Of a stretch of DNA of 64,000 nt, positions 1 through 64,000 are shown piece by piece. Made by a program: the position numbers and the translations under genes. Within the stretch, counting starts at the first letter, position 1; each line of letters starts with the position of its first letter. Source of the stretch: Zhongshania aliphaticivorans (GTDB taxonomy: Bacteria; Pseudomonadota; Gammaproteobacteria; Pseudomonadales; Spongiibacteraceae); assembly GCF_902705855.1 (NCBI RefSeq), contig NZ_CACSIJ010000001.1:375657-439656 (forward strand), read 5' to 3'. The notes beneath the pieces are model-generated. The model was not told where the DNA came from. It worked only from the letters and a program-made list of their open reading frames with translations, and ran no database searches.

Positions 1-1
1 G

Positions 2-436
2 GATCTCTTCTGCGGCTCCGGCGGCTTTGGCCTGCATTGTTTAACTCCAGACAGGACACTCGTCGGTATCGAAATTGAAGAGGAAGCCATCGCCTGTGCA
101 AAACGCAGCGCAGAAGAACTCGGCGTTCAATCGCAGGTCAGTTTTAGAGCGCTGGACTCTGGTAATTTCACCGACAACAAAGCAAACAATAGTGATGCGA
201 TAGCTGCGCCAGATGTCATCATCGTTAATCCCCCGCGGCGGGGCTTGGGGCAGCAACTTTGCGACGACCTATGCATTATCAATCCGCCCTATATTTTGTA
301 CTCTAGCTGCAACGCGCAGACGCTAGCTAAAGACCTGCTGCAATTGCCCCAATACAGCCTGCAAAAGGTCCAATTATTTGATATGTTCCCCAATACCGCC
401 CACTATGAAGTCTTGATACTCTTAGCCAGACTATAG
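2..436 (+). CDS. rlmC: 23S rRNA (uracil-5-)-methyltransferase RlmC, 3' part
   Basis: The window opens inside this gene, reading in frame from base 2, so only the last 144 residues are present. They form the SAM-binding and catalytic half of an RNA m5U methyltransferase: [13 protein letters not shown] at the very start (SAM loop), IVNPPRRG, then YSSCNAQT, which carries the nucleophilic cysteine, and a C-terminal [10 protein letters not shown]. The DLFCG...GLHC and SCNAQT forms match RlmC, which methylates U747 of 23S rRNA, better than TrmA or RlmD. The N-terminal [4Fe-4S]-binding part lies outside the window. The stop is followed 40 bases later by the next gene on the same strand. Confidence 0.93.
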
Positions 437-475
437 CGTCACCATGTCTTATCTACACGCGGCAACAAACACCAC

Positions 476-1417
476 ATGCCAACTATTCGCTTTAAAGAAC
501 TTAGCTATAGCAGCGCAGACGACGAGTCAGTACTAGACACTCTGCTCCGCCATCACATCGCAATACCTTATGGCTGCCGTGCGGGTGCCTGTCAGGCCTG
601 CACATTGCAAGCAACACCCAGCCAAATTCCAGACGATTGCCAGCAAGGATTAAGCGAGCACCAAGTCCGTCAAGGCTACTTCCTGGCATGCCAGTGCACG
701 CCAAATCACGATATAGACGTCAACACCGTAAATACAACAGCCACAAAAATACCCGCAACCATTATCGACAAAACACTACTCGACGAAAATACCTTACGCC
801 TTCGTTTGAGTTGCCGCTTACGCTGGCGGGCAGGCCAATACATCACACTCTGGATGAAGGACGTGGCGCGTTGTTATTCCATTGCCAGCGTCGCTCGCCT
901 CGAGCCCTATATTGAGCTACATATACGCGTGCACCCGCGCGGAATAATTAGCCAACAATTATTTGCAAACACAGAAGTCGACGAGACCTTAGAGCTACAA
1001 GGCCCCTTGGGAGGTTTTGTTTACGAGCAGGAACATGCTTCCCAGCCACTGCTATTAATTGGCTCTGGAACCGGTATCGCACCACTCATTGGGATTGCGC
1101 GGGATGCGATCGATTGTAAACATAATGCAAATATTCATCTTATTGCCCTTGATCGCACCGCAGAAAATTATGCCATGCAGCAATTAGAGACATTAAAAAA
1201 TAGCGCATCACAATTCTCTTTTCAAACAGACGTAACTGATAATACTGAGGTGATAATCAGCAAGCAATTTTCAAGTTTACGTGGGCAGCGAGTCTACATT
1301 TGTGGCGGGCAAAACTTTGTACAAAGAATTAGAAAAAAGTGTTTTATGCTCGGTGCATCACCAAGACATATCATTACGGAAGAATTTATTAATTTCGGCT
1401 CACAGGATTCAAACTAA
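476..1417 (+). CDS. [2Fe-2S] ferredoxin / FAD-NAD(P)H reductase fusion
   Basis: A 313-residue single-chain electron transfer protein. Residues 1-85 are a plant-type ferredoxin with Cys34, Cys39, Cys42 and Cys72 as cluster ligands (CRAGACQAC...C). Residues about 95-190 form the FAD domain, with RCYSIAS as the flavin-binding motif, and residues about 195-300 the NAD(P) domain with GSGTGIAPLIGI. This order is typical of reductase components of ring-hydroxylating or alkane/phenol oxygenases and of CDP-6-deoxyhexose reductase-like proteins. No oxygenase lies next to it, so its electron acceptor is unknown. It begins 40 bases after rlmC and may be cotranscribed with it. The cofactor assignment is firm; the physiological role is not. 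Confidence 0.88.
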   Translation: MPTIRFKELSYSSADDESVLDTLLRHHIAIPYGCRAGACQACTLQATPSQIPDDCQQGLSEHQVRQGYFLACQCTPNHDIDVNTVNTTATKIPATIIDKTLLDENTLRLRLSCRLRWRAGQYITLWMKDVARCYSIASVARLEPYIELHIRVHPRGIISQQLFANTEVDETLELQGPLGGFVYEQEHASQPLLLIGSGTGIAPLIGIARDAIDCKHNANIHLIALDRTAENYAMQQLETLKNSASQFSFQTDVTDNTEVIISKQFSSLRGQRVYICGGQNFVQRIRKKCFMLGASPRHIITEEFINFGSQDSN

Positions 1418-1822
1418 GCGCCGGTATCCTAAATATTGAGAGGTAAATTTTTGCTTACCGTACTGTAAAAAATACTCAAAATCCCAGCGCCAATCGGCAA
1501 GCAAGCCCCGGTATTCATCTCTAAATACATAGCTATGCGCGTCAAGCGGTCTATCTAACACATTTACTTTTAGCAAAATTCGCTGGTAGTAATCACCTTC
1601 AAAGCTATCTAAACGCGCTAAACCCTGTTCATTCACGCCGTAATAAACGCGCCCTTGCACACTGGAGGCGGTCTTGGGAATGATCGCCGGATAAGCCTCG
1701 CCGCGAACTGCATAGCGCTCATAACCAATTAGACGAGCTTCATCGAAAGCCAATTTCTGTCCCGTTACCGCCGTCATAATGTCTTCGCACATCAAACTAC
1801 CGTAGGTAAAAATGATTGCCAT
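1409..1822 (-). CDS. gamma-glutamylcyclotransferase / AIG2-like protein
   Basis: A 137-residue protein starting with MAIIFTYGSLM, the glycine-rich YGSL substrate loop that opens GGCT-fold proteins. The FEGDYY segment supplies Glu75, the position of the catalytic acid in gamma-glutamylcyclotransferases. I chose the ATG at 1822 because the family begins right at the YGSL strand; a longer frame up to 1951 only adds residues that overlap the upstream gene. With this start the gene still overlaps the 3' end of the EAL gene by 26 bases, so translation is probably coupled. Bacterial members act on gamma-glutamyl amines or related compounds, and the exact substrate cannot be read from the sequence. 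It ends convergently with the reductase gene, overlapping it by 9 bases. Confidence 0.82.
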   Translation of the reverse strand: MAIIFTYGSLMCEDIMTAVTGQKLAFDEARLIGYERYAVRGEAYPAIIPKTASSVQGRVYYGVNEQGLARLDSFEGDYYQRILLKVNVLDRPLDAHSYVFRDEYRGLLADWRWDFEYFLQYGKQKFTSQYLGYRRLV

Positions 1823-3017
1823 AAGCGTCCTTATCATCCTCACCAAAACAGGCAATATCTGCAAATAGAACTCTACCACTGGGCAATACCTGTCCAATGG
1901 TTTGGCATAAACGTCCGCTGCGAACATCGCAATAAGGCTGGGACGCAACATGCTCTATCTTGCGTAACTGCTTTGCGGCTAATGTTTGATAAAAATACGG
2001 CCGCATTGACCAGTTAGAACCGCAGTTCTCATTATCGACAAACCAACTGCGACCATCTTCCCCGTTAGTTAATTCGTAATTTGGTGAGATTTGCTCACCA
2101 TTTTCACTACAAATAAACACCCTCAAAAAACCAGCAGGTGGCGCCGGCAAGTTAGCAAAATCTAAGCTATTGTCTTTAGTCGCTGCCTGCACATCAGAAA
2201 AATACTTTTCCATCTTATCCATATAAAGCATTAGCTGCTTTTCTCGACTAATATTTCTAGCAACGAAGCCATCAAGTAATCGACTCACCATCTCCTTAGG
2301 CGAGTCTGGGTCTATAAATTCTGGCAACGCTGGCCAGAAAAAATAGCCTTGTACATAACGTGCACCGCATTCCAGCGCAAAATAAAATTCCTGTTCCGTC
2401 TCAACTCCTTCACAAAGTAATTTACTACCAGTACGGCGCGCCAAATTAGCAATACTTTGCACAACTTCCTCTGGCATGCCACCTGCCATAGCACTCTTAA
2501 ACAGGCCCATATCAAGCTTAATAATATCGGGTTCCAGTGCAATAAGGCGATCTAAATGGGAATGCCCAGCGCCAAAGTCGTCAATAGCAATTCGCATTCC
2601 TGCCTTGCGATAACGCCGCAACAATTTTTGCATATTACTGTTATCACCAGCGCCCTCGACAAATTCAATCACCACGCGATGAGGATCAACTCCATTTTTT
2701 TCCGCCATAACAATGGTTGGGACAGGGCTATGATCAGCAACATGATCCATCCATTCTGGAGATAAATTCAATGACAAGAACGCGTCGTGCTGATGTTGAG
2801 AAAAATACGCCAAGGCCTGCTCACGCACACTGCGATCGATGGCGAGCAAGTCTCGGCGATTAAAGTTGGGGTCGCTAAACAGGGCGCCAATAGATACCAC
2901 GCGACCATTATTTATTCGCGTTCTAGCTAGCGCTTCGTAACCTGCAATCGACATTCTATTGATATCGATAATCGGCTGATAACACGGAAAATACTGCACT
3001 TGTACTCCGCCATACAA
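1797..3017 (-). CDS. EAL-domain cyclic-di-GMP phosphodiesterase with C-terminal sensory region
   Basis: A 406-residue cytoplasmic protein without membrane segments. Residues 1-235 are a complete EAL domain: EAL at 28-30, Asn84 in LNLSP, Glu118 in IEFVE, IDDFGAG with Asp146 and Asp147, Lys167 in IIKLD, and EGVE at 203-206. All metal- and substrate-binding positions I can check are present, so it should be an active phosphodiesterase converting c-di-GMP to pGpG. The remaining ~160 residues resemble the PAS-like C-terminal domain of YkuI-type EAL proteins and contain several cysteines (in SENCGS, PYCDV and RLCQ-like contexts), possibly sensory. No GGDEF domain is present. Its 3' end overlaps the gamma-glutamylcyclotransferase-like gene. 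Confidence 0.92.
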   Translation of the reverse strand: MYGGVQVQYFPCYQPIIDINRMSIAGYEALARTRINNGRVVSIGALFSDPNFNRRDLLAIDRSVREQALAYFSQHQHDAFLSLNLSPEWMDHVADHSPVPTIVMAEKNGVDPHRVVIEFVEGAGDNSNMQKLLRRYRKAGMRIAIDDFGAGHSHLDRLIALEPDIIKLDMGLFKSAMAGGMPEEVVQSIANLARRTGSKLLCEGVETEQEFYFALECGARYVQGYFFWPALPEFIDPDSPKEMVSRLLDGFVARNISREKQLMLYMDKMEKYFSDVQAATKDNSLDFANLPAPPAGFLRVFICSENGEQISPNYELTNGEDGRSWFVDNENCGSNWSMRPYFYQTLAAKQLRKIEHVASQPYCDVRSGRLCQTIGQVLPSGRVLFADIACFGEDDKDAYGNHFYLR

Positions 3018-3103
3018 CGATGTAGTGAGCTAACAAAGTAACCAAGCCGAGTAAATTTTACAAGCGAGGTCAGGCGATAAAGTTATTTCCAGTAATACCC
3101 CAT

Positions 3104-3132
3104 AAAAAAGGCCAGCGTTTTAAGCTGGCCTT
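3104..3132 (-). terminator. Rho-independent terminator after the fadB-like gene
   Basis: On the minus strand a 9-bp GC-rich stem (AAGGCCAGC / GCTGGCCTT) with a short loop is followed by a run of six T. It lies 25 bases beyond the stop of the fadB-like gene and ends the thiolase-fadB operon. Confidence 0.85.
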
Positions 3133-3156
3133 ACGGTAGATGGCGCTAGTGCGAAG

Positions 3157-5319
3157 TTAGCGAAACAATTCCCCGCTCTCGGCCCGCTCCAACAACAAAG
3201 ACGGCACCTCGAAATCGCTACCGTACCGGGCTTCTAATTCTCTTGCGCGGGTAACAAAGGCGCTTAACCCATAGGCATTGATGGCCTGAAATACACCGCC
3301 GGTTTGCGCGGGGAAGCCAATTCCCATAATCGAACCGATATTGCCATCGCCCACCACATTCACAACACCTTCCTCCATCGTCCGCACGGCTTCCAGGCAC
3401 TGACAAAAGGTCAGGCGGTCTTTAATATCTTGGTAGGGAATATCGGTATACCCCTGAGGAGCAAAGGCGTCCTTCAAACCTGACCAGATGTGCTTTTTAC
3501 CGCCCTCGGGATACTCATAGTAGCCTCCGCCATGAACCTTACCCCTACGTCCAAACTCATTAACCATGCGATCCAGAATTCGCGACGCAGCATTGTCCTG
3601 CCAGTCCCGCCCTTGGGTAAGGGTATCTGCCTTAGCTTGCTGACCATTCTTATAGGCCGTTTCCTGGCTAATTTCATCAATGGCAGCCAAAGGCCCAACC
3701 GGCGAACCATTATCACGAGCAGCCGATTCGATTAACACCGGATTCACACCTTCCTCCAGCATAATCGCACCTTGGGTGATCGTTTTACTGATCACACGGG
3801 TCGTAAAAAAACCTGCTGCGTCATTTACCACAATCGGTGTTTTACCTAACTGCTGAGCCAAGTCAAAGGCTTTCGCCAAAGTCTCATCCGAGGTTTGCTG
3901 GCCGCGAATAATCTCTACCAAAGGCATTTTCTCGGCGGGCGAAAAGAAATGCATACCAATAAAGTTTTGCGCCCGCACACTGGCCTGCGCCAATTCAGAA
4001 ATAGGTAGTGCTGAGGTATTGGAAGCAAACACGCTGTCGCTAGGGATTATCGCTTCGCACTCAGCGGTGACCGCTGCCTTAATGCCTCGATCTTCAAATA
4101 CGGCTTCGATCACGATATCGCAATCTGCTAAATCGCTGTAGTCGGCCGTCGCTTGAATCAAGGCCATACAGGCATTTTTTACCTCTTCCGTTAATTTACC
4201 TTTCGCCAAACCTTTATTGAAAAAGGCTTCTGCATACGCCCGGCCGCGATCCGCATTTTCTTGGCTAATATCTTTAAGTACAACTTGCATACCCTTCTGC
4301 GCAGCAACCGTCGCGATACCCGCGCCCATTTGCCCAGCCCCTAAAATACCGAGCTTTTTACATTTAAAACGCTCGCTGACATTGGGACGGCTCGCCCCTT
4401 TGTTTAAAGCCTCCATCTGCACAAAAAAAGCCGTCATCATATTTCTGGCGGTTTGATCTAATAACAAACTTAAAAAATAGCGCCCTTCTATTTTTTGAGC
4501 GGTGTCAAAATCCACCCGTGCGCAATCTACAACACAGGCAAAGATGGCATTTTGCGCCGGCATAAGATTTTTAGTTTGCACCATCACATTCGCCGGCCCA
4601 AAAAACGTTAGGCCTTGGTTCGCCGCCTCGTCTGGGCCGCCAGCTGGAATCGCGTAACCCTCTTGATCCCAAGGCTGTTTGGCATCGCCATTCGCTTTTA
4701 TCCACGCCTTTGCCCTAGCGTGCATGTCGGCTTCATCCTCGGCCAACTCATGCAGCAAGCCTTTCTCTAATGCCTGAGCCGCTTTTAAACGACGGCCTTG
4801 GCTTATAAGGCCGATCGCCTCCTGCATACCAAGCAAATACGTCATTCTCACCACGCCACCAGCGCCGGGCATAAGGCCTATCATCGCCTCTGGCAAACCA
4901 ACTTGAACGCCCTTTATGGCTACGCGGTAATGACAGGCTAAGGCAATTTCAAAGCCGCCGCCAAGTGCCGGCCCGTTCAAACCCACCGCTACTGGTACTC
5001 CGAGGGTTTCAAGCTGACGAAGCGGTGCTTTTGTCGCCATCACCCCCTCGTACATTTTTGTCTTCTCTTCTGCGCTGGGGTTTAAATCCATATCCAGCAT
5101 TTCGTTGATATCGCCACCGGCAAAAAACTGCTGAGGTTTGCCACTGCGCACGTAAACTCCGCTTACACCACCCTGCACAACCATGGTCTGTAATTCGGTA
5201 AGCGCTGCGCGCATAGCCTCGTCGTACTCACGCCCCATAGTATTTACTGCTTTACCGGGCTGGTCGAAAATCAGTTCTACAATACCGTCGCTATCTTTTT
5301 CCAAGCGAATATATGCCAT
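3157..5319 (-). CDS. fatty acid oxidation multifunctional protein (enoyl-CoA hydratase / 3-hydroxyacyl-CoA dehydrogenase)
   Basis: A 720-residue FadB/FadJ-type alpha subunit. Residues 1-200 are a crotonase domain with the oxyanion segment FFAGGDI and both catalytic glutamates, Glu124 (GGGFE) and Glu144 (GLPE). Residues 322-505 form the NAD-binding 3-hydroxyacyl-CoA dehydrogenase domain: GAGQMGAG at 327-334 and the catalytic His457 in HFFSP. The C-terminal helical dehydrogenase domains follow to residue 720. It carries out steps two and three of beta-oxidation and is encoded 118 bases downstream of the thiolase that would perform step four. The length is typical. It resembles anaerobic FadJ or alternative FadB paralogues; without a tree I leave the symbol blank. 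Confidence 0.93.
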   Translation of the reverse strand: MAYIRLEKDSDGIVELIFDQPGKAVNTMGREYDEAMRAALTELQTMVVQGGVSGVYVRSGKPQQFFAGGDINEMLDMDLNPSAEEKTKMYEGVMATKAPLRQLETLGVPVAVGLNGPALGGGFEIALACHYRVAIKGVQVGLPEAMIGLMPGAGGVVRMTYLLGMQEAIGLISQGRRLKAAQALEKGLLHELAEDEADMHARAKAWIKANGDAKQPWDQEGYAIPAGGPDEAANQGLTFFGPANVMVQTKNLMPAQNAIFACVVDCARVDFDTAQKIEGRYFLSLLLDQTARNMMTAFFVQMEALNKGASRPNVSERFKCKKLGILGAGQMGAGIATVAAQKGMQVVLKDISQENADRGRAYAEAFFNKGLAKGKLTEEVKNACMALIQATADYSDLADCDIVIEAVFEDRGIKAAVTAECEAIIPSDSVFASNTSALPISELAQASVRAQNFIGMHFFSPAEKMPLVEIIRGQQTSDETLAKAFDLAQQLGKTPIVVNDAAGFFTTRVISKTITQGAIMLEEGVNPVLIESAARDNGSPVGPLAAIDEISQETAYKNGQQAKADTLTQGRDWQDNAASRILDRMVNEFGRRGKVHGGGYYEYPEGGKKHIWSGLKDAFAPQGYTDIPYQDIKDRLTFCQCLEAVRTMEEGVVNVVGDGNIGSIMGIGFPAQTGGVFQAINAYGLSAFVTRARELEARYGSDFEVPSLLLERAESGELFR

Positions 5320-5437
5320 GATATTTTCTCTCTGCTATGCCGGTGGAGGCTTTCAAACAAACCCATTCATCACCGTTATTTCTATCGCAAATTTACGTAA
5401 GCCCAATGTCGGCTCACCATATTTTTAAAAACCGTAA

Positions 5438-6637
5438 TTAAACGCGCTCAATTACCGTCGCAATACCAATACCGCCACCTGCGCACAGTGTGACCACACC
5501 ACGCTTTAAATTTCGGCGTTCTAGTTCATCCAACAAGGTGCCAAGAATCATCGCGCCGGTAGCGCCAATGGGATGCCCCATAGCAATTGCGCCGCCGTTT
5601 ACATTTATTTTTTCATCGGGAATATTCAGCGTGCGCTGGTAGCGCAGCACAACAGAGGCAAAGGCTTCGTTTAGCTCAAACAAATCAATATCATCAACGC
5701 TTAAACCTGCCTTCTTCAGCGCTTTTTCGGTAGCTGGTGCCGGCCCGGTCAACATAATGGTTGGCTCAGTACCGACAAGCGCACAACTTAAAATACGCGC
5801 CCGTGGCGTTAGATTTTGCTCCTTGCCCGCACGCTCACTACCAACAAGAACCAAGCCAGCGCCATCGACGATGCCGGAGGAATTACCGGGCGTATGCACG
5901 CAGTGGATATTTTCTAACTCTGGGTATTTCAATTTAGCCACGCCGCCGTGACCGAAATCGTTAAACATTTGAAAGGCCGGCTTGAGTTTCGCCAAGCCTT
6001 CTAAGGAGGTATCACCACGAATAAACTCATCGTGATCAAGAATAGTTACGCCGTTAAAGTCCCTTACCGGCACGATTGATTTAAAATAGCCCTTATCCCG
6101 CGCCTGCGCTGCGCGCTGCTGAGACATCACCGCATAGCGGTCAACATCTTCCCGACTAAAGCCATCCATTGTCGCGATCATATCCGCGCCCAAGCCCTGG
6201 GAAATGAAATAACTTTTCATTGCCACCCAAGGGTCGCCGGTTGCACCACCGCTGGCACCAATTCCTAAACGCGACATGGATTCCACCCCACCGGCGGCCA
6301 CCAAATCCTCGTAACCCGCGGCAACCTTCGCTGCAGCCATATTTACCGCGTCTAAACCGCCAGCGCAAAAACGGTGTAATTGCGCCCCCGTCGTCACGTC
6401 ATCCCAGCTCGAATACACCAGTGCCGCCTTGGCGATATTTTGCCCCTGCTCCTTCACCGGTTCGCCGCAGGCCAAAATTAAATCTTCTACTTTTGTCGTG
6501 TCTAAATCATTGCGGTCTTTTAGCGCTTCTAAAAGATTAGTCACCAAATCAATTGGCTTAACTTCATAAAGCGAACCGCCGCGCTTACCTTTGCCACGCG
6601 GAGTACGAATCGCATCGTAAATAAATGCTTCTGCCAT
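5438..6637 (-). CDS. acetyl-CoA C-acyltransferase (thiolase), FadA/FadI-like
   Basis: A 399-residue thiolase. The nucleophilic cysteine is Cys91 in HRFCAGG, the second active-site loop is [15 protein letters not shown], and the C-terminal CAGGG carries the second catalytic cysteine. I take the ATG at 6637 because AGGA sits six bases before it on the minus strand; an upstream TTG at 6652 has no such site. The gene precedes the fadB-like gene in one operon, so the pair probably forms a trifunctional beta-oxidation complex. The usual SG after the nucleophile is AGG here, a variation seen in fatty-acid-type thiolases with HRFC...G. Confidence 0.92.
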
Positions 6638-6973
6638 GATATATCCTGCCAAACTAGGGATGAATTCAGCGGGTCAGCACGTTGACCACGGCAGGCACAA
6701 TGGACTGTCGCGGCTATTCAAGACAATGGCAATTCGGGTCAACACACTGACAGAAATTCATAAGGGGCTGATAAAACAAAGGCTTACAAACAGCGGGAAA
6801 TGCCGTTAGCACGGAGATTTATTGAAAGGAGGCCATTAATTCCTTGCCAGTAACCGAGTGCTACGGCTGACGTACATGAGCGCCTTTTAGACCTCAGTTT
6901 CAGCGGTGCCATAAACAGCCGCCGAAGTAGATCGCAGCTAGTGTATTCGCGGCTAAATGAAATGTCGGCCTAG
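6638..6973. other. Intergenic region upstream of the thiolase-fadB operon
   Basis: About 335 bases with no plausible open reading frame on either strand. It should hold the promoter of the minus-strand thiolase-fadB operon, but I see no clear -35/-10 pair or long inverted repeat. Confidence 0.5.
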
Positions 6974-7360
6974 TTACACCTTAACCTTATACTTTAGGTC
7001 ATTTGCTTCATCGCCTGTCATACCACGAAAACCCCATTGATGTGGAGATTGCTCTTTTATGACAATTTCAATATCTACTGGCGGTATAGATAACTGATTT
7101 TCTATTTCTTTAAAAAGTGATTTAATTAACCTTTTCTGGGTTTCCACTTGCCTCCCAGACATCATGTTGATCTCGATGACCGTATACGCGTCACTGCGAC
7201 CACCAGGATAATAGAAGTCTTCATTTTCCATTGGGATAAACCGATGCGCTCTCTTGTCTTCTGGCATACCAAGAACTGATTGCATACAGCCGTGAATAAC
7301 ATCAGACAGCCTAGCCTTTATTGGGTTTAACTTTTCCCTTATTCCATAAATTACGATCAT
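6974..7360 (-). CDS. tautomerase-superfamily protein without the N-terminal proline
   Basis: A 128-residue protein with the pattern of the Tautomerase_2 group: a short beta strand at the N-terminus, a helix (PIKARLSDVIHGCM), the central EDKRAHRFIPMENEDFYYPGGRSDAYTVIEI segment in which R and Y residues are conserved, and a final HQWGFRGMTGDEA. Classical tautomerases use Pro1 as the catalytic base after methionine removal; this chain begins MIVIYG, so residue 2 is isoleucine and no proline can become the N-terminus. It stands alone between the thiolase operon and an AraC regulator. The fold assignment is fairly secure; a tautomerase activity is not. Confidence 0.75.
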   Translation of the reverse strand: MIVIYGIREKLNPIKARLSDVIHGCMQSVLGMPEDKRAHRFIPMENEDFYYPGGRSDAYTVIEINMMSGRQVETQKRLIKSLFKEIENQLSIPPVDIEIVIKEQSPHQWGFRGMTGDEANDLKYKVKV

Positions 7361-7675
7361 CTTGATTCCTTACTTACATATAAGCGTTTTATTATTGAGG
7401 TTTATGCTCTCTATAATTTTCGCTTATTTATCAAATTTTCATTTCCCTTAACCTTAACCCGTTCATATGCAAATCATCAGCCGAGACTTCGATTTAACCG
7501 TTAAAGAGTCAAAGGCTACTGAACAGGAAATTCTAGAGAGTACGAATGCCGGAACACTCTCAACAGAACATTTTTTTCAGCCAACTGTTCACAGCGTGGT
7601 GTAAATTCAAGCAGAAAATACTATGTCATTGTCTCCCTGCAATACCATTATAGTGATTTACTTACGCTCACATTC
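7361..7675. other. AT-rich intergenic region
   Basis: About 315 bases, AT-rich next to the tautomerase-like gene. No convincing small gene, RNA or terminator was found; it contains the presumed promoter of the tautomerase-like gene and the 3' flank of the AraC-family gene. Confidence 0.4.
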
Positions 7676-8716
7676 CTAACGATGACTTTCACGCTCCTGC
7701 TGCCGATATTCACCAGGGGTGATGCCAGTCCATTTCTTGAAACAGCGGTGAAATGCAGAAGGGTCTGTAAATCCCATTAATGCCGCCACAGCATTAATAG
7801 ACAATTCGGAGTTACCTAAATACGCCATTGCAGCGTCGCGGCGACACTCATCTTTAAGCTGTTGGAATGTCGTACCTTCCTTTTTTAAACGGCGACGCAA
7901 TGTGGGGGCAGACATATTTAGGGCTTCGGTTATACGCTCAAAGCTCGGAAATCCCTGAGAGAAATCGTGGCCGATCATCGCCCTAACCCGCGCAACTAGA
8001 CTACCGTCATCACGACTACCGCTCATTACCATCAACGGGTACGGCGCTGCACGCAAAAATTCCTTTAAAGTTCGTTCATTGTGTACCAAGGGATAGGATA
8101 AATAGCGGGTATCAAATACAAACTCATCCCGCAACTGACCGTAATACACGGGGCAGGAAAACAGCTGCTGATATTTTTCGACACGGCCTTTACCTGATGG
8201 CGCTTGGCCTGCAAACCTGACTTCCTTAAGTTCGATATTACTACCGACCAACCAACAAAAAAATCGGTGCCAAATCGATAGGCCGTACAGGTCGGCCATA
8301 TCAACTTTATCACCGGCAAAGCCTTTTTTAATACTACCGTAGCCGACGATGGCGTTGTCTTTACGAGTGTCTAAATAAATTTGCGCGTCAGCATCGTAAA
8401 AAGTACGAAAGAATTCACAGGCTCGCTTAATAGCCTTATCCAAGTTTTCACAGCCGATGATGCAGTAACACATCATACGAAACGCGCCAGGGGTCACGCT
8501 TTTGCCAAGCATTAAACCAAAGGCTTCGTCCTGCAATAGACTCATGACCTGCTGATACAGCTTAGTGTATTGCATAGCAGAAATACTGGTCTGATATCCA
8601 GCCGATCGACTATTCAATGGATTAAAGGCAATTCCAGCGACGCTTAATATTCCGCCGTGGTCATAGCCTCGCTCCGCAGCCAAATTGAGCAGCGAGCGCG
8701 CAAATTTGGTCGGCAC
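7676..8716 (-). CDS. AraC-family transcriptional regulator, arabinose-binding-like N-terminal domain
   Basis: A 346-residue regulator of the OruR/ArgR-like group. Residues about 20-205 form the N-terminal arabinose_bd-type ligand domain, and residues about 245-340 hold two helix-turn-helix motifs: SFERITEALNMSAPTLRRRLKKEG and the AraC signature around INAVAALMGFTDPSAFHRCFKKWTGITPGEYR. Such proteins in lipid-degrading gammaproteobacteria often sit by acyl-CoA genes. It is divergent from a gene of unknown function. A second member of the same subfamily is encoded at 28057. The effector is unknown. Confidence 0.9.
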   Translation of the reverse strand: MPTKFARSLLNLAAERGYDHGGILSVAGIAFNPLNSRSAGYQTSISAMQYTKLYQQVMSLLQDEAFGLMLGKSVTPGAFRMMCYCIIGCENLDKAIKRACEFFRTFYDADAQIYLDTRKDNAIVGYGSIKKGFAGDKVDMADLYGLSIWHRFFCWLVGSNIELKEVRFAGQAPSGKGRVEKYQQLFSCPVYYGQLRDEFVFDTRYLSYPLVHNERTLKEFLRAAPYPLMVMSGSRDDGSLVARVRAMIGHDFSQGFPSFERITEALNMSAPTLRRRLKKEGTTFQQLKDECRRDAAMAYLGNSELSINAVAALMGFTDPSAFHRCFKKWTGITPGEYRQQERESHR

Positions 8717-8868
8717 GGATTCTAAATCGATATTACTCAGTGTAATTCTCCAAACCTGTCAATTTTACATTCATATCTTAGCACCTGCTTTTCAGCCTGC
8801 GGTAGAGCCTCTAAAGATGGCCTTTTAACAAGTTGAATAGAATGAGTAAGCTAGCCATAATCAGCACT

Positions 8869-9477
8869 ATGACTGACATTCGCTTTGATCTCATTATGAC
8901 TGGCAATCTCGCATCTGGTGTATCGCGGGAGGTCGCCATCAGTAAACTTGCTACGCTATTCAAACGCCCGCCAGAACAGGTCGGAAATTTGCTTAGCGGT
9001 AAGGCCAGCCGTATTCGCAAAAATCTCAGTCAAGCGGAGTTACAGCGCTATCGAGATGCGTTTAACAAAATTGGCGTGATCACCAAAGCCTTACCGTCGT
9101 CTACTGTCACGACCACTGAAAACGTAACCGCTCACTCCAGCGTTTTATCACTGTGTCCTAACGGAACGCTGGTGCTAAGTGACGACGAGCGCCAGCACCC
9201 TCCTGTCGCGGCACCTGACACGGATCATATAAGTGTTGCAAATGTCGGCGAATCTTTAAACGATGAACATTCTGCACCACCGCTGCCAACACCAGACATC
9301 GGCCACATTAGCCTTGCTCCTGCCGGAGAGGATTTATTATCGTCACCCACGTCAGGGCCTGTAATAAAACCGCAGATCGCTCATTTAAGTCTTTGCGGTG
9401 TAGGAACACCGCTATTAGATTCAAAGCCAGAAATTAAGTATCGGCCGCCTAAAACTGACCACTTAGAACTACAGTGA
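8869..9477 (+). CDS. protein of unknown function with a repeated PxxxHISLxxxGxxLL tail
   Basis: I do not recognise a named function. With the ATG at 8869 the protein has 202 residues; ATG 8842 and TTG 8833 in the same frame are alternatives, and none has a clear ribosome site. Residues 4-75 look like a compact domain (FDLIMTGNLASG..., LATLFKRPPEQVGNLLSGK, LSQAELQRYRDAFNKIG) resembling the short N-terminal module found before RDD, Yip1 or other membrane domains in gammaproteobacteria. The rest is low-complexity and built from about four copies of a 22-30 residue unit, clearest at 116-130, 142-157, 168-183 and 194-202, with the consensus P-x3-H-I/L-S-L-x3-G-x2-L-L. No membrane segment or signal peptide is present. 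It ends 3 bases before the convergent histidine kinase gene. Confidence 0.65.
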   Translation: MTDIRFDLIMTGNLASGVSREVAISKLATLFKRPPEQVGNLLSGKASRIRKNLSQAELQRYRDAFNKIGVITKALPSSTVTTTENVTAHSSVLSLCPNGTLVLSDDERQHPPVAAPDTDHISVANVGESLNDEHSAPPLPTPDIGHISLAPAGEDLLSSPTSGPVIKPQIAHLSLCGVGTPLLDSKPEIKYRPPKTDHLELQ

Positions 9478-9480
9478 CAT

Positions 9481-10860
9481 TCAGCTTCCCCTCGGAAATC
9501 TCAATATCATTCGCAGACCAGGATTATTATCTTTTAATTCAATATAACCATCATGCAGGCGCACAACCGCTTGCACTAAACTCAAGCCCAAGCCATTCCC
9601 AGGGTGCCGGCTGCGACTGTGCTCTACGCGGAAAAAACGCTGAAAAACCCGTTCGCGATCTTCCTCTGGTACACCAATACCGCTATCAGCCACTTCTATA
9701 CGTACGACACCACTTTCAACGGCTAAATTGACCTGCACGCGACCACCTTCTGGCGTGTACTTAATGGCGTTATCTACCAAATTTGCGACAGCTTGAAACA
9801 ACAAATTGCGATCGCCATAAAAGCTACCAACCTTTGCCAAACCGGTATGAAAGCTCTGCTCTTTTTCGGCGGCAAGTGGTTCATAGAGTTCGATCACATC
9901 AGACACTAAGGTGCATAAATCCACTTCAGCAAAGCCGGAGCGACGATGCCCAGTCTCTACTTGAGCAATACGCAGCAATGCACTAAAGGTTCCCAATAAG
10001 CCATCAGCCTCATCGATTAACTGCTCCAATTGCTCGCGATTAGTGGTGTCTTCGCAATTGTCGTGCAAATCGCTCAGCTTATTTCTAAGCCGGGTTAGCG
10101 GAGTACGCAGGTCGTGAGCGATATTGTCTGACACCTGCCTGACGCCCGTCATTAAGGCCTCTATGCGGTCCAGCATTTGGTTCACGCTTTCAGATAAGCG
10201 CAAAAAGTCACCACTACTGGAATGGGTTTCAATGCGCTCAGACAAGTCGCCGGTCATAATACGGCGCAGGGTAACGTTAATATGCTCAACTCGTCGCAGG
10301 GTCAGCGCGGCAACTATGGCGCCGCCAATGGTGCCGAGTAGTATGGTGGCCACCATACTACGTGTTAAGGCGCCGCCCACTAATTTAGTGCTATTTAAAA
10401 CATCGGCATAGTGACGGGCGACTAGCACGTGTTCGCCGCCGGCCAATTGACGCGAGCGCGCCACAAACTCGGTGCCAATTGAGTCTGGTACGTTGGTTAA
10501 GGATTCAAAACTAAAGCCCAGCCAGCCGTCACGATACTCTTCGCTGTCGGGCCACTCATCGAGATTACCGGCAATTTTGTTTAGATTTTCATCACCCACA
10601 AAATAAAAGAAGCGAATCAATCGATCTGGACCGCTATGAATCTTTACAAATTCATCAACCGCCGCCTCGCCACCGCTCTCATAAGCCTCGCTTAAATCAG
10701 ATAATTCACTTTTAACTGAGTGATGTACCTCAGCAAAAAAGTCGTAGGCGATAAAAGCATAGATAAGCGCCAACACCAAAAACACGGCCACACTAAGCCA
10801 TGCAACGTAACTGACCAAGAATCGGAAGGTAAAGCTGGTGAAAATTTTACTGAGAATCAT
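9481..10860 (-). CDS. membrane sensor histidine kinase
   Basis: A 459-residue kinase with membrane segments at about 15-37 and 166-188 flanking a ~130-residue periplasmic sensor region. A HAMP linker (about 189-241) follows, then the HisKA domain with the phosphorylated His249 in NIAHDLRTPL, and an HATPase domain with NLVDNAIKYT (N box), DSGIGV (G1) and GNGLGLSL (G2). The gene starts inside the 3' end of the response regulator gene, overlapping it by 14 bases, so translation is coupled. The sensor region has no motif that reveals the signal. Architecture matches the PhoQ/QseC/CzcS-like EnvZ-type kinases. Confidence 0.93.
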   Translation of the reverse strand: MILSKIFTSFTFRFLVSYVAWLSVAVFLVLALIYAFIAYDFFAEVHHSVKSELSDLSEAYESGGEAAVDEFVKIHSGPDRLIRFFYFVGDENLNKIAGNLDEWPDSEEYRDGWLGFSFESLTNVPDSIGTEFVARSRQLAGGEHVLVARHYADVLNSTKLVGGALTRSMVATILLGTIGGAIVAALTLRRVEHINVTLRRIMTGDLSERIETHSSSGDFLRLSESVNQMLDRIEALMTGVRQVSDNIAHDLRTPLTRLRNKLSDLHDNCEDTTNREQLEQLIDEADGLLGTFSALLRIAQVETGHRRSGFAEVDLCTLVSDVIELYEPLAAEKEQSFHTGLAKVGSFYGDRNLLFQAVANLVDNAIKYTPEGGRVQVNLAVESGVVRIEVADSGIGVPEEDRERVFQRFFRVEHSRSRHPGNGLGLSLVQAVVRLHDGYIELKDNNPGLRMILRFPRGS

Positions 10861-11524
10861 CCAACATATATCCAGCGCCGCGAACGGTGTTCAACAGAGG
10901 TTTATCAAAGCCCTTGTCAATCTTCTGACGCAAACGACTGATGTGCACATCAATGACGTTGGTTTGAGGATCAAAATGATAGTCCCACACGTTCTCGAGC
11001 AACATCGTGCGAGTAACAACCTGACCGGCGTGGCGCATCAGGTACTCTAGCAATTTATATTCTCTGGGCTGTAAATTAAACGGCTGCCCCGCGCGGGTAA
11101 CCTTGTGGGCAAGCAAATCCATTTCAAGATCGGCAACCTTCAAGCGAGTAACCGCTGAGCCAGCTTCTTGGCGCCGCAATATAACCTCAATACGCGCAAG
11201 CAACTCGGCAAAAGCAAAGGGCTTAACAAGATAATCGTCGCCACCCGCCTTTAAACCTTTAACCCTGTCATCCACTTCGCCCAGCGCACTCAAGATCAGC
11301 GCTGGTGTAGTGTCATTTGAGGCACGTAAGGTTTGGATAATAGTCAAACCATCCACATGTGGCAGCATACGATCAACAATTAACGCATCGTATTGTTCGG
11401 TGGTTGCTTTAACCAAGCCCGTTTTGCCATCAGCAGCGTGCTCTACTTGGTAGCCGCTTTCACGCAGGCCCTTTACGATATATTCCGCTACGCTCGCATC
11501 ATCTTCTATCAATAAGACCCGCAT
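10847..11524 (-). CDS. OmpR/PhoB-family response regulator
   Basis: A 225-residue regulator. The receiver domain has the acidic pair Asp8/Asp9, the phosphoacceptor Asp51 (IVDRMLP), the switch region LSALGE and Lys101 in VKPFAF. Residues about 130-222 are the winged-helix DNA-binding domain (LQPREYKLLEYLM, VWDYHFDPQTNVIDVHISRLRQKID, GAGYML). First gene of the two-gene operon with the kinase. It is divergent from a secreted hypothetical protein, whose 175-base upstream region has a palindrome that could be an operator for this regulator. Confidence 0.95.
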   Translation of the reverse strand: MRVLLIEDDASVAEYIVKGLRESGYQVEHAADGKTGLVKATTEQYDALIVDRMLPHVDGLTIIQTLRASNDTTPALILSALGEVDDRVKGLKAGGDDYLVKPFAFAELLARIEVILRRQEAGSAVTRLKVADLEMDLLAHKVTRAGQPFNLQPREYKLLEYLMRHAGQVVTRTMLLENVWDYHFDPQTNVIDVHISRLRQKIDKGFDKPLLNTVRGAGYMLDDSQ

Positions 11525-11632
11525 CTACACTAATCCCTTCCGCTTTTATTATAGTTTCGCCACTTTTTGCCTTCCAAAGCGAAACCCCCATCGATGAAAG
11601 ACCTAAGTTGGTGAGGTACATCTACTTATTCA

Positions 11633-11645
11633 CCCATAGTATGGG
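11633..11645. promoter_or_regulatory. Palindrome between the response regulator and a secreted protein gene
   Basis: CCCATAGTATGGG is a perfect 6-bp inverted repeat around one base. It lies in the divergent promoter region, 55 bases before the start of the secreted hypothetical gene, and is a candidate operator. The assignment is inference only. Confidence 0.35.
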
Positions 11646-11699
11646 GGCGCGTACACTTTTTTCCAACAGCTTCAGCTCCAGCAAGGGAGACTAGCAGCA

Positions 11700-12188
11700 A
11701 TGAATAATATAAAAAATGCTTACGCCTGCCTTAAACACTGTTTAAGTAAAATACACTATTTGGTCATAGTGGCCTGCGGCCTATTGCCATGCTCCGCATT
11801 TAGTAGCGACTGGGGCACAAATACTATGAACGATGTAACAGTAGCTAAATCCCAGAAGCTGAACTACCGCCCTACCATTAGTTTTTGTATAGAGCGCGAT
11901 GAAACCACGGGTAAATTCCATGCTTTCAATACCGATCAAGCTCGCTTTAACCGCGTTTGGATGGAACAAAACTCTGCCAAACATGGCAGCCTAGCGACCA
12001 AGGAGCTGATCAAAATGGGTTTTAAGGCGCTATATAAATCTTTTTATAAACGCAGTGCCGGCGCCAAACGCTTTCTTCCCGATGAAGAGGGTCGGGTTGC
12101 GGTATCGAATTATAGTGATTACAAAACCGACTACAGCGTTCACCTTAGCCGTGATTCGCTCACCTTTGGGCTTGCTATCGCCTTTTGA
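11700..12188 (+). CDS. secreted hypothetical protein
   Basis: A 162-residue protein that I cannot assign to a family. Residues about 17-36 (IHYLVIVACGLLPCSAFSSD) form a signal peptide preceded by a positively charged stretch, so it is probably exported. The mature part has a basic central helix (KELIKMGFKALYKSFYKRSAGAKRF), an SDYKTDYSVHLSRDSLTFGLAIAF end that looks like beta strands of a periplasmic or outer-membrane protein, and one cysteine. A GGGAG ribosome site lies 10 bases before the ATG. It is divergent from the two-component operon, and so may be a target or signal partner of that system. Confidence 0.65.
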   Translation: MNNIKNAYACLKHCLSKIHYLVIVACGLLPCSAFSSDWGTNTMNDVTVAKSQKLNYRPTISFCIERDETTGKFHAFNTDQARFNRVWMEQNSAKHGSLATKELIKMGFKALYKSFYKRSAGAKRFLPDEEGRVAVSNYSDYKTDYSVHLSRDSLTFGLAIAF

Positions 12189-12264
12189 TTCCAAGCCAAG
12201 CTACACCCATTGAAGCCACCCCTGTTACAATACCCGCCGTTTATAATATGCGGATTCATCGCCA

Positions 12265-12804
12265 ATGCCTTCAAAGCCCAAAACTGCGAGCAAAACACCT
12301 TCTGCCGATACATCTACGACCATCGCTGCGTACGAAGGGCCGCCAGGGGTATTTAAGCGCATTGCCGTTATCGTCTACGACGCATTCTTACTATTTGCAG
12401 TCCTCTTTGTCGCAACATTAATTCCTGCCTACTTTCTTAGTCCGGAATCTTTTGTTGCAAACCCCGCCACCAATAGTGTGGTGCACGAATTAGACATTCC
12501 CTTGCAGGGATGGATTTACCGCAGCTACTTGCTGGTTTTGATCATCATATTTTATAGCTGGTTCTGGCGAAAAAGCGGCCAAACACTGGGAATGCAGGCT
12601 TGGCGCATTAAGCTAGAAAGCACAAACGGCGGTAAACCAAGCTGGAGGCAATGTATTATTCGGGTGCTCGTGGCGGGGGTATCACTTGCGGCAGGTGGCT
12701 TAGGCTACTGGTGGATATGGATTGACCGAGACCGCCGCGCTTGGCATGACCGCGCATCAAATACCGTATTACGCTCTATTCCAAAAGAGAAGAAAAAAGC
12801 CTAG
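12265..12804 (+). CDS. RDD-family membrane protein
   Basis: A 179-residue inner membrane protein. A 25-residue Thr/Ser-rich cytoplasmic start is followed by the RDD family arginine and aspartate in RIAVIVYD, three hydrophobic segments (about 40-58, 85-100 and 130-150) and the second conserved segment RDRRAWHDRASNT. RDD proteins have been linked to ion transport, but this member's function is not known. The gene is convergent with lptG and shares a bidirectional terminator with it. Confidence 0.88.
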   Translation: MPSKPKTASKTPSADTSTTIAAYEGPPGVFKRIAVIVYDAFLLFAVLFVATLIPAYFLSPESFVANPATNSVVHELDIPLQGWIYRSYLLVLIIIFYSWFWRKSGQTLGMQAWRIKLESTNGGKPSWRQCIIRVLVAGVSLAAGGLGYWWIWIDRDRRAWHDRASNTVLRSIPKEKKKA

Positions 12805-12824
12805 ATCATTGATCAGGCTTTTTT
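12793..12824. terminator. Bidirectional terminator between the RDD gene and lptG
   Basis: AAAAAAGCCT...GATCA pairs with TGATC..AGGCTTTTTT, with a single-base bulge on the left arm. The T-run lies downstream on both strands, and the stops of both convergent genes lie within or beside the hairpin. Confidence 0.85.
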
Positions 12825-13874
12825 CATTAGCATATACGTGCCCGCAATAAAGCAAACACATATTGGCAGCAGACTGGCGTATATCGGGTCAAAACCATAG
12901 ACCATACTCGACGGCCCAAGAATGTCCTGCAGTGTTCTAAACACAATGCCGACCATCACCCCAACAAACACCCTAAAACCCATCGTGACGTTGCGTAGCG
13001 GGCCAAATATAAATGAGATGGCGACCAGTACCATCCCCATAATAGTGAGGGGCTGCAGTAATTTATTCCAAAACGCCAACTCATAGTCGCCAGCATTCAA
13101 ACCCTGCTTATTCAGGTATTGCGCATATCGCCACAAACCACTTATTGATAAATCTTTAGGATCTAGCACCAGTATGTTCAACAATTCTGGCGACAACCCC
13201 GTGCTCCATGGCTGTTGAGGAATAAACTCAAACTGCGCGCCTTTAGGCGTAAGCGTGACCACTTTTGCAGCCTCTAAGGTCCACTTCCCCTCGGTGTAAT
13301 AGGCGCGCTCAGCAAAAATATTTTGCTCTAGCTGCCGATCCTGATCAAAACTAAAGATACTCACGCCAAACAAAACCCCGTTCGGCTGCACCGCGTTAAA
13401 GTGCATAAACTGCTGTCCCTCGCGGTGCCACATACCGTGTTGCGAATGAATGGCTGAGGTTTTTTGAAGGGCTACCGCACGCTGACTTTCCGCGATCTGC
13501 TGCGACGCCGGTGCCACATACTCCGCAACCAGCAAACCTAATAAGGTAATTGCCAAGGTCGGCTTAATCACCGCAAACACTAATTTACTTGTAGAAACAC
13601 CGGCTGCGCGCATCACTATTAATTCACTGCTGCTCGCCAAGGTACCCAAACCCGCTAGACACCCAACCAAGGCCGCAAAGGGCAGATAGTCGTAAAAGCT
13701 ACCTGGCGCGGTTAAACCAACGTATTGCAATACCGACCAAAAAGTATAGTTGCCCCGCACATCTTTTAAGCCATCAATTAAGGCCGACAAAAGATCTATA
13801 CCCACTATCACCAACAACACCAATATGATGGAGCCTGCAACAGTACGACCAATATAGCGATTTAGTTTAGTCAC
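12813..13874 (-). CDS. lptG: LPS export system permease LptG
   Basis: A 353-residue YjgP/YjgQ-family permease. Three N-terminal membrane helices (about 12-35, 58-85, 100-122), a periplasmic beta-jellyroll of about 130 residues, and three C-terminal helices (about 275-350) make the family architecture. Together with LptF and the LptB ATPase (not in the window) it extracts lipopolysaccharide from the inner membrane. It starts with GTG overlapping the last 8 bases of lptF. The assignment as LptG rather than LptF rests on gene order and on the shorter length. Confidence 0.95.
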   Translation of the reverse strand: MTKLNRYIGRTVAGSIILVLLVIVGIDLLSALIDGLKDVRGNYTFWSVLQYVGLTAPGSFYDYLPFAALVGCLAGLGTLASSSELIVMRAAGVSTSKLVFAVIKPTLAITLLGLLVAEYVAPASQQIAESQRAVALQKTSAIHSQHGMWHREGQQFMHFNAVQPNGVLFGVSIFSFDQDRQLEQNIFAERAYYTEGKWTLEAAKVVTLTPKGAQFEFIPQQPWSTGLSPELLNILVLDPKDLSISGLWRYAQYLNKQGLNAGDYELAFWNKLLQPLTIMGMVLVAISFIFGPLRNVTMGFRVFVGVMVGIVFRTLQDILGPSSMVYGFDPIYASLLPICVCFIAGTYMLMKKA

Positions 13875-14979
13875 GGCGGCGCCTCCAGTTAAGCCACCAG
13901 TGCCGCAACATGCTGTCTCGGTAAAGCAGTATTAAGCCCAGCAATAAAAACGCAGCATGAACAACCCACATACCGGGAAACACTGGCCACTCGCCTTTCG
14001 CAATCGCATCGCGAATCGCGTTTAGACACACCAGATACACCATATAAATCATAAACGCAGGAAACATTTTACCGTAGCGGCCACGACGATGATCAGTTTT
14101 GCTCAAGGACACCGCAATAATCGCCGCAATAGGCACAAGTAAGCCCAAAGAAATACGCCACTGAATAGCCGCAATATCTTCCAATGCGGTAGAGCCCCAA
14201 AGATCTGCGGTATCTTTGCCGTCTAATTCCTGCCGATAGGTTTTTACTTCTGAATCTCTAATCAATTGATCAAGCCTGGCGAAGCTGGTTACTTGATAAT
14301 CCATAAATCCAGATTCACCGACATAACGCACACCGTCATCTAATACCAAATAACGCTGCCCCGATTTTCTGTCGATTTCAAAGCGGCCTTGTTCAGCGGT
14401 CACTACCGATATTAATGGCCGACCGCCATCGACAACTGGCTCCGGCTGGGCAATAAACACGCCCTGCATCGTCTGGTCATCGCGATCAGCCCTTTCAATA
14501 TAGGTTACTCGACCACTGCCTCTATCTAAGCGGAAACGGCCTTCTACCGCCGCCTTTACACCAATTTCCGAACGGCTCTCTGCCAGTAATTCAACATACG
14601 CTTGAATTCCCGAAGGGGTCACTACCAAACTGATATAAGCAACGACACCAGCAGTGAAAAAGGCGGGGATCAAGGTATAACTCAATAAGCGCCGCCGACT
14701 CATACCACAGGCACTCATCACCGTCATTTCGCTGTCAACGTACAGGCGTCCGTAGGAAAGGAGGATGCCGATAAATAAACCGAGCGGGAGTACAACCTCA
14801 AGAAAATTAGGCAGGCGATACATCATTACCCAAAACAAGACTTCTGGCGCAAAATCTCCAGACGCAACCTGCCCCAGATATTTCACAAATCGCCCGCTCA
14901 TAATAATAACGAGCAATGTCAGCGTGACAGCGAACACTGTCTTTAGCATTTCGCTAGCGAGGTACCTAAATAAAATCAA
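13867..14979 (-). CDS. lptF: LPS export system permease LptF
   Basis: A 370-residue partner of LptG with the same six-helix plus jellyroll plan, starting MILFRYLASEML. The only start codon before the conserved region is TTG at 14979. The C-terminus is strongly basic (WWLNWRRRRD). It is transcribed divergently from pepA, the arrangement found throughout gammaproteobacteria. Confidence 0.95.
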   Translation of the reverse strand: MILFRYLASEMLKTVFAVTLTLLVIIMSGRFVKYLGQVASGDFAPEVLFWVMMYRLPNFLEVVLPLGLFIGILLSYGRLYVDSEMTVMSACGMSRRRLLSYTLIPAFFTAGVVAYISLVVTPSGIQAYVELLAESRSEIGVKAAVEGRFRLDRGSGRVTYIERADRDDQTMQGVFIAQPEPVVDGGRPLISVVTAEQGRFEIDRKSGQRYLVLDDGVRYVGESGFMDYQVTSFARLDQLIRDSEVKTYRQELDGKDTADLWGSTALEDIAAIQWRISLGLLVPIAAIIAVSLSKTDHRRGRYGKMFPAFMIYMVYLVCLNAIRDAIAKGEWPVFPGMWVVHAAFLLLGLILLYRDSMLRHWWLNWRRRRD

Positions 14980-15341
14980 ACAACCATATCTCCACCGCCC
15001 CTATCGGCACCCAATCACAATACGAGCACCAAGTATTTACGCCTTACTGAAACCTCAGCATAACGTAACGAGCGGCGCCAAGACGAGGCAAAAATCAGCG
15101 CAAAAGCAACGTTTACTAGAGTAAATGAGCATTTTAAGCTAGTTTTTAACGCTGTATTGACGAGCGCAGTAGTTATGCCGAGGCTTCTTACTATTTCACG
15201 CGCAGATGATACCCTTTACACTACGGCCAGAATACAGCCTTATAATATATTGATAGCGCAAGGGCTTAATGCCCAAGCTAGAAAGTCATAATATAACGGC
15301 GTGCATTAACACTAATCCGCCCATCGTCTGCGAGTAAATCC
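14980..15341. other. lptF / pepA divergent promoter region
   Basis: This 362-base region holds promoters for both directions. The left two thirds is a long imperfect palindrome (15051-15186). To its right a TATAAT at 15241-15246 could be a pepA -10 box, but the best upstream TTTACA is 20 bases away, which is longer than optimal. Confidence 0.45.
15051..15186. repeat. Imperfect ~136-bp palindromic element
   Basis: The outer ends are inverted copies (AACCTCAGCATAAC against GTTATGCCGAGGCTT) and the centre is the near-perfect palindrome TTTACTAGAGTAAA at 15112-15125. Further partial complementarity lies between. It resembles a small dispersed intergenic palindrome (MITE- or REP-like); no second copy is visible in this window. 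Confidence 0.5.
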
Positions 15342-16823
15342 ATGCAAATTAGTCTAAAGCCCTTTAAAGATGTCTCTACCGTTAACACCGACTGCCTCAT
15401 TCTCATTGTTGATCGCACACTGAGTGCAGACATCGCTAAAGCCGCAGATTCCGCCACTGGTGGTGCCATCAGCCATATCATTAGCCGAGGCGACTTTAGC
15501 GCTAAAACAGCGGAAACACTTTACTTACCATCCATTAGCGGCCTAAAAGCCCAGCGCTTGCTCATCATCGGCAAGGGCGAAAACAGCGAATTGAAAGACA
15601 GCGAATTTGATAAAATCATTAACGCCGCAATTAATGCAGCTGGCAATGCCGACTGCAAAGACATTAGCATCATGCTCGACAATATTAGCGTCGCTGATCG
15701 CAAAGCTCCTTGGCAGTATCAACGCGTCGCGCAACTGATAAGCACCGCTAGCTACCGCTATACCGCCACCGTCAGCAAACCAAAACCGGCACTATCAATT
15801 CGCCGAGTGACCCTGCAGGGTGCCAACACCGACGCAAACCGTAGCGCGATTCACGCCGGCACCAGTATCGGCAAAGGTATAAACGTCGCCCGTAATTTAG
15901 GGGATTTACCAGGCAATATCTGCACACCAAACTATCTTGCCAGCGAGGCCCGTGCATTGGCTCGTAAATTCGAATCAATTACCGTTAGTGTGCTCGACGA
16001 AAAAAAAATGGCGCAGCTGGGTATGCACTCCCTACTGTCTGTATCTGCGGGCAGCGACCAGCCTGCGCGACTTATCGTTATTGAACACAAGGGGGGCAAA
16101 AAAACCGATAAGCCCCATGTGCTAGTTGGCAAAGGCGTAACATTTGACACTGGCGGCATCAGCCTAAAGCCTGGCGCGAAAATGGATGAAATGAAGTACG
16201 ACATGTGCGGCGCCGCTAGTGTTGTCGGCACAATGAACGCCGTTGCCGACATCGGATTAAAACTCAATGTTGTTGGTATTATCGCCGCCGCCGAAAATAT
16301 GCCCAGTGGCAGCGCTACCAAACCTGGCGATGTGGTTACCAGTATGTCTGGGCAGACTATCGAAATTCTTAACACCGACGCGGAAGGTAGATTGGTACTG
16401 TGCGATGCACTCACCTATGCAGGTAAATTTAAACCTGCCTCGGTAATCGATATAGCCACGCTGACCGGCGCCTGCGTTGTCGCATTGGGTAAACATGCCG
16501 CCGGCTTATTCAGTAATAACGATGACCTTGCCGACGAGCTGCTAAAAAGCGGCCAGCTAGCCCAAGACCGCGCTTGGCATATGCCTCTATGGGATGACTA
16601 CCAAGCACAGCTAGACAGCAACTTTGCCGATATCGCCAATATTGGCGGCCCCGAGGCTGGTAGCGTTACCGCAGCCTGCTTCTTGTCACGATTCACAAAA
16701 GACTACCGCTGGGCTCACCTTGATATCGCCGGTGCAGCGTGGAACGGCGGTGCCAATAAAGGAGCGACTGGTCGCCCCGTAGGTCTACTTTGCCAATATC
16801 TTTCTAGCAAGGCTGGCAACTAG
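15342..16823 (+). CDS. pepA: leucyl aminopeptidase PepA
   Basis: A 493-residue M17 aminopeptidase. The C-terminal catalytic domain includes the di-zinc and active-site segments VGKGVTFDTGGISLKP, MKYDMCGAASV and the family signature NTDAEGRL at residues 344-351. In Escherichia coli PepA also binds DNA for Xer recombination and carAB control; that role here is only possible. It begins the pepA-holC-hypothetical-valS series with gaps of 4 and 6 bases, so these genes are cotranscribed at least as far as the hypothetical gene. Confidence 0.97.
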   Translation: MQISLKPFKDVSTVNTDCLILIVDRTLSADIAKAADSATGGAISHIISRGDFSAKTAETLYLPSISGLKAQRLLIIGKGENSELKDSEFDKIINAAINAAGNADCKDISIMLDNISVADRKAPWQYQRVAQLISTASYRYTATVSKPKPALSIRRVTLQGANTDANRSAIHAGTSIGKGINVARNLGDLPGNICTPNYLASEARALARKFESITVSVLDEKKMAQLGMHSLLSVSAGSDQPARLIVIEHKGGKKTDKPHVLVGKGVTFDTGGISLKPGAKMDEMKYDMCGAASVVGTMNAVADIGLKLNVVGIIAAAENMPSGSATKPGDVVTSMSGQTIEILNTDAEGRLVLCDALTYAGKFKPASVIDIATLTGACVVALGKHAAGLFSNNDDLADELLKSGQLAQDRAWHMPLWDDYQAQLDSNFADIANIGGPEAGSVTAACFLSRFTKDYRWAHLDIAGAAWNGGANKGATGRPVGLLCQYLSSKAGN

Positions 16824-16827
16824 ATTA

Positions 16828-17250
16828 ATGACACTGATTGATTTCCACATTCTCGACCACAGTGATAGCTGCGCGGCAATGCATTACGCTTGCCGCCTGA
16901 CTGAAAAAGCATGGCGCGCTGGTCATCAAGTATATTTACACTGCGAAGATGTCGATGCGACTGAAGCGCTTGACGCGATGCTCTGGCTATATCGCGACGA
17001 AAGCTTCATTCCCCACAGTCGCCACCCTGCCGACAACAACCCGGTATTAGTAGGCTGCGGTGAGCATGCTGGCGAACATTGCGATGTATTAGTTAATCTC
17101 GCCAAAGACGTTCCCGCATTTTTCAGCCGCTTTAAACGCTTGGCAGAAATAGTCAACCAACAAAGCGATAGCCTAAGCTCATCGCGAGAGCGATACGGCT
17201 TCTACAAAAACCGCGGCTACCCATTAAAAACCCATACCATTAAAGGCTAA
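16828..17250 (+). CDS. holC: DNA polymerase III chi subunit
   Basis: A 140-residue HolC protein: the N-terminal DFHILD, HYACRLTEKAWRAGHQVYLHCED, the LWLYRDESFIPHS segment and the ILVN-like VLVNLAKDVPAFFSRFKRLAEIV are family landmarks. Chi links the clamp loader to single-stranded DNA-binding protein. Position between pepA and valS is the standard one. Confidence 0.95.
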   Translation: MTLIDFHILDHSDSCAAMHYACRLTEKAWRAGHQVYLHCEDVDATEALDAMLWLYRDESFIPHSRHPADNNPVLVGCGEHAGEHCDVLVNLAKDVPAFFSRFKRLAEIVNQQSDSLSSSRERYGFYKNRGYPLKTHTIKG

Positions 17251-17256
17251 TTTCTA

Positions 17257-17682
17257 ATGGCAGAGGACAAAGGCCCATTACTGGGAGAACTCGAAGAGCT
17301 AAAAGCGGTACTGCGAGAGCAGCGTGGCGTAGACTTAGCCGCCATCCCCCTCCTTGACGATATTATTGAAAACGAAGCGAGCCCTGAATTTGCCGACACC
17401 AACTTGGCAAACACCGACACAGCCTTTGACGACGAACATATTGGCATTGCAGATGAACCAATACTCGACGGCAGCCATATAGATAACGATGATAGCGAGG
17501 CGCCTGCGGATAATTTCACCACGCATTATTCCGACGACGGCAACTACGAACGCGAAATTTTTATGCAAGAAGTCATCGACTCGATGATGCCAGAAATAGA
17601 AGCAAAACTACGCAGCCGTCTATTAGGTTTAGACGAATCTATTTTAGCGCGCTGGCACGCCCAACTTCACACCAACAAATAA
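17257..17682 (+). CDS. conserved hypothetical protein between holC and valS
   Basis: A 141-residue acidic protein. An N-terminal helix (LLGELEELKAVLREQRGVDLAAIPLLDDII) is joined by a very acidic, probably disordered linker of about 70 residues to a C-terminal helix (MQEVIDSMMPEIEAKLRSRLLGLDESILARW). Pseudomonads and relatives often carry a gene of this kind at the same locus. The start lies six bases after holC. Function is unknown; a link to the DNA polymerase clamp loader is suggested only by position. Confidence 0.75.
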   Translation: MAEDKGPLLGELEELKAVLREQRGVDLAAIPLLDDIIENEASPEFADTNLANTDTAFDDEHIGIADEPILDGSHIDNDDSEAPADNFTTHYSDDGNYEREIFMQEVIDSMMPEIEAKLRSRLLGLDESILARWHAQLHTNK

Positions 17683-17852
17683 GACACTAAGATGATGAAA
17701 AATCGGTCTTCTTTTTAGCCAGCCCGCCTAAAACTCAGTATACTTGAGCACTTTTTAATCGCCGAGCCTCCACGCTGATCACCAATTGCCTCAGCCTGCG
17801 CGGCGCCATTAACACGACCTGAAAAATCAGGCCAACACGCCACAGAGACACA

Positions 17853-20720
17853 ATGGATAAGACATTTCAGCCCGCAGACATCGAAACCAAGTGGTACCAA
17901 AACTGGGAAGAAAAAGGCTATTTTTCGCCCCAGGGCAAGGGCGACTCCTACAGCATCATGATCCCACCGCCGAATGTTACCGGCAGTTTACACATGGGCC
18001 ACGCCTTCCAAGACTCCATCATGGACGCCCTCACCCGCTACCACCGCATGCAGGGCAACAACACACTGTGGCAGGTCGGTACCGACCACGCCGGTATCGC
18101 CACCCAAATGCTGGTTGAGCGCAAGCTCGCCGCAGAGACGGGACAGACGCGCCACGATCTCGGCCGCGATGCCTTTCTAGACAAAGTCTGGGAATGGAAA
18201 GAAGAATCCGGCGGCACCATCACCCGCCAGCTGCGCCGCCTAGGTGCATCGGTAGATTGGAACCACGAACGCTTCACCATGGATGACGGTTTTTACAAAG
18301 CCGTGCAAGAAGTCTTTGTTCGCCTCTACGACGACAAACTCATTTACCGCGGCAAGCGCCTAGTTAACTGGGACCCTAAACTGCACACCGCCATTTCTGA
18401 TTTAGAAGTCGAAAACACCGACGAAAAAGGCTTTATGTGGCATCTGCGCTATCCCTTAGCAGATGGAGAAGCCACCGCAGATGGTAAAAACTATTTAATT
18501 GTCGCCACCACCCGCCCAGAAACTATGCTTGGTGACACCGCTGTTGCGGTTAACCCTAAAGACGAGCGCTACGCATCGCTGATCGGCAAATTTGTGGATC
18601 TGCCGTTAGTAGGTCGCCGTATTCCGATTGTGGCCGACGACTACGTTGACCGTGAGTTCGGCACTGGTTGCGTCAAAATCACCCCTGCCCACGACTTTAA
18701 CGATTACGCGGTAGGCCAACGCCATAAATTGCCGATGATCAACGTCCTCGACAAAGACGCGGCGATTCGCGACGAAGCCGAAATCTTTAATAGCGACAGC
18801 TCAGAAAACACCGACATCGATAAAACGTTACCCGCAAGCTACGTCAAACTAGATCGCTACGCCGCCCGTAAAGCCATAGTCGCAGATCTTGAAAAAGCTG
18901 GTTTGCTCGAAAAAATTGACGACCACGCCTTAAAAGTCCCACGCGGTGACCGCTCCGGCCTAGTCATTGAGCCCATGCTCACAGACCAATGGTTTGTAGC
19001 TACCGCCGCGCTGGCCAAACCCGCCATTGAAGCCGTTGAAGATGGCCGTATCGAATTTGTGCCCAAGCAATACGAGAATATGTATTTCAGCTGGATGCGT
19101 GACATTCAAGACTGGTGTATCTCTCGTCAGCTGTGGTGGGGCCACCGCATTCCTGCGTGGTACGACGCTGAAGGCAATATCTACGTTGCCCGTAACGAGG
19201 CCGAAGCCCGCGAGAAATACCAACTACCGGCAGATCTAGCACTAAACCAAGATGACGACGTACTCGACACTTGGTTTAGTTCTGCGCTGTGGACATTTGG
19301 CACCCTTGGCTGGCCCGAGCAAACTGAGCGCCTTAAAACTTTTCACCCCACCGATGTATTGGTGACTGGTTTTGACATCATTTTCTTCTGGGTCGCCAGA
19401 ATGATTATGATGACCATGCATTTTAATAAAGACGAAAACGGCGAGGCCCAAGTGCCTTTCAAAACCGTTTACGTCACCGGCCTGATTCGCGATGAACAGG
19501 GCCAGAAAATGTCTAAATCTAAGGGGAATGTCTTAGACCCCTTAGATATGATCGACGGTATTGAACTAGACACGCTGTTAGAAAAACGCTGTGGAAATAT
19601 GATGCAGCCACAGCTAGCAGAGAAAATAGCCAAGGCGACCCGCAACACCTTCCCCGACGGCATCGGCGCCCACGGCACCGACGCACTGCGCTTCACCCTG
19701 TTCTCATTGGCCTCGACAGGCCGTGACATCAACTGGGATATGCGCCGCCTAGAAGGCTATCGCAATTTCTGCAATAAAATTTGGAATGCCGCCCGCTACG
19801 TGCTCATGAATACCGAAGAGCAGGATTGCGGTATAAATGGTGACGCGGTAGAGCTGAGTTTGGCTGACCGCTGGATTATTTCACGTCTGCAACAGACCGA
19901 GCAGGCCGTTGCCGACGCCATGGCGGCCTACCGTCTGGATCATGCATCGCAGGCCATTTACGAGTTTATCTGGAACGATTACTGCGACTGGTATTTAGAA
20001 CTGTCTAAACCTGTACTGTGGGACGACAACGCCAGTGCTGAAGTAAAGCGTGGCACCCGCCGTACGCTGATTCGTGTACTGGAGGCCACGTTGCGCATGG
20101 CCCACCCATTTATGCCTTTCATCACCGAAGAGATTTGGCAACAGGTCGCGCCCATTGCCGGAGTAGAGTTTAAGGCCGGCGACGACACCATCATGTTGCA
20201 AAGCTACCCCATAGCCGCGAATGAAAAAGTCGATGCCGATGCTATAGCCGATGTCGAGTGGCTAAAACAAGTCATTCTCGCCATCCGTAATATTCGCGGT
20301 GAAATGAATGTGCCGCCATCAAAAGCGCTCACCCTATTATTAAAGAATGGCAGTGATGAAGATCTGCGCCGGCTCGACAGCAACCGCCAATCACTAAGTA
20401 AACTCGCCAAGCTCGACGACATTCAGTGGCTTGCCGCCACCGACGATGCGCCCATGTCTGCCACCCAATTAGTGGGCGCCATGGAAGTGCTAGTTCCCAT
20501 GTCAGGCTTGATTGATAAAGCTGCAGAAATTGCTCGCCTAGAAAAAGAAATCCAAAAACTAGATAAGGAAATTCAGCGTCTTCAAGGCAAGCTCGGCAAT
20601 GCGGGATTTTTGGATAAAGCTCCCGCGGATGTAGTCGCTAAAGAGCAAGAAAAGCTCGCCGGCCAACAAGCTGCGCTGGCAAAACTAAGTGAACAGATCC
20701 AAACAATTCAGACCTTGTAA
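17853..20720 (+). CDS. valS: valyl-tRNA synthetase
   Basis: A 955-residue class I synthetase. HMGH at 47-50 (in [12 protein letters not shown]) and KMSKS at 552-556 bind ATP; the CP1 editing domain ([13 protein letters not shown], about residues 215-225 onward) removes misacylated threonine; the anticodon-binding helical region and a C-terminal coiled coil of about 70 residues ([26 protein letters not shown]) close the chain. Length is normal. The 170-base gap before it lacks a clear gene and may hold its own promoter. Confidence 0.98.
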
Positions 20721-20733
20721 GCTAAGCAGCAAA

Positions 20734-20788
20734 TTCTACTATAACGCGCTAAGACGTAGACAAAATCGCTAAAGCCGTTATAGTAGAA
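20734..20788. repeat. Inverted repeat downstream of valS
   Basis: Arms TTCTACTATAACG and CGTTATAGTAGAA (13 bp, perfect) begin 14 bases after the valS stop, enclosing 29 bases; the stem can extend by AGC/GCT past a small mismatch. There is no T-run, so it is not a classical terminator. It may protect the valS message 3' end or be a small mobile palindrome. Confidence 0.55.
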
Positions 20789-21013
20789 CCCACAACAAGC
20801 CCGATATCCGCCGTAATGTGATGGTTGCATGCAGATACAACGCGCTGACTTATACAGCGCCCGCGCCCAGCAGTAGTCACTGCCATAGTGTCAATCCCTC
20901 CCCCGTTTTACCGTCAAAGGCACGCCTTATCGCCATTGACCACGATATATTCAGCAATAACGTATTTCTTCCCTGTTCAGCTAATCTGTTTGACAACTCA
21001 ATGAGGACGAGCG

Positions 21014-21223
21014 ATGAGTGACCGAATTTCGGGTACCGTTAAGTGGTTTAACAATGCCAAGGGTTTTGGGTTTATCACCCATAATGAAGGCAGTGATGTG
21101 TTTGTGCATTTCCGCTCAATTCGCGGCGAGGGGTATCGCACACTGGACGAAGGGCAAGCCGTTGAGTTCACCCTAGTAGATGGGCCAAAAGGTTTACAGG
21201 CAGAGGACGTAACAAAAATATAA
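21014..21223 (+). CDS. cold-shock protein, CspA family
   Basis: A 69-residue single cold-shock domain. RNP1 is KGFGFITH and RNP2 is VFVHFRSI, the nucleic-acid-binding motifs. The family usually has VFVHFSAI; the [16 protein letters not shown] form here is shared with the membrane-anchored protein at 24161, marking the two as close paralogues. An AGGA ribosome site is 8 bases before the ATG. Probably an RNA chaperone; cold induction cannot be read from the sequence. Confidence 0.93.
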
Positions 21224-21255
21224 ACCTCTCGGCGCAACGCCACATCGTAGGCTAG

Positions 21256-23865
21256 CTAGAGGCTTAACCGCTGCTGATACTCCACTGCTCTGTACAGGGC
21301 CGAGGGGAGCAGCGGATTACTATACACTTTGTTCGAATCTTCGGATGAAATACGAATTGGCCTTGGGGTAATGGCAATCACCCGCACGTTATGTTTCTTG
21401 CAGTAATTAAGCACGCCTTTGTCAGCATTACCCGCCAATATAAGCACTGCCTTTTTTGTATTACTTGTTGATAACACCGCAGACAAATCGTTCTCTGTTG
21501 CTATCCAATGGGCTACCTGACCATTCAAGGCCAGCGCTGCCTGTAGAGACTCTTTTAATAAGCCCTCCGCTGCGTATGCCAGCACCGTCACGTCGGCGCC
21601 AGCACTAATACGCTTTGATGTAGAATCAACTGTGAAAGGAATTGTGCAAACAAAACGACTACCTTGATTGTATTCTTCGTCTAAGACGATTTCCCCGCCC
21701 ATTAAACCCAGCAAGCGAGTGGTGATTGCCAAACCTAAACCCGTACCACCGAAACGCCGCGCCCGGCTATTCTCTTCCAGCATAAAGGGTTTAAATAATT
21801 GCTTGCGCATTTCTCCCGACACGCCAATGCCGTTATCAATCACCTCAAACACAATACGCTGACGCGGTTCCGCCGCTTTTTCTTCCGCCCCGACCCGCAG
21901 TTGAACTACGCCGTCACCCGCCACGGAATGGGAAAATTTCATGGCGTTATCGAGTAAATTAAACAAAATTTTACGCAAGCGCGTGGCATCAGCAAATACC
22001 ACGGCCGGTAAGTTAGGGGCAATATGTAAAATAAATTGAAGTTTATTTTTAGCCGCGCGCTCAGCAAATTCGTCAGCAACACCCTCTACAAATTCAGCTA
22101 GCTGAATACTTTCGGCCTGCAATTCAAGGTCTGCGGCATCTAATGCAGAATAATCCAAAATATTATCAAGTGTCCCTAGCAGACTCATCGATGATCGACG
22201 CACGGTGTCTACCATCATCCATTGCTCGCGACTTAATTCGGTTTTACTTAGCAAATCAGTCATGCCAATAACCCCGTTCATCGGCGTCCGAATTTCATGC
22301 CCCATAACGGCTAAGAAAGTCGCCTTAGCGCGATTCGCCCCCTCTGCTTGCAAAAGAGCTGTTTCAAGCTGTTGGGTACGTAAACGAACACGGTCTTCAA
22401 GATTTCTATTTAAACGCCGCACTTCGCGCTCAGCTTCTTTAAAGTGGGTAACATCCGAATGCATACCCACGATTCTAACCACCTGCCCTGTAGAATCTCG
22501 TTGCGCACATGCGCGGCATACCGCATCGCAGACGCTACCATTGCGCCGACGTAAACGATGCTCATCACGAAAAACCAATTCATCACTTTTTATAAATATA
22601 TCAATCGCGGCTTTAACCCGCTCGCGGTCATCAGGATGAATACTGTCGTTAAACACCACGCGCCCGTCTAAGGGTTGCCCTCCCTGTATACCTATCATTT
22701 GCAACCAAGCGGGACTGAAGAATACAGAATCGGTCGTCATATCCCAGTCCCACAAACCGTCCCGCGAGGCCATCATGGCCATTTCAAAACGACGCTGGGA
22801 ATGCTGGTATTGCTGATATAAATAGCGGCGCTCAGTAACGTCATGTAAACATACCACCAAGACGTCGCCATCATGAGTTTCAAAATCACCAAAATACAAT
22901 TCAACCGGGACTTCGACGCCCTCTGCATTCAAGACTAATAACTCACGGCCTTTCACCTGATGCTCGCCACGTCCTCGATCTGAATCAAGATAGTTTTTAC
23001 TAAACAACTGGTACTGCTGACGAAAGCGCTTTGGCAACAAGGATGACATATCCATGCCAGATAATTGATCGCGGGAATACTGCAAGAATTCCGCCGTCGA
23101 TTGACTAGCAGAAATAATTTTCCCGCCGCTATCGGTTAGCAACACAACACCCGGCAGACTGTTTATGAGCCTATTAATATAGTCCCGAGTAGTCAGTTTA
23201 TCTCTATGCTCACTCGCTAATTTGCGCGACACAGAGACACCTACCAACAGTGGTATTAAACATATAAGCGACAATATCAATACAAACAAATTCTGATGGT
23301 GCAGCCCTGTTTGCTGATCTACCGCCGAGATAGCTAGACTCAACCCCTGCTCACGCTGATAAGCATTTAATACATTCAAACCGTGAATTAGCTCTTGGCT
23401 ATCTGCTTTAGGATTAAGTGGCACGGGAACTTCAACTAGGTGCTCGATGGAGTTCGGCTGATAAGACAAATACAAGCTAAGTAATCTCACCAAATCTTGG
23501 ATCGTCGTTTGCGGAAATAAGCGTGAAACGTCACCCATTAACACCGCTCGCGCCGCCATCAAACGTGAACGAATAATATCGACTTGAGCTAGATCGTTAA
23601 CCAGATACGCAGACGCAAACTCATGAATGATGGAGCCGCGAGCGAGAGCCTCATCTAAGTCATATAAAGCCGATTCTCGCGCTTGAAACTGGGCTAGATT
23701 GACCTCAGATAAGGTATTTACGGAATCAACGCGATTGAGTAAGAAAATCTGAGACGAAGCTAAAGCTAGTAACAATACGCAAAGCCCTGCCAATACTGTA
23801 TTAAGTACGGCACGGTGCGTCACAGCACTTCGCTTACTTTCTCTGGATTCTATCCAGTCATGCAT
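21256..23865 (-). CDS. PAS-domain sensor histidine kinase with degenerate C-terminal receiver
   Basis: An 869-residue kinase. Membrane helices at about 20-43 and 192-213 bracket a ~150-residue periplasmic region rich in helices. Two PAS domains follow (about 230-350 and 360-476, the second of PAS_3/PAC type), then a short coiled coil (478-510), a HisKA domain with His523 in VMGHEIRTPMNG, and an HATPase domain (DNAMKFS, DNGIGV, GGTGLGLAI). The last ~105 residues (about 765-869) look like a receiver fold (VTVLAYAAEG..., VLILAG, VIAITPR, NPLLPSALYRAV), but there is no aspartate at the expected phosphorylation site and no acidic pair. No response regulator gene is next to it. Confidence 0.9.
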   Translation of the reverse strand: MHDWIESRESKRSAVTHRAVLNTVLAGLCVLLLALASSQIFLLNRVDSVNTLSEVNLAQFQARESALYDLDEALARGSIIHEFASAYLVNDLAQVDIIRSRLMAARAVLMGDVSRLFPQTTIQDLVRLLSLYLSYQPNSIEHLVEVPVPLNPKADSQELIHGLNVLNAYQREQGLSLAISAVDQQTGLHHQNLFVLILSLICLIPLLVGVSVSRKLASEHRDKLTTRDYINRLINSLPGVVLLTDSGGKIISASQSTAEFLQYSRDQLSGMDMSSLLPKRFRQQYQLFSKNYLDSDRGRGEHQVKGRELLVLNAEGVEVPVELYFGDFETHDGDVLVVCLHDVTERRYLYQQYQHSQRRFEMAMMASRDGLWDWDMTTDSVFFSPAWLQMIGIQGGQPLDGRVVFNDSIHPDDRERVKAAIDIFIKSDELVFRDEHRLRRRNGSVCDAVCRACAQRDSTGQVVRIVGMHSDVTHFKEAEREVRRLNRNLEDRVRLRTQQLETALLQAEGANRAKATFLAVMGHEIRTPMNGVIGMTDLLSKTELSREQWMMVDTVRRSSMSLLGTLDNILDYSALDAADLELQAESIQLAEFVEGVADEFAERAAKNKLQFILHIAPNLPAVVFADATRLRKILFNLLDNAMKFSHSVAGDGVVQLRVGAEEKAAEPRQRIVFEVIDNGIGVSGEMRKQLFKPFMLEENSRARRFGGTGLGLAITTRLLGLMGGEIVLDEEYNQGSRFVCTIPFTVDSTSKRISAGADVTVLAYAAEGLLKESLQAALALNGQVAHWIATENDLSAVLSTSNTKKAVLILAGNADKGVLNYCKKHNVRVIAITPRPIRISSEDSNKVYSNPLLPSALYRAVEYQQRLSL

Positions 23866-24160
23866 TCATTTGCCCCATGCCAAACTGATGTGTGAGCCGG
23901 AATGCCCCACTTTCCTACATCTATACATAGTGCGGTCTATGACTGTGGCGAACTATTCGTAATTCCACCTAAGAATGGATCTCATGGAGCCTAAAAAGCA
24001 CGAGATTCACAACAATAGCCGTCCTGAAGCCTTACTAGAGCCGCTAAATCCAGCTACCGCGACGTCATCGTATACCAATGCTATAATTGCGCGCGGACAA
24101 AAGAGCACGTCCGTTAAATAAGAGCAATTTCTTTCCACTTTCAGCTATTTTTGGATCTTT
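23866..24160. other. Upstream region of the membrane cold-shock gene
   Basis: This 295-base divergent region contains a 48-codon open frame (23975-24121) with a weak ribosome site, which I do not regard as a proven gene, and an extended -10 promoter element near 24080. Confidence 0.4.
24079..24087 (+). promoter_or_regulatory. Extended -10 promoter element for the membrane cold-shock gene
   Basis: TGCTATAAT combines a perfect -10 hexamer with the TGN extension and needs no strong -35 box. Transcription from it would give a 5' leader of roughly 65-70 bases before the ATG at 24161. Confidence 0.5.
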
Positions 24161-24553
24161 ATGTTACTGATAATTAAAATTATATTTTTAGCCATTCTAA
24201 GCTTTTTAAGCATTGCGGCACTCCAATTCACAGGCGTAGACGCAAGCAACCCACTTTCGGCCGCCATCATCACCGTGGCTATATTACTCGGCATGCTACT
24301 TTCACCCAACCTTCCAGCATTTGCGGACAAGTTCAAAAGCCAACGTGAACGCGGTACGGTTAAATGGTTTAACGTTAGCAAAGGCTACGGATTTATTACC
24401 CGCGATGCCGGTGGTGATGTTTTTGTACATTTCCGTTCGATTCGCGGCCAAGGTCGAGGCCGCCGCAGCCTAAACGAAGGGCAAGCCGTTGAGTTTATTC
24501 TCACAGAGGGTGAAAAAGGCCCGCAGGCCGAAGAAGTTTCTATTATTAAGTAA
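24161..24553 (+). CDS. membrane-anchored cold-shock-domain protein
   Basis: A 130-residue protein with two hydrophobic segments at about 2-22 and 33-52, then a complete cold-shock domain at about 64-130 with RNP1 (KGYGFITR) and RNP2 (VFVHFRSI). Typical Csp proteins are ~70 residues and cytosolic; this one should place the RNA-binding domain at the inner face of the membrane. The domain is much like the stand-alone protein at 21014, including [15 protein letters not shown] and KGPQAE(E/D). The first 60 residues have no recognisable domain. It is convergent with slyX. Confidence 0.88.
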
Positions 24554-24637
24554 GACCAGCCATACAAGGCCTACAGCAATGCCTGCAAACTTTGCGGTAG
24601 GCCTCATCCGCACAACCCTTATCCAATCAATTAGCTA

Positions 24638-24856
24638 TCAATAGTGCGGCGGTCGTTCCATATCGTGCAATTGGCCATCGTCGGCAGCAGCATTTTTCTG
24701 TTTCATCTGCTCATGCAATAACTCAAGCGTACGGCGCAAATTTCGTATTTCTAAGTCTTGAGCAACAACGCGATCATTCAATGCATTGAGCATATCTTCT
24801 TGAAACGCCAATTGAGTTTGGATCTCCACAAGCTGGCTGGACACATCAACGACCAT
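24638..24856 (-). CDS. slyX: SlyX family protein
   Basis: A 72-residue coiled-coil protein (ELQ/LEIRNLRRTLELLHEQMKQK heptads) ending in the diagnostic PPHY. Function remains unclear in all species. It is divergent from the Sui1-like gene. Confidence 0.9.
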   Translation of the reverse strand: MVVDVSSQLVEIQTQLAFQEDMLNALNDRVVAQDLEIRNLRRTLELLHEQMKQKNAAADDGQLHDMERPPHY

Positions 24857-24943
24857 TATCGACTCCCGTAAAAACTGGTTTGCAATTCACCCATAAGCGA
24901 GCGAAGCCATTATAATCGCCGTAGCATGAAATAGGAGAAAATC

Positions 24944-25291
24944 GTGTCCAGACTTGTTTACTCTAGCGACGTGGGTCGTCGCTGCCCAGATTGCGGCCAA
25001 GCCAGTACAGAATGTGTATGCAAAAGTGCAAATAACGCGGCGCCAGCCGGCGACGGTATTGTCCGTATTAGGCGAGAAACCAAGGGCCGCAAAGGCAAAG
25101 GCGTTAGTATTGTTAGCGGTGTTCTCATCGATGCCAACGAGCTTAAAAACCTAGGCAAAGAGCTGCGCCAAAAGCTAAGCACCGGTGGCGCAATAAAAGA
25201 TCATGAAATGGAGTTTCAAGGCGACCATCGCCAAGCACTTAAAACACTATTGGAAAGCAAGGGCTACACCGTCAAACTAGCCGGTGCTTAG
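24944..25291 (+). CDS. translation initiation factor SUI1 family protein (YciH-like)
   Basis: A 115-residue eIF1/Sui1-like protein. The N-terminus has paired cysteines (CPDCGQASTECVC), as in YciH, and the C-terminal SUI1 fold shows RRETKGRKGKGVSIVSGV and LKTLLESKGYTVKLAG. Start is GTG with AGGAG six bases upstream. Bacterial YciH binds the 30S subunit and influences initiation fidelity or stress translation. Confidence 0.93.
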   Translation: MSRLVYSSDVGRRCPDCGQASTECVCKSANNAAPAGDGIVRIRRETKGRKGKGVSIVSGVLIDANELKNLGKELRQKLSTGGAIKDHEMEFQGDHRQALKTLLESKGYTVKLAGA

Positions 25292-25404
25292 TAACGCGTA
25301 CAGTACGCTGTCTAACAACACATAAAAGCTAGTGTTAATTTTTAAGACGGGGACTAGCGCCACTTGGATTTACATTTACACACAAATAACAAAAAGGCCT
25401 CAAA

Positions 25405-25806
25405 ATGCATCCACCACTTCTTAGCGACGCCGTTGAAATAGGTATCGTCACCACTAATATGGACAATATGCGTCGATTCTATGGCGAAACCTTAGGGCTA
25501 AAATACGAATCAGAATTGCTATTTCCCGGTGGGCTCATGCATCGCTATCACCTTGGCGGGGCCATTATTAAACTTGTAACTTATGATAAAGATCCCGAAC
25601 ATGACGTCATTACCGGCGGTGGCTTCAGCGCCAAAGGCTACCGCTACATTTCAATGGGGGTAAACGGTCTTTCAGCGTGGTTTAAAGACCTAAAAGCACA
25701 CGGAATAGAGATTCCTGTGGACGTCACGCCGTTTGCCGACGGTATCGGGTTTGGATTTATTACCGACCCCGATGGTAACTGGATAGAAGTGTTTGGCGTT
25801 TTATAA
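25405..25806 (+). CDS. VOC-family (glyoxalase/bleomycin resistance fold) protein
   Basis: A 133-residue protein consisting of one vicinal-oxygen-chelate domain: two beta-alpha-beta-beta-beta units, with EIGIVTTNMDNMRRFYGETLGL at the first and FGFITDPDGNWIEVFG at the second. Probable metal ligands are the His in LMHRYHLGG and the final Glu. The substrate is unknown. It lies just before the convergent FleQ-like gene, 8 bases between the stops. Confidence 0.85.
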   Translation: MHPPLLSDAVEIGIVTTNMDNMRRFYGETLGLKYESELLFPGGLMHRYHLGGAIIKLVTYDKDPEHDVITGGGFSAKGYRYISMGVNGLSAWFKDLKAHGIEIPVDVTPFADGIGFGFITDPDGNWIEVFGVL

Positions 25807-25814
25807 AACCACAC

Positions 25815-27155
25815 TTAAATTTTCAACTTCCGCATTTTTTCAATCAAGGTAGTCCGCCGCAGTCCTAGGTGACTCGCGGCTTTGCTTATCACGCCAGCGT
25901 GAGCATCTAAAGCCTGCGCAATCCACTCGCGCTCCAATCTCTGAAAATACGCCTTCATATCGATACCAGCAGCAGGTAAGCTAGGTTCACCGTCACCACC
26001 AAACCCGCCCTGCGCTTTCTCAGTCAAAGGCTGCAGTTCAGGTCGCCAGCTGTCCTCGCCGTAACGGTAGTTCTCTGGCAAATCCGTAAAACCCACCACC
26101 GTGTCAGGATACATAATGGCCAAGCGTTCCAGTAAGTTTGCAAGCTCGCGGATATTCCCTGACCAGCCATGTGCGGATAATGACCTGAGTGCAGAATCAG
26201 CCAAACGCAAGCGCCCCAGCCCCTCAGCCTCGAGCTGTTTAGATAATACGCGAACAAGATGAGGAATATCCTCACGCCGCTCCGCCAGCGCGGGTACATT
26301 TAAAGGAAATACATTAATCCGGTAATACAAATCTTCACGAAACTGCCCCGCGCTAATCATGGCTTCTAAATTGCGATGAGTCGCCGCAATAATACGCACA
26401 TCTGCCGTACGGGTTTTATCAGAACCAACCCGTTCAAACTGACGCTCTTGAATAACTCGCAGAATTTTCACCTGCATTTCCAACGGCATATCGCCGATCT
26501 CATCAAGGAATAGTGTCCCTCCTTCCGCCAGCTCAAAACGACCTGCTCGGCTAGAAATAGCACCGGTAAATGCGCCGCGCTCATGGCCAAATAATTCACT
26601 TTCTAATAATTCTCGGGGAATAGCACCACAGTTAATTGGTACAAATGGCGCGTCGCGGCGAGATGATAAGTCGTGCAAAGAACGCGCAACCACCTCCTTA
26701 CCCGCACCCGATGGCCCCGTAATCAATACCGTCACCGCTTTATCAGCAACTTGAGCCGACAGTCGCCGCAGCTCGGCAACCGCTGAACTCACCCCAACCA
26801 ACGGTTCATTTGCCACTACGGCGCCACGCTCGCGGCCCAGTTGCAAGCGATACAGAACTTCTAATACATCTTGATAGTAAAAATCTGTACTCAAAACTAA
26901 ACCATGCCCCCCCATGACTTGCGGCGCCGAGGTATCCTGCAAAACCACCATCGGCGGCGTTGCGTCGCCCAGCCATGTTTTCAGCGCAAGGCTTTGCCCG
27001 CTGTCAAAAATAGCGTCGCAATCTTTAGGCTGTAAATCAGCAAGATCGGTGTATACACGGCACGCCCCCAGCGAAAGCAGAACATGTTGCAAGCGCAAAC
27101 TTTGCTCGTATGGGGCTACTATAAGAAAACGGGGGGCTAAATTATGCTTGTTCAC
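25815..27155 (-). CDS. sigma-54-dependent activator, FleQ/FlrA-like
   Basis: A 446-residue enhancer-binding protein. Residues 1-105 form a FleQ-type N-terminal domain with no phosphorylatable aspartate at a standard place. Residues about 118-355 are the AAA+ domain: Walker A GPSGAGKE at 147-154, the sigma-54 contact motif GAFTGA at 194-199, and Walker B LFLDEIGDMP. The C-terminal Fis-type helix-turn-helix ends VISKAASHLGLRRTTLIEKMRKLKI, and LPENYR precedes it, both FleQ hallmarks. The LFRS motif that binds c-di-GMP in Pseudomonas FleQ is replaced (NEPLVG) and its RN pair is RS here. No flagellar genes are in the window. Confidence 0.88.
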   Translation of the reverse strand: MNKHNLAPRFLIVAPYEQSLRLQHVLLSLGACRVYTDLADLQPKDCDAIFDSGQSLALKTWLGDATPPMVVLQDTSAPQVMGGHGLVLSTDFYYQDVLEVLYRLQLGRERGAVVANEPLVGVSSAVAELRRLSAQVADKAVTVLITGPSGAGKEVVARSLHDLSSRRDAPFVPINCGAIPRELLESELFGHERGAFTGAISSRAGRFELAEGGTLFLDEIGDMPLEMQVKILRVIQERQFERVGSDKTRTADVRIIAATHRNLEAMISAGQFREDLYYRINVFPLNVPALAERREDIPHLVRVLSKQLEAEGLGRLRLADSALRSLSAHGWSGNIRELANLLERLAIMYPDTVVGFTDLPENYRYGEDSWRPELQPLTEKAQGGFGGDGEPSLPAAGIDMKAYFQRLEREWIAQALDAHAGVISKAASHLGLRRTTLIEKMRKLKI

Positions 27156-27175
27156 ACTTCATCATCACGCAGACT

Positions 27176-27189
27176 GTCATTTTATTGAC
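27176..27189. promoter_or_regulatory. FleQ-box-like site 1
   Basis: GTCATTTTATTGAC, 21 bases upstream of the FleQ-like start codon. It differs at one of 14 positions from the reverse complement of the published Pseudomonas FleQ consensus GTCAATAAATTGAC. Confidence 0.55.
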
Positions 27190-27234
27190 TATAGCAGCTA
27201 CGAATTAATAATCCTTAGCAAAACTGAAAATTAA

Positions 27235-27248
27235 GTCAAAATTTTGAC
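27235..27248. promoter_or_regulatory. FleQ-box-like site 2
   Basis: GTCAAAATTTTGAC is a perfect palindrome, within the longer palindrome AGTCAAAATTTTGACT (27234-27249). It lies 59 bases from site 1 and 118 bases before gpt, so it could act on either gene. Confidence 0.5.
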
Positions 27249-27365
27249 TGTATCATCTAATAAAGTGGATGCCTTCGCGATCCGAACTCCCACCTTAAAC
27301 CTTGCGATGAAGCCACCCATACGGCACAATCTGCCACCTTTCACCCCAACAGGAAGGCTTTCAGC

Positions 27366-27830
27366 ATGTCAGACGGCAATTGCCCCGTTTACTATTTATC
27401 TTGGGATGAGCTGCACCGTGACACCCGCGATTTAGCCCGTAAACTCACCACCCAATCGTGGAAAGGCATTATCAGCATTGCCCGTGGCGGCTTAGTGCCT
27501 GGTGCAATCCTAGCCAGAGAGTTGAATTTGCGGGTGGTTGATACCCTGTGTATCGCCAGCTACGACCACGACCAACAAGGAAAAATTAACATCCTTAAAA
27601 CCGTGGAAGGCGATGGCGACGGCTATCTACTTGTTGACGATTTAGTCGACACCGGCGGCACCGCAAAAATTGCTAAAGAATTGCTTCCCAAGGCCTGCTT
27701 TGTCACGATTTACGCCAAGCCTAAAGCAATGGCATTAGCAGAGCATTTTGTCAGAGAGTTTGCCCAAAATACCTGGATTCACTTCCCCTGGGATATTGAG
27801 CCCACTTATAGTCAACCGCTTGTACAATAA
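27366..27830 (+). CDS. gpt: xanthine(-guanine) phosphoribosyltransferase
   Basis: A 154-residue type I phosphoribosyltransferase. The PRPP-binding signature is LLVDDLVDTGGTA (about residues 88-100), with SIARGGLVPGAILARELNL and the YDHDQQGKINILK hood region as in Escherichia coli Gpt; the WIHFPWD end is also characteristic. It salvages xanthine and guanine into nucleotides. A GGAAGG ribosome site lies eight bases before the ATG. Confidence 0.95.
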   Translation: MSDGNCPVYYLSWDELHRDTRDLARKLTTQSWKGIISIARGGLVPGAILARELNLRVVDTLCIASYDHDQQGKINILKTVEGDGDGYLLVDDLVDTGGTAKIAKELLPKACFVTIYAKPKAMALAEHFVREFAQNTWIHFPWDIEPTYSQPLVQ

Positions 27831-27901
27831 GCCTTTTTTGATTCGCGGCGGCATTCACTATAGAATCCGTCACGTTTTGTGCAGCCCGTTCTGCAATTCA
27901 T

Positions 27902-27978
27902 GTCCCCGTGGCACAGCTGGATAGCGCGGCCCCCTCCTAAGGGGCAGGTCACAGGTTCGAATCCTGTCGGGGACACCA
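27902..27978 (+). tRNA. tRNA-Arg (anticodon CCU)
   Basis: A 77-base cloverleaf: acceptor GTCCCCG/CGGGGAC, D arm with AGCTGGATA, anticodon stem GCCCC/GGGGC around the loop CTCCTAA giving anticodon CCT (27936-27938), and a T arm with GGTTCGAATCC. Discriminator A and the 3' CCA are encoded. It reads the rare AGG codon. No integrase or attachment repeat is visible beside it. Confidence 0.96.
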
Positions 27979-28056
27979 TTTTCATCTAATACGGCACACA
28001 CTTCGCCGGCTAACCCACTTACAATTAAAATAACGGCACACTAGAGACTCCGCGCT

Positions 28057-29076
28057 ATGAGCAGCATTTCATCGATGCGCAACATTTCAGTTGGAAACTA
28101 TTTTATTCACGCTGTGCTGCGCAATGCAGAGGCCCACGGACTGAATAAAAACACGTTGCTGCACGCTGCAGGAATTTCGCCAGAACTATTAAGCCAACAC
28201 AATGCCCGTGTATCTGCGGTGAACTTTGGCCGCCTGCAATCTATTGTTATGCGAGAGATGAAAGACGAGTTTCTTGGCTACGGTTCTTCACGCTATGTGA
28301 TCGGCACATGGACAAATATGTGTTATTCGGTCATCCACTGCACCACCCTTGGCCACGCAATGGCAAGGTATTGTCGTTTTTACCAAATGTTTGAGTGGGG
28401 CCTGCAGCCGCGATTTGAAATCAACGGCGACGAAGCAAAATTCGTTATTGAGCACGGCAACACTGACCACCCTATCGGTGAGTATGGCTTTGAGCTCATT
28501 ATGTTTAATTTACATCGATTTAGTAGCTGGATGGTCCGGCGCCATCTGCCGCTTATTGCCGTTAATTTGGAGTACCCAGCCCCCGCTCACGCCCAAGAAT
28601 ACCGCCATCTATTTCTGGGGCAGGCAGTGTTTTTTAACAAACCCAGAACTGAAATTATTTTTCATCGCAGCTTAACTGAGCTGCCTTTAGAGCAAACCGA
28701 ACAATCGCTGCACCGCTTTTTACAACATCCCGCCTTGGTGATGTTGATTCAGCAATACAAAGAGAAAAGCTGGACAGACCAAGTGCGTATGATCGTCAAC
28801 AAGCACTTGATTGACACACCTGGAATAAATGAAATTGCCGAGCTGCTGCACTTGCATCCGCAAACATTGCGCCGGCGACTTGCGCAGGAAGGCACTACCT
28901 TTAACGAGGTAAAAACCCAGTGCCGCCACGACACCGCGCTATACCATCTTGGTCGCTCCAATCTCTCGATTGAAAGTATTTCGCAGCGCACGGGGTTTTC
29001 AGAATCTAGCGCATTCACCCGCGCATTTAAAAGCTGGACCGGGATGACGCCACAAGATTACCGCCGCCGTATGTGA
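28057..29076 (+). CDS. AraC-family transcriptional regulator, arabinose-binding-like N-terminal domain
   Basis: A 339-residue regulator of the same subfamily as that at 7676. Residues about 20-210 form the ligand domain; the C-terminal helix-turn-helix pair includes INEIAELLHLHPQTLRRRLAQEG and SIESISQRTGFSESSAFTRAFKSWTGMTPQDYRR. It is convergent with the SCP2-type thiolase homologue, a gene pairing that suggests, but does not show, regulation of acyl-CoA metabolism. Confidence 0.9.
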   Translation: MSSISSMRNISVGNYFIHAVLRNAEAHGLNKNTLLHAAGISPELLSQHNARVSAVNFGRLQSIVMREMKDEFLGYGSSRYVIGTWTNMCYSVIHCTTLGHAMARYCRFYQMFEWGLQPRFEINGDEAKFVIEHGNTDHPIGEYGFELIMFNLHRFSSWMVRRHLPLIAVNLEYPAPAHAQEYRHLFLGQAVFFNKPRTEIIFHRSLTELPLEQTEQSLHRFLQHPALVMLIQQYKEKSWTDQVRMIVNKHLIDTPGINEIAELLHLHPQTLRRRLAQEGTTFNEVKTQCRHDTALYHLGRSNLSIESISQRTGFSESSAFTRAFKSWTGMTPQDYRRRM

Positions 29077-29108
29077 CGCGCCTTATTCAAAATTAAAGCG
29101 CGTCACAT
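29071..29108. terminator. Hairpin between convergent genes
   Basis: Perfect 11-bp arms ATGTGACGCGC and GCGCGTCACAT enclose 16 AT-rich bases. The AraC stop codon lies in the left arm and the thiolase-like stop is 3 bases beyond the right arm. It probably ends both transcripts, although T-runs are short. Confidence 0.6.
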
Positions 29109-29111
29109 GCA

Positions 29112-30641
29112 TTAAACAAAGCGCACGATATTCTGTGGCGCCTTGTGAGTCACCTCAACACGCTTCCCTATCACCTCGTCATCACCCTGCAAAACTGCAA
29201 ACGCAACTTCGTCATCCGCAGCGGTATTTGCTAAGAAACGACGACCATCATCTAAGCGACCAATCACAATACCCAAACTCGGCTTGCCGCGCTTATAAAC
29301 CAGCGTATAGGTTTCAACAACACCCACCCCACTGGCTTCTTCTGCTAACTCGGCCACTGGCAGACAGTCGAATTTCGCCTGCAAACTAGAATCAGCATTT
29401 TTACAGGGTGTTTCTGGCGCCTGTGCAGAATATAAGCCCACCGATTGTTTTGACAGAAAACCGCCATTCGCCGTTACCAAACCATAGCTCGACGACGCCT
29501 CTCTAAGCTGGTCAGTCAAACTTGCAATAGCATGGGTGCTGTAGTTATTTCCTGCACCGCCGAAAAAGGGCAAACCACCAGTTACGGTTAAAGCCTCATC
29601 GGTATTCCAATCTAGGCCCATTGCCTCACACGCCGCCAAAACTGCAATAGGGAAACAACTATAAATATCCATTACATCAATATCTGCAATCGATTTTCCC
29701 GCAGCGCTTAATACGCTGTTTAAGGTCAATTTCATCGATTCGGAGACAGCCAAATCCGGACGCGAAGAAACAAAACCATCATCAACATCCGCATAGCTGT
29801 GCAAATAAATCCACTGCGACTCGGGAATACCCAATTCTTGCGCCTTGTCGACGGAACACATCAATAGCGCCGCGCCTTGATTCACCGCATCTTGGGCTAC
29901 CATCCACTTGGTATGCGGGTGCGCAACCCAGTAATTATCGTCAGAAACAGTATTCAAAAACTCAGCGCTTCGAGCTTGCGGAAACTGCGAATACGGATTG
30001 TTCGCTGCAATATCAGAAAATTTAGAAAATAAACGTGAAGCCAACTCACGATGCTCCGCAACACTTAGCTTGTGCCGCGCCCGCCAAGCGTGCTCAAGCA
30101 AGGGATAAACCTGTGTCGGGAAGGTAATACCATGTGCCACTTCGTGCTGTGTAAATAGCCAATGACAACCGCGATCATCCAAATCGCCGTCAACGGTTTC
30201 GCTCCAATCTAACACCAAGCCCGCTCGCCCGGCCTGCTTCATAATGCCGGTCGCTTCTGCACCAGCTATCAAACCTAAATTCATTTCGCCTGCAGCAATT
30301 TTCTCCGCAAACTCATTAACAAAGCGCTGTGGCGAATGGCCGCCTTCACGCCCATATATAGCACGCTGCGGATTGGCACCGATGCGCTTAGCTAGCGAAC
30401 GCGGAACATTATTACTGCCTCCAAAAGGCCCCTTACCACCAGGTACCGAATCAACAAAGCCGCGAACAAACGCAATGGTATCGATATGGGGAACGAGGTT
30501 CGTTTGTGCAGCCGCTGAATCAATCGCGACCTTAGTCGCCTTAGCAGCAATATCGAGAGGCGACATTGCCGTTTCTGCTGTTACTTCATCACGAAAAACG
30601 TATTGCCCAGACGCAACTAGGATGGGAGTTCTATTAGCCAC
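29112..30641 (-). CDS. thiolase-superfamily acetyl-CoA acetyltransferase homologue (SCP2-type)
   Basis: A 509-residue protein with the thiolase double fold, beginning at GTG with AAGGAAA ahead of it. Landmarks are the N-terminal TPILVASGQYVFRD, the loop around GREGGHSPQRFVNEFAEKI, DIYSCFPIAVLAACEAMG, and GGLPFFGGAGNNYSTHAIA, which carries the histidine of the second active-site loop. The usual nucleophilic cysteine near residue 90-100 is missing; GGHSPQ takes that place, as in the group of acetyl-CoA acetyltransferase-like proteins of mycobacteria and marine gammaproteobacteria. A C-terminal ~80-residue OB-like domain (TYTLVYKRGKPSLGIVIGRLDDGRRFLANT) follows. Activity as a true thiolase is uncertain. 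Confidence 0.8.
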   Translation of the reverse strand: MANRTPILVASGQYVFRDEVTAETAMSPLDIAAKATKVAIDSAAAQTNLVPHIDTIAFVRGFVDSVPGGKGPFGGSNNVPRSLAKRIGANPQRAIYGREGGHSPQRFVNEFAEKIAAGEMNLGLIAGAEATGIMKQAGRAGLVLDWSETVDGDLDDRGCHWLFTQHEVAHGITFPTQVYPLLEHAWRARHKLSVAEHRELASRLFSKFSDIAANNPYSQFPQARSAEFLNTVSDDNYWVAHPHTKWMVAQDAVNQGAALLMCSVDKAQELGIPESQWIYLHSYADVDDGFVSSRPDLAVSESMKLTLNSVLSAAGKSIADIDVMDIYSCFPIAVLAACEAMGLDWNTDEALTVTGGLPFFGGAGNNYSTHAIASLTDQLREASSSYGLVTANGGFLSKQSVGLYSAQAPETPCKNADSSLQAKFDCLPVAELAEEASGVGVVETYTLVYKRGKPSLGIVIGRLDDGRRFLANTAADDEVAFAVLQGDDEVIGKRVEVTHKAPQNIVRFV

Positions 30642-30956
30642 AAACTTTCCTTATTTACTGATATTTTTATGTAGTATAACTCGGCAGAAGCCAAATTGAA
30701 TTGACAGCAATGACGGAAACGCCGGAATTCTCGGTCGCCCCGAACTCGTCAGTTACTTATTTAGTTTCAGAAAAAATTAGGACGCCTTATTATCGCAACA
30801 AAATAAAGCAAGTAGAAAAGTCATGCACCGCACGCACTGTAAAACAGAAGCAGGTTTTACAGTAACTTGGGATATGCCTGAGTTATTGCAAAACCTGAAT
30901 TTGGAACGCCCACATTAGCGAGCTGCTATTAAATATAGATACTGCGGGAACCATAT
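30642..30956. other. Intergenic region with one inverted repeat
   Basis: A 315-base stretch upstream of the thiolase-like gene and downstream of a small secreted protein gene. A 49-codon frame begins at 30710 but has no supporting ribosome site or recognisable sequence. The notable feature is the hairpin at 30836-30863. Confidence 0.4.
30836..30863. repeat. Inverted repeat ACTGTAAAAC / GTTTTACAGT
   Basis: Perfect 10-bp arms around an 8-base spacer. It lies about 95 bases past the stop of the minus-strand secreted protein gene. It could be a transcript-end hairpin or an operator; there is no T-run. Confidence 0.5.
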
Positions 30957-31295
30957 TTACGGTTGTTGCACCTTCGCAACTCGCAATTCATCCCCTTGTG
31001 TCTTGGCTTGAAGTGACACAACTTCCCACGCACGACCATCAACATCACAGCTTACCTTAAACGAGTCTGCGTTGCGCGGCAGCACCTGCATCAAAAGACG
31101 TGGACTAACCTGATTTCCCATCGCCGCTTTAAATTTAACTCGCAAGGTTTGGTCTGCACTTCCATACTTGTGCTGAATTTCAGATTTACATAATTCCGAA
31201 GCACGACTCACATAATCTGCAGAGGCTTGCCCGGCGCTGATTGACAGCGCAGCAAACAACACCGCTGACAATATGCTGATATGACGATTCTTCAT
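30957..31295 (-). CDS. small secreted hypothetical protein 1
   Basis: A 112-residue protein with a clear signal peptide (MKNRHISILSAVLFAALSISAGQASA, cleavage about 26/27). The mature ~86 residues hold two cysteines, in SELCKSEI and KVSCDVDG, likely to form a disulfide, and appear mostly beta after an initial helix. The pattern helix-Cys, beta hairpins, Cys-x-(D/G)-(G/N)-x-x-(W/F) is also seen in the protein encoded at 31582. I do not recognise a named family. Confidence 0.7.
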   Translation of the reverse strand: MKNRHISILSAVLFAALSISAGQASADYVSRASELCKSEIQHKYGSADQTLRVKFKAAMGNQVSPRLLMQVLPRNADSFKVSCDVDGRAWEVVSLQAKTQGDELRVAKVQQP

Positions 31296-31581
31296 GACTT
31301 TCTCCTTCCCTAAGTTTCCAAATACCGCATCGCTTGAATTGAATTACTTGACTACGGAAGCAAGTCTACCCTCGACATAAATGCACATAAATACCAAAAA
31401 AATCACATTTATTGTGCAAAATTAATCACCATGAAAAATCTTGGCGGGAATGGCTGGTATCAATTCCAAGGAGGGTGGCGACAACATCGCCAGTCAAAGT
31501 TATTGCTAAATCGCACCACTGCTAAATACCGTAAATGGAGTCATCCCTTACTTAGCCGTTCAACATCAGCGCTATTTGAAT

Positions 31582-31947
31582 TTAAAATCCGCTATCAGCC
31601 ACTTGTTGAGATAGTGAATAAGAAGTGTTAAATGACCACGCACCCTCGACCACAGTGGCTACTGTAGCTTTAAAACCATTGCCATCACACATTGAACGAA
31701 AGGCCTTCGGCTCTTCCATATCAGGTGATTTATAGGTGACATTCATTAGGTAATGCTTACTACCGTCTTCTTGCCTAATAACACCCACCTCTTTATCAAA
31801 GGTAGTGTAGTGAGCCACACCCAGCTTATTGGTAATAATTTTTGCACATATAGCTAAAGCCGATTCATCTACCGATGCGCCACTATATGCCAACGGGGAA
31901 AGCGTCATTGCCGCCCCCCAAACACAAGCTAAGACTAGGTTTTTCAT
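31582..31947 (-). CDS. small secreted hypothetical protein 2
   Basis: A 121-residue protein from the ATG at 31947, the start that gives a clean signal peptide (MKNLVLACVWGAAMTLSPLAYSGA); an upstream in-frame start at 31980 would add 11 residues before it. The mature protein has cysteines in LAICAKII and RSMCDGNG, spaced like those of the protein encoded at 30957, and a similar order of predicted strands, so the two are probably distant paralogues. Neither has a known function. Confidence 0.65.
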   Translation of the reverse strand: MKNLVLACVWGAAMTLSPLAYSGASVDESALAICAKIITNKLGVAHYTTFDKEVGVIRQEDGSKHYLMNVTYKSPDMEEPKAFRSMCDGNGFKATVATVVEGAWSFNTSYSLSQQVADSGF

Positions 31948-32267
31948 AATATTTCTCCACTCCTTGGCACTGCTGAACACTACTTCGGCTTAATAAATAC
32001 GTTTGCCGCTAACAATTGCCGCCATTCAAGGCATAATTAGTGACTAAACTTTACCTGTTTTAAAAAAGGCTACAGTCACCCCAAACAAACAAAGCTGCTA
32101 ATTTCACCTTTGCGCAATTGCAGTAACAGCTTTGGAGGCAACATAAAGAAAACCGCGCTAGTACACATCACCAGTTCTGTTGAGTAATACAAAATTAATT
32201 CAATATAGAATGGGCTTGCCTAGCACCACCGGCGCACTACAGGAGTAATGAGTCATTAAACCAAGGG
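31948..32267. other. Intergenic region before the ComP-like kinase gene
   Basis: 320 bases with no clear gene, divergent between a small secreted protein gene and the kinase gene. I see no strong palindrome or terminator. Confidence 0.4.
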
Positions 32268-34484
32268 ATGAATCACGCCAAAATACCCAAACCAGCATGG
32301 ATGCCCCCCCAAACCACCCTGCTGCGCTACGGCATAATCACATTACTGACCTCTATCGCGATCATCACCTTGCTTTGCAATAATTACTGGTTGGGCGCTA
32401 GCTTTAAAAGTTACGACGATATTGACGGAATATTTGTCGCCACGATTCATGAAAATGGCCCAGCATTTGCCGCCAATCTCGCCATAAATGACCACATTAT
32501 CGCGGTAGAGTCTGCAAGCGGCAGCCCCTACACATTTTTAACTAGCGATACTGTGGTAGATCCAGGTTTATTAGCGACCTATAAGCAATACCGGCATTTC
32601 TTTGAACGGCAAGCTAAGCTGCAAGAGATTCAGGCGGGCGGTGAGCTGGTATTCACCTTAGCGAACGGAGATCAAGTCGTCGTCCAAACGCCGTCATTCC
32701 GTCCTATCAGCTCTTTACCTTGGACACTTTGGTACCAACTAATTTGCGCCGCGATCGCCCTCCTCGCCTGCGCCATAGTCAGTGCATTTCAACGCAAAAA
32801 TCCCGCCGCGTTTTATTATGGCTTTACCGGTATCGGCATCGCGATAGTTATCTATACAAATTGTTATTTTTCCGCCCGCGAACTGTCCTTCCCTAGCACT
32901 ACTTTTTATATCTTATCCAAAATTAACTGGTTGGGTGTTTGCACCTTAGGCTGGGGCTTGATCTGCACACTCTGGTACTACCCTCGGCGCCTAGCCAAGT
33001 TTCCGCTTGGGCCGGCAATGAGTGTAATGTTTACAAGCTGCCTGCTGTGGGACTGGCTAGAAATTCCCACGAGCTTAGAGATCGGCCAACGCATTCCGCT
33101 CTATCTAGGCTTTACCGCTGCCTTGATACTTGCTGGGATTCAATGGCATCGTCAATCAAGTGACCCTATAGCTCGCGCCGCGATGCGCTGGTTTTTTCTA
33201 TCGTGGTTTAGCGGCACCGGCGCCTTCCTATTTTTTGTGTTAATACCTATCACATTTAAAACCGACTGGGGAATCGATTATGTAAGTGCCACCGGCTTAT
33301 TACCCTTGTTACAAATTGGTATCGCACTCGGTATTTTGCGCTATCGACTCTTCGACCTAGACCGCTGGGCAATGCGCATTTGGCTCTGGTTTCTCGGCGG
33401 TTCGCTAGTAATTTTAATGGACGCCATATTAGTCTATTGGCTGAATATTAACGCCTCAATATCCTTAACCTTTGCCTTAGTATGCGTCGGATGGCTGTAT
33501 TTTCCACTGCGACAATTTTTGTGGCACCGAATGGGGTGGAACCCTTTAAAAATCAATTTCCAAACCGTATTTCCAAACCTTCTGAAGTCTGTGCTCAACG
33601 TAGAGAGCCAAGAAGGCATAGGATCGCGCTGGCGCTCACTACTAAAGGATTTGTATCACCCGCTTTCAATCACCGAATTAGCAGAAGACCCTCCAGAAAT
33701 CCAAAGAACCGAATACGGCTTAAGTATACTGATACCTGCTTTTCCAGGCGCACCGCCACTCAAGCTATCTGGAGCCAATCGCGGCGGCAGATTAATGGGG
33801 CCGGAAGACGAGCAGTTTATCGCCTCACTTTGGCAGCTTCACAACGGCGCGCAGGTGTTTCGCCAAGCATTTGAGCGAGGCGTTGCAAGGGAGCGCGAGC
33901 GCGTTGCCCGCGATCTGCATGACGACATCGCAAGTGATCTTCTCGGGCTAATATATTCAGCGCCAGATAATGAATCTCGACAGCGGGCGCAAAATGCATT
34001 TCAAGATCTAAGGGTCATTATCCAAGGAATGGAAAGTGACCACTTGCCCCTACTCTCAAATATCCAAGGCTGGTACATCGACACCGAGGAGCGATGTCGC
34101 GCGGCAAATATTACCTTGCATTGGCAACAAGCTGAGGAAATGGATCTCCACTTGCCATCGCGCCGAATTGTGAATTTACGCAGAGCTTTTCGAGAGGCTA
34201 TTAGCAATGTGATAAAGCACAGCCAAGCCAGCGAGATGAACATATCTATACGTCGGATTAAAAATTATTCCACAAATCTGCTAATGATCGTCATCAAGGA
34301 CAACGGCATTGGCATGGATGAAACTTCAAACAATGGCCGAGGTATTCGCAATATCTCAAACCGCCTAGAGGAATTAGGCGGCTGTGCGAAATGGTCAGTA
34401 GCAAACCAGCTCGTGGGAACCGAGCTTATATTGGAAGTACCACTTGGGATAGAGGTAGGTCGCAATGATTCTCAACATACATAA
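32268..34484 (+). CDS. NarL-type sensor histidine kinase with PDZ-like periplasmic region and polytopic membrane domain
   Basis: A 738-residue sensor. A first membrane helix (about 19-41) is followed by ~110 periplasmic residues that begin GIFVATIHENGPAFAANLAINDHIIAVES, a PDZ-like ligand-binding pattern. About eight membrane helices (150-420) follow, ending in the ILRYRLFDLDR segment common to ComP-like sensors. The cytoplasmic part has the HisKA_3 site with His551 in RERVARDLHDDIASDLLG and an HATPase domain with REAISNVIKHSQAS, DNGIGMD and GRGIRNISNR. This plan is close to ComP of Bacillus quorum sensing, whose signal is a peptide; the signal here is unknown. The partner regulator starts 14 bases downstream. 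Confidence 0.88.
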   Translation: MNHAKIPKPAWMPPQTTLLRYGIITLLTSIAIITLLCNNYWLGASFKSYDDIDGIFVATIHENGPAFAANLAINDHIIAVESASGSPYTFLTSDTVVDPGLLATYKQYRHFFERQAKLQEIQAGGELVFTLANGDQVVVQTPSFRPISSLPWTLWYQLICAAIALLACAIVSAFQRKNPAAFYYGFTGIGIAIVIYTNCYFSARELSFPSTTFYILSKINWLGVCTLGWGLICTLWYYPRRLAKFPLGPAMSVMFTSCLLWDWLEIPTSLEIGQRIPLYLGFTAALILAGIQWHRQSSDPIARAAMRWFFLSWFSGTGAFLFFVLIPITFKTDWGIDYVSATGLLPLLQIGIALGILRYRLFDLDRWAMRIWLWFLGGSLVILMDAILVYWLNINASISLTFALVCVGWLYFPLRQFLWHRMGWNPLKINFQTVFPNLLKSVLNVESQEGIGSRWRSLLKDLYHPLSITELAEDPPEIQRTEYGLSILIPAFPGAPPLKLSGANRGGRLMGPEDEQFIASLWQLHNGAQVFRQAFERGVARERERVARDLHDDIASDLLGLIYSAPDNESRQRAQNAFQDLRVIIQGMESDHLPLLSNIQGWYIDTEERCRAANITLHWQQAEEMDLHLPSRRIVNLRRAFREAISNVIKHSQASEMNISIRRIKNYSTNLLMIVIKDNGIGMDETSNNGRGIRNISNRLEELGGCAKWSVANQLVGTELILEVPLGIEVGRNDSQHT

Positions 34485-34498
34485 CAATAGGTTCACTT

Positions 34499-35146
34499 AT
34501 GACTGATGAGCGAATAAGCACTGCCTTCATTTTGGAAGATTTTATCGAGGCTCAGCAATGGTTAGTTGGTGCACTTGAAATAGCATTTCCTGGTATCACG
34601 ATCGAGCTTGCCGACAGCATTCAATCTGCCAAAAAAGTGCTTACAAACACGAAGATCGCCGACATTAATCTGATCGATCTAAAACTGCCGGATGGCAGCG
34701 GCTTGGAAATATTGCGGGATATAAAACAGCGTCGCCGTAGCGCCCGCTGTGTAATAACAACCATATATGATGATGACAAGCACCTATTCCCTGCCCTTGC
34801 AGCCGGCGCCGACGGCTATTTATTAAAGGACCAAGACCAGCAATTACTCGCAGATGAAATACAGCGAATACGACAGAACCAACCACCCTTGTCACCAATG
34901 ATCGCGAAAAAAATAATAGGGTCTTTTGCCAGAGAAACAACACTCACTTTAGATGAATCTTTAACTCCTCGCCAACTCGAAGTGCTCAGAATGATCGTAC
35001 AGGGAGATAGTATTCAAAATGTCGCCAATAAATTGAATATCAGCTATCACACTGCCGCCTCCCACGTTCGCGGCATATATGAAAAATTAGGGGTTAGCAA
35101 TCGCGCAGAAGTCGCAGCCAAAGCTTTCGACCTTGGCCTAAGCTAG
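34499..35146 (+). CDS. LuxR/NarL-family response regulator
   Basis: A 215-residue regulator. The receiver domain has the phosphoacceptor Asp60 (LIDLKLPDGSG) and a lysine in LLKDQD; the acidic pair at the N-terminus is Glu13-Asp14 (ILEDF). Residues about 153-215 are the LuxR helix-turn-helix (TPRQLEVLRMIVQGDSIQNVANKLNISYHTAASHVRGIYEKLGV). It is cotranscribed with the ComP-like kinase. No candidate target promoter can be named. Confidence 0.93.
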   Translation: MTDERISTAFILEDFIEAQQWLVGALEIAFPGITIELADSIQSAKKVLTNTKIADINLIDLKLPDGSGLEILRDIKQRRRSARCVITTIYDDDKHLFPALAAGADGYLLKDQDQQLLADEIQRIRQNQPPLSPMIAKKIIGSFARETTLTLDESLTPRQLEVLRMIVQGDSIQNVANKLNISYHTAASHVRGIYEKLGVSNRAEVAAKAFDLGLS

Positions 35147-35451
35147 CCCTGCTAAGCGCATTTAGACTTCACAACAGTAATAGACAATACAACTCAACAC
35201 TAATACTCAATAATTTACATACATCGTGCTACGGATGACAAATAAACTGGCATTTGGGTAAGTATTATAATTGTAAACGTATTAATACAAGCATTAGGCT
35301 CACTAGCTGTATAAAACATGAAATTATTGCAGCGCACCATCTAAATCTTATGAATGATACAATTAGAAACGACCAACAATCCCCGACCACCACATTACTA
35401 CGACAATTAAGAATTAATATTTCGTCCGGCTGACCCAAAAACCGAACACGG
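35147..35451. other. AT-rich intergenic region
   Basis: 305 AT-rich bases between convergently oriented genes. I see no gene, RNA or terminator with a T-run. Confidence 0.4.
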
Positions 35452-36180
35452 CTACTTTCTTATCGCAAAGTGTAATTCGCTGTTATTCGTAGAGTCGAAA
35501 TAAATCAATTCACCACCGCTACGCGCTACCACAAAGGCAATCACCGCCATCACGTTTGTTTCGTCATAGACGTAGATATGGTGATGGCCGTCAGCGTCTT
35601 CAAAAGCTTGGAGGATGTCTGCCTCCGTGTGATTATCGTAAACCTCATGGTTTTCAGTATTGAGGTATACATCGCGGTACTCATCCAAGGTATAAGCCCA
35701 GCGGTCATTCACATACTTATCAATTAATACTTCTGACGGGGTAAGCGCCCTTTTCCTGTCGTAGGTATATTTCTTATTCGGAATAATCGTGTACACAATG
35801 CCACCAGGCCTTAACACCCTTAAATAATCCATTAGAGCCGCAATTGGATTGGAGGAATGCTCCAGCGAATGAGATGAAAAGACGGTATCTACACTAGCGG
35901 ATGCTAGGCTAGCCAATGGTGGTTCGTTCGCGCCGAACACAATATCAACATCGACAAATCCTTCCTTGCGCTTGTGGTAGCCGAAATAGCCTATTTTTTC
36001 CAACGCACTTTTGGTCTGCTCTTTTGTTCCCACATCTGCATATCTAATCGACGTCGCCTTTGGAAAAAACGCTGGCGCCGACAGTGCACCAACCTCTATG
36101 CACTCCCCCTTACACAGCTTCGCGATGGTTTTATTAGGCTGAACTCGAATACCAAGCAGACCTCGTAACCATTTTTTCAT
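35452..36180 (-). CDS. SAM-dependent class I methyltransferase (type 11-like)
   Basis: A 242-residue protein. The SAM-binding motif I is IEVGALSAPAFFPKAT (about residues 28-43), the acidic residue at the end of strand 2 lies in RYADVG, and motif IV/VI is FSSHSLEHSSNPIAALMDYLRVLRPGGIVYTIIPN. The later region (TPSEVLIDKYVNDRW, LNTENHEVYDNHTEADIL) resembles methyltransferases encoded in polysaccharide gene clusters, but it stands alone here. The substrate is unknown. Confidence 0.82.
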   Translation of the reverse strand: MKKWLRGLLGIRVQPNKTIAKLCKGECIEVGALSAPAFFPKATSIRYADVGTKEQTKSALEKIGYFGYHKRKEGFVDVDIVFGANEPPLASLASASVDTVFSSHSLEHSSNPIAALMDYLRVLRPGGIVYTIIPNKKYTYDRKRALTPSEVLIDKYVNDRWAYTLDEYRDVYLNTENHEVYDNHTEADILQAFEDADGHHHIYVYDETNVMAVIAFVVARSGGELIYFDSTNNSELHFAIRK

Positions 36181-36562
36181 TTCTGTCTTCTACCCTATCT
36201 AATACCCCCGCAGGGGATCAATCTCTTGGCCAAGCACAAAGACATTTTTAACGCCCCAGCCTGTACACAAGCGACTATTGCAAAAAAATCATTTAAGCCT
36301 TAGATGTAGAGAAACCACTTTTAAACGACTATAAGATTACGCGACTCACCAAGCACAAGGCATATTACCCCTTCACAACTATGTTCTCGCTAGCAGCCTC
36401 AAAATCGTTATTATCTTAGCGTAGCCTAACTATGAGTCTACCCACAATTTCAGTAGTTCATGCCGGCCGAGCGATCCTTATCACCACAAAAAGAAAACTC
36501 AAAGAAGCCATATACGGAGGCTACACGCGAGCACGCAGCCTCCAACATCAAGCGCCTTGCAA
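36181..36562. other. Intergenic region between guaA and the methyltransferase gene
   Basis: 382 bases without a plausible gene. Near guaA a hairpin with arms GGAGGCT and AGCCTCC (36516-36543) may end the guaBA transcript, though no T-run follows. Confidence 0.45.
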
Positions 36563-38146
36563 CTACTCCCATTCAATCGTCGCTGGCGGTTTGCTGCTGA
36601 CGTCATAGGCAACGCGTGAGACTTGTTTAATCTCATTGATGATGCGGTTTGAAACCGTTTCTAGCAGCTCGTAAGGCAAATGCGCCCAACGGGCGGTCAT
36701 GAAGTCGATGGTTTCTACTGCGCGCAGCGCGATCACGTATTCGTAGCGGCGGGCATCCCCTACTACACCAACAGATTTCACCGGCAGAAAGACGGCAAAG
36801 GCCTGACTGGTCTTGTGGTACCAATCGGCGCGGTGAAGTTCTTCCAAAAAGATGGCGTCGGCTTCACGTAAAATATTCGCGTATTCTTTTTTAACTTCAC
36901 CCAAAATTCGCACGCCTAAACCTGGGCCAGGGAAAGGATGGCGATAGACCATATCGTAGGGCAAACCCAGTTCTAAACCGATGCGGCGCACTTCGTCTTT
37001 AAACAATTCGCGCAGTGGCTCAACTAAGTCCATTGCCATATCATCTGGCAGTCCGCCCACATTGTGATGAGATTTAATCACATGTGCTTTGCCAGTTTTA
37101 GACGCAGCCGACTCAATCACATCGGGGTATATAGTGCCCTGCGCAAGAAAGTTTACGTCTTTTAATTTGGTCGCTTCTTGATCAAAAATCTCTATAAAGG
37201 TATTACCGATAGATTTGCGTTTTTTCTCTGGGTCGGCTTCGCCGGCCAGCTTGCTTAGAAACGCTTCTTCGGCATCGACGCGAATGACTTTTACACCCAT
37301 GTTCTTTGCGAACATTTCCATGACCTGATCGCCTTCGTTTTTGCGAAGCAGGCCATTATCAACAAACACACAGGTTAATTGATCGCCAATAGCCTTGTGC
37401 AATAAGGCTGCCACTACTGAACTGTCTACGCCGCCGGAAAGACCCAGCAATACTTTTTGATCGCCGACTTGGGCGCGCACTTTGGCAATGGCGTCTTCAA
37501 CAATATTCGCCGGTGTCCACAGTGCTTCGCAACCACACAATTTCAATACAAAATGTTCGAATATACGCTGGCCTTGCAGAGTGTGAGTCACTTCGGGGTG
37601 AAACTGCACGCCGTAGAATTTCTTGGCTTCACATTGCATTGCCGCAATCGGGCAAGATGGTGTAGATGCCAACACCTCAAAGCCTTCCGGCAGGCGAATA
37701 ACTTTATCGCCATGACTCATCCACACGTCGAGCAAGGCTTTGCCATCTTTATTATCAATATGATCAGCAATATCAGCAGTTAGGGCGCCGGTGGTTTCCA
37801 GCTTAATTTGCGCATAGCCAAACTCATGAACGGGCGAGCCCTCTACCTTGCCGCCCATTTGCTCGGCCATGGTTTGCATGCCATAGCAAATGCCCAATAC
37901 CGGCACGCCAAGCTCGAACACTTTTTGTGGCGCGCGAGGTGAACCCGCTTCTGTTACCGACTCAGGGCCACCAGCCAAAATAAAACCTGAGGGTTTAAAT
38001 TCTTCAATGTCGGCATCATCAATATCGTAAGCGCGAATTTCACAATACACCCCAATTTCACGAATACGACGGGCGATCAGTTGCGTGTATTGCGAACCAA
38101 AATCAAGGATCAAAATTCGGTGGGCATGGATATCTGGGATTGACAC
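36563..38146 (-). CDS. guaA: GMP synthase (glutamine-hydrolysing)
   Basis: A 527-residue protein from the GTG at 38146, chosen because [17 protein letters not shown] matches the family N-terminus and GAGAG lies upstream; an ATG at 38185 would add 13 unlike residues. Residues 1-205 are the class I amidotransferase with Cys87 in GICYGMQ and the His/Glu pair in QFHPEV. The ATP pyrophosphatase P-loop is GLSGGVDSS, and the C-terminal dimerisation domain ends in PPATIEWE. It converts XMP to GMP and follows guaB in an operon. Confidence 0.97.
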
Positions 38147-38191
38147 GGCGATTCTCTCAACAAGGTTCACAGCAAATGTGAACATAAATAA

Positions 38192-38223
38192 AACAGCAAA
38201 CCCGCTGCGATAGCGGGTCTGTT
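38192..38223 (-). terminator. Attenuator-like hairpin between guaB and guaA
   Basis: The 7-bp stem ACCCGCT/AGCGGGT, extended by AACAG/CTGTT, is followed on the minus strand by a T-rich stretch. It lies between the two genes of the operon and would lower guaA transcription relative to guaB. Confidence 0.6.
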
Positions 38224-38251
38224 AATTAAGTTAGCCTACGAGCACTGTCTA

Positions 38252-39718
38252 TTAGGTCGGGTAGTTAGGCGCTTCTTTAGTAATGCTGACATCGTGAACA
38301 TGGCTCTCGTTCATACCGGCCGACGTCACCCGCACAAACTCAGGAGCAGTGCGCATTATTTCCATATTAATACTGCCGGTATAGCCCATTGCTGAACGTA
38401 GACCGCCCATTAATTGATGCACAATGGCAGACAGTGGCCCTTTATACGCCACGCGGCCTTCGATACCTTCTGGTACTAATTTTTCAGCGCCGTCGTCTGC
38501 GCTCTGGAAATAACGGTCACTAGAGCCTTGGGTTTTAGTCATTGCACCAAGCGAGCCCATACCGCGATAAGACTTGTAAGTACGGCCTTGAAATAGCTCG
38601 ACTTCGCCAGGCGCTTCTTCTGTGCCGGCAAACATCGACCCCATCATGATCGAACTCGCGCCAGCAACGACGGCCTTCGACAAATCGCCAGAGAAGCGTA
38701 TGCCACCATCGGCGATCAGTGGAACACCTGTGCCTTTTAACGCTTCCGCCACATTAGCAATGGCGCTAATTTGCGGAACACCCACGCCGGTTACAATTCG
38801 CGTGGTGCAAATAGAACCAGGGCCAATGCCGACTTTAACCGCGTCAGCCCCAGCGTCAACCAATGCTAAGGCCGCCGCGCCAGTAGCGATATTGCCGCCA
38901 ATCACATCAACTTGTGGGTATTTTTCTTTAATCCAGCGCACGCGGTTTAACACATTCATCGAATGGCCGTGAGCCGTGTCTACCACTAGCACATCAACAC
39001 CCGCAGCAACCAAGGCTGCAACACGGTCATCGGTGTCTGCACTGGTACCAACTGAAGCGCCTACGCGAAGCTGGCCGGCACTGTCTTTACACGCAAAGGG
39101 ATAAGTTTGCGCATTATTCATGTCTTTTACGGTGATCATGCCCGTAAGCTCAAAGGCATCGTTAACGACGAGCACCTTCTCGATACGATGACGGTGTAGC
39201 AGCTCACGTGCCACGCTCATATCAACGCCTTCTTTTACCGTGACCAGCTTGTCCTTAGGCGTCATCATGCTTGATACCGGAACATTCAACTCTTCTTGGA
39301 AACGGACGTCTCGACTGGTGACAATACCGACAAGCTCACCTTTGTCTAACACCGGCACACCAGAAATCTTATGCCGACGACGAAGTTCAAACAGCTCGCT
39401 TAGGGGCGCGCTAGCTTCAATAGTGATGGGATCCTTAACAATACCGCTTTCATGCTTTTTAACGGCGCGCACTTCTTGAGCTTGCTGCTCAATCGTCATG
39501 CTTTTATGAATAATACCGATACCGCCCTCTTGGGCCAGTGCAATAGCAAGCCCACTTTCAGTGACAGTATCCATCGCGGCGGAAACCAGCGGAATATTCA
39601 GGGAGATATTGCGAGTCAGTTGCGTTTTTAAACTAACGTCTTTCGCGGTGACCTCGGAGTAACCGGGGAGTAGAAGTACATCATCAAAGGTGAGAGCTTC
39701 TTGGGCAATGCGTAACAT
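38252..39718 (-). CDS. guaB: inosine-5'-monophosphate dehydrogenase
   Basis: A 488-residue enzyme. The catalytic barrel surrounds two CBS domains (about residues 90-205), and the IMP-binding nucleophile is Cys304 in [11 protein letters not shown]. The mobile flap contains [10 protein letters not shown]. It oxidises IMP to XMP, the step before GuaA. It is divergent from xseA, the normal arrangement. Confidence 0.98.
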
Positions 39719-39827
39719 ATTTTGATTCCGGTGCCTGTGGCTAGAATCCTCGCAATTTTAATTGATGGGCGCCCCCGAGTAAACCGATTCTTAGCGCCAA
39801 AATCCCATATCTGGGTATAATGCGCCA

Positions 39828-41171
39828 ATGACTACACAAGAACCGCCACAAACCCTGAGTGTCAGCCAATTAAATGGTCTGGCTAAACAATTACTAGAAG
39901 ACTGCTTCGCGCAAGTTAACGTCACTGGCGAACTGTCGACCCTGTCGCGCCCAAGTTCCGGCCATTGGTATTTCACTCTAAAAGATGACCGCGCCCAAAT
40001 TCGTTGTGCGTTTTTTAAAGGTCGTAATGCACGGGTAAATTTCTCGCCCGAACCCGGCCAACAAGTGAATGTTCGTGGCAAGGTTAGCCTTTACGAAGGC
40101 CGCGGCGACTACCAATTAATCGTCGACAGCATGCAACCGGCTGGCGCCGGTGCGTTGGCCCTAGCCTTTGAGCAACTCAAACAGGAACTGATGGCAGCGG
40201 GCTGGTTCGACGCCGCCAATAAAAAGCCACTCCCCGCTACTATTAGCCACATCGCGGTGATCACATCACCCACTGGTGCGGCAATTCACGACATTTTATC
40301 AGTACTACAGCGCCGGTGGCCAAATATGCAAATCAGCGTGCTGCCTGTGCTGGTACAGGGCGAACACGCCGCCCAACAAATCGCTAATGCCTTATTGCAG
40401 GCCAATATTTGGTATAGCCAGGGACGCAAAGATTTTGATGTTATTTTGGTGTCTCGCGGCGGCGGTTCACTCGAAGACTTATGGCCATTTAATGAACGCA
40501 TAGTGGCTGAGGCAATCTACAACTCTGCCCTACCAGTTGTGAGCGCAGTAGGCCACGAAGTGGATTTTAGCATCAGCGACTTTGTGGCTGATATTCGTGC
40601 CGCCACACCGTCTGCTGCCGCAGAGCTACTTAGCCCCGATCAAAGCGAGTTGGTTTCTCGCCTGCATCTACTCAAAGGCCGACTTGCCAATAGCCAAAGG
40701 CGCAGAATTAAACTCTGGCAAGACCAGCTGCTATCACTAACTCGTCGTGTACGTGATCCACGCAGTCAGTTACGCGAACAAAGTCAGCGTCTAGACGATT
40801 TAGAAATTCGACTTCAACGCCAATGGCAGCAGGTCCAGCGCCAGCGTCAGCAACGCCTTGCTGCGGCAAATCAGCAACTTGCCCTACTCAACCCAGAGCG
40901 CCAGTTAAAAACCAAACACAAAGAACTCAACGCCCTTCGCGGACGTATGCAACACGCGATAAAGCAGCAGTTACAGCGGCCGCGAATCGCGCTAAAAAAT
41001 ATGGCGCAACAACTAAAGACTCTTGGGCCAGAACAAACGCTGAATCGCGGCTACGCCATTATCAGCAATGACAGCGGCGCCATCGTCCGCGACGCAAATA
41101 TGCTAACGAATGGCGAACAAGTTAACGCGACGTTTAGCCGTGGAAAAGTAGCGCTTCTTGTCAAAAAATAG
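39828..41171 (+). CDS. xseA: exodeoxyribonuclease VII large subunit
   Basis: A 447-residue protein. The N-terminal OB fold (VNVTGELSTLSRPSSGHWYFTLKDDRAQIRCAFFKG) is followed by the catalytic core with RGGGSLEDLWPFNE and VVSAVGHEVDFSI, then a long glutamine- and arginine-rich helical region and the C-terminal GYAII domain. With XseB it degrades single-stranded DNA from either end. Confidence 0.97.
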   Translation: MTTQEPPQTLSVSQLNGLAKQLLEDCFAQVNVTGELSTLSRPSSGHWYFTLKDDRAQIRCAFFKGRNARVNFSPEPGQQVNVRGKVSLYEGRGDYQLIVDSMQPAGAGALALAFEQLKQELMAAGWFDAANKKPLPATISHIAVITSPTGAAIHDILSVLQRRWPNMQISVLPVLVQGEHAAQQIANALLQANIWYSQGRKDFDVILVSRGGGSLEDLWPFNERIVAEAIYNSALPVVSAVGHEVDFSISDFVADIRAATPSAAAELLSPDQSELVSRLHLLKGRLANSQRRRIKLWQDQLLSLTRRVRDPRSQLREQSQRLDDLEIRLQRQWQQVQRQRQQRLAAANQQLALLNPERQLKTKHKELNALRGRMQHAIKQQLQRPRIALKNMAQQLKTLGPEQTLNRGYAIISNDSGAIVRDANMLTNGEQVNATFSRGKVALLVKK

Positions 41172-41543
41172 GATTACACCAAGATTTTGCGGATATGTGT
41201 AAGTAAGGCATCTGAATTTGAAAGTCCCTGACGTTCAGGGCTTAACACCCCATAGTGCTTTTCAAGTCATCCCGCAGTAGCGCACTGCAATAAACCGAAT
41301 ACTCTGCACGTCAATATTTACCATTGAAATAATCATACACTGCGCCCTTCATCCGCATTGAGGCCTTCGCCAGTAAGTCCATGCTTACTGCACATCAAAA
41401 ACTGTGAGGCACCCACAATAATATCAACTCGCGCATTCGTTCACGCTTACTAGCTACAACCTTCAGCGTCATCAAACCGCCCCACCTCTCTACACCGCCA
41501 CTAACATCCAAGTTATAGCGTAGGTAAATCATTGCCTTTTAAC

Positions 41544-41557
41544 ATACCGGACGGTAT
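41544..41557. promoter_or_regulatory. Operator 1 upstream of the FadL-like gene
   Basis: ATACCGGACGGTAT has 6-bp inverted arms around two bases. It fits the ATACC-N5-GTAT pattern also seen at 41571 and 57503, and has the size and symmetry of a TetR-family operator. It lies 51 bases before the ATG. Confidence 0.55.
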
Positions 41558-41570
41558 ATTAAACAAAAAA

Positions 41571-41584
41571 ATACCAACTAGTAT
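41571..41584. promoter_or_regulatory. Operator 2 upstream of the FadL-like gene
   Basis: ATACCAACTAGTAT, same length and ends as operator 1, centre-to-centre distance 27 bases, 24 bases before the ATG. Two sites this close suggest cooperative binding over the promoter or start. Confidence 0.5.
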
Positions 41585-41608
41585 ATTAATTTTACTCAAG
41601 GAATTCCC

Positions 41609-42907
41609 ATGCACGCGCCACTGAAATATCGCTCCAACCTTGAGAGAAAACGTCGCTATGCACTCGTCTTCGCAACGACACTAGCAAGCCAAAGCTGGGC
41701 AGGGATTGGTGTCACACCATTAGGTTTTGGCGCGGATTCAGTTTCAATGGCAGGTACTGATATGGGCTTCTCTAGCGACCCGCTCAGCATCAATAACAAC
41801 ACCGCTGGCATCGCAAAATCAAAGCAAGCCCAATTCAGCGCCGCGCTTGAACCCTTTGTTATGATGAATATTCGCCACGCTGACTCATTAGGCAATGACC
41901 AGCGTTCAGGCAATGATCGTGCATTACTCATCAGCAGTGCTTGGTCGTCACCACTAGAAAATCATTCCGATATTACTGTCGGATTAGGATTTTTTGCTCA
42001 AGGCGGCGTTGGTTACGAATATACAAAGCTAAATACCGCCTTCGGAAATAAAGACGATCTGACTGCTATGTTTGGCGTGTTCCGGCTTGCACCGGCAATC
42101 GCGTGGAACGTGAATAGCAAATTGCGGATTGGATTTAGTGGATCTATAAATTACTCTCAGGCTGAACAAGAGCTGTTTCCAAACACATCAGATGCAAACA
42201 GCGGCTTTCCCGGCCTAGAAATCAAAAATCTGAGCGGAATAAGTTACGCATGGCGAGCCGGTTTGCAGTACGACATTAGTGAGCAAGTCACCTTTGGAAT
42301 GGCTTACGGCTCCGACACAGAGCTGGTTTTAAAAAATGGCAGCGCCACCGCAAACTTTGAGGCAATGGGGCTTGGTCGCGTTAAATACAACTCCGCTAAG
42401 ATCGACGGCTTATCATTACCCAGCGAATTTGGTATTGGGTTCGCGTGGCGCGTTACGCCACGACTTACACTAGGCAGCGATCTAAATTGGTATCGCTGGA
42501 GCAAAGCCTTGGGCGAGGTGACAACACAGCTATCCGGCGTACAAACAAGCGGCGCACCAGAGAGCATAAAATTAACAAACGATTTTGGTGGGCAAGATCA
42601 GTTCTCAAGCTCAATCGCGGCGCAGTTCAAACTAAATGATCAAACTCAAATTTCTGGCGGCATTAACCACGCCGGCAACGTCATAAAGCATGGCAACGAA
42701 TCGCCACTCAATAACCTAATTGCGAAGTGGCACCTCACCGCAGGGGTAAGCCATCAAGTTGACCAACACTGGAACGCATCGCTAGCATATATTTACGTGC
42801 CAAAAATAAAGCGCGAATACACCAACACCCAACTTCCATTAGGCCGCGAAGCAGAAGAGACTTTCGGCGCTTATTCTATCGCCCTTGGGATTACGTATAA
42901 CTGGTAG
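41609..42907 (+). CDS. FadL-family outer-membrane long-chain fatty acid / hydrophobic compound channel
   Basis: A 432-residue OMPP1/FadL/TodX-type protein. After a signal region ending near ASQSWA (about residue 31) the mature chain begins GIGVTPLGFGADSVSMAGTDMGFSSDPLSINNNTAGIA, the FadL plug with its NPA-like segment changed to NTAG. Alternating strands of a 14-stranded barrel follow, with an aromatic C-terminal strand ending YNW. AAGGA sits seven bases before the ATG. Two ATACC-N5-GTAT operators precede it. It probably imports a lipid or hydrocarbon feeding the acyl-CoA operon at 51-57 kb, which carries the same operator. Confidence 0.9.
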   Translation: MHAPLKYRSNLERKRRYALVFATTLASQSWAGIGVTPLGFGADSVSMAGTDMGFSSDPLSINNNTAGIAKSKQAQFSAALEPFVMMNIRHADSLGNDQRSGNDRALLISSAWSSPLENHSDITVGLGFFAQGGVGYEYTKLNTAFGNKDDLTAMFGVFRLAPAIAWNVNSKLRIGFSGSINYSQAEQELFPNTSDANSGFPGLEIKNLSGISYAWRAGLQYDISEQVTFGMAYGSDTELVLKNGSATANFEAMGLGRVKYNSAKIDGLSLPSEFGIGFAWRVTPRLTLGSDLNWYRWSKALGEVTTQLSGVQTSGAPESIKLTNDFGGQDQFSSSIAAQFKLNDQTQISGGINHAGNVIKHGNESPLNNLIAKWHLTAGVSHQVDQHWNASLAYIYVPKIKREYTNTQLPLGREAEETFGAYSIALGITYNW

Positions 42908-42917
42908 GGGGTTTTAT

Positions 42918-42956
42918 AAAGTGTGGCGCGCAAACTTATATTGCGCGCCACACTTT
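42918..42956. terminator. Strong hairpin after the FadL-like gene
   Basis: Perfect 16-bp arms AAAGTGTGGCGCGCAA / TTGCGCGCCACACTTT around a 7-base loop, 10 bases after the stop. T-run is short (TTTAGTTT). It lies between convergent genes and could end both transcripts. Confidence 0.7.
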
Positions 42957-42997
42957 AGTTTCAGTACACCAAGCCCTAGGCATACCGATAGTAAAGA

Positions 42998-43651
42998 TTA
43001 ATAACTTTCTGGCAGCTTACGCTTGATAACAATATGACGGCCATCCACATCGATGTATTCGCCAATGGTTAAGTCTTTCAATATACGTGCAACCATTTCC
43101 CGTGATGAACCTACCCGGTCAGCAATTTCTTGCTGCGTAAGCTTTTCATCTATACGCATACTGCCATCTTCTTCAGCAGGCTGCGCCAAGCTAGTCAGCA
43201 CTTTTACCACACGACCATAAACGTCTTGCAGCGCTAGACTCTTAACATCGTTAGTCAGCTTGCGAATTCGACGGGTAAGGTTTTTATTCAATATGCGAGT
43301 AATATTGGGATGCAGATCTAAAATCGCTTTAAAATCTTCTTTATAAATAATGCGAACTTTACTGGCTTCCATTGCCCGTACTGACGCGGAACGTTTATCG
43401 TCGTCCAGCAAGGCAAGTTCACCAAAATAGTCGCCATATTCTAGAATATTCAGCACAAAGTCTTTGCCGCCTTTGTCGCTGCAATACACTTTAACGCGAC
43501 CGGATTCGACTACATAGAGCGAATCCGCCACATCGCCTTCGTGAATTAGTACGGTGTTTTTGGCAAATTCACGCACCACACTGGTGTCACGTAAAATCTG
43601 AATTTCTTCCGGCATCAGACCGTCAAATAAATCGACGTTTTCGATACTCAT
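42998..43651 (-). CDS. Crp/Fnr-family transcriptional regulator
   Basis: A 217-residue regulator from the ATG at 43651 (MSIENVDLFDGL); an ATG five codons upstream is an alternative. Residues about 1-120 are a cyclic-nucleotide-binding barrel (GDYFGELALLDDDKRSASVRA holds the phosphate-binding cassette, with GELAL and R-S-A-S), followed by a dimer helix and a helix-turn-helix with LTQQEIADRVGSSREMVARILKDL. There is no FNR cysteine cluster. The intact cassette suggests that it binds cAMP or a similar nucleotide. The closest described relatives are Vfr/Clp-like Crp/Fnr regulators. Confidence 0.88.
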   Translation of the reverse strand: MSIENVDLFDGLMPEEIQILRDTSVVREFAKNTVLIHEGDVADSLYVVESGRVKVYCSDKGGKDFVLNILEYGDYFGELALLDDDKRSASVRAMEASKVRIIYKEDFKAILDLHPNITRILNKNLTRRIRKLTNDVKSLALQDVYGRVVKVLTSLAQPAEEDGSMRIDEKLTQQEIADRVGSSREMVARILKDLTIGEYIDVDGRHIVIKRKLPESY

Positions 43652-43740
43652 TTCCACATTCCCCATGGGCGATAAAACGTGGAGTGACTATAGCATAGTT
43701 GCGTAACTAGCTGTCTAGGAAGGAAAGGTGCTTAATGCTC

Positions 43741-43795
43741 GACGGAAGACGGGAGACGCTTTTCCGCTGCGCCTCGCGTCTTCCCGTCTCCCGTC
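43741..43795. repeat. Heptamer-armed stem-loop A
   Basis: Left arm 43741-43759 (heptamers GACGGAA, GACGGGA, then GACGC) pairs with right arm 43776-43795, with one mismatch and one bulge. The 16-base loop is 43760-43775. It lies between the lysS stop and the Crp/Fnr gene. The left arm and its 7-base flank match element C at 23 of 26 positions. Confidence 0.7.
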
Positions 43796-43808
43796 CAGCG
43801 TCTCCTAG

Positions 43809-45305
43809 CTATTCAGGCCGCATATGCGGGAATAACAACACATCACGAATCGACGGCGCATCAGTGAACAACATTACCAAGCGATCGATACCAATACCCT
43901 CACCCGCTGTTGGCGGCAAGCCGTATTCAAGTGCTGCAATAAAGTCGGCGTCGTAATGCATGGCCTCGTCATCGCCGCCGTCTTTTTCAGCAACCTGCGC
44001 CATAAAGCGTTCGGCCTGATCTTCAGAGTCATTCAACTCTGAGAAGCCATTAGCAAGCTCGCGTCCACCAACAAAAAACTCGAAGCGGTCGGTTACAAAG
44101 GGGTTATCGTCGTTGCGACGCGCCAGCGGTGATACTTCGGTTGGGTATTCGGTAATAAAAGTCGGCTGATCTAGTTTATGCTCAACCGTCTCTTCAAAAA
44201 TTTCGATCTGAATCTTGCCCAAACCCCAGCTGCCTTTCACATCAACGCCCAGCTTTTTCGCAATCGCAGTGGCTTGCGTCATATCAGCCAATTGCTCAGC
44301 GGTGATGTCCGCGTTGTATTGCAGCACAGAATCAAATACCGACAAACGGGTAAACGGCTTAGCAAAGTCGTATTCGCTGCCTTGATAATTAATAGTGGTG
44401 GTGCCCAGCACTTCCTGCGCGGTGTTGCGCAGCATGGCTTCGGTCAAATCCATCATGTCTTTGTAATCGGCATAAGCTTGATAGAATTCGATCATGGTGA
44501 ATTCTGGATTATGACGGGTAGATAAACCTTCGTTGCGGAAGTTACGGTTAATTTCAAACACCCGCTCAATACCACCGACAACCAAACGCTTTAAATACAG
44601 CTCTGGCGCGATACGCAAATACATATCCATATTCAATGCATTGTGATGTGTCACGAAAGGACGCGCACTGGCACCACCGGGAATAACTTGCATCATCGGT
44701 GTTTCAACTTCGACAAAGTCACGCTGCTGCAAAAAATTACGTATAGAGCTAATCATCTTTGAGCGAATTGAAAAAGTACGACGTGACGATTCATTCATAA
44801 TCAGATCGACATAGCGCTGACGGTAACGAATCTCTTGGTCTTGGAGGCCGTGAAACTTATCTGGCAGCGGACGCAAAGACTTAGTAAGCAGCGAAGTCTC
44901 TTTCATATAAACGTAGAGATCACCCTTGCCAGATTTATGCACCGGACCGGTGGCAGAAATAATGTCGCCGATATCCCAGGTTTTAATTTCGTCTGCTAAT
45001 TCTTCTGGGAATTGCTTTTTATCGACATAAACCTGAATGCGTCCGGTCATGTCTTGCAGCACCATGAACGGCCCACGCTTGGCCATAATGCGTCCGGCAA
45101 TACTTGCGTGACGATCTAAAGTCTCTAGCTCTTCCTTGTCCTTTTCGCCCAATTCCGCTTGCAGACGATCGGCGTAATCTTCACGACGAAAATGATTTGG
45201 GAAGGCATTGCGCTTCTCGCGGATGGCCGACAATTTGGCACGGCGCTCGGCAATAAGGCGATTCTCTTCCTGAACGTGTTCAGCTTCGTTGTGATTCTCA
45301 GACAT
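43809..45305 (-). CDS. lysS: lysyl-tRNA synthetase, class II
   Basis: A 498-residue class IIb synthetase. The N-terminal OB-fold anticodon domain (about residues 60-170) is followed by class II motif 1 ([19 protein letters not shown]), motif 2 ([29 protein letters not shown]) and motif 3 ([18 protein letters not shown]). Follows prfB, the arrangement known from Escherichia coli, but with the large stem-loop B between the two. Confidence 0.98.
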
Positions 45306-45318
45306 TTTAAGTTCCTGG

Positions 45319-45460
45319 GTCGGGCGTCGGAGGTCTGACGTCGGACGTATTAAAAGCAGCGCGCTGCTTATTTGTATTTGAAAACTAAGACACCGATCTC
45401 AGTGCCGTACTTAACACTTGTACGAATTTCTCGTCAGACGTCAGACTTCCAACACCCGAC
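45319..45460. repeat. Heptamer-armed stem-loop B with nested palindrome
   Basis: Two 29-base arms (45319-45347 and 45432-45460) pair with about five mismatches. Each is made of four heptamers of the form GTCGGGC / GTCGGAG / GTCTGAC / GTCGGAC. The 84-base loop contains the perfect 16-bp palindrome AAGCAGCGCGCTGCTT (45354-45369). It fills the prfB-lysS gap. Confidence 0.75.
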
Positions 45461-45468
45461 TTGGCCTG

Positions 45469-46567
45469 CTAAAGGCCAAATTTAAGACTCGCTTCAATAA
45501 ACAAATCTAAATCACCATCCAATACCGCACCGCAGTTGCTGGTTTGCACATTGGTACGCAAATCTTTTATGCGCTGGTCATCTAAAACATAAGAGCGAAT
45601 TTGACTGCCCCAGCCGATATCAGACTTACTGTCTTCCAGCTCCTGCGCCGCGCTATTGCGCTTTTGCATTTCCAATTCGTAGAGTTTTGCTTTTAGCATT
45701 TTCCACGCGCTGTCGCGGTTCTGATGCTGCGAACGCTGGTTTTGGCACTGCACTACAATATTAGTGGGAACGTGGGTTAAGCGCACGGCTGAATCGGTTT
45801 TGTTAATGTGCTGTCCGCCGGCGCCGCTGGCGCGATACGTGTCGGTGCGCACATCTGATGGATTAATATCTATTTCAATATCATCATCAATTTCTGGGGA
45901 AATAAATACCGAGCAAAAAGACGTGTGACGACGATTTCCGGAGTCAAAAGGAGACTTACGTACTAAGCGATGAACGCCAGTTTCCGTGCGTAGCCAGCCA
46001 AAGGCGTATTCGCCCTGCACGTGAATCGTCGCACTTTTAATACCTGCTACTTCACCGTCCGACACCTCAACCAACTCGGCTTTAAAACCTCGGCTCTCGC
46101 ACCAGCGCAAATACATACGCAACACCATATTGGCCCAATCCTGCGCCTCGGTGCCGCCCGAGCCAGATTGAATATCAAGATAGCAATTGTTCGGGTCCAT
46201 TTCGCCCGAAAACATACGGCGAAATTCTAAGCTTGCCAAAGACGCTTCTAAACGATCAACATCAGCCTGCATACCGCTAATAGTGTCGTCATCACCCTCT
46301 TCTACCGCCATATCCAGCAATTCGCTGCAATCTGCAACGCCACCATCTAACTCGTCAATCGTGGCAACAACGGCCTCTAATGAGGCCCGCTCACGCCCCA
46401 GATCCTGTGCGCGCTTGGGGTCATCCCAGACTTTTGGATCGCCCAGTTCCAGCTCGACTTCGGTTAAACGCTCTTTCTTGTTGGCGTAGTCAAAGGTACC
46501 CCCGAAGCACGTCGGTTCTGTCGCCCATGCTTTTAAGGGATTGGCGTATGGCGTTAACTTCTAACAT
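45469..46567 (-). CDS. prfB: peptide chain release factor RF2, with programmed +1 frameshift
   Basis: Two overlapping frames make the 365-residue RF2. The first 25 codons run from the ATG at 46567 ([16 protein letters not shown]) to an in-frame TGA at 46492-46490. Skipping the T at 46492 gives GAC and a frame open to 45469. The joined protein has the SPF-type tripeptide region for UGA/UAA recognition (RKSPFDSG) and the peptidyl-hydrolysis GGQ in [16 protein letters not shown]2 senses its own level: when it is scarce the ribosome slips past TGA. The length equals Escherichia coli RF2. It is the gene upstream of lysS. Confidence 0.97.
46489..46504 (-). promoter_or_regulatory. RF2 programmed frameshift site
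   Basis: The message reads CGGGGGTACCTTTGAC: a Shine-Dalgarno-like GGGGG, three-base spacer, slippery CTT and the UGA C stop context. It differs from the usual AGGGGGTATCTTTGAC at two positions, both compatible with slippage. Confidence 0.93.
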
Positions 46568-46687
46568 TGAGCAATATCCGGTCAGACGTGGAAAAGGCGG
46601 GCATTTTACCTGATGCGAGGCACTGAGCAAAGCGTAGTCAAGAATTGAGACCGTAACTGCTAGCAACTACGCGGCCAACAAAATTGC

Positions 46688-48433
46688 TTACTCAGTCACA
46701 GCTTGTATGTGGTCAACTAGTAGCTGTACTGACAGACGCTCTCTAAACAAATTGCTATCCAGCTTATACACCACATTCACGTGGTCTATCTGTGGATTTG
46801 GCCACACCGCAGTATCTATATTGAAAGCGATGGCGTCGATAATTTGCTGACTGGCTTCGCCACTCGTGGTTAACGGTGCCAGCACCATTTTTAAATGACG
46901 TTCGCCAACAATACGTTGCTGAACCAATCGAAAACGACCATGGAATTTCGGCTCTGGAAAGTTCTGTCCCCACGGCCCCGCGCTACGTAGCAGCTCGGCG
47001 TGCTCGATGGAGAAATCGTCTGGCTGCAACTCACCGTCGCTGTGTACCGCTGCAGTGAGCTGCTCTTCATTAGTTAATTCTGCCACAATCGCGTCAAAAG
47101 CGGCTTCAAATCGTGGATAATCGGCCTTAGCCAAACTTAGGCCTGCCGCCATGGCGTGACCGCCAAATTTATTCAGCAAACCGGGGTTTCGTTTAGCAAG
47201 CAGATCTAAGGCATCGCGTAAATGCAGGCCCGGAATCGATCTGGCCGAGCCCTTCATTTCGACATCATCGGCATCAGCAAAGGCAATGACCGGGCGGTGA
47301 TAACGGTCTTTAATCCGCGAGGCCAAAATACCGACCACCCCTTGGTGCCAGGTCGGATCGTATAAACAAATCCCATTGGGGATATTGCTGGCATCAAGCT
47401 GTAAATGCGCCAACACCCGCATGGCGTCATCTTTCATGCTTTGCTCGATGGCGCGGCGTTCGCGATTTAAATCATCTAGCTCCGCCGCCAAGCTCAGCGC
47501 CACGTCCTCGTCATCCGTCAGTAAGCAACGAATACCGAGACTAATATCATCCAAACGCCCCGCCGCATTTAAACGCGGACCAAGGGCAAAGCCCATATCT
47601 GCCGCCACTAAGCGGCTCGCCTCTTTACCGGCAACTCGGAGCAAGGCATTAATACCGGGGCGACACCGGCCAGCGCGTATCCGCCTTAAACCCTGCGTCA
47701 CCAGCACTCTATTGGTTTGCTCAAGTGGCACTACGTCGGCCACGGTGCCTAGAGCAACTAGATCCAATAACTCGGCCAAATTGGGTTCGGGTCGCGTATC
47801 AGAAAACCACGCCCTCTCACGCAATTCAGTACGCAGTGCCAGCAACACATAAAACATTACCCCCACCCCCGCCAATGACTTGGCGGGAAACGGGCAACCA
47901 TGCTGATTAGGATTAACAATCGCGGCAGCGTCAGGCAAAGCATCGCCGGGTAAATGGTGATCTGTCACTAAGACAGGAATACCAAGCTTCGCCGCAGCAG
48001 CGACTCCGTCGATACTAGAAATTCCATTATCGACGGTAACTATTAAATCGGGTTGGCGCTCGGCAGCCACCGCGACAATCTCTGGCGTTAAGCCGTAACC
48101 GAATTCAAAGCGGTTAGGCACCAAATAATCGACATGCCCCGCCCCCAGGGCTCGTAGACCTAGTAGACCAACGCAGGTGCTGGTTGCGCCATCACAATCA
48201 AAATCACCAACAATTAATATGCGTTGTTGGTGTTGAATGGCATCGGCGAGCAAAGCACAGGCCTCCGGCAAGCCTTTCATAGTAGGCTTGGGGAGCTGCT
48301 CTAGACCGGTTTCTATTTCGCTGTCACTGAGCACGCCACGAGCGCCGTACAGCTTTTGCAGCAAGGGAGGAACCGCCGCAGAAAATGCTGTGGCGGCGGG
48401 AGTACGCAGAATTATTTTAGGAAAGTCTGCCAC
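46688..48433 (-). CDS. recJ: single-stranded-DNA-specific exonuclease RecJ
   Basis: A 581-residue DHH-family 5'-3' exonuclease. The catalytic metal motifs are GDFDCDGATS (about residues 77-86), VTVDNGISS, VTDHHLPGD and the HAMAAG of the DHHA1 domain (GGHAMAAGLSLAKAD). It acts in recombination and mismatch repair. Its start is 3 bases before the thrC stop, so it is cotranscribed with hom-thrC. Confidence 0.96.
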   Translation of the reverse strand: MADFPKIILRTPAATAFSAAVPPLLQKLYGARGVLSDSEIETGLEQLPKPTMKGLPEACALLADAIQHQQRILIVGDFDCDGATSTCVGLLGLRALGAGHVDYLVPNRFEFGYGLTPEIVAVAAERQPDLIVTVDNGISSIDGVAAAAKLGIPVLVTDHHLPGDALPDAAAIVNPNQHGCPFPAKSLAGVGVMFYVLLALRTELRERAWFSDTRPEPNLAELLDLVALGTVADVVPLEQTNRVLVTQGLRRIRAGRCRPGINALLRVAGKEASRLVAADMGFALGPRLNAAGRLDDISLGIRCLLTDDEDVALSLAAELDDLNRERRAIEQSMKDDAMRVLAHLQLDASNIPNGICLYDPTWHQGVVGILASRIKDRYHRPVIAFADADDVEMKGSARSIPGLHLRDALDLLAKRNPGLLNKFGGHAMAAGLSLAKADYPRFEAAFDAIVAELTNEEQLTAAVHSDGELQPDDFSIEHAELLRSAGPWGQNFPEPKFHGRFRLVQQRIVGERHLKMVLAPLTTSGEASQQIIDAIAFNIDTAVWPNPQIDHVNVVYKLDSNLFRERLSVQLLVDHIQAVTE

Positions 48434-48436
48434 CGA

Positions 48437-49834
48437 CTATGCGCGGATATTGGCAGCGATAAACGCGTGAACATCCCCAATCTTGTTATCGACAACCTCG
48501 TAGCGCTCTTCTAAGTCGAATAAGTCGCTCATATGGTGTGGCAATGGCGGCGCAGTTGGGTAACCCGCCTTCATTACCGCTTCTGGGAATTTGGCTGGAT
48601 GTGCCGTTGCCAAGGTAATCATTGGCGTGTTCATATCGCGGCGACATTCACGCGCAGCTTTCACACCAATCGCGGAGTGAGGGTCTAGCAGGTATTCACT
48701 GGCGTCGTATACCGATGCAATAGTCTCAACCGTTGCCGCATCATCAACACCGTAGCTGTCGAATAAACCACGAACCTTAGCAAAAGCGGAATCGGGAATA
48801 GACACCGTCTCGGTGTTCATCTTTTCCATTAAATCAGCAATCGCCGCACCGTCGCGGTCGTAACAATCGAATAACATACGTTCAAAATTGCTAGACACCA
48901 CAATATCCATACTTGGCGACAGGGTGTGTTGTAACTCGTGCTTTTCGAATTTATTACCGCTAATAAAGCGGTGCAAAATATCATTTTGGTTAGTCGCCAC
49001 CACCAACTGATCAATTGGCAAGCCCATACGCTTAGCCAAATAACCCGCGTAAATATCGCCAAAGTTGCCGGTCGGCACCGAGAAACTAACTGAGCGATTC
49101 GGCGCGCCAACGGCATAAGCCGCATAAAAATAGTAAACGATTTGGGCCATAATCCGCGCCCAGTTAATCGAGTTTACCGCAACCAAGCGACGCCCTTCTG
49201 GCAAGAAGCTCTGATCACCAAAGCTGGCTTTCACCATTGCTTGGCAGTGATCGAAATGACCGCGCACAGCGATATTGTAAATATTGTCGCCCTCAACAGT
49301 AGTCATCTGGCGACGCTGCACCTCAGACACACGCTGATAGGGATGCAAAATAAAAATATCGATATTAGTACAACGCTTACAACCCTGAATAGCCGCAGAG
49401 CCAGTATCACCCGAGGTTGCGCCCATAATGACCACTTTTTGCTGACGACGTTCTAACACGTAGTCCAGCAAACGACCCAGCATTTGCAGAGCAAAATCTT
49501 TAAACGCCAACGTCGGCCCTTGGAATAACTCCAACACCCATTCATTGCGATCAAGCTGCACGAGTGGTGCAATCGCAGGGTGACGAAAATCCACATAGGT
49601 ATCATCGATAATCGCTTTTAAATCATCATCGGGAATACAACCGCCGACGAATGGCTGAATAATCTGAAACGCCAAATCGGTATACGACAGCGACGACCAC
49701 GCAGCAATTTGCTCTTTGCTGTATTCGGGCAAACTCTCCGGCACATATAAACCACCGTCCGGCGCCAAGCCAGTGAGCAAAACATCTTCAAAGTTCAGGG
49801 CGGGCGCTTTGCCACGGGTGCTTATGTATTTCAC
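48437..49834 (-). CDS. thrC: threonine synthase
   Basis: A 465-residue PLP enzyme of the longer bacterial type. The lysine that binds PLP is Lys112 in TLAFKDFALQ, with GATSGDTGSAAIQG forming the phosphate cup. It converts O-phosphohomoserine to threonine. It follows hom in an operon, separated by 143 bases that contain stem-loop C. Confidence 0.97.
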   Translation of the reverse strand: MKYISTRGKAPALNFEDVLLTGLAPDGGLYVPESLPEYSKEQIAAWSSLSYTDLAFQIIQPFVGGCIPDDDLKAIIDDTYVDFRHPAIAPLVQLDRNEWVLELFQGPTLAFKDFALQMLGRLLDYVLERRQQKVVIMGATSGDTGSAAIQGCKRCTNIDIFILHPYQRVSEVQRRQMTTVEGDNIYNIAVRGHFDHCQAMVKASFGDQSFLPEGRRLVAVNSINWARIMAQIVYYFYAAYAVGAPNRSVSFSVPTGNFGDIYAGYLAKRMGLPIDQLVVATNQNDILHRFISGNKFEKHELQHTLSPSMDIVVSSNFERMLFDCYDRDGAAIADLMEKMNTETVSIPDSAFAKVRGLFDSYGVDDAATVETIASVYDASEYLLDPHSAIGVKAARECRRDMNTPMITLATAHPAKFPEAVMKAGYPTAPPLPHHMSDLFDLEERYEVVDNKIGDVHAFIAANIRA

Positions 49835-49909
49835 GTGCGATTAGCTCTCAATGTTCGTTAGAAATATCACCGAGCCTTACATTATATGTGGTAGCTCAGT
49901 TTGCAAAAT

Positions 49910-49966
49910 GCTTGATGGGAGACGGGAGACGCAAATTGACTTAGCATCTCCCGTCTCCCATTCAGC
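49910..49966. repeat. Heptamer-armed stem-loop C
   Basis: Left arm 49910-49932 and right arm 49944-49966 (23 bases each) pair with about three mismatches around an 11-base loop. Heptamers are GATGGGA, GACGGGA, GACGC. It lies between hom and thrC and belongs to the same sequence family as element A. Confidence 0.75.
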
Positions 49967-49977
49967 GTAAAGCGGTC

Positions 49978-51285
49978 TTAGCCCGCCAATGACTCAACAC
50001 GAATTCGCGTCACTTCACCGACAATGCTTTCCAGTCCTTCGATCTGCATTACTGCCGCCGACAATTTTGCTTCAACGGTGCGGTTGGTCAAAATGATCAT
50101 CGGCACAAGGTTGGCGCCGTCGGCAGGCTCTTTCTGAATCAGCGCTTCAATACTAATACCGCCATCGCTCAAAATCTGTGCGACTTTAGACAGTACGCCC
50201 GGCTTGTCGACCGCGGCCATACGCAGGTAGTACGCGGTTTCAACTGCCTCGATGGGCAATACCGGATGCGCGCTCAAAGATGCCGTTTGGAAAGACAAAT
50301 ACGGCACCCGATTACTCGGTTGCGCGCTCAAGGTACGCGCCACATCAATAATATCGGCAACGACAGCAGATGCCGTCGGCTCGCCGCCCGCACCCGCGCC
50401 GTAATACAGCGTTGGCCCAACCGCGTCGGACTGCACTAGCACCGCATTCATCACACCATTTACATTGGCAATCAAGCGTCGCTCTGGAATTAAGGTTGGA
50501 TGAACCCGTAGCTCAATGCCTTCGCTGGTATCGCGGGCAATACCCAAATGTTTGATGCGATAACCAAGCTCTTCGGCGTAAATCACGTCTTCTTGGGCGA
50601 TACGACTAATACCTTCGGTGAAGACTTTGTCGAACTGCAGCGGAATACCAAACGCCAATGACGCCAGAATCACTAATTTGTGAGCAGCATCGATACCCTC
50701 AACGTCAAACGTCGGGTCGGCCTCTGCGTAGCCTAGCGCCTGCGCCTCTGCCAGTACGTCGGCAAAGTCACGGCCTTTTTCGCGCATTTCAGACAGGATG
50801 AAATTGCCAGTACCGTTGATGATACCTGCCAACCACTGAATTTTATTACCCGCCAAACCTTCGCGCAGGGCTTTAATAATTGGGATACCGCCGGCTACCG
50901 CTGCCTCAAACGCAACCGTTACGCCCTTCTCAGCGGCCGCTGCAAAAATCTCATTGCCATGCTCAGCAATTAGCGCCTTGTTGGCGGTAACAACGTGCTT
51001 ACCATTGGCAATAGCGCGCAGCACAAGCTCTTTGGCAACTGTTGTGCCGCCAATCAGCTCGACAAGAATATCAATTTCGGGATTCTCAGCCACAGCAAAC
51101 ACATCGCGTTCAACCGCCACGCTACCAATATCGCAATTTGGGTTGTCGCGACGCATGCCGACCTGTGTCACCACAATATCCGCACCGACACGCGCAGAAA
51201 TTTCTGCCGCATTACGCGCCAATACCGCAAACGTACCGCTACCCACGGTGCCTAAACCACATATTCCTACTTTGACCGAATCCAC
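49978..51285 (-). CDS. hom: homoserine dehydrogenase
   Basis: A 435-residue monofunctional enzyme with no fused aspartokinase. NAD(P)-binding GLGTVGSGTF lies at the N-terminus, the catalytic domain contains AEADPTFDVEGIDAAHKL, and an ACT domain (YYLRMAAVDKPGVLSKVAQILSDGGISIEALIQ) at the C-terminus suggests feedback control by threonine. I chose GTG at 51285 because AAAGGAG is five bases upstream; the adjacent ATG at 51288 has only two bases of spacing. The longer frame to 51354 adds an unlike N-terminus. Confidence 0.95.
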   Translation of the reverse strand: MDSVKVGICGLGTVGSGTFAVLARNAAEISARVGADIVVTQVGMRRDNPNCDIGSVAVERDVFAVAENPEIDILVELIGGTTVAKELVLRAIANGKHVVTANKALIAEHGNEIFAAAAEKGVTVAFEAAVAGGIPIIKALREGLAGNKIQWLAGIINGTGNFILSEMREKGRDFADVLAEAQALGYAEADPTFDVEGIDAAHKLVILASLAFGIPLQFDKVFTEGISRIAQEDVIYAEELGYRIKHLGIARDTSEGIELRVHPTLIPERRLIANVNGVMNAVLVQSDAVGPTLYYGAGAGGEPTASAVVADIIDVARTLSAQPSNRVPYLSFQTASLSAHPVLPIEAVETAYYLRMAAVDKPGVLSKVAQILSDGGISIEALIQKEPADGANLVPMIILTNRTVEAKLSAAVMQIEGLESIVGEVTRIRVESLAG

Positions 51286-51487
51286 CATTGCTCCTTTATA
51301 CATCAGGCAATATCTCAGGCGCTCAGCGCAACCCGACAATACTGGGACTGGCACGGAAACTGATTATTCCAAGCCGAAAGGAGTGCATTTTAGTCAAGCT
51401 GGGGCATTAAGGCTATGGGCTGTGGCAATTCAACGCAGTTTATTCAGTATCATCGCAACTAGACGGCAAAAATCCGCCCTAGACAGC

Positions 51488-51516
51488 AAAACAGCCGCAT
51501 AAAATGCAGCTGTTTT
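51488..51516 (-). terminator. Terminator after the nitronate monooxygenase-like gene
   Basis: The stem AAACAGC..GCAT / ATGC..GCTGTTT, with one internal mismatch, is followed by TTTTGCTG on the minus strand. It ends the acyl-CoA operon before hom. Confidence 0.7.
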
Positions 51517-51550
51517 TGCTAGAGAACGGGTTTCTATCAAAGATAAAGCA

Positions 51551-52546
<996 letters not shown>

Positions 52547-52561
52547 TTAATACGAAATAAC

Positions 52562-53797
52562 TTAGATACGCTCAATGATAATGGCGGGAGCCATGCCACC
52601 AGCGGCACACATAGTTACTAAGCCACGCTTAAGGCCACGACGTTCTAGCTCGTCTAATACAGTGCCAATCAAGATTGCACCAGTAGCGCCGATAGGATGA
52701 CCGAGCGCCATTGAGCCGCCGTTGACGTTCACCTTGTCACGATCCAATTTCAGGTCACGGATATACTTTTCAGCAACGACCGCAAAGGCTTCGTTGATTT
52801 CGAACAGGTCAATATCGTCAACGGTTAAGCCGGCTTTTTTAAGCACTTTCAATGTTGCTGGAACAGGTGCATTTAGCATCAGGGTTGGTGAGTCACCCAT
52901 ATTGGCCATAGCAACAATTTTAGCGCGCGGCTTGAGGCCATTTGCTTGTGCATACTCTGGCGAAGTCAGCAAAATTGCAGCGGCGCCGTCAACCACACCT
53001 GACGAGTTACCGCCGTGGTGAACGTGACTGATTTTTAGGTCAGGGTAGACTTTGTTTACTAGACCAGCATAGGTAGTACCAGCATCGTCCAACGGGTAAT
53101 AAGCCAACTCTGCAAACGCAGGTTTAAGCTGTGACAAGCCTTCTAAAGTAGTGCTTGGACGTGGGAACTCTTCTTTATCCAAAGCCAAGGTGCCATCTTC
53201 GCGGTAAACCGGAACCAAGCTTTTATCAAAGTGACCGTTTTCGATTGCATGCGCAGCGCGTTGCTGGCTGGTTAAGGCAAGCTTATCAAGGTCTTCGCGA
53301 GTGATACCTTCTAGCGTTGCAATCGCGTCACCGCACACACCTTGATGTGGCTGAGGATGCGCTTCACGCAACACCATATTGCCGTTATCTAGGAACATTG
53401 ACGGATCATTACCGTTTTGTCCGTAGTTCGACATCATCTCGGTGCCGCCGGCTATAACCACGTCTTCCATGCCTGACATAATCGATGCCGCTGCAAGGTT
53501 TACGACAGTAATACCAGAACCACAGAAACGATCTAACGTTACTGCACTGCTTTTAACGTCATAGCCAGCAGTCAATGCAGCCATACGACCCAAATCTGCA
53601 GACTGTTCACCACGCTGTGAGCTAGTGCCCCAAATAATATCGTCAACGTCGGCCGTGTTTAAATTGGTACGCTCAGCTAATGCTTTTAATACTGTTGCAC
53701 CCAATTGATGAGGGTGAATACCAGCTAATGCGCCTTTTCCTGCCTTACCAATGCCACGGGGTGTGCGGCAAGCGTCGATAATCCATGCTTCTTTCAT
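52562..53797 (-). CDS. acetyl-CoA acetyltransferase (thiolase)
   Basis: A 411-residue thiolase. Nucleophile Cys92 in DRFCGSG, second loop [15 protein letters not shown], and C-terminal CAAGG. The enzyme would cleave the beta-ketoacyl-CoA made by the upstream enzymes. It is about 40% similar in pattern to the thiolase at 5438 and is clearly a separate paralogue. A GAGGA site lies before the ATG. Confidence 0.94.
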   Translation of the reverse strand: MKEAWIIDACRTPRGIGKAGKGALAGIHPHQLGATVLKALAERTNLNTADVDDIIWGTSSQRGEQSADLGRMAALTAGYDVKSSAVTLDRFCGSGITVVNLAAASIMSGMEDVVIAGGTEMMSNYGQNGNDPSMFLDNGNMVLREAHPQPHQGVCGDAIATLEGITREDLDKLALTSQQRAAHAIENGHFDKSLVPVYREDGTLALDKEEFPRPSTTLEGLSQLKPAFAELAYYPLDDAGTTYAGLVNKVYPDLKISHVHHGGNSSGVVDGAAAILLTSPEYAQANGLKPRAKIVAMANMGDSPTLMLNAPVPATLKVLKKAGLTVDDIDLFEINEAFAVVAEKYIRDLKLDRDKVNVNGGSMALGHPIGATGAILIGTVLDELERRGLKRGLVTMCAAGGMAPAIIIERI

Positions 53798-53828
53798 AAT
53801 GTAATCCTCGTTTTAGCCCTTCGGGCGA

Positions 53829-54593
53829 TTAACAACCTTTCCAGTTTGGTGCGCGTTTTTCTGCAAATGCCGTCGCACCTTCAATGGCATCTTTACTACT
53901 AAATACCGGATCAACTAATTTGGCTTGCTCTGGGAACATTTCGTTTTGCTGCCAATCTTGCGAGTTGATCACAACTTGTTTACTGGCAATAACGGCCATA
54001 GGACCGTTTGCAGCGATACTGCGAGCAAAGGCTTTTGCACCCTCAAGTGCACCGCCCGCTTCCACAACTTTGTTTACCAAACCCAAATCATAGGCGCGCT
54101 GCGCGCTGATAAAGTCGCCGGTCAACGCCATTTCCATCGCAATACGAGACGGGATCTGACGCGGCAAACGCATCAGGCCACCCGCTGCCGCCGCCAAGCC
54201 GCGCTTAGCTTCGGGAATACCAAACTTGGCATTGTCTGCAACCACAATCAGGTCACAGCAAATGGCTAATTCAAAACCGCCAGCCAAGGCAAAGCCCTCA
54301 ACCGCAGCAATTAATGGCTTCTTCGGTGGCTGTTCGCACAAGCCCGCAAAGCCACGGCCTTTCACCACCGGCATTTCGCCAGAAACAAATGCTTTTAAAT
54401 CCATACCTGCGCAAAACGTATTATCTGCGCCGGTTAAAATAGCCGCACGAATGTCGTTATTGCTGTCCAGCTCTTCCATCGCCGCCGCAATGCCCTTCGC
54501 TACCGCGAGGTTCACCGAGTTTTTGGCTTTAGGACGGTTTATGGTGACAATCATCACGCCGTCTTCAACACTGACTAATACTTCATCGCTCAT
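53829..54593 (-). CDS. crotonase-family enoyl-CoA hydratase
   Basis: A 254-residue crotonase. The oxyanion segment is TFCAGMDL, and both catalytic glutamates of hydratases are in place (GGFE and GIPE within FALAGGFELAICCD and AKFGIPEAKRG). It should hydrate a 2-enoyl-CoA. It lies 31 bases upstream of the thiolase in the operon. Confidence 0.92.
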   Translation of the reverse strand: MSDEVLVSVEDGVMIVTINRPKAKNSVNLAVAKGIAAAMEELDSNNDIRAAILTGADNTFCAGMDLKAFVSGEMPVVKGRGFAGLCEQPPKKPLIAAVEGFALAGGFELAICCDLIVVADNAKFGIPEAKRGLAAAAGGLMRLPRQIPSRIAMEMALTGDFISAQRAYDLGLVNKVVEAGGALEGAKAFARSIAANGPMAVIASKQVVINSQDWQQNEMFPEQAKLVDPVFSSKDAIEGATAFAEKRAPNWKGC

Positions 54594-54650
54594 AGATTTA
54601 TCCTCTGTTCGGCGCTCAATGCCGTTATCACTATAATTTGAAAGTACGAA

Positions 54651-55433
54651 CTACTCGCCGCGAAATACTGGCGGACGTTTTTCAAAAAATGCCTGCATCG
54701 CCTCTTTTGCATCAGCAGTATCTACACAGACCTTTTGCGCTTTTGCTTCAATTGCAACGGCTTCGTCGTAGCTAGTTGTTGCCACTTGGCGCAGTATTTT
54801 TTTCATTTCTCGCAGCGCGACAGGAGCGCGAAGTGCAAGAGCCTCTGCCCAGGTTTGCGCCGTTGTCATTACTTGATCCGCCGGGACAACTTTATTCACA
54901 ATGCCCGCAGCGAGACACACAGTAGCGTCTAAACGGCCGCCTTCTGCCATCAACTCATAGCAGCGCTGATAACCTAAATGGCGAAGTAAGAGCCAGCTCG
55001 CACCGCCATCTGGCACCAGACCCACATTGCTGAAGGCCATTATTAAACTACCGGAATCAGCCATGACAACTAGATCACAGCGCATTGCGATTGCGGCGCC
55101 AACACCGGCCATGATGCCCGGTGACGCGGCGATCACGGTTTTATCCATAGCGCCAAGTAGACTAAGGATAGGGCCGTACTCGTCTATAATTTGCTCTTCA
55201 ACGGTTTGCCCCGGTAAAAAGCCTTCAGCCAAATCCGCGCCTGATGAAAAGCCTCGACCATTTGCACCCAAGACCACCGCCCGAATACCCGTATCTACAT
55301 TAGCATCCTGCAGCACACCAAGTAATTCAGTACGCATTTCACGATTGAATGAGTTCAGTGATTCAGGGCGATTAAGCCGTATAAGGGCAACTGCGCCGGT
55401 CTTGCTGTATTCGAGTGTTTGGTAAGACGTCAT
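54651..55433 (-). CDS. crotonase-family enoyl-CoA isomerase/hydratase, PaaG-like
   Basis: A 260-residue crotonase starting at the ATG at 55433, which has GGAG five bases upstream; a TTG at 55448 is the alternative. The oxyanion loop is RGFSSGADL. The two hydratase glutamates are missing (AGVGAA and MAFSNVGLVPDGG take their places). The LVPDGG aspartate is the acid used in PaaG-type 1,2-isomerases, so this is more likely an enoyl-CoA isomerase than a hydratase. Confidence 0.85.
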   Translation of the reverse strand: MTSYQTLEYSKTGAVALIRLNRPESLNSFNREMRTELLGVLQDANVDTGIRAVVLGANGRGFSSGADLAEGFLPGQTVEEQIIDEYGPILSLLGAMDKTVIAASPGIMAGVGAAIAMRCDLVVMADSGSLIMAFSNVGLVPDGGASWLLLRHLGYQRCYELMAEGGRLDATVCLAAGIVNKVVPADQVMTTAQTWAEALALRAPVALREMKKILRQVATTSYDEAVAIEAKAQKVCVDTADAKEAMQAFFEKRPPVFRGE

Positions 55434-55502
55434 AAAAGCTCCAGCCAAAAATCTACTGTGGCCGCACGCACTGCGCGGCCACGCTTTAGACTAAATGCCT
55501 TA

Positions 55503-56276
55503 TTAACGAGGCTGCATACGAATAGCGCCATCCAAACGGATAGATTCACCGTTCATATATTCGTTCTCAGCGATCATAACTGACAGGTGAGCAATCTCTT
55601 CTGGACGACCAAGACGCTGTGGGTTAACAACGCTGTTTTCCAGTGATTTGTATGCCGCTTCAGGCAGGGTTTCAAACAATGGCGTGTGAATCAGACCGGG
55701 TACGATGGTGTTTACACGAATACCGTAAGACGCCAAATCACGTGCCATTGGCAAAGTCATACCAACAACGCCGCCTTTCGAGGCACTGTAAGCAACCTGA
55801 CCAACCTGACCTTCGTAGGCAGCAACAGAAGCCGTGTTAATAATAACGCCACGGGCATTAGCACCGTCGTAAGGTTCGTTCTTCGCCATTTGCTCAGCAA
55901 CAAGACGAGCAACATTGAAGGTACCGATCAAATTTACATTGATAACAGTTTTGTACGCATCTAATGGGAATGCGCCGTTTTTGCTCAAGGTTTTAACAGC
56001 ATTACCAATACCAGCGTAGTTATTGCAAATATGGATAGCGCCAAATTTAGCGATAACTTCAGCAATCGCTGTTGCCACTGATTCTTCATCCGCAACGTTT
56101 ACATTGTGGAAACTAACCTTGTCAGCGCCCAGCTCAGCAACAATGGCGTTGCCGCGATCAGCGTTCATATCGAAAATAGCGACTTTGCCACCTTTAGCGA
56201 CATAGGCACGCACTGTGCCTTCACCTAGGCCTGAAGCACCACCAGTAACAACTGCAACTTTACCGTTAATATCCAT
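55503..56276 (-). CDS. short-chain dehydrogenase, 3-hydroxyacyl-CoA dehydrogenase type (HSD17B10-like)
   Basis: A 257-residue SDR. The cofactor motif is TGGASGLGEGT with DMNADRG downstream (aspartate, so NAD is favoured), the catalytic tyrosine and lysine lie in YSASKGG, and NTASVAAYEGQVGQ holds the serine. The pattern with IRVNTIVPGLIHTPLF matches type II 3-hydroxyacyl-CoA dehydrogenases. It fills the dehydrogenase step of the operon. Confidence 0.9.
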   Translation of the reverse strand: MDINGKVAVVTGGASGLGEGTVRAYVAKGGKVAIFDMNADRGNAIVAELGADKVSFHNVNVADEESVATAIAEVIAKFGAIHICNNYAGIGNAVKTLSKNGAFPLDAYKTVINVNLIGTFNVARLVAEQMAKNEPYDGANARGVIINTASVAAYEGQVGQVAYSASKGGVVGMTLPMARDLASYGIRVNTIVPGLIHTPLFETLPEAAYKSLENSVVNPQRLGRPEEIAHLSVMIAENEYMNGESIRLDGAIRMQPR

Positions 56277-56317
56277 ACGTTTTCTCCTAATTAGTTTAGT
56301 TTGGGTTGAGAGTGTAA

Positions 56318-57463
56318 TTAGCGTTCTTCAAAAATTGAACGCGCGATAATTTCCTTCATAATTTCTGAGGTTCCGGCCAGAATCCGGCTGATACGCGCAT
56401 TGGCATACAGATTACAAATTTCATATTCCTGCATATAACCGGCACCGCCATGGAGCTGCACACCTTCATCGACCATGCGGCCCTCGACCTCAGAGCAGTA
56501 TAGTTTAGCTTGGGATGCGGACGTTGCCGTTAATTTACCTTTATTATGTTGAGCAACACACTGATCAATAAAAGCCTGCGCCACATCGATTTCGGTGCGC
56601 ATATTCGCCATTTTAAAGCGGGTGTTTTGCTGTTCAGACAGCGCCTTACCGAAAGCTTTGCGATCTTCAACATACTCCTTAGTTAAGTCGAAGGCACACT
56701 GCGCCGCCGCCAAAGAGATACACGCTGTGATCAGACGCTCTTCCGCCAAGCCCTGCATAAGGTGATGCATACCGCGCCCGACTTCACCCAGCACGTTTGC
56801 CTTAGGAATTTTTACGTCATTAAAAAATAACTCAGCGGTGTCTTGAGCCTTTAAGCCCAATTTATCTAGATTACGGCCACGCTCGAAACCTTCCATACCC
56901 GCTTCGACAATAAATAGCGTCATTTCGCGTGGCTTTTCTGGATTGGATTTCGCCGCCACAATCACCGCATTAGCGAGAATGCCGTTAGAAATATAGACCT
57001 TAGAACCATTCAGCAACCAGTGATCGCCTTTGTCCTCGGCGCGACTTTTCATGCCAGCCAAGTCCGAACCCGCGTCTGGCTCTGTCATCGCAACGGCAAG
57101 AATACATTCGCCAGTTACACATTTAGGAATAAAGCGCTGCTGCTGCTCAGGATTACCAAAGTGTTTTAGATAGGGCGCGACCAAGCGGCTATGCAAGGTA
57201 TGGAACAAGCCCACCTCACCGTAGCGGCCATCTTCTTCAATCATAATTTGCTGATAGCGGAAATCTTCAAGATCTAAGCCACCTAGCTCTTCCGGTGCCC
57301 AGGTCAGCAAGTATCCCTGCTCACCCATTTTGAGGAATATTTCGCGGGGGACGATACCCGCTTTGCGCCACGCTTCTCGATGCGGCAAAACTTCCTGTTC
57401 CAAAAATCGGCGATAGGCATCGCGGAACTGTTGTTGATCTTCAGTAAAACACTCTCTTTGCAT
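56318..57463 (-). CDS. acyl-CoA dehydrogenase
   Basis: A 381-residue flavoprotein from the ATG at 57463 (MQRECFTED); an ATG four codons upstream is possible. FAD and substrate motifs AMTEPDAGSDLAGM and LNGSKVYISNG, and the catalytic glutamate in GYMQEYEICNLYANARI. It is the first gene of the operon, and the ATACC-N5-GTAT operator lies 40 bases upstream. It introduces the double bond of an acyl-CoA. Confidence 0.95.
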   Translation of the reverse strand: MQRECFTEDQQQFRDAYRRFLEQEVLPHREAWRKAGIVPREIFLKMGEQGYLLTWAPEELGGLDLEDFRYQQIMIEEDGRYGEVGLFHTLHSRLVAPYLKHFGNPEQQQRFIPKCVTGECILAVAMTEPDAGSDLAGMKSRAEDKGDHWLLNGSKVYISNGILANAVIVAAKSNPEKPREMTLFIVEAGMEGFERGRNLDKLGLKAQDTAELFFNDVKIPKANVLGEVGRGMHHLMQGLAEERLITACISLAAAQCAFDLTKEYVEDRKAFGKALSEQQNTRFKMANMRTEIDVAQAFIDQCVAQHNKGKLTATSASQAKLYCSEVEGRMVDEGVQLHGGAGYMQEYEICNLYANARISRILAGTSEIMKEIIARSIFEER

Positions 57464-57502
57464 ACAAACACCCATTCGACAAAACCGCGCTCAACATAGC
57501 CA

Positions 57503-57516
57503 ATACCTTTTTGTAT
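57503..57516. promoter_or_regulatory. Operator upstream of the acyl-CoA operon
   Basis: ATACCTTTTTGTAT: ATAC/GTAT arms with the same spacing and the same extra C as the two sites before the FadL-like gene. It lies 40 bases before the acyl-CoA dehydrogenase start, in the promoter zone. Confidence 0.5.
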
Positions 57517-57671
57517 CGCCTACATTAATATTCGGGGGCCATTCTGAAACAGAGTACGCAGGTGGAGCCATGCCGATAGACAACAAAAAAAATGACATTT
57601 GGTTACACCGCAGCGATGAAGTCACCAGCCTATTCGATGAATAGCAACTTGCATGCAACAAAGTACAGACG

Positions 57672-57694
57672 AAAAAAAGGGGCTTTCCGCCCCG
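57672..57694 (-). terminator. Terminator after dsbC
   Basis: GGGGC/GCCCC stem with a 5-base loop followed on the minus strand by seven T. It lies 37 bases after the dsbC stop. Confidence 0.9.
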
Positions 57695-57730
57695 TCGTCA
57701 CAACTTGCTTTCACCCTAGCAGCCGCAAAT

Positions 57731-58483
57731 TTAGTTCAGCACCATAACCCCTAGCTGGGCTGCGGTCTTAAAACCCGGAATCATGCTGCCATCTTCCAAA
57801 ACAATGGCCGGCGTCCCGGTCACCCCCATTTGCGCGCCCAATTGGTATTCGGCAGCGATTGGGTTCGTGCACTTTTTAGGCTCTACTGTTGATCCGCCCT
57901 TTAAAGAATTCATTGCCGCTTTAGGATCATCTGCGCACCAAGCCGACACCATTTTATCGTAAGTTGGCGTGCCCAAGCCGGCGCGAGGATAACCTAAATA
58001 GCGTACTTCGATACCCATCGCATTTAGCTGAGGAACCTCTTCGTGCAGCTTGCGGCAATAACCACAATCAACATCTGTAAAGACATAAATGGCGCCCTTG
58101 GTTTCACCTTTGGGGCTGAAAATAATCATATCTTCACGCTTAATATCCGCAAGTAGCTCTTTACGCACCGGCTTGAGCTTTTTCTCAGCAACGCTTTCAA
58201 TACCCGCCGCACTGATCTCAAACATATCACCGGCGATAAAGTAACGGCCATCGGCACTGGCGTACACGGTCGGGCCATTTTGCATGGTGACCAAATACAA
58301 ACCCGCCACGCCGCTTGGCTCAATTTGGGTAATAACGATATCAGGCCGTGTCGCCTTAAAAGCCCCACGAATTGCACTATCCGCTGCTTTATCAACAACA
58401 AGCGATGCCATTACTTGGCCGGATGGAAGCAACACAGCGCTAAAGGCCAATATTACGAGCGCCCGACGCAATACAACTCTCAT
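57731..58483 (-). CDS. dsbC: thiol:disulfide interchange protein DsbC
   Basis: A 250-residue periplasmic disulfide isomerase from the ATG at 58483, which gives a compact signal peptide (MRVVLRRALVILAFSAVLLPSGQVMA); a longer frame to 58534 lacks a ribosome site. After the N-terminal dimerisation domain and linker helix, the thioredoxin fold carries CGYC at 140-143 and cis-proline in GVTGTPAIVLEDG. The second cysteine pair (SAWCAD and PKKCTN) is also kept. It reshuffles wrong disulfides and is kept reduced by DsbD. Confidence 0.95.
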   Translation of the reverse strand: MRVVLRRALVILAFSAVLLPSGQVMASLVVDKAADSAIRGAFKATRPDIVITQIEPSGVAGLYLVTMQNGPTVYASADGRYFIAGDMFEISAAGIESVAEKKLKPVRKELLADIKREDMIIFSPKGETKGAIYVFTDVDCGYCRKLHEEVPQLNAMGIEVRYLGYPRAGLGTPTYDKMVSAWCADDPKAAMNSLKGGSTVEPKKCTNPIAAEYQLGAQMGVTGTPAIVLEDGSMIPGFKTAAQLGVMVLN

Positions 58484-58808
58484 GTAATTATTCAAACAAC
58501 TTCTCCAAATTCCGCTAACAACATCGATCATCATAGGAGTGATTTTGTCACAACAAGTTTCATCGACTCCAGCCTTCTTCGCAATTTATAAACACAAGCA
58601 AGACCATCATATAAACACTGTCACAACCAATCACCAAGCATGCAATGAAAATTCCCGCATAGCCCTCGCTTTTTACGGCAAAACTTTAACGATAAGCAAG
58701 TAGTTATCCAACGCAACATGTTTTAACACTCACTATCTACCTATGCTTTTACCAGCACACAAACAAAAAAGGCAGCCAATGGCTGCCTTTTTAAACACAT
58801 CAAAAAAA
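58484..58808. other. Intergenic region between dsbC and rplS
   Basis: 325 bases with the rplS terminator at its far end; the rest contains the dsbC promoter area without a clear element and no gene. Confidence 0.5.
58765..58792 (-). terminator. Rho-independent terminator after rplS
   Basis: GGCAGCC/GGCTGCC stem with a 2-4 base loop between A- and T-runs; TTTTTT follows on the minus strand. It ends the rpsP-rimM-trmD-rplS operon. Confidence 0.93.
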
Positions 58809-59171
58809 TTAAGCTTTAATGCCCAATTTTTCTTTGATACGTGCCGCACGACCACTCAGTTCGCGCAAATAGTAAAGTTTAGCTTGGCGCACATCGCCGC
58901 GACGCTTAACTTGAATGCTATCGATCAGCGGGCTGTAGGTTTGGAAAGTACGCTCTACACCTACGCCGTGAGAAATTTTACGTACGGTAAAGGCAGAGTT
59001 CAGGGCACGGTTACGAATGCCAATTACAACACCTTCAAAAGCCTGAAGACGCTCACGAGCACCTTCTTTAACTTTTACCTGAACGACAACGGTGTCACCG
59101 GGGCTGAATTCCGGCAGCTCTTTGGTGGCCTGCTCTGCTTCCAGTTCGGCAATAATTTTGTTGGTGCTCAT
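58809..59171 (-). CDS. rplS: 50S ribosomal protein L19
   Basis: A 120-residue L19: [53 protein letters not shown] and the basic [29 protein letters not shown] are diagnostic. It lies at the 30S-50S interface. Last gene of its operon. Confidence 0.98.
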
Positions 59172-59219
59172 GGCATGCTCCTAAATTCGAAAGTTTATAG
59201 CTTCACAGCTAGATGTCAG

Positions 59220-59960
59220 TTAATCGTTATGCTCGCGGATAAATTCCGCCAACAATGTATTTTGTTCGTCGCTCAGTTCTACTTTTTGCAGTAAATCTCT
59301 GCGTCGCAACCAAGTTCGGCCTAACGACTGCTTAAGTCGCCAACGCCGTATCGCTTCGTGATTACCACTTAACAACACGTCTGGCACCGTTCTACCTCGG
59401 TAATGCTCAGGCCGCGTGTAATGCGGGCAATCTAACAATCCTTCGGCAAATGAGTCTTGCTCTGCCGACAAATGATGCCCCAGCACCCCCGGTAATAAGC
59501 GACTTAATCCGTCAATCATCACCATAGCAGCCAACTCACCACCACTAAGCACGTAATCGCCTATCGACCATTCTTCGTCGACTTCAGCCTCGATTAGGCG
59601 CTCATCTACTCCTTCGTACCGCCCCGCCAACAACACTAGCGACGGCTTTTGTGCTAATTCTACCAAGCCCTCTTGGTCTAACGGCCGACCCTGCGGCGAC
59701 AAATAAATAACCGTCGCCCCGGGTGCCACCGACGCCTTCGCGGCATGAATCGCCTGCTCCAGCGGAGCTGTTTTCATCACCATGCCAGGGCCGCCGCCAT
59801 AAGGCCGGTCATCCACTGTTTGATGGCGATCTGTGGTGTAATCACGCGGATTACAACACTGTATATTCAGCAAACCATTTTGAACTGCGCGACCAGTTAC
59901 ACCATAGTCGCTAACTGCAGCGAACATCTCGGGAAACAGACTTACCACCGATATGTCCAA
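59220..59960 (-). CDS. trmD: tRNA (guanine-N1)-methyltransferase
   Basis: A 246-residue SPOUT methyltransferase with the trefoil knot around [26 protein letters not shown] and the [10 protein letters not shown] catalytic region. It methylates G37 of tRNAs and prevents frameshifting. Start is TTG at 59960 with AGGAGG nine bases upstream. Confidence 0.97.
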
Positions 59961-59985
59961 AACGCTGCCTCCTTTGCCCTTTTAA

Positions 59986-60531
59986 CTAGAACTCAGGATC
60001 CCAGTCCACCAATATCACTCCAGTTTCCAGGTTGATATCTTTTATAAACTGCTCTGGCACATAAGGAATCAAACGTTCCTTATCATCCAAGCTGCCCTCG
60101 CACTGTCGCACAACGAGAACATCGTTTGCACCAGTTTCTAGGAGGTGACTCACCTCGCCAAGCAGAACCGGCTCAGCCGATGAGTACAGAGTTGCTACCT
60201 TTAAACCAGTCAGCTGATGCCAATAAAACTCATCGCTTTCTAATTTAGGTAACTGCGCCTCTGCGACAGATAGCTCTAAGCCGCAGTAGCCCGCCGCCAC
60301 ATCGCGATCATCAACACCTTTCAGGTGACCGACAATACCTTTGCCATGTGTTTGGCACTCATCAAACTCTGCGCGCTGCCACTTTCCAGACTTGCAAAAG
60401 TAAACATCGCTGTAATCAAAAAAATTACTAACGGGATCGGTAAAAGAATGTATCTTCACCCATCCCTTTACCCCGTACACCGCTGAAATCTTAGCGATTA
60501 CGACCCGATTTTCCGGGGTAAATGCCGTCAT
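59986..60531 (-). CDS. rimM: ribosome maturation factor RimM
   Basis: A 181-residue protein with the N-terminal beta barrel (KISAVYGVKGWVKIHSFTDP) and the PRC-barrel (EFYWHQLTGLKVATL, GANDVLVVRQ, ERLIPYVPEQFI). It helps mature the 3' domain of 16S rRNA. It starts on the base right after the rpsP stop. Confidence 0.96.
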   Translation of the reverse strand: MTAFTPENRVVIAKISAVYGVKGWVKIHSFTDPVSNFFDYSDVYFCKSGKWQRAEFDECQTHGKGIVGHLKGVDDRDVAAGYCGLELSVAEAQLPKLESDEFYWHQLTGLKVATLYSSAEPVLLGEVSHLLETGANDVLVVRQCEGSLDDKERLIPYVPEQFIKDINLETGVILVDWDPEF

Positions 60532-60783
60532 TTAAGCGGCAGCTGCTGCTGAGTCTTTAAGCAACTTTGCAACGCGATCAGACATTTGAGCGCCTTGAGC
60601 AACCCAATGATCAACGCGTGCGTTATCAACGCGTAAACGCTCTTCATTGCCACGAGCAACTGGGTTAAAAAAACCAACGCGCTCAATAAAACGACCATCA
60701 CGTGAAGTGCGGCTGTCAGTAACTGTCAGATGATAAAATGGGCGCTTTTTAGAGCCGCCACGTGCCAAACGAATAGTGACCAT
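60532..60783 (-). CDS. rpsP: 30S ribosomal protein S16
   Basis: An 83-residue S16 from the ATG at 60783: [41 protein letters not shown] is diagnostic. The reading frame also runs 7 codons upstream but those are not part of the family. First gene of the operon. Confidence 0.98.
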
Positions 60784-61090
60784 TCTTGTTTCATTTCCTA
60801 GCATTTGGGCAGGTTTTCACACCTGCTTATCGAAAAATTCGAAGCGATTATATGACCGAAGCCATAAAGGCGCGGAATTATAAGGGAAAACGATGATATA
60901 TGAAACACTTAGCGCAGTTTTTCTTTGCGCCTCGCTAGCGCCTATACAAGCCACGATTTACACAGCAAAGACAGCACCCTAGTGATCTATATATTTTATT
61001 TTAAATCAACAACCTATAGGATGCAGTTAATGCTAAAACTTCTATCTCGGCGACACACTTAACGCAGAGCCGGAACAGCCTTAAGAAGGA
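60784..61090. other. rpsP promoter region
   Basis: 307 bases between ffh and rpsP. Two TATAAT boxes read on the minus strand (plus coordinates 60877-60882 and 60847-60852), the first 17 bases from a weak TTTCAT. Beyond this I see nothing coding. Confidence 0.5.
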
Positions 61091-62464
61091 TCACATACCT
61101 GGAAAACGACCACCACCAGGCGGCATCATTCCACCCATACCGCGCATCATATTCGTCATACCGCCCTTCTGTCCCATCTTCTTCATCATCTTCGCCATTT
61201 GCTTATGCTGTTTTAGCAAGCGGTTCAAATCCTGAATATCGGTACCTGACCCCACGGTAATACGACGCTTACGCGAGCCATTTAGCAGATCCGGATTCCG
61301 GCGCTCCGCCGGCGTCATGGAATTAATGATGGCTTCCATGCGAGTGAACATTTTATTGTCCATTTGACTCTGAGCCATTTGCGCCATATTGCCCATGCCC
61401 GGCAATTTATCGAGTAAGCCTTTCATGCCGCCCATGTTCTGCATTTGCTGGAGCTGATCACGCAGATCTTCCAAGTCAAATTTCTTGCCCTTTTTAAGCT
61501 TTTTGGCCAGTTTTTCGGCCTTGTCCTTATCGAGCTTGGACTCCGCCTCATCGATAAGCGACAAAATATCGCCCATACCAAGAATACGTGAGGCAATCCG
61601 GTCTGGATAAAAAGGATCTAGCGCGTCGGTCTTTTCACCTACGCCAATAAATTTAATAGGTTTGCCTGTAATATGTCGCACCGACAATGCGGCACCACCG
61701 CGACTATCCGCGTCTGCCTTAGTCAATATCACGCCTGTTAATGGTAGCGCTTCACCAAAAGCCTTCGCGGTATTCGCGGCGTCTTGGCCGGTCATGGCAT
61801 CGACAACGAATAAGGTTTCTATCGGCTTGATCGCGGCATGAAGATCTTTAATCTCGGTCATCATATCGGTATCGATATGCAGGCGACCGGCGGTATCTAC
61901 AATAACGACGTCATAAAAACGCAGTTTAGCCTCGGCAATAGCGGCATTTGCGATATCTACCGGTTTTTGATCGATATTACTGGGAAAGAAGCCAGCACCG
62001 ATGTCGTTTGCCAAGGTTTCTAGCTGCTTGATCGCCGCCGGACGGTAAATATCCGCACTCACCACCAGCACTTTCTTTTTGTGTTTTTCTTGCAAAAATT
62101 TAGCTAGCTTGGCCACCGACGTGGTTTTACCTGCACCCTGCAAACCCGCCATCAACATGACCGCAGGGGGCTGGGTGGCTAAGTTCAAGGTCTCATTTTG
62201 ACTACCCATGATCCGCTCCAGCTCCTGCTGGACGATCTTGATAAACATCTGCCCCGGACTCAGGCTTTTACTGACCTCCTGCCCCACCGCACGCGCTTTT
62301 ACCGCGTCGACAAAATCTTTAACAACAGGCAGGGCAACGTCTGCTTCAAGCAGAGCCATACGCACGTCGCGCATAGCGTCGGCAATATTGTCTTCACTCA
62401 ACCGCGCCTGACCAGTGACATGGCGCAAGGTCTGCGATAGGCGTTCGGTTAAATTCTCAAACAT
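61091..62464 (-). CDS. ffh: signal recognition particle protein Ffh
   Basis: A 457-residue SRP54. The N domain is followed by the G domain with GLQGAGKTTSVAKL, DTAGRLHID, and TKADADSRGG, and a methionine-rich M domain ending in MMRGMGGMMPPGGGRFPGM that binds signal sequences and 4.5S RNA. Next to the rpsP operon, as usual. Confidence 0.98.
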   Translation of the reverse strand: MFENLTERLSQTLRHVTGQARLSEDNIADAMRDVRMALLEADVALPVVKDFVDAVKARAVGQEVSKSLSPGQMFIKIVQQELERIMGSQNETLNLATQPPAVMLMAGLQGAGKTTSVAKLAKFLQEKHKKKVLVVSADIYRPAAIKQLETLANDIGAGFFPSNIDQKPVDIANAAIAEAKLRFYDVVIVDTAGRLHIDTDMMTEIKDLHAAIKPIETLFVVDAMTGQDAANTAKAFGEALPLTGVILTKADADSRGGAALSVRHITGKPIKFIGVGEKTDALDPFYPDRIASRILGMGDILSLIDEAESKLDKDKAEKLAKKLKKGKKFDLEDLRDQLQQMQNMGGMKGLLDKLPGMGNMAQMAQSQMDNKMFTRMEAIINSMTPAERRNPDLLNGSRKRRITVGSGTDIQDLNRLLKQHKQMAKMMKKMGQKGGMTNMMRGMGGMMPPGGGRFPGM

Positions 62465-62666
62465 GCTTAAACTCTCTAAAATCTAAAGGTGATTATCTTG
62501 AAAGCACGGTTCAAGTCGACATACTGTCGTGAACCCGCTTACAATCTGGTCGCTGTGCAGCACTACATTACTATGCCAAACAAAAATTATGCCGCAGTAT
62601 AACCGAGTCATCAGGCAGACCCAACGCTCAGTACACACAATACGGATATAACGGCCACACTTACCG

Positions 62667-63464
62667 ATGAATTTATACAGCAGCATTGCCGCCATCATTT
62701 TTTATGCCATCGCCACGGGTATGCAATATCGTGCATTGAATCGCACTTTAAACCAGAGCAGCTTGATTATTGGCTTAGCTGCCGTCTTGTGCCACGCCCT
62801 GGCGGCTATCACGGCGATCCACACCGCCGACGGAATGGACCTTGGGGTCATTCAGGTGCTGTCGCTTATCACATGGCTAATCTGCCTTATTACAGTCAGC
62901 GCCAGCTTGCGCCGCCCCCTGCACAATTTACTTATTCCTTTATACCCGCTGGCCGCTATCAGCCTTATCGCAGAATTATTGATACCCGAACGCCAACAGC
63001 TATTACAACACCAACCACTTGGCGTGCTGTGTCATATATTGCTATCCATCCTCGCCTACAGCGTACTCACCATTGCCGCCACACAAGCAATGGTACTTGC
63101 CCTGCAAGACCGCATGTTACGTGACCACCACCTAAAAGGCCTGCCGAGCATTCTCCCCCCCCTGCAAACCATGGAAGCCATGCTCTTCGAATTAATCTGG
63201 GCGGGATTCATTCTATTAACGATGGCCATTGTTACCGGCGGCATCTATGTTGATGACATGCTGGCTCAGCACTTATTACATAAAACGGTGTTCTCGGTGC
63301 TGTCATGGATATTATTAGCCATTTTATTATGCGGCCGCATTGCTCTTGGCTGGCGCGGTAAAGTCGCCATTCGCTGGACACTGTGGGCGTTTGCCTGCCT
63401 ATTACTCGGTTATCTCGGCACCAAAATTGCGCTGTCTATCATCATTCATATCACCGCTATTTGA
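62667..63464 (+). CDS. cytochrome c assembly (CcsA/YpjD-like) membrane protein
   Basis: A 265-residue protein with about eight membrane helices, related to CcsA/CcmF-type haem handling proteins and YpjD of Escherichia coli. Histidines in the helix-boundary segments (VLCHALAA, LGVLCHILLSILAYSV) and the LLHKTVFSVLSWILL region are typical. It is divergent from ffh and followed by a CorB-like gene, the conserved order in gammaproteobacteria. The function of YpjD is not settled. Confidence 0.88.
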   Translation: MNLYSSIAAIIFYAIATGMQYRALNRTLNQSSLIIGLAAVLCHALAAITAIHTADGMDLGVIQVLSLITWLICLITVSASLRRPLHNLLIPLYPLAAISLIAELLIPERQQLLQHQPLGVLCHILLSILAYSVLTIAATQAMVLALQDRMLRDHHLKGLPSILPPLQTMEAMLFELIWAGFILLTMAIVTGGIYVDDMLAQHLLHKTVFSVLSWILLAILLCGRIALGWRGKVAIRWTLWAFACLLLGYLGTKIALSIIIHITAI

Positions 63465-63538
63465 TATTACGCTTGTCGCGCCTGCCTTTTTTGGTCAAGA
63501 TTGGCGCTTATTTTGGTAACTAGGGAGTTTTTGGCTTT

Positions 63539-64000
63539 TTGAACGAGGCACCGCTGGGTCTTCTATTTGGCATTTTAGCTGCATTAATCGTCCTGTCCGG
63601 TTTCTTTTCCGGCTCAGAAACTGGAATGATGTCTCTCAATCGATATCGCCTGCGCCACCGCGCCAAATCCGGCCATCGCGGCGCCAAACGCGCCTCAAAA
63701 CTACTGGAAGAGCCAGACAGCTTGATCAGCACCATCCTGATCGGCAACAATCTAGTCAATAATTTAGCCGCATCTATCGCAACCATTGTGGCGATTCGCC
63801 TGTATGGCGACAACGCCGTGGTGCCCGCGTCCATATTACTAACACTTGTTTTCCTGATCTTCGCTGAAATCATCCCAAAAACCATTGCCGCTTATAAATC
63901 TGAAACCGTAGCCTACGCCGTCAGTCATATTCTGCTCCCCCTAAAAAAGCTAATGTTTCCGATAATTTGGCTGGTCAGCCACGTTACTCAATTTGTGCTT
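63539..64000 (+). CDS. CorB/HlyC-CorC-family transporter-like protein, 5' part
   Basis: The frame runs from a TTG at 63539 (the only start after the in-frame TAG at 63521, with AGGGAG 11 bases upstream) to the edge of the window, 154 codons. It is the DUF21/CNNM membrane domain: GLLFGILAALIVLSGFFSGSETGMMSLNRYRLRH, then ISTILIGNNLVNNLAASIAT and FAEIIPKTIAAYKSE. CBS and CorC-type domains are expected beyond the window. Such proteins have been linked to magnesium or cobalt efflux. Confidence 0.9.
   Translation, partial: MNEAPLGLLFGILAALIVLSGFFSGSETGMMSLNRYRLRHRAKSGHRGAKRASKLLEEPDSLISTILIGNNLVNNLAASIATIVAIRLYGDNAVVPASILLTLVFLIFAEIIPKTIAAYKSETVAYAVSHILLPLKKLMFPIIWLVSHVTQFVL

Follow-up and report, generated by a model that had tools for sequence, protein, structure and literature searches.

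An unnamed, widely conserved bacterial protein with an L7/L12-like head and a repeated-motif tail: a possible multivalent adaptor

The locus and its orthologues

The window analysed here is a 64,000-nucleotide stretch of DNA from Zhongshania aliphaticivorans. On its forward strand, at positions 8869-9477 with the stop codon included, lies a gene for a protein of 202 amino acids, and its translation agrees with that used in an earlier sequence-only reading of the same DNA. The start is the ATG at 8869, which is common to the orthologues. Two in-frame candidates lie upstream (TTG 8833 and ATG 8842), and one orthologue that is 81% identical (L006) has no ATG there. The protein has two parts, an N-terminal L7/L12-CTD-like domain, hereafter the head (residues 1-76, positions 8869-9096, forward strand), and an acidic tail rich in proline and alanine (residues 77-202, positions 9097-9474, forward strand), which carries a net charge of -10 and is predicted from pLDDT to be disordered. 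It is an unnamed protein that is widely conserved in bacteria.

With a protein query, the gene was found in 20 of the 21 genomes of the family, and the single miss is a genome that is 70% complete. Identity to the window protein is 81% in Z. marina (L001) and 61% in a further relative (L002). The 20 family sequences were aligned over head and tail (alignment A1), and a search for either or both parts gave matches at three levels: in the order, 172 of 293 genomes; in the class, 76 of 369; and in a phylum sample, 32 of 398. These counts take in other proteins that bear the head. With an alignment of the tail alone (A6), the matches were 103 of 194, 42 of 274 and 17 of 299 genomes, respectively. 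The 103 order genomes with a tail have one locus each, ten of them giving two matches that both fall within one locus; in some genomes the first-look candidates were scored in part, and a weak second copy of the tail could escape. By eye, 93 of the 103 tail loci lie at or adjoining a head match. The remaining ten were fetched; nine have head and tail in one frame, and in the tenth (L223) an unread run interrupts the gene, with head and tail on its flanks. In the class sample, 40 of the 42 tail matches share a contig with an A1 match, as judged by eye, and the other two belong to genus g174, described below. The sole tail match outside the class (L246) begins at a contig end, so the head region is beyond the visible sequence. 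Among the genomes checked, then, the tail is near-exclusive to the head-bearing protein, at one locus per genome, with few exceptions.

In P. aeruginosa the homologue is annotated as a hypothetical protein (25% identity, E 5e-10). From gene order, together with the names given to PA1037 and PA1039 in the literature, we infer that it is PA1036. One study (PMC3922391) places PA1037 (yicG) and PA1039 (ychJ), along with PA1038 and PA1040, in a single growth-impairing antisense insert, and another (PMC10519970) lists mutations in PA1038; the passages concerned do not mention PA1036 in either paper. One P. aeruginosa locus (L184, NZ_CP131792.1 456166-468711) comes from the record of an 847-kb conjugative plasmid that carries rmuC-quiP-...-dinG. 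We take this stretch to be chromosomal in P. aeruginosa, and its presence on the plasmid may be either a captured chromosome segment or a matter of assembly.

Gene neighbourhood was compared across 42 loci. An RDD gene lies within four genes in 17 of them, from eight families, and lptF/lptG are also near in 15. In the window the RDD gene was confirmed, as were LptF/LptG, an M17 peptidase, HolC and a valyl-type tRNA synthetase. Pseudomonadaceae loci have neighbours other than those of the RDD-containing loci. In 31 of 41 loci the gene and its downstream neighbour converge, and in 27 of 42 the gene diverges from the one upstream, which argues that it is mostly its own transcription unit; these orientation counts rely on a simple ORF caller and some of the neighbours are doubtful. 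We considered RDD and lptF-lptG as operon partners and rejected them, because the gene faces a kinase-like gene in 15 of the 17 RDD loci and other families have other neighbours, as expected of an inherited position and not of a shared function. RDD is found both as a neighbour and as a fusion partner of the head (L170). This double occurrence is suggestive of a link, with the orthology of the two RDD proteins putative.

Two smaller features of the neighbourhood are worth recording. In the window, three bases separate the end of the gene from the end of a convergent histidine kinase gene (9477-9481), and in several relatives the 3' ends of the gene and its convergent neighbour overlap by 8-16 bases or so. 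A gene at 11700-12188 on the forward strand encodes a 162-residue protein whose start is signal-like and which has no match in Pfam; in 8 of the 42 loci it is conserved close to the genes for the response regulator and RDD.

The sequence-only reading had known no named family with this tail. That stands for the tail and for the protein as a whole, since no family in Pfam, NCBIfam or PHROG covers either, but the N-terminal module does have recognisable kin in the L7/L12 CTD. Stray family matches to FKRP_N (E 0.17 and 0.066) and MciZ (0.088) were judged to be chance, as were zf-IS66 (E 8e-4 in 1 of 20 tails) and phrog_21588 (E 0.0029 to L105). Among PDB sequences, a designed helical repeat protein (0.0033) and the RAD23 UBA domain (0.029) were likewise judged to be chance, and both are in conflict with the predicted strands. 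A phage origin was also rejected: a search of 50,697 phage records gave no match, and the viral contigs scanned contained no relative. A literature search, with most subscription papers outside its scope, found nothing on the protein, the tail motif or the head-domain family. The head fold and multivalent motif tails as a kind are already known. The motif, the combination of head and tail and the family itself, all unnamed in the libraries searched, appear to be new.

The head and its relatives

AlphaFold2, run with three close sequences, places residues 1-80 at block pLDDT values of 84-95. The predicted elements are strands at residues 6-14, 47-53 and 70-76 and helices at 20-31, 35-42 and 55-68, the b-a-a-b-a-b fold of the L7/L12 CTD (PF00542, 1ctf), and the head modelled alone gives the same elements (mean pLDDT 82.5). 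In a Foldseek search of the PDB the first rank was the L7/L12 CTD 1ctf (E 3.1e-3 and 2.2e-3, probability 1.00), with no chain at E<=0.001 for the head model. VIA-align, which re-scored only the chains found by Foldseek, superposed the head on 1ctf with Z 9.1 and an rmsd of 1.9 over 68 residues. L7/L12 chains ranged from Z 9.8 down to 6.3 and ClpS chains reached 8.9 (9ayn_A, rmsd 2.6 over 75), so the head shares its fold with both; ClpS works in principle as an adaptor domain. The penicillin-binding-protein fold (Z 6.1-6.4) was dropped, as it scores lower than the L7/L12 and ClpS chains, except for a single L7/L12 chain at 6.3.

Profile comparison separates these two relatives. We gathered 85 distinct N-domains from 79 loci at E<=1e-3, and hhalign related them to 20 L7/L12 CTDs with a probability of 96.7% and a score of 48.7, against maxima of 22.7 for 200 column shuffles and 19.9 for 11 neighbour families, and 10.5 for the reversed alignment. 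The 18 family N-domains alone, which include that of the window and form the profile (A2) of an unnamed L7/L12-CTD-like family, reached 84.4%, and the 42 domains of the orthologue set 95.2%. In contrast, ClpS (PF02617) was related to the head at 1.2% (score 13.7, with a maximum of 17.7 for 100 column shuffles); L7/L12 itself did no better against ClpS (0.1%). PF00542 gave no match to the window protein in the Pfam scan, and weak matches in 2 of the 18 members (best E 4.4e-4) and 3 of 30 in the head-bearing set.

Short motifs point to a separate lineage as well. A helix motif of the L7/L12 CTD, LK[ED]AK, for which we assume a role in binding GTPases, occurs in 20 of 20 L7/L12 sequences and in none of the 85 N-domains. 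By eye, in the alignment of head and L7/L12, the K/R positions of NKVxVIKAVR, which presumably bind translation factors, are mostly lost. ND[DN], which we assume to be the motif of the ClpS N-degron pocket, is found in 17 of 17 ClpS sequences and 0 of 85 N-domains. Since LK[ED]AK and ND[DN] are absent and there is no profile relation to ClpS, the head is neither L7/L12 nor ClpS. It is a separate, diverged branch of the L7/L12-CTD group. The arrangement differs too: in L7/L12 the domain is C-terminal, whereas here it is N-terminal and followed by a motif tail.

The same head opens other proteins. Among 30 scanned from hand-picked loci, it precedes DUF898 (three), AIM24 (three), DUF805 (three) and RDD (two) regions, and further types are M48, kinase, pilin, TM2, bPH_2 and zinc ribbon; three more head-bearing proteins are BPSS1780-type. 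In the DUF805, RDD, DUF898, AIM24/TIGR00266 and BPSS1780 proteins the N-domain is alike by HMM, while the C-terminal parts differ, often with a zinc ribbon, and the tail profile matches none of them. The strong PHROG match of one such protein (L169) falls on its DUF805 part. The head domain itself had no entry in Pfam or NCBIfam that we could find; at L141-L179 it forms an unnamed N-terminal part of DUF805, RDD, DUF898, AIM24, BPSS1780 and M48 proteins, and an entry in Pfam may be warranted. A search of the window's own genome with the A1 profile found no second head at E<=10. At that sensitivity, therefore, the partner of the tail there is not another head-bearing protein. A 28-residue head-like match in this genome (E 0.39) and a tail-like one (E 0.017) both contain stop codons and were dropped, and a tail-like match in a 1008-residue frame (L164) was judged to be chance on reading.

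The repeated tail

The tail is repetitive, as the sequence-only reading had proposed. Its best ungapped self-match scores 120 at an offset of 26 residues, a value reached by 0 of 2000 shuffles (mean 23, maximum 53). That reading counted about four units. Repeat units there are, but by eye they number five, the last of them a half-unit. Unit 1 spans residues 89-103 (HSSVLSLCPNGTLVL, positions 9133-9177, by eye) and is followed by a conserved E107-R108; in this region P97, G99, V102, L103, E107 and R108 are invariant across the 20 sequences of A1. Unit 2 (residues 116-130, PDTDHISVANVGESL, positions 9214-9258) scores 33.2 bits with the unit HMM and unit 3 (residues 142-157, PDIGHISLAPAGEDLL, positions 9292-9339) scores 22.8. 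Unit 4 (residues 168-183, PQIAHLSLCGVGTPLL, positions 9370-9417), which stays below 5 bits, was recognised by eye and from the 26-residue self-match, and the C-terminal half-unit (residues 194-201, PKTDHLEL, positions 9448-9471) by eye; all five are on the forward strand. The hydrophobic positions of the core, at residues 93, 121, 147, 173 and 199, are 28, 26, 26 and 26 residues apart. With two of its five units at or above 5 bits in the unit profile, the window tail is a diverged example of the array. A fixed pattern also finds two units in it, a count that 14 of 5000 shuffles reach. We looked for a direct DNA repeat within the gene and found none, which argues that the repeat is maintained at the protein level and is not the product of recent slippage.

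Relatives make the unit clearer. Repeat profiles and repeat counts, both of which had been suggested as checks on the repeat, were applied to 54 tails (those of the 42 loci plus a further 12 of the family). A profile built on 44 seed units found 169 units, compared with 0-2 per shuffle over 20 shuffles. In a hold-out with the profile seeded by 15 units, all from the family of the window, 115 units were recovered in the 35 tails that belong to other families (0-1 in each of 20 shuffles), with at least two units in 32 of the 35. Scored units vary from 1 to 6 per tail, and unit and spacing are constant: 103 of 115 spacings are 25-28 residues, another 11 are roughly twice that (50-54) and the last is 24. 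A half-unit closes the tail in 41 of 54 by pattern, against a shuffle expectation of 0.28.

The core motif is D-[TIV]-S-x-[LI]-S-[LVIM]-A-x2-G-x2-[LIVM]. The consensus of 136 aligned units is [PIV]-D(98%)-[TIV]-S(73%)-x-[LIF]-S(81%)-[LVIM]-A(72%)-x2-G(99%)-x2-[LIVM], in which the values for D and G are inflated by a seed pattern that demanded D or N, plus G. Histidine occupies the first x in 39% of these units and the window's own cores are VLSL, HISV, HISL, HLSL and HLEL, so the core of HIS or HLS is not invariant, contrary to what had been stated. The core itself is kept in other gammaproteobacterial families; orthologues with no conservation of it had been named as the case that would speak against the repeat, and that case does not apply. 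A general phosphorylation motif centred on the T of DTS was considered and rejected, as T is replaced by I, V or L in about one third of the units.

Conservation over 20 family sequences is 0.61 for the core, 0.64 for the head and 0.37 for the spacer. Between the window protein and L001, Ka is 0.107 for the core and 0.233 for the spacer, and Ka/Ks is 0.204 and 0.207, with 0.079 for the head; with equal Ka/Ks in core and spacer, this pair gives no sign of stronger purifying selection on the core. About 26% of the tail is proline plus alanine and 16% is D plus E, with few aromatics, and the net charge ranges from -4 to -33 in 54 orthologues. AlphaFold2 gives the tail a pLDDT mostly below 50 (37-49 in ten-residue blocks over residues 81-202, from a three-sequence alignment). 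The tail is a conserved, regularly repeated short motif in a region predicted, from a shallow alignment, to be disordered, and in its predicted disorder, regular motif and variable copy number it resembles multivalent short-linear-motif tails. The proposed lack of a membrane signal was borne out: by 19-residue hydropathy the window protein has no membrane-like stretch (maximum 1.09), and among the 54 orthologues the maximum is 1.73. In one genus, near-identical units of the form PPPPPPDTSHLSAAETGTDxLEGVES occur in L247 (G509:C150), with similar ones in L124, and the array there has probably expanded recently.

The exceptions in genus g174 (G356 and G492) show the unit on another protein. There the tail match falls in a 625-residue protein (L244:340-2217, reverse strand; L245:2183-4060, forward strand) with two tail units in its first 80 residues and one hydrophobic segment further on; the units of L244 were scored by local profile search and those of L245 were read by eye. 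The gene follows genes that, judged by eye on their sequence, are cca- and pyrE-like. We found no head and no Pfam match in this protein, and in neither genome did the tail search yield an L7/L12-like protein with a tail. The head-bearing proteins fetched from them, three from G492 and two from G356, are all without the tail and by eye have hydrophobic segments. Units on a protein without a head indicate that the unit is portable and separable from the head.

A possible multivalent adaptor

The explanation that we favour, at a probability of roughly one half, is that the protein is a soluble cytosolic adaptor. The L7/L12-CTD-like head would dock a first partner, and the acidic, unfolded tail would display five short linear motifs about 26 residues apart, each copy of which would bind one copy of a second partner. 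Being multivalent, the protein would tether or cluster its partners. Re-use of the head on DUF805, RDD, DUF898, AIM24, M48, kinase and pilin-like proteins is what a docking module would be expected to show, and the two units on the headless g174 protein fit a portable motif. A variable number of units with a constant unit and spacing resembles multivalent motif arrays. The core is nearly as conserved as the head and the spacers are less so, and an unfolded, acidic tail rich in proline and alanine is predicted beside a folded head. Weighing against an adaptor, the disorder comes from AlphaFold2 with three close sequences, only two of the five window units score with the unit profile, and Ka/Ks is equal for core and spacer in the comparison with L001. 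Gene context offered no partner, as its neighbours change from family to family and it mostly stands outside operons. We infer that the tail would be disordered in the cell, that its motifs would bind protein and that clustering would be the purpose. The interaction scaffold suggested by the sequence-only reading would be compatible with these features.

The charges of the two parts raise another possibility. Across 54 proteins the head is positive in 49 (mean +3.6) and the tail negative in all 54 (mean -14.7), and with this asymmetry head-tail binding is possible. The tail motifs might bind the head of their own molecule or of a sister one, for instance as an extra strand on the three-stranded sheet of that head, leading to autoinhibition or a chain of molecules. 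Head and tail share a single ORF in nearly all genomes checked, and with no other head detected in the window's own genome, a head-binding tail could bind only its own kind there. However, charge complementarity is common for disordered tails, the low-pLDDT tail of the AlphaFold2 model gives no sign of docking, and the unit outside a head protein in g174 needs a partner in trans, although heads do exist in those genomes. We regard such self-assembly as rather unlikely. A wider form of the same idea, that the head is a receptor for the D-T-S-x-L-S-x-A-x2-G-x2-L motif within an undescribed gammaproteobacterial domain-motif interaction system, seems improbable. If it were true, the single-copy tailed protein would be a multivalent hub bringing together inner-membrane proteins that bear the head (DUF805, RDD, DUF898 and AIM24 types). 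In lineages such as genus g174, head and motif would have come to lie on separate membrane proteins, and in the window's own genome, where only one head was found, the protein would work by self-assembly.

Other readings concern one part of the protein. The head might bind translational GTPases as the L7/L12 CTD does, with the tail keeping or releasing it. The profile relation of 96.7% and the best fold match, to 1ctf, are consistent with this, but the complete absence of LK[ED]AK, the poorly kept K/R positions and the presence of the head on membrane-family proteins make a link to translation very unlikely. It is also doubtful that the tail is a folded, solenoid-like repeat instead of a chain of motifs. 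Its period is very regular, at 25-28 residues; however, its composition of proline, alanine and acidic residues with few aromatics, its low pLDDT, its less conserved spacers, its variable unit number and the half-unit at which most arrays finish argue otherwise. We hold it to be similarly doubtful that the tail is a non-binding acidic spacer that has drifted into repetition. The composition is typical of spacers and the equal Ka/Ks of one pair agrees with drift, but the core is conserved across families at a fixed spacing, DNA repeats are lacking, and the unit is portable, as the g174 protein indicates.

The gene is found once per genome wherever the tail is detected in one large order (103 of 194 sampled genomes). 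Identifying the ligands of the head and of the motif would give a handle on the many uncharacterised membrane-family proteins that share the head.

One of the head-bearing proteins repeats the head itself. A 650-residue protein at L141:2378-4330, forward strand, has four tandem heads, then a different motif, present three times (GKANFLSDAD or similar), and then a hydrophobic segment.
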